From the NCBI RefSeq assembly GCF_041146795.1, contig NC_135175.1, forward strand, positions 25,499,075-25,563,074: a DNA stretch of 64,000 bases, read 5' to 3'. Below are positions 1 through 64,000 of this stretch, piece after piece; positions within the stretch are counted from its first letter, which is position 1; every line of letters starts with the position of its first letter. Source of the stretch: Maylandia zebra (Eukaryota; Chordata; Actinopteri; Cichliformes; Cichlidae). The notes under the pieces were generated by a model. The model was not told the origin of the DNA, searched no databases, and worked only from the letters and a program-made list of their open reading frames with translations. The position numbers were made by a program, and so were the translations under genes.

Positions 1-1892
1 ACTCTGCCGTATGTAACCACTGTAAAGTCTGCGACGCTGATAGTTGCCACACAGACACTTAGAGCCCGCGTGCCAGTCTTGCCTTTCCAGTCTGAGGGCC
101 AGTTGCTCGACGGCCCCTCAGCGGCAAGAAAGCGCTAGCGTTGTTAGCTAGGGTTGCTACTTATTTTTTTATTTCTTTCCATTTAGCATTCAGTTTGCCT
201 CGTAGAATCAGATCTATTTTAACTAGAGATCAAAGCTTTTAGGGGTTTTTTAAATTTTAATTTCTAAGCCTTCAGTGATTTTTGATGCTTTTAAACAAAA
301 CATACTGGAAGACAAACGCAGAAAAGAAATGGGTCATAGCTATACTAACTTCTTGAGAGACATTCATAGGCTTTCAGTGTTTTCTTCGGCCGACAGGAGT
401 GTGTATGTGTATATATATACATACACACATATATGTATATTAAACGAGTAGGGAACATCCTGCTACCTTCACTGTCACAAAATGTGGTGAGCTTTTTTTT
501 TTTTTTTTTTTTTTTTTGTAAAGAGTACATATCATTTTTGCACTGCCACTGGTCCGCCTTTTAAAGAACTTATTCCTTCACCCTATCCCGGCCTGGAGGC
601 CAGCTGATAATGCGACTCGCCATCTGTTAATGAGTCACAAAATCACAGCTTTCAGCCCATTATTTGCATATCACTTCATTTTATGTTCGCTTTTAACTCA
701 TCAGTTTTGTTCGCGACAGCCATATTTACAAATTCAATTGCCTAAGTTGTTTCAAATCCACTTCACAGGACCTTTAGCAATGTCACATTCCTCTGTAGAG
801 AGTATGACTGACTACAATGGAGGAAGCAGCATGGAGCAGGCAGTTTGGGAGCATGCATTTTGGCATCATTTTAATATTAATGGTACTTATCCTGCCCTGT
901 TAAGGGTAATAGTTGTTTGTTTTTTTAAATGTGAATCACCACTTTCCTTGCGTTATGAGGTTTGCCACAGTGATGTGAAGGTAGCAGGTGTGTGTTTTTG
1001 TTGTTTTTATTTTTTTGTTGTTTGTTTTTTTTCTGTCTATGGTTAATTTAAATCTGACGCCACTGAAAATCATTTATCGTGTGAATAATGTACAAATACT
1101 GAGAGGAAAAGCAAAATTTGGGGTGTGAAACTGAGCCAGTCTTGGACCTACACTAAACACGTGGACTGCTGATGCATCTGGGTTCAGGCAGGCTTGGCGC
1201 TGGGATGCTCTCTGCATGTATATTGGTTTGCTAATGGGAGAGGCCTGAGAGGCAGAACCGGTTAGTCCCTCTCAAGACATGGATCTCACTCAGACTCTTC
1301 AGCTTACAGCTCGACACAGTGTCAGTGACGGGTATTTCTGCAGAATCACAGCATCGTAGCATTTTGTGTTAATTTAATGTAGTGTCTTCTAATTAAAGCT
1401 TTCCGTGTTGCTCTCACTGACTGAAATTCAGTTTGATAACATTCGCAACAGCTAATATCTTTAAAAAAAATCTTTTAGTAGATAAAACTTTTTTTCCAGA
1501 TGGGGTTCACTACATTTTTGATGCAGTGTTTCGAGTTTCTGTGTTTAATTCTTTTCGTCTTGAGTTCTCTTCGGGGGCTTTTACTTGCCAATAGGCTGGA
1601 GGGGAAAAGGGTCTCATGTCCTAGGGTTGAGGGTTATAGCTCATACAAGACTGTAACTAGTGAATTTGTACAACCAAAGAAGTCTATTTTGTGGTTCAGG
1701 AATAATAAATTTTACTTTCCATGTAAAAAGCTGACTGACTCTGTCGTGTGTTGTGTGCTGGGTTAACATACAAGAAGAACAAAGAACAGGCAAGAGGCTG
1801 CAAGACACTAAAATGTGTAATGATGTTAGGAAAACATATGAGACATGAGCAGAACCATAAAGTAGAGGGCACGGCTTGTGAGAGATGATGGC
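1..1892. other. No gene recognised; AT-rich flank with simple repeats
   Basis: I find no convincing coding exon here. There is a TA/CA-rich tract near 400-440, a run of 25 T at 493-517, and several T-rich stretches around 1000-1030. Open frames in this stretch are short, of low complexity and match no family I know. It could be intergenic DNA or the UTR or intron of a gene lying to the left. Confidence 0.5.
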
Positions 1893-2545
1893 CAAATTTT
1901 CAGCTTTATTTATATATCACCAAACTACAACAGCAGTGATATCAAGGTGCTTTATATTGTAAGGTAAAGACCTTGCAATAATCCAGAGAAAACCTTAAAA
2001 ATCAACGCTCCCCTATGACCAAACAATTGGTGATAACGTGAAGAAAAAACTCCATTTTAACAGAAGACACCTCTGCCAGAACCTGGCTCAGGGAGGGGCC
2101 ATGACCAGCTGGGGTGAAACGGTGCATGATGGGAAGTCCCCAGCACTCTAGACCTATTGCATCATAACTAAGGGACGGTTTAGGGTCACCTGATCCAGCC
2201 CTAACTATATGCTTTATCTGAAAGGAAAGTCTTGAGTCTAATCTTAAAAGTGGAGGGTGTCTGACTCCCTAATCCGAACTGGGAGCTGGGCCCACAGAAG
2301 AAGGGACTGAAAGCTCAGCGTCCCATTCTACTTTTAAAAACTCTACGAACTACAAGTAAACCAGCAGCCTGAGAGCGAAGTGCTCTGCTGGGGTGATACG
2401 GGACTAAAAGGCCTATAAGATGAGATTGGGCCTGATTATTTAACACCTTGTATGTGATTAGAGAGATTTTACATTTACTTTGGGATTTAACAGGGAGCTG
2501 ATGAAGAGAAGCCAGATTGGGAGAAATACGGTAAGTGTGCTTATT
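1893..2545 (-). repeat. L2-type LINE 3' region, reverse orientation
   Basis: On the - strand this matches the 3' part of a very common teleost LINE-derived repeat. That repeat carries the 'gagtttttcc... cgccaa... tcatagggg... ttgtagggt... ttacaatataaa... ttgaggcga' landmarks in diverged form and ends in an AT-rich tail near 1895-1925. Related copies lie at 5235-5400, 21335-21560 and 48405-48880. It is decayed and has no coding capacity. Assignment to the L2/CR1 group rests on memory of the family, not on a search. Confidence 0.65.
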
Positions 2546-3810
2546 TGCACAGAACTGGCAGATGGATGCTGCCTGCCGAACAGTCTTGTGAAACCTTGCA
2601 AAGAGTGCAGTAATGTTAATGGGTTCATATCACTAACTATATGAACAAAATGACTAAAGGCTGCAAGTTTAGCTCGCCCAGTTGAGCAGGTGGTTCACCA
2701 CATGGCTCGATGCAGAGACCAGGTGTCAAGTCTGACCACGGGCCCTTTGCTGTGTCTCTCTTCCTGCAAATGCTTTTTTTGTGTCTATTTGTCACTATTC
2801 TGTCTAAAGATGGACATGTGTGTAATTGGATAAGAATCTGGCTGTCAGATGGATGCAGATCCAGAGTTCAGGTCTCTGGAGAAGACATCAGAGTCTAGCT
2901 CCACTTTACTCAGGTTTATCATTAGGCTAGCTTACATGAACAGATCATATCAAGTTAAATATCAATTTTCATGTTATTTGAAAACATAAGTGCCTGGTTG
3001 AGCCTCCTGTGGTGGGTTAAAGGGAAGAACAAATTCCCCAGTGGTGAAATCTCTCTCAAATCAGTATTGCAAGAAAAAGAATCATTCATTGTTGCTTTAT
3101 TAATGTTTCATTATACATGAAGCTGAATTTTTTTTTTTATCTTTTAGCATTTTTAATGTAATTAGAATTTTAGTTTCCAGTCCTGAATCTTCAGTTTTTA
3201 TTGTAATCCAGCTGTGACTGTAACAACGCATTTAAGTGCATTTTTCTGTGTTTGATATAAAGTTGCTATCACTTTTTTCTTCTCTTTAAACTCTACTTCC
3301 CATCCTGTTAGTCCTACTTTTGCACATGAAAAATGTTAAATATAAGTAATTCAATAATTATAATTTTCAGTTGTTCTGTGGAAGAGGTTAGCTTTTTGAT
3401 TATTTGTAGGAATAATCAATCACTGGTATGAGTTTTCTTATTAAAGTGCACCCTCCTCTTACTTCAGGTGCCGAACCAAAGCAGTGAAAATGCTGTTGAG
3501 CAAGTAGGTGGACTAAAATTTCAGAAAGCAAACTAATGATTAATATACGTCGGAGTTTTGTGGGAGAAAAATATGTTAACGTACAAGAGACTGAAGATTA
3601 ATCAGCTGCAGAAAAAGATACAGAAGACAACCAGCTGTCAAAACAGGAAAGCAGTTTGACTAACAAACTCAAACTTGACATAGAGAGCGTCACGAGGGAA
3701 GGCGAGGAAAGTTGAGACTTTAACCTACAAGTGAAACCATAAATTCAAATTCCTCTTACTGGGACTGCAAAGCCGACATCGTGCACACAGGTGGCTGACT
3801 TGTTTTTAAG
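2546..3810. other. Upstream region of secreted-peptide gene A
   Basis: No gene or known repeat is recognised. The last 100 bases before the ATG at 3811 hold only a weak TATA-like CATAAAT near 3739. The TGAACTTTGA/TATAAAA promoter shared by the other units of the array is absent, so gene A is probably controlled differently. Confidence 0.4.
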
Positions 3811-5484
3811 ATGAGGGGATTCACACTGCTTATGGTGGGAATTATTCTGGCTGCACTGACAGACTTTTCATTTGCAGAGGTAAGAAAAAAAGTACTAAAT
3901 GCCACCGTTCTGTAAGGTAGTGCAAATACAATCATTTTTATATCATTGCAAAATCAATTATGCTCATTCAAAGTTTTTACTCAGTTTAAATGTCTATTAA
4001 GATAAATATTAATTAAGTATTGTTGCTCAATACTGCAAACAAATACACAGCGAACTAATGCATTTAATCACTCCTGCAAGCTTAATAATGAAAATATATA
4101 AATAATTAAACAAATGTGTAATCGCTGCTTGGTTTTGGGTCTAAATATTTTCTAAATAATATGTTTTTAGATCTAAATATTTTCTGTTTTTTAGATGATA
4201 AATGTGTGCTTGATCACATTATGTCAGTTAAGTGACAGAAATCGATTTTTTAAGGCTCATTCTGTTATGCATTGAAATGTTTAAGACAAAAAAAGTCCTT
4301 TACATGATCTGCCAAATGGAAGTGAACATGTTATAACTAAAGCTGCTTTAAATATATATTTTTTAGGCTGGATATTTATCTATGAGGCCAATGGAAGGTA
4401 CAAACGGGACGTCCAACTCAACAGAGGTGTGTGAACTTTGAGTGTTTCATGTTTTAATCTGTTTAGGTGAGACTTAAAATCAAATTAGATTTTGACAAAT
4501 ATAAGCAGTGCTGCTCAAATATGAGTAGAATTCTTACTTTAATTATTCTCAGTAAAAATGTCTTTGTTATGGGATTTTTTTTCAATTATATAATCATAGT
4601 TTTCAATTGTAAAGTGTGCTAATTGCTGCTATTTCTAAGGGACGGGTTAGGTTTTGATTATTTTTCTGTTTTATTTGAAGTCCAAAGTCGACGACCTTGC
4701 AGGAATAAACAAACACATGATTACAAGCATTGGAACCTGTTTCCTCATTAAAGTTCAAATGTGCTCTTATTTTAGCCACAAGAGGAAACCACAGAAAATA
4801 AAGCTGCTGTGCAGGTAGGTTTCATAAAGCAAAGTAAGGACTGACACGTGAAAAGTGTTGAAATGCAAGAGGATGAAGATGCATTTATCATCTTACTCAC
4901 ATTAACCTAAAGTTTGGCTGACTTCCTTTTTAATCCCATCAGTGGAACGGCACCATTAGGCCAGTGGAAAGTGATTTTGGGTTCCCTCCTACAGAGCCCC
5001 TCGAACAAAGCCCCCAGAAGGACACCAAAGTAAGAAACTGCAGCAAAATAAAGACCTTTAAGTCATGTTAAAGTTTGAAAAACTTTATTTTATTTAGTCT
5101 TTTGAAAAACATTATTTTAATTAAAAAACAAACAAACAAAAGCTTTAATGTTTACCACAGAAATGTGAAGGCAGTTTCTCCAGCTCCAAAGTCCAAAATC
5201 CAAATGAAGCCTTTTTATTTTTGTTCCTGTTAAACAGGAGTTTTTCCCAATGTCGCCAAAGCACTTGCTCATAGGGGGTCGTGTAATTGTTGGGGTTTTC
5301 TCTGTTGTATTATTGTAGGGACTACCTTACAATATAAAATGCCCTGAGGTGACTGTTATTGTGATTTGGTGCTGTATAAATAAACTAAATTGACTTTGCT
5401 TTGAACAACAACAACTGACAATCTAAAGACGTTCACACAGAGCAGTTTATTTTGTGTTTTTCCTTGTCATTGTCATTACAGTAA
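3811..5484 (+). CDS. Gene A: small secreted N-glycopeptide, unrecognised family
   Basis: Predicted exons are 3811-3879, 4367-4426, 4776-4814, 4943-5029, then a terminal exon from 5482 whose first codon is TAA. All introns are phase 0 with GT-AG ends. The product is 85 aa. A hydrophobic signal peptide (starts MRGFTLLMVGIILAA, ends FSFAE) is followed by exons encoding 20, 13 and 29 residues. N-x-S/T sites occur in exon 2 (NGT, NST) and at the start of exon 4 (WNGT). The mature part has no cysteine, no second hydrophobic segment and is acidic. Exon 4 carries RPVESDFGFPPTEP, which resembles the HPLESTGNFPTAPT part of gene C, so A is the divergent member of the array. The stop exon is an inference: the acceptor (pyrimidine-rich, ...cattacag) is good, but no transcript confirms it. 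A possible polyA signal AATAAA lies near 5803. Function is unknown. Confidence 0.65.
5235..5400 (+). repeat. L2-type LINE 3' tail inside the last intron of gene A
   Basis: This is the same teleost LINE tail as at 48405-48880, in + orientation, 5'-truncated to about 165 bp and ending in the usual ATAAATAAA-rich tail. It lies in the intron before the proposed stop-codon exon of gene A. Confidence 0.7.
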
Positions 5485-5794
5485 ATCTTAACTTCTTAGT
5501 GTGAGCAGTTGCTGCTTTTCTTTTTGAAATATGACAGAAAACCAAACAACTTGGTGTTTTATTGGTTTAAGACACAACCATGAAAATGTGGAACCAAAAA
5601 AATCACAGTACTGCTTTACATTACCAATACCTGCTTACACTCTGCATACACTACTACGTACTATGAATACAAGACAATGTACTGTTTTCAAACAAAGGAA
5701 TATAATATTTACAGAAACTTAAACTTAAAAAAGTCATTATTGGAGGGGACGCCCATGAGAGCAACCAGCCTCACCAAATTAACAACTGCCCTGT

Positions 5795-5938
5795 TGTTGA
5801 GAATAAAACAGACTTTGGGCAGGTAAGCAAACAAATTTGAACTTTGATGTTAAACAAGAGCTGAAGTAAAACAGCCTCCACCTACAAACACATGCATCAT
5901 AAAACAGGCGTAAGCGCTCACTGGAAGCTGATTACAAA
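5795..5938 (+). promoter_or_regulatory. Proximal promoter of unit B
   Basis: This block is shared with units at 7640, 9519 and 12362. It contains TGAACTTTGA at 5838-5847 (reverse TCAAAGTTCA, HNF4/DR1-like), then gttaaacaag, the block ctccacctacaaacac, and CATAAAA at 5898-5904 where other units have TATAAAA. The TATA-like box is therefore altered in B. The start codon follows about 35 bp downstream. Confidence 0.55.
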
Positions 5939-7061
5939 ATGAGAGGACTCACACTGCTCTGTTTGGTGGGACTTATTCTCACAGCTTCGGTAAGAAAATA
6001 TATCACTGTTTGATGTTCACAGATATGTTGAAAGCTTATAACAAATGACAGTCTACATAAATATTTATTTAGACATATTTATCATCACGAAACAAAGACT
6101 TAATATTTTTCACTATTAAAGAGGTCAATCTGGACTTTATTAACTAACATATAAGTGAGACATAATTCTTATCATCATGAGATTTTTGTTTTTTTTTTAA
6201 ATTGAAAAAAACAACAACCCAACAATAAATATCAATTGCCCCACGTGTGTGGAATTATATCTGTGACCCCTTTTACAGATATAATCTTTGCCCCGGGCCT
6301 TGAAATACCAAGAAAATAAACAGATCTATGACTTGCTTCAGAGTTGATCATCTATTACTAAGTAAAATTAGGCTAATATTCATTTTTAATATTTTGTAAT
6401 ATTTATATTTAAGATCATTCAATCATCCGCATCAACATTTACTTTGTGTCGGCAAATATCTACACAAATTGTGTGAATTCTGTTTTATGTTGACTCCTAA
6501 AAGCATTTTTACTAACACAACAAGCTCAAACTGCTTATTTCAATTTTATGCTACAGTGACACAGATGTGCTGTATATTAGTGTAACCTTAAAACTTGACT
6601 TAGAATTTCTTTGTCTTTACATAATTATTTATATGCATATTTCATGTATAAATGTATATTATTGTAGATTATATTTTATTTCAATGTTGATAGCAAACTG
6701 AGTTGTGCCATGGGTGCTGGAGTCCCCTTGAAGGTACACGTGATGAAACTGAATAAGCCGAGGGAAATGACACACAGGTAAAAAACCATTGACAACACTA
6801 TATTTACACATCTATAATTTGTCATAATTTCATGTAAAAGAAAATTATCAAAGTGCCTTGAAAAATTGTATTTTAAAACAAATGTCTTAAAAAAAGATAG
6901 AAACCTGTCCATAGGTGTGATTTTGTGACAGTTAAGTGAAATCATTAGATTTTTTCCCCTCTGTGTAATTTACAGACCGTTCATCAGAACATTTCAGTGG
7001 AAGCAACAGTGGACGACCGTGATTCTGCTCATGTTACTGTCTTACCTAAATAATCATTAAA
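5939..7061 (+). pseudogene. Unit B: damaged paralogue of the secreted-peptide family
   Basis: Exon 1 (5939-5989) is intact and encodes MRGLTLLCLVGLILTAS before a good gtaag donor. The exon around 6693-6779 corresponds to gene C exon 4 but is rearranged. From the only visible acceptor (after 6692) phase 0 reads through a WSPLE segment and reaches TAA soon after. The frame that would fit the donor at 6780 (gtaaaa) also meets a TAA. The last exon (from 6976, stop 7051-7053) encodes TVHQNISVEATV and then runs on, through a small deletion relative to gene C, into sequence that is 3' UTR in gene C. The polyA signal is ATTAAA-like rather than AATAAA. Either this is a pseudogene or it makes a shortened secreted peptide; I favour a pseudogene. 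Confidence 0.55.
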
Positions 7062-7639
7062 AGTCTGTTGTGAGAAAAGTTTCCTTTATTTGTTAAGTGT
7101 CTCTTATTTGTTGTTATGTGCTTTTTCCAAGGTCATTTAGAAACGTAGAGCTGGAACTTTTGACAAATTATCTGCCAGACACACAAAAAAACACCTATTC
7201 TGACAAAATGAGACAACACGGGAATTAATTATCGAGGGGAGACACAAATGAAGACAAAAAGAACATTTTCTTTAAAGAGACGGTAAATTTACAAAACTAA
7301 CTTCATCACGTTTTACTAACACAAAGGCAGTGGCTGCTTATTTCAGGCCTGTTATAACAAATGCACGTGAGCTGACGTGTGCCATCGTTGCTATGAACTC
7401 CTAACTGTATTTAATGATCATACTTTGTCCTGCTGCTTTTTTAATAAACAAATAAAAACAGTTCCTGATAAACTAACTCGACATCCTGTTACGGGCATTT
7501 TTCTTAATAATTAACATTGAGAAAAATTACAAATAAAATAAGCTTTTTCTTTTAAATATGGCATTTTACGAAAGAGAGAACAGCGGATTCATAAGTATGT
7601 GGAAGAGTCTGAATTACATTAATAACAAATTCAGTTTTG
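7062..7639. other. Spacer between units B and the pseudogene unit
   Basis: No gene recognised. This is AT-rich downstream sequence, partly similar to the 3' flanks of the other units (for example, a 'gctggaacttttg' block after 7140 is also found near 16030). Confidence 0.4.
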
Positions 7640-7789
7640 AAGAGAATAAAGCAGACTTTTTTTTCATTTGCTAACAAACAAAGTTGAACTTTGATGTTAA
7701 ACAAGAGTTGAAGTCAAAGAGGCTTCACCTACAAACACTTGGATTATAAAACAGTTTGAAGTGCAGACAGGAGGCCGATCACATCCGAG
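7640..7789 (+). promoter_or_regulatory. Relic promoter of the pseudogene unit
   Basis: This region keeps the shared block: AATAAAGCAGACTTT, TGAACTTTGA at 7685-7694, the ttcacctacaaacactt block and TATAAAA at 7745-7751. The promoter is better preserved than the exon it served. Confidence 0.6.
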
Positions 7790-8575
7790 GTGAGACGACT
7801 CGCACTGCGCTGTTAGGTGGGATTTACTCTCACAGCTTCAGTTAAACAAAACAAAACATCATACTGGCAAATTAGCCAAATTTTTAAAAACCTTTTCTGC
7901 TGGTTTCAATAAAACTTCTATCATACAAAGTGTGAATATGTGTAATGAGTGTAGGGAAATTTTAGCTTCACAGATCAAATACTATAGCTTGAAATTTTCA
8001 CTGGTCTTATCAGGATCTTTCATTTGGGACAGATACATTAAAACTAGTGAACTAGTTTACTAGTTAATTCTTAACTAGTTTTTGACTTGTTAAGTCCAGC
8101 AAGTCCTACAAACTCCCATTTTTGAGCAAACACTAATAAAAAAACTGTCATTTATTGTCTTTTTAAATTTCTTAATGGTTTCTGGTTGAATTTTACAACT
8201 GCAAAACAAAGCATACTTAGTCATAAAAAGTAAGAAAACACCAAATTCATTCAACTTTCATGTTGGATTGATCAAATTTGAGCCGTTGCACCACAAAACA
8301 AAAACATCAGTATAAAGTTTAATCCGATGGTACTCTAATATGTGAAGCTAAAATCTTCCAGCAATCATTATATATGTATTTATTTCTTCGCGGTTTCATT
8401 GTAGGACTGTTGTTTAACTACCAGATAAACGAGACTGCAGATTTAAACTTAGGCTTGATATAAATGTATTTTTCTACCATAAATCAGCTGGAGTGTTTCT
8501 CACACACTGTTGTTAAAAAACAAAAAAACCCAGCACTGAACTTGAATTTGTATATCTTTATTACATTTGAGGGTT
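7790..8575 (+). pseudogene. Degenerate unit: signal-peptide exon and intron 1 only
   Basis: Positions 7790-7840 align codon for codon with exon 1 of gene C but carry three lesions. The start ATG is GTG, the ninth codon TTG is TAG, and the donor gtaag is gttaa. Downstream sequence up to about 8570 still resembles gene C intron 1 (the 'agctggagtgt... cagcactga' landmarks near 8490-8540). After that the similarity ends, and no later exon is found before the next unit. It is a dead, 3'-truncated copy. Confidence 0.8.
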
Positions 8576-8804
8576 AGCACCTGAGTACTGCATCTAAAAT
8601 GAGCAAATTCAACAAAATAGAGTAACTTTGACTGTATCTGTGTAAAGTAACCAGTTCTTGAAACATTATGATCTATAACATCCATCACAGGTTTCCACTT
8701 TCCACTTTTCTCTATGTAAATGTGATTAAAATGTATCATTTGACAGGGATTAGGCAGTTTTACATAAGTCAAGTACTAATGAAACAGATGTACAGAGAGG
8801 TTAT

Positions 8805-9300
8805 AGCAGTGAGGTCAAACTCGTTTCACACTGACGGCCACGAACAGTCCACCATGACTTGAGTGGGCCAGACGAGTGAAACTCCACTTTCTGTCCGTGT
8901 AAAGGTGTTTAACTCCACATTTAATCCCTGAGATATCGTACAATAAGATAAAGATCTGCAAGTTCAACACCACATCTCAGTGTTTCTATGATAAATGTGT
9001 AAAATTACAGTTGTGGTGCAGCTCACTGCCCAGAGTGTCTGATGTTTGTACAACATAGAGTTTCATGGATGAAAATTTTCTTTCTTTTTTTATGTCATAA
9101 TGGTAGACAGTGAAAAACACTGTCTACACTTTTCTGTCATTTAACTATTTATCTATTACTTAACTTCTTTGGTGTAGAATGAACGGCTGTTATCAGCAGG
9201 AAAAGCTGTCCAACGATTTATGCACTTCCTCATATTTTCTGCAGTGTTTGCCTGGCCGATTCTGGCCCCCGGGCCTTATTTTTGACACCTTTGGGTTATA
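8805..9300. mobile_element. hAT-like MITE, decayed
   Basis: The left end reads 'ggtcaaactcgtttcac' and the right end 'ggcccccgggccttatttttgacacct'. These match in inverted form the ends of an abundant teleost non-autonomous hAT-like repeat (GTGTCAAAC... CGGGGGCC). A perfect hairpin with 10-bp arms (9103-9112 and 9118-9127) lies inside. There is no coding sequence. Family naming is from memory. Confidence 0.5.
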
Positions 9301-9518
9301 GCAGAATATATAAGGTGTCTGTCTCCCTGCTTGTTACAAAATGACACCTTCAATACAAAATAAACCGACTGGGTCCACGAGGACAGGGTGAGGCAATCAG
9401 GAAGTAAGAATACATTTTTAAAAATGCATAAATATTATCAGCCTTTTCTTGTAAACGTGACACCTGGGACAGCAGGTGTCACAGGGGATGTTTAAATCTT
9501 CACTGCTGTTGAAACGTC

Positions 9519-9711
9519 TAAATTAAACTAAAAATGTTGTTTTCTGAAGAATAAAGCAGACTTTGTGAGCGCAAACATATTTACATTTGCTAACAAACAC
9601 AGTTGAACTTTGATGTTAAACAAGCGCTGAAGTGAAAGAGTCTCCACCTACAAACACTTGCATTATAAAACAGGAGGTCTGTGTGCAGACAGGAGGCTGA
9701 TCACATCCACG
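9519..9711 (+). promoter_or_regulatory. Proximal promoter of gene C
   Basis: Close copy of the block before gene D: 'ttaaactaaaaatgttg', AATAAAGCAGACTTTGTG, TGAACTTTGA at 9604-9613 (HNF4/DR1-like), gttaaacaag, 'ctccacctacaaacacttg', and TATAAAA at 9664-9670. A start site about 30 bp after the TATA box would give a 5' UTR of only about 20 nt before the ATG at 9712. Transcription-factor identity is inference only. Confidence 0.65.
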
Positions 9712-10738
9712 ATGAGAGGACTCGCACTGCTCTGTTTGGTGGGATTTATTCTCACAGCTTCGGTAAGAAAATATCATGCACCTGTTTGATGTTCATGGAT
9801 TTCCTGAAAGAATTAACAGTCTCACTGAGTTTATAACAAGTGATAATCTACATAAATGTTTAGATTTCATCTTTAACATTGTAGGACTGTTGTTAGTTAG
9901 TTAGTCCAGTATGTTTTTAATTTCTGTTTATTTATTTTGACCAAGAATCAGCTGGAGTGTGTCTCATGCTGCTGACTCGCTGAGATTAATTGATTAATGC
10001 TGCTTTGTTTGCTTTGAAATGTCAATGACCTTCCAGCACTGAGGGGAAAAAGGCAAAAATAAAAACCTCCAACACTTAAATCTGTATATTGTTATTCTAT
10101 TAAAGCGTTTTCCATTTTCTTTTCAGCTGCATGAAGGAGGCGCAGCACCATCATCGGATGTAAGTTAGAAAAACAAAAAAACAACCTGTTGACACGAGTG
10201 GCATTATTCACCAGTAATTATAACATTATAATATTATATATAAATGTGTGTGTGTTTATTTTTTTTTACTTTAGGATGCTGGCAGCTGGCATCCTCTTGA
10301 AAGCACTGGCAATTTTCCAACTGCTCCAACTCGTGTAGTAAGTAACGCCACAAAAATAAGCAATATTTATATGTCCGTGCGTGTCCTGCAAGGTGTAAAA
10401 TGATAAAAAGTATCAAATTATTTGTTTATTTGTGCAGGTTATATTTTATTTAGATGTTGGGGAAGGGTTGGGTTTAAAGATCTGTAACTAATGTAATCCA
10501 ACATATTTCAGAACGAGACCTTGCATCCAAATAATTCTACTCATGCTGGAAATGCCACAGAGGTAAAACACCATCAGCACAGCTTTTATGAAGTCGGACA
10601 ACAGCATTTAATTTGAAATAGCACTGACGAGAGAACAGAGAATATGTGGCAATTTATTGAAATCCTTTTATTTCTCTTTACACTTTACAGGTTCATCACA
10701 ACAATACAGCTGCAGCAACAGTGAAAGAAGACGCGTGA
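9712..10738 (+). CDS. Gene C: small secreted N-glycopeptide, best-preserved unit
   Basis: Five exons: 9712-9762, 10127-10159, 10275-10337, 10512-10562 and 10691-10738 (stop TGA 10736-10738). All introns are phase 0 with clear GT-AG borders. The 81-aa product has a signal peptide MRGLALLCLVGFILTAS (exon 1), then LHEGGAAPSSD (exon 2), a 21-residue exon containing SWHPLESTGNFPTAP, NETLHPNNSTHAGNATE (exon 4) and VHHNNTAAATVKEDA (exon 5). Sequons NET, NNS/NST, NAT and NNT suggest heavy N-glycosylation. The mature part has no cysteine, transmembrane segment, GPI-type tail or dibasic cleavage site. AATAAA at 10813-10818 is a good polyA signal. The small symmetric exons recall SCPP and mucin-like genes, but no SCPP motif is present and I do not assign a family. 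Confidence 0.75.
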
Positions 10739-10849
10739 TGCTAAAAATGTTGAAGCGTGAATCTTCACAGAGACAGACGACCGTGATTCTGCTGGTGTTA
10801 CCGTCTTCTCTGAATAAACACTAAAATTATGTTGTGGGAAAAGTTTTCT

Positions 10850-11639
10850 TTATTTATTAAACTTAATAAAAGGTCTTTTAAAATGTGTTTTTCAAGAGAT
10901 GGAAAAAAAGACCTACTCTAACATAGGGATTAATAACTGACGTTAAATTTTCACGTTAATCATATTTCATTAACAATTAAGCACTGCCTGGTTATTTAAG
11001 GTCTAAGAAACTGAATGCATCACATCAGAGTCGGAGCTGTAGGGGCGTTTCTAGGACTTTCTTAACAAGGTGGCAGAGAGGGGGGCAATAATCATGTATG
11101 ATCTCAAATTTAATGTCCTCAGCTTGTAATGTTTAGACTTTGAAATGCAGTTACTTTGATTACAGTGCTTTGTTCTCTCACAAACCACAAGCTTTACATA
11201 AAAGTACATACAAATTTAACCTATTAACAGTTAGACAATTACAAATCAAAAATAAGCTAGTCACACGCAGTAATGTAACAGCTACACATTTTAAAATCAA
11301 TATTAGCTCATAGCTTTAAAAGTCATTTTAAATGTAAGAGTGTTTTTTCTGCACATTACTTGCAGAAACGTGCAGATCGAATCACCGGTGTTGTCAAAAC
11401 GCGACTGTGATTCTGCGGAGTGATTGACAGTACTGTGATCCAATAAGATAAGGCAGTTTCAGATGGACAGTTTTCTAAACCAATGACGGTGGGAGTTAGA
11501 GGGTAGGCGATCAGATTCCAAGAGGGGTCTAGAAGGGTGGGTCTAGAAAGGGCGGTGCCACCCCATGCCACCCTTTTAGACTCACCCCTGCTGAGCTGAG
11601 CATCAGCCAAGTCGCAATCAGCCAAGGTTTCAGGTGAAC
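10850..11639. other. Intergenic spacer downstream of gene C
   Basis: No gene recognised. Positions 11350-11640 may be the distal end of the Penelope-like fragment that follows. The open frames there look like translation of that element's flank. Confidence 0.35.
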
Positions 11640-12110
11640 CCATTGCCCCACCCTATGTGATTTCCTGAGGTCAGATGGCCCAGGATGTGAGTGGGCGTTA
11701 AGGCGTCTGGGGAGGGAACTCAAAACTGGATTATAGATGGCAGACAGTTGGTGTCGTAAACCACCGCCTCTGTTCAAAGATGGTCATTCACAGTGGACAT
11801 AGATGGCTTCTTTCACTCCTCTTTCAAACCATCTGTCCTCTCTGTCCAAAATATGAACACTGGCATCCTCAAAAGAGTGACCTTTGTCCTTTAGATGCAG
11901 ATGGACAGCTGAGTCTTGTCCCGTGGAGGTGGCTCTTCTATGTTGTGCCATGCGTTTATGAAGTAGCTGTTTGGTCTCTCCAGTGTAAAGTTTTGTTTAG
12001 GAGGCAAAACTCCTAAACACAAACTTAACAACTGCATGCGGTACAGTGTAGAGAGGAATGTCCAGACCTCTACATTTTGGTTTTAGAGCTGAGAACCTGC
12101 AAATTCAGCC
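11640..12110 (-). mobile_element. Penelope-like element fragment (GIY-YIG region)
   Basis: Reading the - strand from about 12030 to 11650 gives YTGETKQLLHKRMAQHRR, then AVHLHLKDKGHSFED, REDRWFERGVKEAIYV and SLNRGGGLRHQLS. This string is typical of the C-terminal GIY-YIG endonuclease region of teleost Penelope-like elements. A TGA stop interrupts it (between IYVHCE and PSLN), and the reading frame breaks near 12000. The reverse-transcriptase part is missing, so it is a dead 5'-truncated copy between genes C and D. Confidence 0.7.
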
Positions 12111-12361
12111 CAATACAAACTAACTCGACATGACAACACCCGTCTGAACAAAGACCAAAGCTGGTTTTGTTCTTTTTTTAACACTATTAGTTTACATTTG
12201 GATTATTCCAGTTCAAAAAATCATTAATAAAATGGATAAAAAAATGAATAAAATTAATAAAATGAGCATTTTTAACCAAACATAACACTTAAGAAAGAAG
12301 CAAAAAAAAATTTTAAAAATAAAATGAAAGAAAGAAACAGTAAGTAAAAAGGGCCTGAATT

Positions 12362-12544
12362 ATATTAAACTAAAAATGTTGTTTTCTGAAGAATAAAGCA
12401 GACTTTGTGAGTGCAAACATGTTTGCATTTGCTAACAAAGTTGAACTTTGATGTTAAACAAGAGCTGAAAGAGTCTCCACCTACAAACACTTGCATTATA
12501 AAACAGGAGGTCTGTGCGCAGACGGGACGCTGATCACATCCACG
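12362..12544 (+). promoter_or_regulatory. Proximal promoter of gene D
   Basis: Near-identical to the gene C promoter: TGAACTTTGA at 12442-12451, 'ctccacctacaaacacttg', TATAAAA at 12497-12503 and ATG at 12545. It is slightly shorter than in C because of small deletions (for example in the 'gctaacaaa' segment). Confidence 0.65.
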
Positions 12545-14251
12545 ATGAGAGGACTCGCACTGCTCTGTTTGGTGGGATTTATTCTCACAGCTTCGGTAAG
12601 AACATTCATATCCCTGTTTGATCTTCATGGATTTACTGAAAGGAAGAAATTTAAATGGTTGAAAGGAACTAACGGTCTCACTGAGCCAATAGCAAATTAT
12701 AGTCTTCATAAATATTTAGATGTCATTTTATATTTTTGTAGTTTTGTAAAGCTATTGTTTAACTGGTAAGTTCGACTCCAGATGTAAACATGAGTTTGAA
12801 TTAAATATATTTTTTCACCAAGAATCAGCTGGAGTGATTCATGCTGCTTTGCTTGCTTTGAAATGTCAATGACCTTTCAGCACTGAGGGAAAAGAAAGAG
12901 GCAAAAAAAAACCTCTAGCACTGAATTTTGTATCTGTCTAACATTATTCTGTTTTTAAGTTTTATCAGGTAGTAAATACAAACACTTGTCATTACATCTT
13001 AACCTCCTAGGACCTGGCGTCCACATATGTGGACATCACATTTTGGGTTATTTAGGCCAAAATACTCAATTTTGCTCTACATGGGCCTGATATCCACTTA
13101 CGAGGACATTATGCTGCTACTGTTCTATCAAAATTTTAAACGAATATCCTCATATGTGGCTCTTATTTTTCTTAAAAACAAAAATAAGGTAAAAAAAAAC
13201 TTTGTTTTTACATTCATCGGGCCCCAAACAGCCCAAATATCAAAGAGAAATTAAAAATGCATGCCGTTTAAGAGTTTGGGTCTTAGGAGGTTAATCCAAT
13301 CTTTAAGAAACAACATCACCCAATCACAGCCTCTAAAACGAGAAAACAAAAGTAGATAAACTCAACACAAAAATAAGGAATTTTTGCAGCTTAAAGTCAT
13401 CTTAATTTATTATTTGACATGGATGGTGTGATCTTATATAGGTCATATACAGATCATGAAAAACATATTCTATAGCTATTTTAATATTAAATCTTTGTCC
13501 CTTTAGTTTTTGCAACTTACATTTCCAACTTCAGTGTCATCAATGTCCAGAAAGAGAGAAAATATGAAATCTTTTTATTTCCACCTTTTTTGTGCAGCTT
13601 CCATAATTACTTTTTTTTGTTTCGTTTTATTAAAATGTTTCTTCTTCTTAAACATCAAATGGTTTATTTTAAGAAGACTTAAAGTTGTTCTTTGTCATTC
13701 TAGCATTCAGCTAGAGCTACAACTACCGTAAGTACTACATTAATAAAACACCAGAAACATCAACCAGTATTTCTAATGTTTTATATTTTCATGTTTATCG
13801 GTTTAAGTAAAGATTACCAAAGGTACCCTGACGAATTGTTAAAATATTACAAAACTTGACATATCTTTCATTTCTTGGTTTGATGGTGTGTAAAACTATT
13901 TGTAGATCAGATTTGATTTAGATGTCGGGGGAAAGGTTAAGTTTAAAAGCCTGTAACTAATGTAATCCAATGCATTTCAGAGAATACCCACCTCTATCTG
14001 GCATGCTCTATCCTCTAATAATACTCGTTCATCACCTAGAAATGGTACACAGGTAAAACACCTTCAACACAGCTTTCATAATGTCTTACAACAACATTTA
14101 ATCTGAAATAACACTGACAAGACAGCTGAGAACGTATGGCAAATAATTTTTTATTTTCCTCCTGTATATTATATAGGCCGTTCATCACAACAATACAGTG
14201 GAAGCAACAGTTGAACCAACAGTGAAAGAAGACGCACCAAATGTGCTCTAA
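12545..14251 (+). CDS. Gene D: small secreted N-glycopeptide, paralogue of C
   Basis: Exon 1 (12545-12595) is identical at the protein level to gene C exon 1. Proposed later exons are 13704-13727 (HSARATTT, strong gtaagt donor), 13981-14052 (24 aa, including SIWHALSSNNTRSSPRNGTQ) and 14177-14251 (AVHHNNTVEATVEPTV, then KEDAPNVL and TAA). All are phase 0. The product would be about 73 aa with three sequons (NNT, NGT, NNT) and no cysteine after the signal. The equivalent of gene C exon 2 seems lost: its acceptor region is diverged and a MITE sits just after it. The 24-nt exon matches only the end of gene C exon 3 and is the least certain. The AATAAA used by gene C reads AATACA here; ATTAAA near 14320 may replace it. 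Confidence 0.6.
12999..13294. mobile_element. TTAA-flanked MITE (piggyBac-like), in intron 1 of gene D
   Basis: A 296-bp element begins TTAACCTCCTAGGACC and ends with the inverted copy GGTCTTAGGAGGTTAA. It thus has 16-bp inverted ends with one mismatch, and TTAA at both edges. Near the left end is the palindrome GTCCACATATGTGGAC. The open frame inside is not a known transposase. TTAA target sites point to mobilisation by a piggyBac-type transposase. The repeat is widespread in teleosts as far as I recall. Confidence 0.75.
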
Positions 14252-14499
14252 AAACTTCAAAGAAAGACACCGTTCGACTGATGGTATAGTCTTCTCTGAA
14301 TACACATTAGAAACCTATAATTAAAAAGTTCCTCTTATTTGTTATTATGCTTTGTATAAGGTCATTTAAAATCTATTTGTTACTTAGGAGATGAAACAAC
14401 AACAAAAAAAACACCTACACTGACCAAATTCAGTTTTATTTATTTTTCTGTTATTTAATCCTCACAATGTTACTGGAGGCCAAAGTAATACTATCCAGA

Positions 14500-14536
14500 G
14501 TAACTTTCTGGTTAGATACCATAACCAGAAAGTTAC
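14500..14536. repeat. Perfect 15-bp fold-back hairpin
   Basis: The arms 14500-14514 (GTAACTTTCTGGTTA) and 14522-14536 are exact inverted copies around a 7-nt loop. They lie at the 3' edge of the LINE fragment. Confidence 0.85.
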
Positions 14537-15334
14537 AATAACGTCTGTTTTAACTGGATTTAGAAGCAGGAAATTAGAGGACATCCAGATCTTTATGTTA
14601 TGTTATGTTAATAGAAATTCCTGCAGTTTAACTAATTGGTGTGTGTTACGTGGCTCCAGGGATAAATAAAGTTGGGTGTCACCTGAATAGAAGTGAAAAT
14701 GTACGCTATGCCTTCAGATGCTGCTGCCTAAGGGAAGCATGTAAATGGTAAACAGAAATGGTCCGCGCAGGGAACCCTGTGGTACTCCATAATTAACCTT
14801 AGTGTGTGAAGAGGACTCCTCATTTACATGAACAAATTGGAGCCTATTAGATAGAAATGATTCTAATCACTGCAGCGCAGTACCTGTAATACCGACTGCA
14901 TGTTCTAATCTGTGTAATAACATATTACGGTTGACAGTATCGAACGCTGCGCTGAGGTCTAGCAGGACAAGCAGAGAGGAGTCACTGTCAGAGGCCATAA
15001 GAAGATCATTTGTAACCTTCACTAAAGCTGTTTCTGTGCTGTGATGAGCTCTGAAACCTGACTGAAACTCTTCAAATAAGCCATTCCTCTGCAGATGATC
15101 TGTTAGCTGTTTGACAACTACTCTTTCAAGGATGTTTGATATGAAAGGAAGGTTGGAGATTGGCCTATAATTACCTAAAACAGCTAAGGTTAAATGAATG
15201 CCCCGCTCAGAGTTGTTTTTATTTTCTTCAATCGGTGATGAGTAGTAAGATGTTCTAGCTTTACGGGGCTTTTTACAAAAATACAAATAAAACAAATTAA
15301 TGACACGCCAGTTCCACAGCAGCTTACGAGTCAT
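14537..15334 (-). mobile_element. Decayed LINE fragment with reverse-transcriptase segment
   Basis: On the - strand, 15200-14867 encodes reverse-transcriptase blocks NYRPISNLPFISNILE, EFQSGFRAHHSTETAL and LLVLLDLSAAFDTV, typical of the L2/CR1-type LINE group. After a stop near 14867 the reading continues with the block [21 protein letters not shown]. The catalytic FADDT motif is degraded to HSGDTQ. Upstream coding sequence and the endonuclease domain are absent. This is a fragment interrupted by stops and not active. It separates gene D from the orphan 3' end at 15.65 kb. Confidence 0.8.
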
Positions 15335-15584
15335 CTGCTTTAAAATGCAAATTTAAGAGTCAAGTATGTCTGATTTATGGTTTTGCTTTGTTTTATTTTT
15401 TTCTTTTCAGAGTCATACGCAGTGTAGATGTAAAAGTATTAAGATAATCAACCTCTGTGGGAGGAGACTTGGGAGTAAAATGTTCGAGTTGTATGTCAAA
15501 TCCAGACAAAGCCAGACCCTGAGTGTGTTTGGTGGGGGGTGGGTTCTTTTAAATTTTGAAAGTCAGTTGAGTCATTTGGCTGTC

Positions 15585-15635
15585 AGCGGATGCACGATCC
15601 TATGAGGCGTTTCCTCATAGGATCGTGCATCCGCT
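15585..15635. repeat. Perfect 23-bp palindrome with 5-nt loop
   Basis: The arm 15585-15607 (starts AGCGGATGCACGATCC) and the arm 15613-15635 are exact reverse complements around CGTTT. A perfect fold-back of this length is probably recent or under repair-driven homogenisation. It sits directly upstream of the orphan exon remnant at 15642. Confidence 0.9.
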
Positions 15636-15639
15636 TTAA

Positions 15640-15936
15640 AAGTAATTCTACTCCCTCAACAGAGGTAACAGACCATCAGCACAGATTTCATGTCTTACAA
15701 CAGCATTTTATCTGAAATAACATGGACAAGACAGCTGAGACTGTGTGGCAATTAACTGAAATCATTTTATTTATTTATTTTTTCCTCTGTATACTTTATA
15801 GACTGTTCATCACAACATGTCATTGGAAGCAACAGCGAAAGAAGACGTATCCAAGAGACGCTAAAAAGATGAAAACATGAAACCTCCCAGAGACAGACCA
15901 CAAAATCTGTTAGTTTCACTGCCTTCTCTGAATAAA
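15640..15936 (+). pseudogene. Orphan 3' end of a secreted-peptide unit (unit E)
   Basis: Positions 15640-15666 resemble the end of gene C exon 4 (SNSTPSTE then a gtaaca donor). The following intron matches gene C and D introns, and 15802-15864 is a complete last exon: TVHHNMSLEATAKEDV, then SKRR and TAA. AATAAA follows at 15931-15936. No signal-peptide exon or shared promoter is found between gene D and here; a LINE fragment and a palindrome occupy that space. It is either a 5'-lost unit or alternative 3' exons of gene D. Confidence 0.6.
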
Positions 15937-16159
15937 CATTAAAAGGCTGTATTTAAAACAAAGAAGACGTTTCTCTTATTTGTTGTTATGCATGTATAAG
16001 GTCATTTAAAATGTGTTTTTCACCCAAGAGCTGGAACTTTTGTGTCGGGACAAAAAACATCTACTCTGACAAAATGAGACAATATAGGAATCGATAATCG
16101 AGGGGACATCAGATTAACACAAGTCAGGCGTTTACAGCTTCAAGGATTCAGACAAGACT

Positions 16160-17695
16160 AAATTCACAAGGATCACTTTATTTTTTTTCCTGTGTTGAGG
16201 GTCTTTTTCATCACAAATATTACCCAGCAGGATGTCCCAGCAGGTATCAATGCTCCCTAACATATTCATGGGAAGAACATACACAACATAACTTCATTTC
16301 TTTATGTTTCTAAACACACTGCTTTAAAGCCCACTGGATATTAACTGGGTGTCGCACAGCTGCACAAGCTACCTGTTTTACATGAGGACTGCGATTTTTG
16401 GATTACCTGTGAGGAAAAAACACAAAAGCCTTAAAAATCGGGGGGGTTTAGTCAGTATGGTCAAACATCATCAAGAAATCAGCATTTGAAAGTGGTTTCC
16501 AATCACTCAGACCACAGGAAAGCATTTGTTACCAAAAGGCTGGTTTCAGATTAGAAACAAGCTTTAATGACTCGTCTGATGTTCAATGAGAAAAAGGGCA
16601 GCAGAATCAAACAGTGGATATGAAAGACAGTTAGTAGTTGTAATCATCAGGCAAACTAAAACAGCACTACATTCTTGAGTTTGTTTTTCTTTTGCATGTT
16701 TTTTGTGTCTTTTTTTTAGCAAAGTGGTGAGATCCGGAGGCAGGCAACAGCCCGTTGAGACAGCACTTCACTTCAGATGACAATGCAGTTTCTTTCTACC
16801 AGTAAGGCCACTTTATAAAGAAACATCTAAATGAGGACCGCAACCTATCGCTTCTTGTCCATTGCTCTCTGCAGTGTTGTCATCGTGAATTTAAAAGGAA
16901 AAGAGAAGAAGAAAAAGAACAATGTTTCAAGTTTCTAAATTAAAGAGCCTGATGGTCAGCTTGTAAGCAGAGGGAGGGGAAGGGGGTGGGGGGAGGTTGG
17001 TGTTCGCCCCTCCCCCCTTCCCATCTCCACCACAGTGAGGGTAGGAAAAAAAAAGAAAAAAGAAGAAGCTCAGTCCACATGGTCACCACCAGCTATGCTG
17101 CTGAGGTAGTATCCCCGCTCTCAAAGTCCCAACCGCAACTCAAGAAAAAAAGAACAAAAATACACCTCAAAATAACCGCGGGTTATAGCGATCTTGCAAA
17201 AAAATAGATATTCTCACATAAGTTTGTAAAATCATCTTGCCTAAAGTCATCTTCGATCCTCTGTGGCTTTTCTCAAAGCAAGTCCAGAGAGAAGTTGCGC
17301 CACACAACCGCTGCTCTGAGTACAATCCACAAAGGACACCTGTGTCACCTTTTTGTTGCTGCTGCAGTGTCGTACGTTTGGGTGTATTTCCTAATTCCGT
17401 TTCGGTGGTTCCCTCTTTCAGCCCCTTCAGATGCAGTCCTTCAGTTTTGCCAACCAAACGTATGTGAAGTGTGTTTACTGATCTTTTTAAAGGGCGTGTC
17501 ACTGTATGTGCTGCAGTGGTGGGGTGTTGTGTGTGTGTGTGTGTGAGTGTGTGTATGGGGCTGTGTGTTGTGTGTGGTGATGGTGGCATCGTGAGCTCTG
17601 TCAGGACTGCAGTCCACACAGCTTTGGGATCAGCTTCCTTCAAAGGGGCTGGGCAGGACCGTGCTGGAGGGGCCAGGGGACAGAGGGACGCCGCT
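16160..17695 (-). other. CDV3 3' untranslated region
   Basis: This runs from the CDV3 stop codon to the AATAAA (TTTATT on the + strand at 16177-16182). It is about 1.5 kb long and GT-rich near 17520-17570 (a TG microsatellite on the + strand). The end lies about 230 bp from the polyA signal of unit E, so the two transcripts converge. Confidence 0.6.
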
Positions 17696-20600
17696 CTACT
17701 TATCCCCCAGGATGGCGTACTGGTTGTCGAGCTGCAAGTGCTGCATAGAAGCGCCACCGGTCTCCTCTCTGCCACGGTTCCTGTGTTTCACAACCTCGAA
17801 GGTCTTCTCCATTTCTCTGTCCCTGAAACACAAACATCAGGTCATTCAAGGAGCGAAAGCAGCATTACTTACTGTAATTATGGTGGCACCACAGTATAAT
17901 CATTCCTGCATAACTGAGCCTTTAGACACTTTATGTCCAGTGAAAAACTAAGTACCCCCTTACTACTTTCGTAGCTATCGAGAAGATCAGTAGCAGCCGG
18001 CTGCTGCTAATCAAATGACTTTGATCAACTGAGCATCAGTAAGTGTGAGCACCTCTATAACATGAGAAGCTTTGGCAGTTTGCTGGTCTGGAGCATTCAG
18101 GTGTGTGTTAACACAAAGCCAAGGACGAAAGACATCAGCAATGATCTCAGAGAAGCAACTGTTGCTGCCCATCAATCTGGGAAGGTTTACGAACAATATG
18201 AAGTCCATCACTCTGCAGTTAGAATGATTATTAACAAGTGGAAAATATTCAGTTGCTAATATGGCAACTTTTCACTCAAAGGTCACCACACACCACACCT
18301 CAGACTCTACAGGCCTCACTTAGCTTGTTAAAAGTTCAAAGTTCATGAGAGCACAAAGACTGAACACGTTTGGCTTGTTTGGAAGGTTGCAAGTGAACAA
18401 ACCACAAGACTTCTGGAACAATGTTGTTATGACAAAGTGCACAGAGCCACATTTGGCTAATCAGCACAAATGGCTCACGCACAGTGGTGAAGGGGTGATG
18501 ATTTGGGCTTGTTTTTCAGACTGTGAGTAACCATGAACTTGTCTAAATACCAGAGTATTCTAAACATGAGGCCATGTGTCCAATAATGAAAGCATCAGGA
18601 CAATGATAACAAGCCTAAGAACAAAGTTTAGTACATATTTAAATACCATATTGGAAATAAAAATTACAAATAAAATAAAGCCAGAAAATCAAAACAACTA
18701 CTGTTAACAAAAATGGATTATGTGGCACACAAAGGCTAGATGCTACAGCACAAACAGGAGAAAATAAGGATGTGATGACTACAGCGCTAACATCATTGTG
18801 AGACAAGAATACACTGCCACGTAAAACTAGCACGGCAGAAGTCAACCCTAACACAGATGCGAGAGTGAAATAAGTGATCTACAAAGAATCGCCAAGCAGT
18901 TCCCAGAGCTGAAGAATATTTTGCCCTTAGGCTCATCCAGATACGTTATTATAACGGTTTTCCTGTAAACTCTGCTTACTTGCGTGTCTCAACGTGCTTG
19001 GCGGTGGCCAGTAGAGAGGGGAACTGTGTGTCACTGAAGATTTCAGGAGGGCCCTGGGTCGGGCCTCGTTTGGTGGTGGTAAGTCGAGCTCCCGGAGGGC
19101 GATATACACCAGCGGGCTTCGCCTCAGGTACCTCTACATTCTCTACTGCTGAAATGAAATGCATCAAAAAACAAAAATCACTGTGCTGCTCAAAAAAAAC
19201 AATGGAAAAGCTGAATTTAGATGACTGAAACAAAAAAGGTTTTGAGGGTTTCCTTAACAAATAAAGGCCCTCAGGTCCCCCAGGAAGAAAAAAGGTCGAT
19301 TTTACATCGGTTTACTCACCCACAGGAGCAGGAGGAGGCGCGGCACCAGACTTGTTCCAGGGACCTTTTTCACCTCGTTCTCCACTGACGAGAATGATCT
19401 CTCCATCCTCACCAACCTCCTCCTTCTCGTACTCCTCTTCCTCTTTCTCGTCACTACAAACAACCAGGAGGCAGTAAAGCATAGGTGAACACATGCCCAG
19501 GTGCCCTGCTGCTGATATAACTGAATGCATCAAAGCTGATAAGGTTAGGACAGAAACCTCCATGTCCTGTGTGTCCCTGTACATTTACTACACAGCAAAA
19601 CAAAGATGCTTCCTTTTATTTCCATCACCAGAATGACAGCATTCAAATATGGCTGATTTAGAGTTTTGGGTTCAGAGCCAAAGACTCACAAAAAAAACAG
19701 ATTTGGCTTCCATCCCCACTGCAGTGCACCTCCACGCTGTTTTAATACTATGGATATTGATACTTCTTGATCACTCTGTGAAAGTCCTGTTCTGGGCCAT
19801 CTGGCTTGGGCTCTTCAGTGTGCAGAAACCTCCACCTCTGTGTCAAACTGACCTGTCATATTTAATCGCTGGTGATGCTGGACCTCCAGCTACATATCAA
19901 CAAGCAACAAGTAGTGTCGACCGTGCCCAGGCCCAAAAGCGTTACATCGGATGCCTGTTCTGTGAAGTAGGACCAACCCAATCACTGCTTACGACCAACT
20001 CTACTCACCAGACTTTGTCTTCTTCCTCAAAATGAAACAGAAGATTAACAGTTGCTGTTTTAATACAGTGGAGGAGACATAGTGTGCATTGCTGCAAGAA
20101 CAGGACTTCCAGGGAATGATCTAAAAATAGCAGGAACACTGGAAGAGGTCCAGAGGTGCACAAGGACATTGCCTGCTATCCCCTTTTAAGGTCAACTTAA
20201 ATTGGGCATGGTTTTTGGATCTTGAGGTTAAAGTTGCACCTTGCGAAATGTTCGGAACTGTTTGTGTGGACAAATTCGTCCATCCTATTTTAGGGAAGTC
20301 CGATTGTGAAATTCTAAGTCGGTACCAATAAATAACAATCAGGATGGCAGTGGAGAGGTTTTTTTGTGTGTTTGTTCTGTTTCTAATCAGCCACTGACAG
20401 TGGCGCATGTCAGCTGATTAGCATTTCTTTCACCACTCCCTCTGTTTAACCTCACAGCTAAAACAGCTGTTCTTTTATTTATTCACTCAAGGGTTCAAAT
20501 TATTTATACTGTGGAGGTTCAGAACAGAAACTCTTAAAAAAATAAAACCAAGGCCCGGAGCCCAGAAACAGCCCGGCGGGGCTTCAGTCCACCCCGCAGG

Positions 20601-22644
20601 ATGCCTTAACTCTTTACTCCTTGAAAATGTTCTAGGAGAAAACCTTGAGGCTCTTTTCTGAATTGAGTGGTTACTGGCATTTTTTCAGACCTTCTTGTAG
20701 AACAAAACTGCCTGTGAATCAGAAGTTAGAGAGGGTGGTCTCTGTCTATGCAGTTACCCCTGGAAAGACCCGAAAACTATTCCAGTGGTCGTCAAACCAC
20801 GCCTTTAATGATATATACTGAGGTGTCAAAACTCGCCATTGAGGGTACAGGTGAGGTCGTCAGATGTCGCCTTTACACCTCGTTGTGATCCAAAGTGATG
20901 ATCTAACCTGAGCCAGAGGTCTGACTCAGAATTGGTTTTACTACCAAACACCAGCCATTGCCCGCTATACTACACCAATATGAGTAACAGATTCGGCTCT
21001 TCACCTGTCACAGATTTATTATCGTTTCTATTTATTTAAAAAAATAAATAAATAGGATGTTTTTGACAGTTTAGCACAATATTTCTGTTTTCACCTGCAG
21101 AACAAACTCCAGGTAACGAGTTTCTGATGGATTTCTTGGTGTTACCACAGTAGCATTTTTCTGCAATAACATTTGACTGAATGTTGAAACGGCACTAATT
21201 TTTCTTAGGACATAATGTTTTATGAATTAACAGTTATTATGAAATGTCTGAACTATTTTAAATCAAACTGAGCTGTTTGTGGCTTAGTAATAAAATAGTA
21301 TGACATCTGTTCTACAGAGGCAATTTATTATAAGTTCAATTAAATTGTATTTATCTAGCAGCAAAAAAACCCCCACAAAACGGCTGTCTTAAGGGGTTTT
21401 ATAATGTAAAGTACAGACCCTACAATAATACATAGAAAAACAACAATCAGATGAGTAAGCAGTTGGCGACAGTGGGGAGAAAAAAAACAACCCTTTTAAC
21501 AGGAAGAAATCTCCAGCTCAACCAGGTTCAGAGAGGGGCAGCCATCTCCTGCGACCAGTTGTGGGTCTGCTGAGGGGGTCAACTTGTGTTTCCCAGCATT
21601 TAATCCATGAATTAATTCATTGAAAACAGGAAGGATGCGCTGTTGCTGTTTGAAAATTTGACTTCTCTTTCCACCCTCTGTCCCAAAAACATCTGTATGG
21701 GAGTGTTATCTCCTGCAAGCTTCTGCTGAAGCACAGCTTAACCAAACATGTTTTAACCTCACCTTATCTGCAAAGCCTGGAGTCGAAGCCCGCTGTAGTC
21801 CACTTCTTTGTGCTCAAATTCTTTCCACTCCTCGTCCTCCTGGGCAGAGGAAAACATTAATTCGTGCACCTCACAGTGAAATCACACTTTAACAGGCCTC
21901 TAAGATCACTGTAGTCCAGTCATCATTGTGTGTGTGAGACAAGTCGTCAAAGCTAATCGATAACACAGCTGTATCACCTGATCATATCCTGATGTTATTA
22001 AGTGCTAAAAAGATGCTGATCTGCTAACAACTTATAACAAATGGCGGCTCGGCCTTGTTGAGAAACCACGATACAAAGAGGAGGGCTGTCAGCTTTACCT
22101 CCTGCCGGCACATGATTAACATGTGGATTTAAAATGTTTACATCTAATCTTATAAGTCAGAACATATTTAAAAGATCGCACTCGAAGTCAGAGATCGTGA
22201 AAAAAAAAAGCTCAAAACGTGCGTCGTGGCACATTGTTGTGCCACTGGAAACCATATGCCGGCTTTTCCTTACATCATCCTAGAAAATAAACTCACGTTA
22301 TTACCCCGACCTTATAAAACAACGTACGGGGGGGGGAGGCTGCCGCCAAGCAGGGCTTCTCTCCCAGAGGCTCTAATTCTGATCCGGGAGCAAACACCCG
22401 GCCGGACACCGGTGTGTGGTAGCGATGTGAAAAGTTATCGCAGAGCAGCGCCGGTTACCTTATCGATCTGAGCGTCCTGGTTCTCGTTTTTAGTCGATTT
22501 CTCCTTCTCCTTCTTGGTCTTCTTCAGTGCCGCCGATGTGGGCCCCGCGGCGGACTCCTTCCCCTTCCCCTTCTCTTTCTTCTTCTTTTTATCCCTCTTG
22601 GCAAAGAAATCGTCCAGGCTCTTCTCAGTTGGTACATCCGCCAT
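17696..22644 (-). CDS. cdv3: CDV3 homologue
   Basis: Five coding exons on the - strand: 22459-22644, 21763-21839, 19320-19453, 18980-19148 and 17696-17822 (stop 17696-17698). Phases agree throughout and give 230 aa (human about 258). Exon 1 encodes MADVPTEKSLDDFFAKRDKK and a lysine-rich basic stretch. Exon 2 has EWKEFEHKEVDYSGLRLQAL. Exon 3 is acidic and ends GPWNKSGAAPPPAPV. Exon 4 has AGVYRPPGARLTTTKRGPTQ, GPPEIFSDTQFPSL and TAKHVETRK. Exon 5 has DREMEKTFEVVKHRNRGRE and ends LQLDNQYAILGDK. These are the conserved CDV3 blocks. The family is a widely expressed, mostly disordered intracellular protein of unclear molecular role, first linked to the heart in carnitine-deficient mice. ATG at 22644 is chosen because it starts the conserved N terminus; an upstream TTG is not used. 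Exon 4 has a tandem CAGCAG acceptor. Confidence 0.95.
17930..18545 (+). mobile_element. Decayed Tc1-like transposon in CDV3 intron 4
   Basis: The + strand carries the 5' part of a common teleost Tc1-like element ('ccagtgaaaaactaagtacccc', 'ggtctggagcattcaggtgtg'). Transposase remnants follow: the N-terminal KDISNDLREATVAAHQSGK, then EVHHSAV, and further on WNNV and GEGVMIWACF. Frames are broken and part of the middle is deleted. It lies antisense to CDV3. Confidence 0.7.
18546..18979. other. Remainder of CDV3 intron 4
   Basis: No gene or clear repeat recognised. Confidence 0.4.
19454..21334. other. CDV3 intron 2, distal part
   Basis: No exon recognised on either strand. The open frame at 19649-20035 has no family signature and looks like chance reading of intron sequence. 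Confidence 0.45.
21335..21560 (-). repeat. L2-type LINE 3' tail in CDV3 intron 2
   Basis: A - strand copy of the same tail as at 48405-48880, with 'ggcgacagtgggga', 'aacccttttaacaggaag' and 'cagagaggggcagcc' visible on the + strand. Diverged and without coding capacity. Confidence 0.65.
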
Positions 22645-22960
22645 TTTCAAAGAGCAGCGTTAACTAGCTTCAGTCAGACAACCGAGCAATGACAAACGTG
22701 AAAATAAGCACTCAGACCGAGAGGACAGCGGGTGAAGCGAGCAGAGGAGATGGAGTTACTCTGGAGTCCTTTCACTTCTTAGCTTCTGTTACAAGCTGAC
22801 TTTAAAAAAAAAAGGTTCACTCCGGTCCTCTGCCCGAATCGTTAGCTATCCTGTCAACCATGCCATGCAGAGGCTATTTGACAAATCTGTACCGTCAACC
22901 GGAAGCACTTCTCCTCGCTTCCGCTTTCTTCTTCTTCGCGGTTAACAGCAACAAGGTGAA
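22645..22960 (-). promoter_or_regulatory. CDV3 promoter and 5' UTR region
   Basis: TATA-less region upstream of the CDV3 ATG. On the - strand the start codon sits in AAAATGGCGG, a good YY1-type sequence. Such sites are common at the starts of housekeeping genes. No gene is visible on the opposite strand close by, so a bidirectional promoter is not supported. Confidence 0.45.
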
Positions 22961-23186
22961 TTAGCGCCACCTACTTGCCCAGCAACTTGCCTGGGAACGT
23001 TTAAGATCAAACAAAACGCAGTTTTAAAAGTAAAATTGTGTTGATTTATTATTAATGGAACCTACTTGGCCCTATGTGGAAAAGTAAACGTCCCTTAAAC
23101 CTAATAACTGGCTGTGCCACCAATGGCAGCAGGAACTGCAATTAAGAATTTGCAGTGAGTCTTTCACATCACTGTGGAGGAATTTT

Positions 23187-23187
<1 letters not shown>

Positions 23188-23232
<45 letters not shown>

Positions 23233-23242
23233 TAATAATAAT
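23188..23242. repeat. (TAA)n microsatellite
   Basis: About 18 trinucleotide units, with one interruption (GATAAT) near 23230. Confidence 0.95.
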
Positions 23243-23244
23243 GC

Positions 23245-23660
23245 ATTTTATTTGAGGGTGCCTTTCTTAATCTCAAGGTCACCTTACAAAGAGAAAAGAA
23301 ATCAATAAAACAGTAGATTAAAATAGATTCTAATAAATTAAAATACAGAAACCAGCAAAATACAACCACAAACAACAAATAAAAATAAACCCCCCCCCAA
23401 CAAAAACAGCAAGCAAAATCTGTATTAAAGCGAGTAAGCCAGTTTAAACAAGTAGGTTTTGAGTTGTGACTTAAACAAGGGAAGGGAATCTATATTTCTT
23501 AAGGCTGAAAGAAGTGAGTTCCCGAGCTGAGGAGCAGAGCGACTGAAAGCTCTGTGCCCCATAGTGGTAAGGCGAGCAGGTGTGGCAGATGAAGATCTGA
23601 GAGAGCGGGAAACTGTGGTGATATGAAGCAGATCACAGAGATAAGGAGGGGTAAATCTTT
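23245..23660 (-). repeat. LINE-derived teleost repeat, reverse orientation
   Basis: The block with 'aggtcaccttacaaag', 'gtaggttttgagt', 'agtgagttcccgagctgagg' and 'gaaagctctgtgcccc' is a recurring teleost LINE-derived sequence as I remember it. No intact coding sequence. The specific family is not assigned. Confidence 0.45.
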
Positions 23661-23689
23661 TTTGCAGAGTTGTTTTAATTTATCTACAA

Positions 23690-24110
23690 TGGAAGGTTTT
23701 CCAGCATGAACAGCCTGTTTAAGGTCATGCCAAAGCAAGAAGTCCCAGACCATCACACTGCCACCACCACGTTTGACTGTTGGTATGAATTTCTTTTTAT
23801 GAAATGCTGTGTTAGTTTTACTCCAGATGCAACGGGGTGAAAACCTTGTAAAAGGTTCAGCTTTTGCCTTGTCGGTCCACATATTTTTTTGGAAAACGTG
23901 AAATCACTCTTTGTGTTCTTTTTTGGTCAGCAGTGGTTTTCTCCTTTGGACTTTCCCATGGATACCCAGTCTCTTTCTTATTCTTGAATAAAACTATTGT
24001 TGTATTGTTGAATGCTGCATGGTCTTTAGACGTCTTTTGCAATCTCCTGGATAGGTCATCAGTGTACTCTTAGAGTAATTTTGGTAGAGCGTTCACTCCT
24101 GGGAAGGTTT
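23690..24110 (-). mobile_element. Tc1-like transposon fragment
   Basis: The - strand encodes WTDKAKAEPF, SKTNTAFHKKKFIPTVKRGG and GSVMVWDFL. These correspond to the W-T-D-E-T-K... HGGGSVMVWG region of Tc1-like transposases, with frame breaks upstream and downstream. Confidence 0.7.
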
Positions 24111-26899
24111 ACCACTGTTCCCCTAATTATAAAAAGCAGAGCTGGGCTCATATGTCAGCACATGTTATCCAGAAGCAAGGAAAGAGCTTAAACTAACCAC
24201 AAGGTGTGTAACAAATGCGATCACTGGTGTAAATAAGTGCATGGGTGAAGAAATGATGTATGCAATGTTGTTTATTTGCACCAAAATCCAAAAGATGTCT
24301 CAGGTAGGGGAGCCACACAGCATCTGAGCACTGAGGGCGTTTATAAAGAACAATGGCTCACTGAGCCCTGGTTTAACCATTGTCACCAACTGGAAATGAG
24401 CCACACCACCTCTGCAGATGAGACCAGCCACACAAACAGGCCAATATGAAAGCAGGGTGGAGTGTGGCATCACAATAGTTGGAAAACACGCTTTAATTGC
24501 TTTTATTTGTCCTTCATTTGAGTGATGTAGAACCTGTAATCACAATAGTTTACCTCTTTTTTTTCTTAAAGTTAGGTATATCAAAATGTCATGATTTAAA
24601 CAAACTCAGGGCTCGACATTTAATTTGGTGGGATCTGGTCACCCCACAAAGTCTGTCGAGCGCAGCTTTTATTTGCAGTACCCTCACTTGCACTGTCTGC
24701 AACCCATAAAACAGAGGCCTGTCCTCTAGAAGCAAGTCTCAATACTGCTATCTTGGTAAAAGCTCGGGTTAAATATTTGGCAATTATTTTGAACGCCGTC
24801 TAAATTATCTTTAATTCAGTTGGTTAACAGAACATAAAATCTGCATATCTGGAATAAAATTTGAACAAGTTTGATGATTTTGTTCTATGGTAAGGTTTAA
24901 AAGCTTTTTTTTCCCTCCACCAAATTTCAATGCCAACTCCTTGCTGTATTTTCCTTCCTTCCATCCTTCTTGGGTATTATGTCTCTTTCTTATAATGTCT
25001 TTGGCTCTAATAGCTTGTATGGGTTGGTTTCTATTATATAAAAATAATGTTTATATTTTTGCTGTACTGTATCCACATAATAGTAATTATAACTTGCTTG
25101 GATAAACTGATTGGCCAATTTATTCCTGGAAAATTGAAAGTGGCAAAATTAGAAATGAAAATAAAATAATGAAACAAGTAGTGCTGTGATTCCACTGGGA
25201 CGACATCACAATGGATCGTATATTTTAACATTTTGTATTTTTTTTTTCTTCCAGAATAATAATTTGGACAAAATAAAAGTGTGTGTTTTTGTCAAGGACC
25301 AAACCAGATCTGGACTCAAATACAGGAATAAAAGTTTAACAGGTTTATTGAACTCACAAAAAAGTCAATTGTTTGGTGTCTTCTGAGTGAAGCAGGTGGG
25401 TGATATCTGGAGAGTTTCTCCTACACAGACTTCCCCTACATGTGGCGAGGGAGTATCTGCACAGCAGAGAATCATTTAAGCTCAAAGATAAAGCTGAATT
25501 TCTCACAAAATCTAACGCACTACCCATGCTGCACCTCATGTGCTCCCACTACCACAGCAAGTGCAACACCCCAGCAATTTCTTCTGGGAACTGTTCCACC
25601 TTAAGTAGTCGCTGAGTAATCATCAGATTGCACCCAGGTGAGTGATTGCTCAACAGCTTGCAGGTGTGGCCTGCCAGCAGAGGACACACAAGAAGGCTCA
25701 GCCTCTGAAGCCGACAAGCAGAATTACAAACACACACCCCCACGTGCACACAGCGAGATAGAGGGAAATGTAGGTTGGCACAGGAGGACGAGGGGACCAT
25801 GACAGTTCCTTTGTTATGAAGATTTAATCGTTCTGAAAATTACTGCATTTTCAAGCACGTCCTGAATGCAGATAACATGTTGTCGTGTCCCTTTTAGTTA
25901 TAGATAATTCAGATAAGAGAACTGTTCTGGAAGTTGTCAGTGTTTTTAAGAAAGAGGCTATTCCAGCTTCACAGAACAACTCAAACTGGCTCCAACCAAA
26001 CCAACAAACAAAACAACAAACAGGCCCTAAAGAAGTACACAACTGGCTTTGTTAAGTGCTACCTTCAAAATGCATGCAGTCACTGGCATATTTAAAAAGA
26101 CAAAGCCCAACCCGACTGACCAACAAAAGGAAGAGATTACGGTGGGCAAAAAAGACAAACCCAAGAGGCCTTTACTCCAGAAACTAAACTAGCCAACAGT
26201 TTTCAGCTGGCCTGACATGAGCGGTGAATGATTGATTAGTCTTTTAATGTGCTGAGCCTGCATTAGGTAACACAGTCTACTGCTGGAAAACAGTAATGAC
26301 CGTTTCTGGGTCTCTGATATGCCTACGCAGAATAATTATTAATGAGTATGATTCATATCTACAGTTATTGTTATGGTAATTTGGGGGCTTTGAAATGTTC
26401 TCTTTCCTTTCACATCAGTGTTTTTTTTTAAGGTTTTTGTGTGTTTCTATTTGATGTTACTACTAAGAAAAGCTGGGATGCAGTTCAAGATACGAATAAA
26501 TCAGAACGCAGAATTAGTTAAAGCTTGTGTTAAAAAATGAAAAATGTTGCAAGGACAAAATATCAACCTATAAGTTTGCTTGTTTGTTTTAAATAAATTG
26601 GCTCATTTTGAATTTGTTGCCAACAACAAGCTGCAAAAAAGTCACATTGTGTCTTATTCTAACATTTTAGTTAAAAGTTTTCAAATTCTTGCTTGATATA
26701 AGATTTCAGCTTCTCAACGGATGAGAAAGATGAGAAGAAATGTCCTCCTGTGACTCACTTTTTGTTTTATATTAAGTCAGATGGGTGATTGTGGTCCATT
26801 GTTACCTGGACTTCTTTACATTAACGCAAAGAAAAGCTGTATTGTTTTAATTCAAGCAGAAAAGGTGTTATTAAATATTTTTGAGCCCTTGATTTGAGA
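24111..26899. other. Intergenic DNA between CDV3 and TMEM108
   Basis: No gene recognised. Positions 25290-25800 have a denser, less AT-rich composition and may be a decayed retroelement, but no protein motif supports that. No intermediate-filament (BFSP2-like) exon is seen. Confidence 0.4.
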
Positions 26900-27140
26900 T
26901 TGATTTCTTGATTTTTGGTCAGCTATCTAGGTGTGCCGAGGACACAACAGAAGCTCAGAAGGAACAGAGCTTTTGCCTGTGACAGTGGTGGATCTTAGAC
27001 GGGCTTCTTCACTCTCCACTTCTTAAAACCCGTCTCTTTTCATTGGCAAGAGTGTGAGAGCTGATTTTTAATTGTCCCTTTGGTCAGTACTTGCTGTTTT
27101 AAAGCCCTTTATGAATAAAGTTAGCTTGACTTTGCTCTTC
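26900..27140 (+). repeat. Possible LINE 3' tail
   Basis: It contains 'ttttaaagccctttatgaataaagttagcttgac', which has the 'growing tail' form of teleost LINE 3' ends, preceded by a 'gatcttagacgggcttcttc' segment. Family uncertain. Confidence 0.3.
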
Positions 27141-27184
27141 TTGGCAGAATTGGTTCATTTAAATTGATTGCTTTTCTGGCACAG

Positions 27185-27905
27185 ACCTGGCTTTTAAAAA
27201 TAGCCCACACATTTTAATAGTGTTGAGGCTGGGGCTTTGGGGAGGCTATTCCAGAAGCTTAATGTTAGCCTGCTTTATCCATTGCAAAACCAGTTTTTAT
27301 GTGTGGTTCACTCAACAGTGTCCACGTTTCAACTGTTTAACTGCTGTTTGGGGTGAAGTTGAAGAATTTGGAGGTAGTACTACTCCCAACATCCAGTACA
27401 ACCGGTAGCAAAACAGCCCAGGAGCATGATGTTACCACCACCATGCTCAAGAGCTGAAAGCCTCACCTTTAATCCTCCAAACATACATTCTTGCCATTGT
27501 GGACAAATAGCTCCATCTTTGCTTTATCTGTTCATGAGGGCAGCTGCAAATTTCAGCCAAGTTTGAGGGTGATGATTTTGGAACAGGGGCTTCTTTCTTG
27601 GTTGGACAGTGACGCTGGTATTCCAGCAGCTCCCAGTTCATGGCAGACTTGTGCTTTGATGGTTCATGGGTTGTTCCTGAACATCCCAACCAGTTTCCTC
27701 TTATCTAAGGATGACGGTTTGGGTCTTCTTCCAGACTTCGGCAAAGTTGTGACACATCCAAATAACTTGCACTTACATACTTGGCTCCAGGAGACCGTCC
27801 CAAGTTGTGTAAATATATAATTCGCCTTTTAAACGTTTCTCCGAGTTCTTTGGACTTTCCCATTAATCTCAGTATTGCTCAAACCAGTGAGTGCTGTCAA
27901 ACAAA
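27185..27905 (-). mobile_element. Tc1-like transposon fragment
   Basis: On the - strand the segments MGKSKELGETFKRRI, WNWLGCSGTTHEPSKHKS-type sequence, KKEAPVPKSSPSNLAEICSC and a terminal 'SPSLNTI' block are visible in different frames. These follow the order of the middle and C-terminal parts of Tc1-like transposases. Stops and frameshifts make it inactive. Confidence 0.6.
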
Positions 27906-30708
27906 TCCTTTTTATTTGGCCAAGAGAAAGTACCAGCTGTAGTAAATAATGCCTATGTGTATGTGTGTGTGAACTTCTAACCCCAATTTTATATTAAATA
28001 TCAGTAATGATGGTTAAAGTTAGAATGTGTTTTCCTTTCAAAAATAAGGATATTGAAAAAAAACTAGCAAAACAATTAGTCATTAATTAATTTACAAAGA
28101 CTTTCTACAAAGCCAACAAATGGGTGAATAACACTGACTTTAAAATAAGCTTCCTCTCAGCAGTAAAGCAGGCTTGTAAACAGATTACCGAACTGACGTC
28201 AGCATCCCGAGCCAGAGGTCACTTGACCAGATGCAGCACCAGTGCACAAAGAGAAAAATCCAGCTCGCTGCCTCAATGGATGTGCTGTGCTCGGCAAGAC
28301 TGTTTACAGTGCGCGTTGCGTAATCAACAAACAGGTAGCAGCTAACTAGTCAGAACAAATCAGACAAACAGAGTAATCCATGGGTTTTTCCCCCATTGTT
28401 TTATTGCTCAGCAGTAAAAAGTACAGTGTGTATACGACAGTACAAAAAATACATAATGTTGAACACTGCTCCACCGTGCCACTGAACATTTTTGTAAAAT
28501 ATCCACTTTTTGAGCGTGCAAAAAAACAACAAGCCCGGCTGTGAGCATCCAATGCGGGAAATATCAATTAGCTGTGTTGTTCGCCATCACCTCTTCACCA
28601 GGTGATCTCAGAACAACATCATACAATACGGAGAATCTTCAGCGACAGTAGAGGCAGACAGCATTGATTACTGAAAAAAACGGCAGCGATGCAAAAGTAA
28701 AAACAAATGACAGAAGGACCACAGATTTAATAATGAAACTAAATAACGCACTTTTGATTAAATCGCCTCTGTACGTGCTCACAGCATTCTTCATTTGTCT
28801 CAGCATATATTTTTTTAATTTTTTGTTTTTATTGCCTCTAACACAGCCTTTGACACGGTTTGCAATACTGGATAAACACGCCGTCTATGGAGGGAGACAC
28901 TTACAGTAGCAAGGGTGGTCTAAATGTTTCCTACAGCAGCGAGGAACTCTTTCTCGCACATGACCGGTAGCTACTCCACGATATACACGAGAGACAAACA
29001 GACGGGACAAACGTACAGAGGCACCCACAGGAACGGACGCACAAAAACTGAGCTGAACGTCGCACAGAGTCTCAATTAAACTTTAAAGTAACCGTGACAT
29101 TTGGTTAAAGGGGCGGCACGTCGCAGCTCGCCTGCTCACACGCACGCCTCAGTGCACCTACATGCACACGCATACTGATATATAAAGGGCCAACGTAAGG
29201 AATTAAGACATCTATGTGGTCCCTCTTCGCAGAAGCTGGTGACGCATGAAGGGGAAAGGCCATTTTAAGTCCGCTCCATTTTTATTGAGAGCTGAAAGCT
29301 GCTATTCAAAACTGCTGGATGCTGGACTCCACATCGCCCAAAGACCTGCTCAGACTGACCGATAAGATCCAAGCCTGTATTTATCAAACTGCCGAGGGTT
29401 AAAATTCACCTAAAAACAAACTGCAGAACTGGTGAACTTGTGTGTTTCCATGCTATCACTGTCTGCTGCACAGCACAGCTCCGGTCTTCACTGTTTTTGA
29501 CTGTTTTTCTGAGGCTAAGGTGTTTGGAATCATCATCATGCACTGCTGCCTGCGTCAAAGCCCCTTAGCTGCTATATAATTCCTAGAATGTATCTCAAAG
29601 TGTAGCAGCTGTATACCTGATTTCATCTAATGTTTAAATTTCTGTTTAGAATAATATTTTTTTTAAAAACCAAAGTGAATCAGTGAATTCATAAAGGGCC
29701 CAGCTCCCAGAAACATCTTTTCACTTTAGCGAGTTTTTATTGCTTTGCTTAAATTGTGACCATGAGGTTTAATTCTTACTCTCACAATAGAAACGTATTG
29801 ACTCTACAAATTAATTTTAATGTTTTATTTTATGTATGTTTAATAACCAGGATGCCACTACAGCTTTACACCGTCCCCTCAGACCCCCTAGTCCCCTCGA
29901 TACCTGGCAAAGCTTGTCTGTCTCTGTGTTTTAGGCCTGTGATTGACTGGCTCCAACCTCTCAGTGAACCCGGGCTGGATAAATGGCCAAAAAAAATAGA
30001 TGGATGTTTAATCATCTTCTTAATTAGAACATTACCAGATAAAAGAACATACATTTTTAATATTAAAATCAATCTGTGTATCTGACTAGTCTGAGCAAAC
30101 TGATCATTTGAAAGCCACTCTTAAGGGTTGAGTCATTTTAATGCCAGTCTTTACTTTTAGTTCTAAATGATCATTTTTAGTAAGTTTGATAAATACAGGC
30201 TCAGATTTCACAACCATTATTCCTCCACATATCCCTGCCTCTCCTCCCCCCGACTTATCTAGGTGCTTATTCAAGTTCAACAGGCTGTAAGTATTCAGGG
30301 ATTGATTTTAAAGGAAAGTTAAACTTACAAAGAACAGCTTTAATCTTTTTTATAGCACATGTGTCTCTCTCTAAAGCAGATTTTGTGTGGCAACATCCAC
30401 AGTGCACTCACCATCAAGCCACTGCAAAGAAACAAAACCACATATACTCTGTAATTTTATAAAGACAATAAAAACCTTTATCACAATTAAGCCTTTTGTA
30501 GAAAATGTACATCAGAAAAATACGCAGGTGCATCCTCGTAGTAAATAAGCGTCTGTTTACGCCGCGCTTCTTTCAGGTTGCTCTTTGTGTTTGTGATATA
30601 CAGTATAAAGTCGAAGTCTCTGAATATTTACCACATATATAAAATAGACAAGAACAGCAGGGGGAGAGGAGGACGAGGATCTGCAGAGCTTCTCGCCCCT
30701 CTGTGTCT
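27906..30708 (-). other. Probable TMEM108 3' UTR and downstream flank
   Basis: There is no coding exon. On the - strand, AATAAA signals (TTTATT on +) occur near 29824, 29736, 29280 and 28398. Any of these could end the TMEM108 transcript, giving a 3' UTR of about 0.9 to 2.3 kb. Which is used cannot be told from sequence. Confidence 0.35.
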
Positions 30709-52745
<22,037 letters not shown>

Positions 52746-52749
<4 letters not shown>

Positions 52750-52787
52750 GGTATCATGTGATCCGGCTCCTCCTCCACAGTGCTCAT
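52746..52787 (-). promoter_or_regulatory. Upstream ORF overlapping the TMEM108 start
   Basis: A 13-codon upstream frame (MSTVEEEPDHMIP, then TGA) begins six nt into the exon, in a fair ACCATGA context. Its TGA overlaps the TMEM108 ATG by two bases (CCATGAAG). This layout is compatible with translational coupling or repression, but that is inference. Confidence 0.6.
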
Positions 52788-52793
52788 GGTTCT

Positions 52794-55785
52794 CTGAGAG
52801 AAACACAGCAAAAAGAAAGCAAGGTGAGATGAAACTCAGGGCTTGGATATCAACTCGCATTTAAATGATCGTTAAACACCAGTGTGATAAACCGTGACTA
52901 TGTATGGAACGCTTTTAGCAGAAGAGACAGGGGAAAGGACGAGATCGCAGACAACATCGTCCAGCTTAACCTTGACAGCTTAATCCTTGTAATGACTGCC
53001 ACCCAGCAGTTACACCTGTGAGAGCAAATGAATTACATATTTCACAAATCCAGGTAGGACTGCAGTGGTGGTCAGCCTCAATGGTCGGGCTGCAAATCAG
53101 CATTGGCATCCTGCAGGCTGTGCTGGTCAGTAAAACCAATTATGGGGCATTAAACATTGACCAGTGAGCCTTGTTCTGAGACAGCCACTGCGTGTGTGTC
53201 AGCGAGACCAGTACCCAAGGGCGCTCTTTAGGAGAATGACTCACTGATGGCCTTCTGCTAAATAAAAGGCCATATATACACACACATATCTCTATTCACC
53301 CCCGGAGGAGTGTGCGTGTGTTCATGTTTGCCTCCTTTTGTGGATATGCCCCCTCCAGGTTTAGGGCTCTGCTTGCGGGCAACCTGTGCTTCTGTGGGAG
53401 ACGTGTGAGATAAGAGGGACAGATAACAAAAGCACACTTTATTTCCCATAAATGTAGTCCCACTCAGAGAAATGAAAAGAGACAACACATTACATCTGAG
53501 TCATCCAGTTTATCGCTGTCACTGGAGAACATTTTAATGCTTGTAAACTAGTAGAGACCATAAATCTGAATGCAACCTTAAGCAATTTTATAATTTATTA
53601 AAAAGACTGTTAAGTAACAGGTAAGGAAGCAACAGATACATAAAATAACAGATACATAGATGGATGTTTTTTGTAATATATTATATGACATTCGAATATT
53701 TAAATTGCATTACAGCTGTGTTGCTAGAAGGATGCTTATATTGATTGACAGCCGGGTGCTGCTAGCTGTCTGCTAGGCTAGCAAACAGCTAGCAGGTGTA
53801 ATATCTTAACTGTGTTTGTTGGTGTCATTTTGAGTCTTTTTAATGCAATTATCTGACAAATAGCATGGTTTACCTTGCAGTCACTGTTGCTAACAGACTG
53901 TTTAAGAAGTCTGTGCTTCAGTTTTATTTGATTATTGTATTAACTAGCGTCAGTTAGCAGATGTGATGCACCTGTATAGATGGACACAGCTTGCTAACCA
54001 AGCCTGCTAGTGTTAGCTAAACATTAGCAGGAACAACATTTACAGAAACAATCCTAAACAAGAGAAATCAATGGCTGGAGCAGTATGGCTAAAGTTTTAA
54101 ATAGAGCCTATATATGGGATCAGAAAATAAATATATATTGTAAAACATACACCCTTAGCATTAGTACTCCAGTACTGTTAAGAGACTGGAGGATTAAGAG
54201 TAGCTCCTGCAGGTACAACTGCCAGACACAAAACGTGGCAGGAAAATGTAACTTGTTAAATTTAACAAGGGGAAGTCATAAACATGAAATAATGGAGACA
54301 AGCTTCTATCAAATTACAAACGAGGAAAACAACTGCAAAACTGTAATTCTCCCGGCTCTATTTCCATGTTACAAAAGACAAACATAGACTAAAATGACGG
54401 GTAAAAAGAACATAATAAAATACGCAACTAAACAGGCTATCGTGACACATCATTAGATGACATAGACTCTCAATTTTGCTCTCTTTGCTCTCAATGTTTA
54501 GAAAATGAAAACAGAGACGCTCGCTGCTTCACTGCTCTTAACTCACAGCTTTGACTATAATGATATGAGCTTGGTTGTAATGGGCTGCAAGAATACAGTA
54601 GTAGAAGCAGCAGCAGCAGCAGAAAATGAGTTTTTCAGATATACACGTATGAAGAAATGGAACTAGCTACAACAGTCCCAAACCCATCTTCACTTTTATA
54701 TGACCATGAGGATGCTGAGATGATAGCATCTCACCACCATAGCTCCCTCATGTGCTTTAATTTGTTAGCGTCACGTTCCCGGCCTAATGAGCTCAATGGA
54801 AAGGTGCAAAGACAGCAGCTGAGCCTCTCTACATTAATTACGCTTCATCAGTGCTGCCAAACCGGTGCAGACTCATATTGGTGATCCTTAACTTGCAAGG
54901 CACAAGTAGTGAGGCTATGGGTAGGTGGATGGAGGAGACAAGATAATGCCAGGTGGTGTTTCATGTATACTAGTCATCACAGGGGAAAGGAAGTTTTTGT
55001 TGAAATGCGATTCAGCTCTTCTGGCCTCCTGTTGTGGAGCTGGCTCATGGTTCAGCTCTGTGCACACCAGCAGGTAAAAGATAATAGCGCATGACAGTCA
55101 AGGTCACGGCACTGCCAAAAATCCCAGACAGGATGAGAGGTTCATTGGGAGCTGTTGACAGATTTGATGCTTAACACTCGTTCACCAACCTGGATTCAAT
55201 ATCACTACCTCAGACTTCTTTGCAGCTGGGATTAGAAGGGATTGCAGGGTGGCTGTAAGTCACAAATGCAAGCAAAAAAACAAAAAACATCTGTTTGCAG
55301 AATACAGTATGCTTAAGAAAGCATGTCTGGTTTAAATCACTCTTTAATTAATTCAAGAACCAAATAATGGGGCAAACTAGAGCAGCAATCAGTGACAACA
55401 GCCATGATTTTGGCCAGTGAGTCTCTGCATGAAAGAAGTAGCTGGGATGGAGGTGGGTTACAAAATGGCTTGCAACAACTGTAGGCACATCATAGATTAG
55501 ATTTGTAATGTGGGTATGCAGAAAGGTTTGGCACAGAGAACATAGCTACAAGTAGCGCTTTCTGCTGTGTCATGTCATTGGCCCAGTCCAAACCCAACTC
55601 TGTAGCTTATTTTTTGTATTTTTACTTAAAGCAATACTGAAAGCCACATAAAGGATGGATGTACATTCTGGGGTCTAAAAAGCGAAGACAGTGGAGAAGA
55701 GCCTTAAAGCCTGGACTTTTTCTAACAGGTGGTGACTCCACTGGTTGCAAAACGGCTGAAAATGAACCTAATCCTCACTTGACAT
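52794..55785. other. TMEM108 5' intron, no gene recognised
   Basis: This is the intron upstream of the start exon. It contains the inverted repeat at 53759-53795 and otherwise ordinary AT-rich sequence. Confidence 0.4.
53759..53795. repeat. Imperfect 18-bp inverted repeat
   Basis: The arms 53759-53776 (CTGCTAGCTGTCTGCTAG) and 53778-53795 are reverse complements with one mismatch around a single base. The unit GCTAG recurs within each arm and again nearby at 53940-54020. Confidence 0.75.
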
Positions 55786-56180
55786 ATTGTCATGGTCCTG
55801 GGTCATTTTGACCCAGCGTTCTTAGTTTTCTTGTGTTTTTGTATTCATTCTATGGTTTCCTAGGTTGTTTAGTTTTTTGCATTTCCTTTCGTGTCTCTAC
55901 CCTCTATGTGTATCTGTTTTTATGGTGATGTGAGTTCTTGTGCCATCTTGTTTTCTCCAGATTTGTTTTCTCTCTCTCTCTCTCTTTTTCCAGTCTACCT
56001 CTTCGTGTACTTCCTGTTTTACTTTGAAGGTCGGTGTGTTCAGTTTTGTGTTCTCCCTGTCTCGTCTGTGTAATCAGCGTCAGCTGTGTCTCCCAGCTGT
56101 TTCCTCTCAGTCCTGATCTCCTCTTGTATTTAGTGTCTGCGTCTTCCCCTGCTCGTCGTTGCATCGCTAACAACACACTT
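55786..56180 (+). repeat. Possible dispersed repeat
   Basis: Pyrimidine-rich block beginning 'catggtcctgggtcatttt' with 'ttcctgttttactttgaagg', 'cagctgtgtctcccagctg' and 'ctgctcgtcgttgcatcg'. It reads like a teleost retroelement flank I have seen in many places, but I cannot name the family. Confidence 0.35.
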
Positions 56181-57461
56181 TAGGGTCCTAACTCCTTGTA
56201 AGTACTGCAAGTAGGGACCTTGATGTGAAGCATGTTTTCATCGGTTTATGAAAAATGCCTCTCCACGTGCATCTGATAAGCAACATCCATTCCCAGTTTA
56301 AAAATCCAATGTGTCCTAAACTGGTGAAATTGGGGGAAACATACAATCTTTGTCCAACTCTCAACAAATAAAAAGCAAATCAACAAAAACAATTCACTGA
56401 TATACACTGGGATCTTTGCACATAGCCACCTAGCTATGTGCTTCCTCTGAAGAGGGAAAAAAGTTGCATGGCAACTGACATGCACACAGCCATCACCATA
56501 GCAACCCTAATGGTAGATTATATTGAAATTCATTCACAAGGACATTTTTTTGGCTCAAACACAATTGAGAAAAATGTTAAAAGAGTCAGATTTGGAAATT
56601 CTCACTCACCACAGGTAGAATGAGAAATCCAGTAGCAACCTGCTTGTCTCTGGGACTCTGCTTTGTGCTTGCAGCCCTGCTGACAGGACCAGGTCTGAAT
56701 AGTGTGTCTGGAGGGGGTACAGACTAGAGGCCAAAGCCAAGGTCACCCGAGACGGCACAATGAAATAAACCTGTCACTCCGTTGCACTGTGGCCACCAGC
56801 CGCAGGGATAACAATGCTTTTAATTTTGGACTTCCCACGATTCTGCGGTTATGTATAGGGGCTGTGATAGCAGGCTGGCTGCTTGCCCACAGTGGCTGCA
56901 GCCTGGCAGCTTTTCCACAACACGAGGAGGGAGGGATGAGGAGGAGGAGAGGGAGGGAGGGAAGTGTGGGAGTCGATGATGATGGTGTGAACCACACTGT
57001 TGGCCTCTCTCAGACAACTGATAACAGGACTTCCAATCACAACTCTTCTAACTGATGCCTTTTTTGTCCCTCCAGTTTTGATGCTACACCCTCACGGTTT
57101 GGGTTATCTCTTTGTTGTGAACTGCAGGGAGCTTTCACATAGCTTCTGCTCAGGAAAGAGATACAAACACTAAATGTGGAAGCTGTGGTTTGAGAGTACA
57201 TCAGTGTACAATTCATTGCGTCAAACCTCCTCCTTGGTGTGATCTCAGCGGGTTTAGCTTCATCTTAAATCGTGCAAAATCAACTTCCCCTCCACCCTGC
57301 CCTTCCAAGGCATCCCAGGGGACATGCCCAGTCAGAGGGCGTCCCTTTTCCCTTTGATGCTGTTTTACCCTTTGATGGAAATCAGCAAACTGCTCCTGAT
57401 AGCCGAATTCATGTGTTTCCTGCATTGCCCCAGCAGAGACTGTGGCTGCGCCTGAGGAGCA
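56181..57461. other. TMEM108 5' intron, no gene recognised
   Basis: No convincing exon. GGA-rich tract at about 56930-56965. Confidence 0.4.
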
Positions 57462-57560
57462 GTGATGGGAGTAACGCCTTATTGAGTGTTACTGTAATTA
57501 CATTTTTCTGTAACACAGTAATGGAACAGATTGCTCTGCTAAATCTGGTAATAACACTAA
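57462..57560. repeat. hAT-like non-autonomous end fragment
   Basis: The text 'cagtgatgggagtaacgcctta' followed by 'gttactgtaattaca' and 'ttctgtaacacagtaatgg' resembles the common teleost repeat that begins CAGTGATGGGAGTAACGCGTTAC. Short fragment. Confidence 0.45.
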
Positions 57561-60500
57561 AGATACTAATGAAACAATTATGCTGTTTCGTTTTGCATTA
57601 AATAAATTCTTTGCTTTCTTTCTTGTGCTCTTTTCAATCCAAAAGTGATGATGGCACACTGGCACCAAAATGACCATCTACGTGCCAGCATTCGCACGAG
57701 TTCAAGCCTGACTGTGCAAGCTGATTAGCGATTACAAGTTCTGTTATAAAACTATTATTCATCAGTGAGAAGTTTTAAAAAAATAACAGTGGCAGTGACT
57801 AAAAAACGAGAGACTGGCTTACCACTGGGACTTTGAAAACGTAATTATCCAGCCTTTATACGCACAACAACTGAATGATTACAAGTATTGATTGGAGGCA
57901 ACAACAGGACCAAATTGAATACAAGCAGCAGAAGGAGCTGATTTCCAGGTATCTTTTTTAATCCTTCGATCCCTGAATGCACTGCCGTACTGCCGAGTCA
58001 CTGTGCTGTGCTGTGCATGAGCGCTGCCAGTCATGGCTCTGGATAACGAACCTGGCAGGATGAGTTGCCGGTGCTGTGTCATGAAGGCTAGCGGAGATTG
58101 TGCAGGTTATCAATCAGCACATTCACTTCTCTCCAGGCCCTCCTTACAATAAAGTAACACAGCAGCCATTAAAAGAACATTAGGCTCCCAGTGTGTCGTT
58201 CAGCCTGATGGTAAACTACCAACACATTGTCTTCCACGTCCTGTCCAGTCTCGTGGTTAAAACTTTAAAAGAAACATGCATGTATGGTGCTCAGACTAAC
58301 ATTTTTGGACTATCTGAATCATGTTGAGGATAGAAAGCCAGAGACAAGATGTTTCTTCCCTTTTTGTTTGAGAACTCTCATTGGCATTTATTCATTTATT
58401 TTCCTTTTTTTTTGTTTTTTAATCTTTTGTGGACTTTTAAAAATCAGCTGTATGCATTTTTTTTTAAGAAATTCTATTTTCTGCACAGAACTAAAGTAGC
58501 CGGCTTCTAGATATCTAGATCACTGCTCTCATTTCCTGTTTCCTTATCAGTTTAAATAGGTCTGGTGTTTTGCTCTGATGGTTGTTCTCATGTTTGGAAA
58601 GACATCTTGTTTTGTGAAAATTACCACAACTGGTGCATCCGCTATGCAGTTCTGCCACGCAGTGCTATGACCTACAGAAAAAGCATCTTTCGGATCACCA
58701 AACACAGTTAGGTCCCTAAGTACAGCTATCTGTATACATAGTTCCCCATTATTAGATGCTCAAAGGTGACTGGACAGCTGGCTGACAAGCAGTCTTATGG
58801 CCATGTGAGGAAGTTTTCTCCAGTTGTTCAGCAGTATATTTCACATTTAGACTGTGAAGATACTGCTTGATTTTGCATCACTGTCAGACAGCAAATGGTA
58901 GAATCTGAGCAGCTCTGCTGGATAAACTACTCTTTATTTTTTAAATTGCAAAAAAGATCTGTTACTGTTTTTTTTCTTTAATAAAATATAATGGTACTGA
59001 ACATCCATCTGCTCCACGACAAGATCATGATGTCAGAAGCCAAAGAGTATTAAGCTATAAATAAAGAGCTGTAAAGCCCCAACATTTCTTGATAGTAGTT
59101 TGAACAGTTACGAACTAAAATAAAAACAAAGCCCAACAACAGAAACGCTGCATCGTGATTGTGCACATTGATTTTATGTTTTTAGTGAGCAAGCTGTCAG
59201 CTCGTATCCTTGTCTTAGCCATCTGCAAGTTAACATACTGTATATGTCAGAGCTGAAAGGACAGTATAGCATTAAAGATGACATGCCTGTCAATGATCAT
59301 TAATATAGAAAGCAGCACAGCACAAACGTGTCTTTGTGGGTATGTTATTACAGATGTGCCTCGTTGTCATGCGTGCCAAACACACAGAATGTCAGCGTCA
59401 TGCTCGCTTCACGTCAGCAACGAATAAATGCGCTGCAGCTCTCGCCTGGATGAATGAATTGAAAATTGAAGAACTCCCACTCAGAAAGAGCTGAGCACCT
59501 GTGCTCAGGGGCAACTGAGGAGGAGTAGAACAACATCACCGGCCTCTTCATTACTCAGCACACACACAGACAAACACACACGCACACACAGCCTGGACCA
59601 ATGACTAAAGCAATTCATCAGAGGACTTGTGTCCAGAGCCCTATCTGTGGGTGTGTGAACACATGTGAGACACAGACAAAGAGATAAATGGTAGTCGACC
59701 AGAATCCCTGCCGATTTGTACAGCTGCCGCAGAGTCCATTTATAAGCAGAATGTTTCACAGCATCAGCTTCCTGTGCACCTCAGGAATGTTTTTACTCTC
59801 CTGGAGGTGACGCAAACCAAGCCTCAGCTCTGTGAAAGCAAATCTGGCATTGAATGCTAAAGCTCTTTTATGTTATTGAAGCCATAAGCAGAGTGCAAGT
59901 CAAGATCTCACCAAGGCAGAACCTCAGGTGTCAAGTAAGCCAAGGCTCACATCACTCAAGGTGAATGAGTTTGTAAATCTTTATAAGTTAGGCTCAGCTC
60001 AAGTCAAAGTCTCAAATCTGGTCTTCGAGGAAACACGTCAAATGAGCCCGGCAACAATACAGTCCCACTGCTTTGTTTTTGGGACTTACGCTGCCTGAAG
60101 CCTCAAGTCTTCAAGTAATTATTTCTCCAAATTGCTTCTCAGATCCTAATCTTCCATTTTTAAACTGTGTCCTTGTCTAACATCTCGAGTTAGATCTTTC
60201 AGGACTAAATACTCAAGTGGATCAATTCTTTAGTAATCAGATTACTGTAAATGACTATGCAGTATTTGTTATCAGTATGTCTGAATCTGTTTGTAGACCC
60301 TTTGCACACAGAGTGCGAGGACAGAGGGATCGAGTTTATTTGAGGATGAATTAGTTGGGTTGTTTTTTGTCACATATCAGGACACCTTTGACCAAATGTC
60401 TCATCGGTGCTATTTGGATATCCAAGCTACACAGGAAGCCATGAAAATTCCCACAATAGGCAAAGTCAGCAAACTAACCAACAATTTCCTTCCTGATTCG

Positions 60501-60595
60501 TCAAAGTCAGGGTTTAAGTTTAATTTTGACTTTTGATCAAGTCTCAAGTCGCCATGCATTTTCCACACTTAAAGACAATCTGGAGTTGAAAAGCC
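57561..60595. other. TMEM108 5' intron, no feature recognised
   Basis: No gene or clear repeat. CA-rich segment near 59560-59590. Confidence 0.4.
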
Positions 60596-60735
60596 GTCAA
60601 TCCATTTATTTCATGGTCAGAGGGGTGCTGGAGGCGGGGAACACCCTGGATGGGTTGCCAGTCAGACAACCATTCACACTTGCGGCCAGTTTATTGCTGC
60701 TGTGAGGCAAACCACTGCACCACCGTGCTGCCAAG
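60596..60735. repeat. Diverged SINE-like fragment
   Basis: The 'caccctggatgggttgccagtc' and 'ctgtgaggcaaaccactgcaccaccgtgctgcc' blocks match a repeat frequent in teleost and other vertebrate genomes. Confidence 0.4.
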
Positions 60736-61826
60736 AAAGCAGCTGATTCTCAAATTCAAGCCTTTGGTAATAAAGTCTTAAAAATATTAAATCACGCTTG
60801 AGTCAAGTCATTAACTCTCACAAAGAGTGATCTTTACTCTTCTCTTCTCCCAGTAGGATGTCGAATTTTGTTTGTATATTTTATATTTATGTGATGTTAC
60901 CTCAGCATCAACACTTCCAGACACATCATCTTCAATGATGTGTCTGGCACGTCTTGTTCATTTATTTAAAAATCAATAAATAAAATATTTCCAAATTCTT
61001 TCTCAATCAAGTTTAAATCTCAAAGCAGTCAAGTCTACAGAGCAGCTCAAGTTCTCATTTTGTTCACATAAATCCAACCTGAGCTCACGTCTCAAATAAG
61101 TGAAAACTCACGTAGAGCTAAATAATCTGTATTCTGTAAGAGAAGGTGTCAGCCCAGGCAGCATCACGCTGGGAACTGAGGGAAGGCTAGACCCGCCTGA
61201 CATACTCCGGCACACAGTGTAACACACACCTAAGGTCGGGCTTGGTACAAAGAGTGAGACAGGTAACAGAGCCCCAGGGAAGAAGCTGTGACAGACTCGT
61301 TATGTCACTGGAAAAAGGACACTGCAGACTGAAAGGCACTTGGAATGATTGAGAGCGCTGTCAGTGGAGGGATTTGATTAAGTCAGACCTGACAGACTTC
61401 AGTGCAGAGGAAACACTTTATTAGAGATGCCCCAGCGTTTCTGTGCCCAAAGTTTTTGGATATTACATCTTTACATACAAATGAGTCAACAGACAAAAGC
61501 CTGATTTGATCAACCACCCTCTGGAGTGCAAAGGGTGGTTGATTTTGGGATGTTTATAACATAACAGCAAAAAAAAAAGAGGTAAATTACGAAGAACTTC
61601 AGTGTACTAAACATGATGCATATAGCACAGTAGCTGATTTGATCTACTATAAAATCTCCCCAGTGGGTGATATTTGGCTTTTTTGTTATTTATAGTGCTC
61701 AGACACACACACTCCTGGAGACCTTGACACCTGCAATACCTGCAAATCTCCGCGCAGGCATATACCTACTCTCCTGAGAGTTATTGAGCCAGGCAGTAAA
61801 GGAACAGACATTGGGATGCAGCTCAC
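60736..61826. other. TMEM108 5' intron, proximal part
   Basis: No gene recognised. Two perfect 12-bp hairpins are present: 60917-60928 with 60936-60947, and 61509-61520 with 61532-61543. Confidence 0.4.
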
Positions 61827-62040
61827 CCTCGCCACTGTCTGAGTCGTAAATATCCTTCTCTCCGTCGCTCGTTTCTTCTTCCTCTCTTTCTTCTTTTCGT
61901 CCTCACGTGAACCACACACTCCCCCCCCCCCCCGACTGAGTGACTGACTGATTGCTGCTGCGAGCGGCTCACTGATGATGAAGAGTAACGTGAAACTACA
62001 ACGTGTCGTGTCCCGCTACGCTTGTCACAACCGGTGAGAG
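61827..62040 (-). other. Candidate non-coding first exon of TMEM108
   Basis: On the - strand this is a relatively CpG-containing, purine-rich stretch (AAGAAAGAGAGGAAGAAG near 61885) ending in GGCGAGG before a GTGAGC donor (donor at 61821-61826). Its position about 9 kb upstream of the start-codon exon and its composition fit a 5' UTR exon and promoter. A C-run of about 14 on the + strand lies at 61921-61934. A rival donor (CACACAG then GTAGGA) lies near 63015 on the - strand. Confidence 0.4.
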
Positions 62041-64000
62041 AATCAAAAAGTAACATCGCTGCAAAAAAAAAAAAAAGGGGGGGCTTAGGATGACAGTGAA
62101 ATTCACCACACTTACTGAATGCATAATGACACTTTCATCCGGGTTTGAGGCTTCAGTCTGACCAAAATGCAGACACTCACAGAAATGCATGAAGAAAGTC
62201 TCCACAGGAAATAGTGACACACCTCCTTGCATGTAGATATTTAATCACACGCGAGATAATGTGAATGATCCGATTGATATTCATGAAAAAGGACATGAAA
62301 GACATCTAAATAAACTCTTAAAGATGGATTTCTAAAGTAAATTTTAAAGCTTTGCATCACATTTCTTTATTCATCTACATGTTTTCCTTTGAGGTTCTGC
62401 ACTAATGAAGGAAAAAGGTTTTTTCAACAATAAGAAAGGACAAAATGGGACAGGTCGGATGTCAGGTTGACTAGTATAAAAAAGTAACAAGGTGTCTGAT
62501 TGGCTGCTTTGAGAATAAGCGAATAACCAGCTGCATATAGAGCTGCCTTACTGAGTTAAAACGCTACTCTTTGCCCTTTTTCTCTTTCATATCTAAAACA
62601 CTCGAGGAAAAACATTTGATCAAAGACTCCTTTTTGCCTTCTGTCTCAGAGCCTGCTCTCTAGGCCGTTACATCTCACAGCGTGGCTGTACGTGTCGGGT
62701 CAGCAGACAGACTGATATGTAAAATCTGTCTCTCCTGCCCTGTCACATTGATTATTGGACCTGTGTCACTCGGTGAGGCCACAGTAACGGATAACAAGCA
62801 CATAATCCTTCTCGTAATGACTGTCTAAATTTATACCTGGAAAATAAGCAAGGAGAGCTAATCAACCAAAGACTTTTAATTTCTCTAAATCCTAAAGAAT
62901 TATGGAGAAAAACAACTATTTGGATTCAAAGAGTGTGGTTGTTGACTTGAGCTTTTTTAAATTTACCTCCCCGGCAGCTGAGACAAACCATTCGCTGGCG
63001 ATAACATTCCTACCTGTGTGTCCTCCGGCACACATCTTCAGCCATCTGAGTGCCTGAAGCTGGGAGACATCAGAGGCGGTTACGTGTCTGTAAAGTGATC
63101 TCCAACAGCAGTTTCAACACAGGCCTAAACGTAAAAGATCAGGGAAAATAAACCCTGAGCTGCAAGCACTTTCTCCTCGTTCATCTCCCATCTCTTTCTG
63201 CTTCCCACCTCTTTAATGTCATGTCATGCTTCCATCCAAATAAGTATCTTGCTCTTTCCCTTCTCTCATCTTTACTTTAAACTTGAGCTTCATGCTCTAA
63301 GTCCCTTAAAGCAAAGAGGGCGTTTTAATGCCGACTCTGGAAGCTGGAAAATGGGATTTTTAAATGATGAGGAATAATTTAAAGACTTCCATCCAACATC
63401 TACATGAAGAGACAGCTTTTATTTTTATTTATGTATGCTCTGTGTGCTCTCCTGTGCACAAACCGAGTTTACACACATATATATAGATATATATATATAT
63501 AGATAGATGTGATAAAGAAAACATAGCTTGAGTGGCAACTTAACAGGTAGTTGGTCGCATCTTTAAAAAAACATTTTAATACCATTTTTACTTTGTATGA
63601 CATGTTGAAAATTGGCATATAATGTGTACCCAAAGATATTCTGCATTAACAGTTATCCTGCAAATGTCAGATCACAAGAAAAAAAGCCAAAGTGTTATTA
63701 CAGCTGAAAAATTAAAGGTAAATGTCAAAACTCATGTTGTATCAAATGCTCTAAAGACAAGAAAAAGCAGACAGGAAGAACCACAGGAGATTTATAAGCT
63801 AAATCAGATTAAAATTCAGGGTCCTTTGCTTGCATAACAAAAGGCTGACTCAAGAGCAGTGCAAGAGAGCATTAGCTTTCCCCTTGAGTACATGTACTGT
63901 CCCCCGAATTCCCCGGGAAAGCTCCTTAGACAGTAAATGGATAGAAATTTAATTTGAGGCTATGCCTGTTGTACGTTCAGCTCAGAAAGCATTTTTACTG
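62041..64000. other. Right flank, no gene recognised
   Basis: A13G7-type run at about 62063-62082 and a TA/GATA-type microsatellite at about 63475-63507. No coding exon recognised. Confidence 0.4.

Follow-up and report, generated by a model that had tools for sequence, protein, structure and literature searches.

Between a SCRIB-like gene and CDV3, the plus strand carries an array of small, repeated exons, which raises the question of whether they form a family of secreted protein genes or the remains of one. In the window, i.e., the whole 64,000-nt stretch of DNA that was analyzed, Pfam identifies the right-hand neighbors of the array as CDV3 and TMEM108, as an earlier note had named them. 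We find five signal-peptide exons, one of them dead, and four last exons of the type VH[HQ]N-x-[ST] (Table 1). Six footprints can be recognized, as the earlier claim of at least six units within 12 kb had it, but complete genes are limited to units C and D, with a third perhaps possible. The cluster comprises these two, a divergent unit (A) and three that are decayed or partial (B, psi, and E), and around half of its copies are decayed. We lean, with some reserve, towards a duplicated, one-locus family of small secreted N-glycoprotein genes.

Table 1. Features of the array, ordered by position in the window.
Feature	Position	Strand	Remark
Unit A exon 1, signal peptide MRGFTLLMVGIILAALTDFSFAE	3811-3879	+	donor GTAAGA
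Unit A candidate internal exons, 3 sequons	4367-4426, 4776-4814, 4943-5029	+	three of four phase-0 candidates, blind scan
HNF4 core CAAAGTTCA, B promoter	5838-5846	-	inside 22-nt block
Unit B exon 1, signal peptide MRGLTLLCLVGLILTAS	5939-5989	+	
Unit B last exon TVHQNISVEATV..., degenerate	6976-7053	+	stop recruited from former 3' UTR
HNF4 core CAAAGTTCA, other promoters	7685-7693 (psi), 9604-9612 (C), 12442-12450 (D)		
psi, dead signal-peptide exon	7790-7840	+	GTG replaces ATG, TAG inside
TATA box	9664-9670 (C)	+	same at 7745 (psi), 12497 (D); B has CATAAAA
Unit C, complete, 81 aa	9712-10738	+	open phase-0 chain, AG/GT borders
Unit C exons	9712-9762, 10127-10159, 10275-10337, 10512-10562, 10691-10738	+	
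Unit D, complete, 73 aa	12545-14251	+	open phase-0 chain
Unit D exons	12545-12595, 13704-13727, 13981-14052, 14177-14251	+	
Unit E remnant	15587-15864	+	penultimate exon ends ...SNSTPSTE at 15664; last exon 15802-15864

An uninterrupted frame from the signal peptide to the last exon exists in C and D alone. Their exons are in phase 0 with AG/GT borders, the weakest call being the eight-codon exon 2 of D, and an AATAAA follows the stop codon of C. The predicted mature parts, 64 aa in C and 56 aa in D, are free of cysteine and carry five sequons (two of them overlapping) and three sequons, respectively; A has three. Ser, Thr, and Pro together account for 28-34% of the mature residues in A, C, and D, and all three units fall on the disordered side of a charge-hydropathy boundary, D just barely. 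The products are thus probably cysteine-free, disordered N-glycopeptides. C and D are ∼93% identical in their 5' part and 68% in their 3' part, and their penultimate exon is poorly alignable; their 51-nt signal-peptide exons are identical, and that of B differs from them at two positions, both of which change the amino acid. Several features described from the letters alone therefore hold up: near-identical signal-peptide exons in B, C, and D, VHHNNT-type last exons in B, C, D, and E, short phase-0 exons with a cysteine-free mature part of 56-64 aa in C and D, and, from computed protein properties, sequon-bearing mature parts of low hydropathy that lack cysteine in C, D, and A.

The remaining units are less regular. 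We interpret A as a divergent member: its exon 1 matches that of B over 44 DNA columns at 82% identity (E 4e-7, unit against unit), and its internal exons come from a blind scan covering positions 3880-5940. A search for a recognizable last exon of A (footprint 3811-5029) found none. Exon 4 of A resembles exons 3 and 4 of C with shuffle P values of 0.01 and 0.0125, which makes homology to C beyond exon 1 only suggestive because 21 comparisons were made, and the 110 nt upstream of A are not significantly similar to those of B, C, and D (out of 1873 controls, 113, 34, and 197 reach the same score or better). In B, a deletion of ∼50 nt (52 relative to C) spans the 3' end, and the homologue of the penultimate exon contains an in-frame TAA. 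The similarity of psi to the other units is confined to promoter, exon 1, and intron 1, and no later exons were found for it; likewise, no signal-peptide exon was found for E, whose last exon terminates in SKRR.

Sequons are enriched across the array as a whole. Mechanically found phase-0 exons on its plus strand contain 10 N-glycosylation sequons in 203 aa, compared to 13 in 2084 aa on the rest of the plus strand and 9 in 1436 aa on the rest of the minus strand (204 kb scanned). None of 720 control windows reached 10 sequons, the maximum being 5. Chance splice chains as the sole explanation of the array are ruled out by the blind scan together with this window control. Exon phase by itself is not decisive, with lengths that are multiples of three in 12 of the 23 array candidates vs. 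105 of 276 elsewhere on the plus strand. Against shuffles of their own composition, the sequon counts of C (P 0.002) and A (P 0.017) stand out, and that of D is no higher than expected (P 0.15). The last-exon sequon is retained in all four copies (NNT, NNT, NIS, NMS) and that of the penultimate exon in three of four (NDT, NAT, and NGT in B, C, and D). A neutral simulation, which left the lost sequon of E out of account, retains these seven with a probability of 0.015-0.086.

Searches for relatives lead back to the array. Both the promoter with exon 1 and the last-exon region (a query that included exon 4 of C) gave at least four matches in the genome, every one inside the array. A repeat spread through the genome, named beforehand as the finding that would speak against a gene family, was not seen for the signal-peptide and last exons in these genome-wide searches, and the duplicated family stands, with matching DNA for both exons found in this one place. 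The description as unrecognized also remains in force: there was no significant match in Pfam for A-D (the sole hit, CcmD with B at E 0.44, fell below its cut-off) or in PDB for C and A (lowest E values 0.59 and 0.85), and Rfam returned 0 matches for the window. Text searches of the literature located none of four family peptide strings and no paper naming CDV3, TMEM108, and teleost together, and the titles and abstract beginnings listed revealed nothing on this locus.

An invariant 22-nt block that includes an HNF4 core is common to the promoters of B, psi, C, and D, with ATAAAA 56-61 nt further downstream in all four copies. ATAAAA lies 40-47 nt upstream of the ATG. The same core occurs within the natural HNF1A-promoter site with which the HNF4 crystal structure was obtained (PMC10315846). 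The core in four copies is a single observation and not four, because the copies, including the dead psi, derive from one ancestral promoter. Promoters of this TATA type, equipped with an HNF4-like site, would be expected to direct transcription in an HNF4-positive epithelium (liver, intestine, or kidney). If the exons are spliced as predicted, exon 1 would contribute little beyond the signal peptide, with cleavage at or beside the exon border, and the mature peptide of 56-64 aa could be glycosylated on three to five asparagines and released as a flexible peptide dominated by its glycans. Such a peptide would most likely act through these glycans. As a tentative proposal, they might hydrate surfaces or prevent adhesion as a soluble coat, or act as a decoy for lectins and microbes in plasma, bile, or mucus.

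The array could alternatively be a relic, in which the duplicates of an old gene for a small secreted protein have mostly become pseudogene fragments and C and D are open owing to their recency, with no need for a useful protein. We consider this rather unlikely, although the decayed or partial state of B, psi, and E agrees with it, as does the divergence of the exons: their mismatch rate is 0.79 to 1.27 times that of the flanks in five of six pairs and 0.54 in B-E. Selection acting on the protein is unproven because exon divergence about equals flank divergence. Nor is the pooled last-exon dN/dS under 1: it is ∼1.7 (28.3 nonsynonymous changes at 181.5 sites and 4.7 synonymous at 52.5), a value that is uninformative, resting on few changes pooled over six non-independent pairs from four sequences. 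In favor of working genes, the multiple alignment shows last-exon length changes of 3, 12, and 6 nt, although the pairwise C-D alignment breaks the 6-nt change into 7 and 1. What a relic fits poorly is that C and D retain uninterrupted chains with sound splice borders and an excess of sequons, and that the last-exon sequon survives substitutions in its second and third codons.

Three other readings accept a working product. That the peptides serve the egg or reproductive tract, as glycan carriers in cortical alveoli or genital fluid that are hyosophorin-like without being members of that group, seems quite unlikely to us. Reproductive proteins diverge fast, and the quick divergence here would suit such a role. 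Moreover, N-glycan-rich unstructured peptides are a known product of fish eggs (PMC3528131 and PMC12753239). Against this, the promoter block is HNF4-like, no oestrogen-response-like site occurs at the promoters within 2 mismatches, and an internal peptide repeat is absent, every 4-residue string in the mature parts of A-D being used only once. A precursor of a bioactive or antimicrobial peptide, with a kept signal peptide and a variable mature part cut to a short active peptide, would match the contrast between the 5' and 3' parts of C and D, since families of this kind commonly vary in the mature part while conserving the signal peptide. It becomes very improbable in view of the lack of any dibasic site in A-D and the low net charge of A, C, and D; the SKRR ending belongs to E, which has no signal peptide. 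We give hardly any credence to an SCPP-like, mineral- or matrix-associated secreted protein: short phase-0 exons, an exon 1 confined to the signal peptide, and disorder recall such proteins, but S-x-E motifs are missing from C and D and occur once each in A and B, and an untranslated first exon would have little room between ATAAAA and the ATG.

If expressed, the duplicated genes would constitute a so far unnamed family whose products are very small secreted N-glycoproteins. Annotation easily misses such genes, given exons of only 8-29 codons in A, C, and D and no domain match. The array, with intact, divergent, and dead copies packed into 12 kb, would offer a compact example of birth-and-death evolution and would test whether selection can preserve glycosylation sequons while the backbone drifts. 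As a conjecture that we consider unlikely, these may be members of a family of fish genes, possibly originating at a junction of SCRIB and CDV3, that keeps promoter, signal peptide, and sequons and leaves the backbone nearly free to drift. The product would then be a disposable glycan carrier under birth-and-death evolution, acting in solution as a decoy that binds microbes, gamete lectins, or immune lectins. Should the copies be relics, the locus represents an ordinary orphan gene in decay.

Among known systems, the SCPP/SIBLING proteins combine short phase-0 exons, a signal-peptide exon, disorder, and S-x-E phosphorylation motifs. The array shares the phase-0 introns and the signal-peptide exon, a trait that is not SCPP-specific, and the probable disorder. 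The motif is absent from C and D and present once each in A and B, and the locus presumably differs. GlyCAM-1 and MUCL1 are small secreted mucin-like proteins, short, cysteine-poor, glycan-carrying, and fast-evolving, which are O-glycosylated on Thr/Ser-rich stretches; the array resembles them in size, cysteine content, evolutionary rate, and predicted glycans, and departs from them in its enrichment of N-sequons and its Ser, Thr, and Pro share. GPI-anchored glycopeptides of the CD52 type have a very short N-glycosylated mature peptide, to which our predictions are similar, and a hydrophobic C-terminal tail, in contrast to the hydrophilic tails of C and D (hydropathy averaging -0.67 and -0.17, respectively, over the final 15 residues). 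Hyosophorins have a high carbohydrate content and are stored in egg cortical alveoli, and by the criterion given in PMC3528131 the mature parts of A-D, without a repeated 4-residue string, differ from them. In their overall character, the predicted products are nevertheless like the hyosophorins or polysialoglycoproteins of fish eggs, which are likewise small, unstructured, glycan-dominated secreted peptides (PMC3528131, PMC12753239).

The tandem cluster of small genes on the plus strand (the array) probably represents a small family that belongs to a known kind, and fewer of its members are intact than an earlier note had claimed. Its six footprints, which we call A, B, psi, C, D and E from left to right, agree with that note's count of at least six units, but they do not all represent complete genes. 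B has an in-frame TAA within its homologue of the penultimate exon and a deletion of ~50 nt that spans its 3′ end. Exon 1 of psi contains a TAG, and the likeness of psi to the other units is confined to the promoter, exon 1 and intron 1. No signal-peptide exon was found for E, and a search for a last exon of A found none. Of the six footprints, two are thus complete genes and one is a unit with an open frame that is incomplete.

Units of the array and the genes to its right (window positions; slashes mark exon ends)
Feature	Signal-peptide exon start	Last-exon start	ORF	Strand	Predicted protein by exon, or basis
A	3811			+	MRGFTLLMVGIILAALTDFSFAE/AGYLSMRPMEGTNGTSNSTE/PQEETTENKAAVQ/WNGTIRPVESDFGFPPTEPLEQSPQKDTK/
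B	5939	6976		+	
psi	7790			+	
C	9712	10691		+	MRGLALLCLVGFILTAS/LHEGGAAPSSD/DAGSWHPLESTGNFPTAPTRV/NETLHPNNSTHAGNATE/VHHNNTAAATVKEDA
D	12545	14177		+	MRGLALLCLVGFILTAS/HSARATTT/RIPTSIWHALSSNNTRSSPRNGTQ/AVHHNNTVEATVEPTVKEDAPNVL
E		15802		+	
CDV3			18979-19311	-	Pfam
TMEM108			34726-36108	-	Pfam

Several other elements lie in or beside the units. Just upstream of A, a phase-0 exon candidate with one sequon (N-x-S/T) at 3468-3503 (VPNQSSENAVEQ/GTAGGT) somewhat resembles exon 3 of A (PQEETTENKAAVQ/GTAGGT), and may be a piece of another divergent unit or a chance match. Immediately downstream of A (~5235-5395) is the tail of a dispersed-looking element that we take to be a repeat and that may have displaced A's last exon. 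The dead psi encloses an inverted repeat (7938-8375; 38-nt arms, 79% complementary, 362 nt apart), and intron 1 of D has an insert without counterpart in C (~12990-13300), possibly a small DNA transposon, with inverted-repeat-like ends (CTCCTAGGACC ... GGTCTTAGGAGG). A reverse-transcriptase fragment on the minus strand (14870-15352; Pfam RVT_1, E 1.5e-13), likely a LINE, occupies the expected place of E's 5′ exons.

Genome-wide searches (962 Mb) gave at least four matches each for a promoter plus exon 1 probe and for a last-exon probe, those listed all falling within the array. C and D are 93% identical in their 5′ segments, with exon 1 identical, versus 68% with gaps in their 3′ halves, a pattern that fits gene conversion or 5′ constraint. 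The family is unrecognised in the libraries searched (Pfam for A-D, PDB for A and C, Rfam for the window) and in the papers searched; RefSeq or Ensembl annotation may already list uncharacterised loci here.

A blind scan of 204 kb for phase-0 exons, which required a good donor, a pyrimidine-rich acceptor and an open frame of 7-39 codons, returned 12 on the array's plus strand. The internal exons of A (3), C (3) and D (2) make up eight of these, the end of another (15587-15664) is E's penultimate-exon remnant, and those at 5319, 6073 and 15621 lie outside every unit model. The scanned array exons carry 10 sequons in 203 aa, compared with 13/2084 aa on the rest of the plus strand, 9/1436 aa on the rest of the minus strand and 1/38 aa on the array's own minus strand. 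Among 720 overlapping array-sized control windows on both strands, from which plus-strand windows over the array were omitted, the maximum was 5 (mean 0.66) versus 10 in the array; these 10 are not independent, some exons being homologous. Relative to shuffles of its own composition, C has an excess of sequons (P 0.002), as does A (P 0.017), but D has no such excess (P 0.15).

In favour of coding, the last-exon sequon is kept in all four copies (NNT, NNT, NIS, NMS), and three of the four units B-E also have the penultimate one (NDT, NAT, NGT); E has lost the latter and retains an upstream NST. In the multiple alignment, moreover, the last exons change in length by 3, 12 and 6 nt. Against coding, the 6-nt change is broken into 7 and 1 in the pairwise C-D alignment, the C-D penultimate exon is alignable only with many small gaps, and a neutral simulation that left out E's loss kept all seven sequons at a probability of 0.015 to 0.086. 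Also against it, exon/flank mismatch ratios were 0.79-1.27 in five of six pairs (B-E 0.54), and pooled dN/dS was ~1.7 on few changes. The case for a protein is moderate, resting on anatomy and the scan and not on measured selection.

A 22-nt block, TTGAACTTTGATGTTAAACAAG, is invariant in the promoters of B, psi, C and D, and its reverse strand contains the HNF4 core CAAAGTTCA, which starts upstream of the ATG by 101-108 nt and of the TATA-type box ATAAAA by 56-61 nt. The natural HNF1A-promoter site with which the HNF4 crystal structure was determined, AGTCCAAAGTTCA (PMC10315846), has this as its core, and so do two HNF4 shift probes (PMC3029342). The window holds six such cores versus 1.64 expected, and a count of six was reached in 1 of 100 shuffles, but four of these cores lie in copies of a single promoter. 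Our best guess from these motifs is expression in an HNF4-type epithelium. In the TMEM108 region, 55801-55813 is a perfect oestrogen-response-like palindrome, GGTCATTTTGACC; near-matches to such elements in the window (15 versus 21.1 expected) are not above chance.

The window spans C9:25499075-25563074, and its genes and repeats suggest a teleost. Left of the array, plus-strand ORFs encode LRR, PDZ and RRM domains (Pfam). The LRR/PDZ gene, ending just left of the window, we take to be SCRIB, and the RRM exon farther left presumably belongs to PUF60. The array sits between the SCRIB-like gene and CDV3, where a SCRIB/PUF60-like block meets the CDV3/TMEM108 block (window 1-24000 and L003-L011). 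It may mark an old block junction, because the two blocks presumably lie on separate human chromosomes (8q24 and 3q22).

The predicted mature parts (after the signal peptide) of A, C and D lack cysteine, and a charge-hydropathy boundary places them on its disordered side, D barely (H 0.413 versus 0.420). With 3-5 sequons per ~60 residues, a secreted form would be dominated by N-glycans, and judged from sequence the best-fitting role is to present glycans in a fluid, as a coat or decoy. A GPI-anchored product was rejected, since a search of C and D found no hydrophobic tail, as was a prohormone, since no dibasic sites were found in A, C or D; an SCPP is a doubtful to poor reading. A hyosophorin-like role in the egg is possible, but membership in that group fails on the repeats: hyosophorin is characterised by internal repeats, and none were found in A, C or D.
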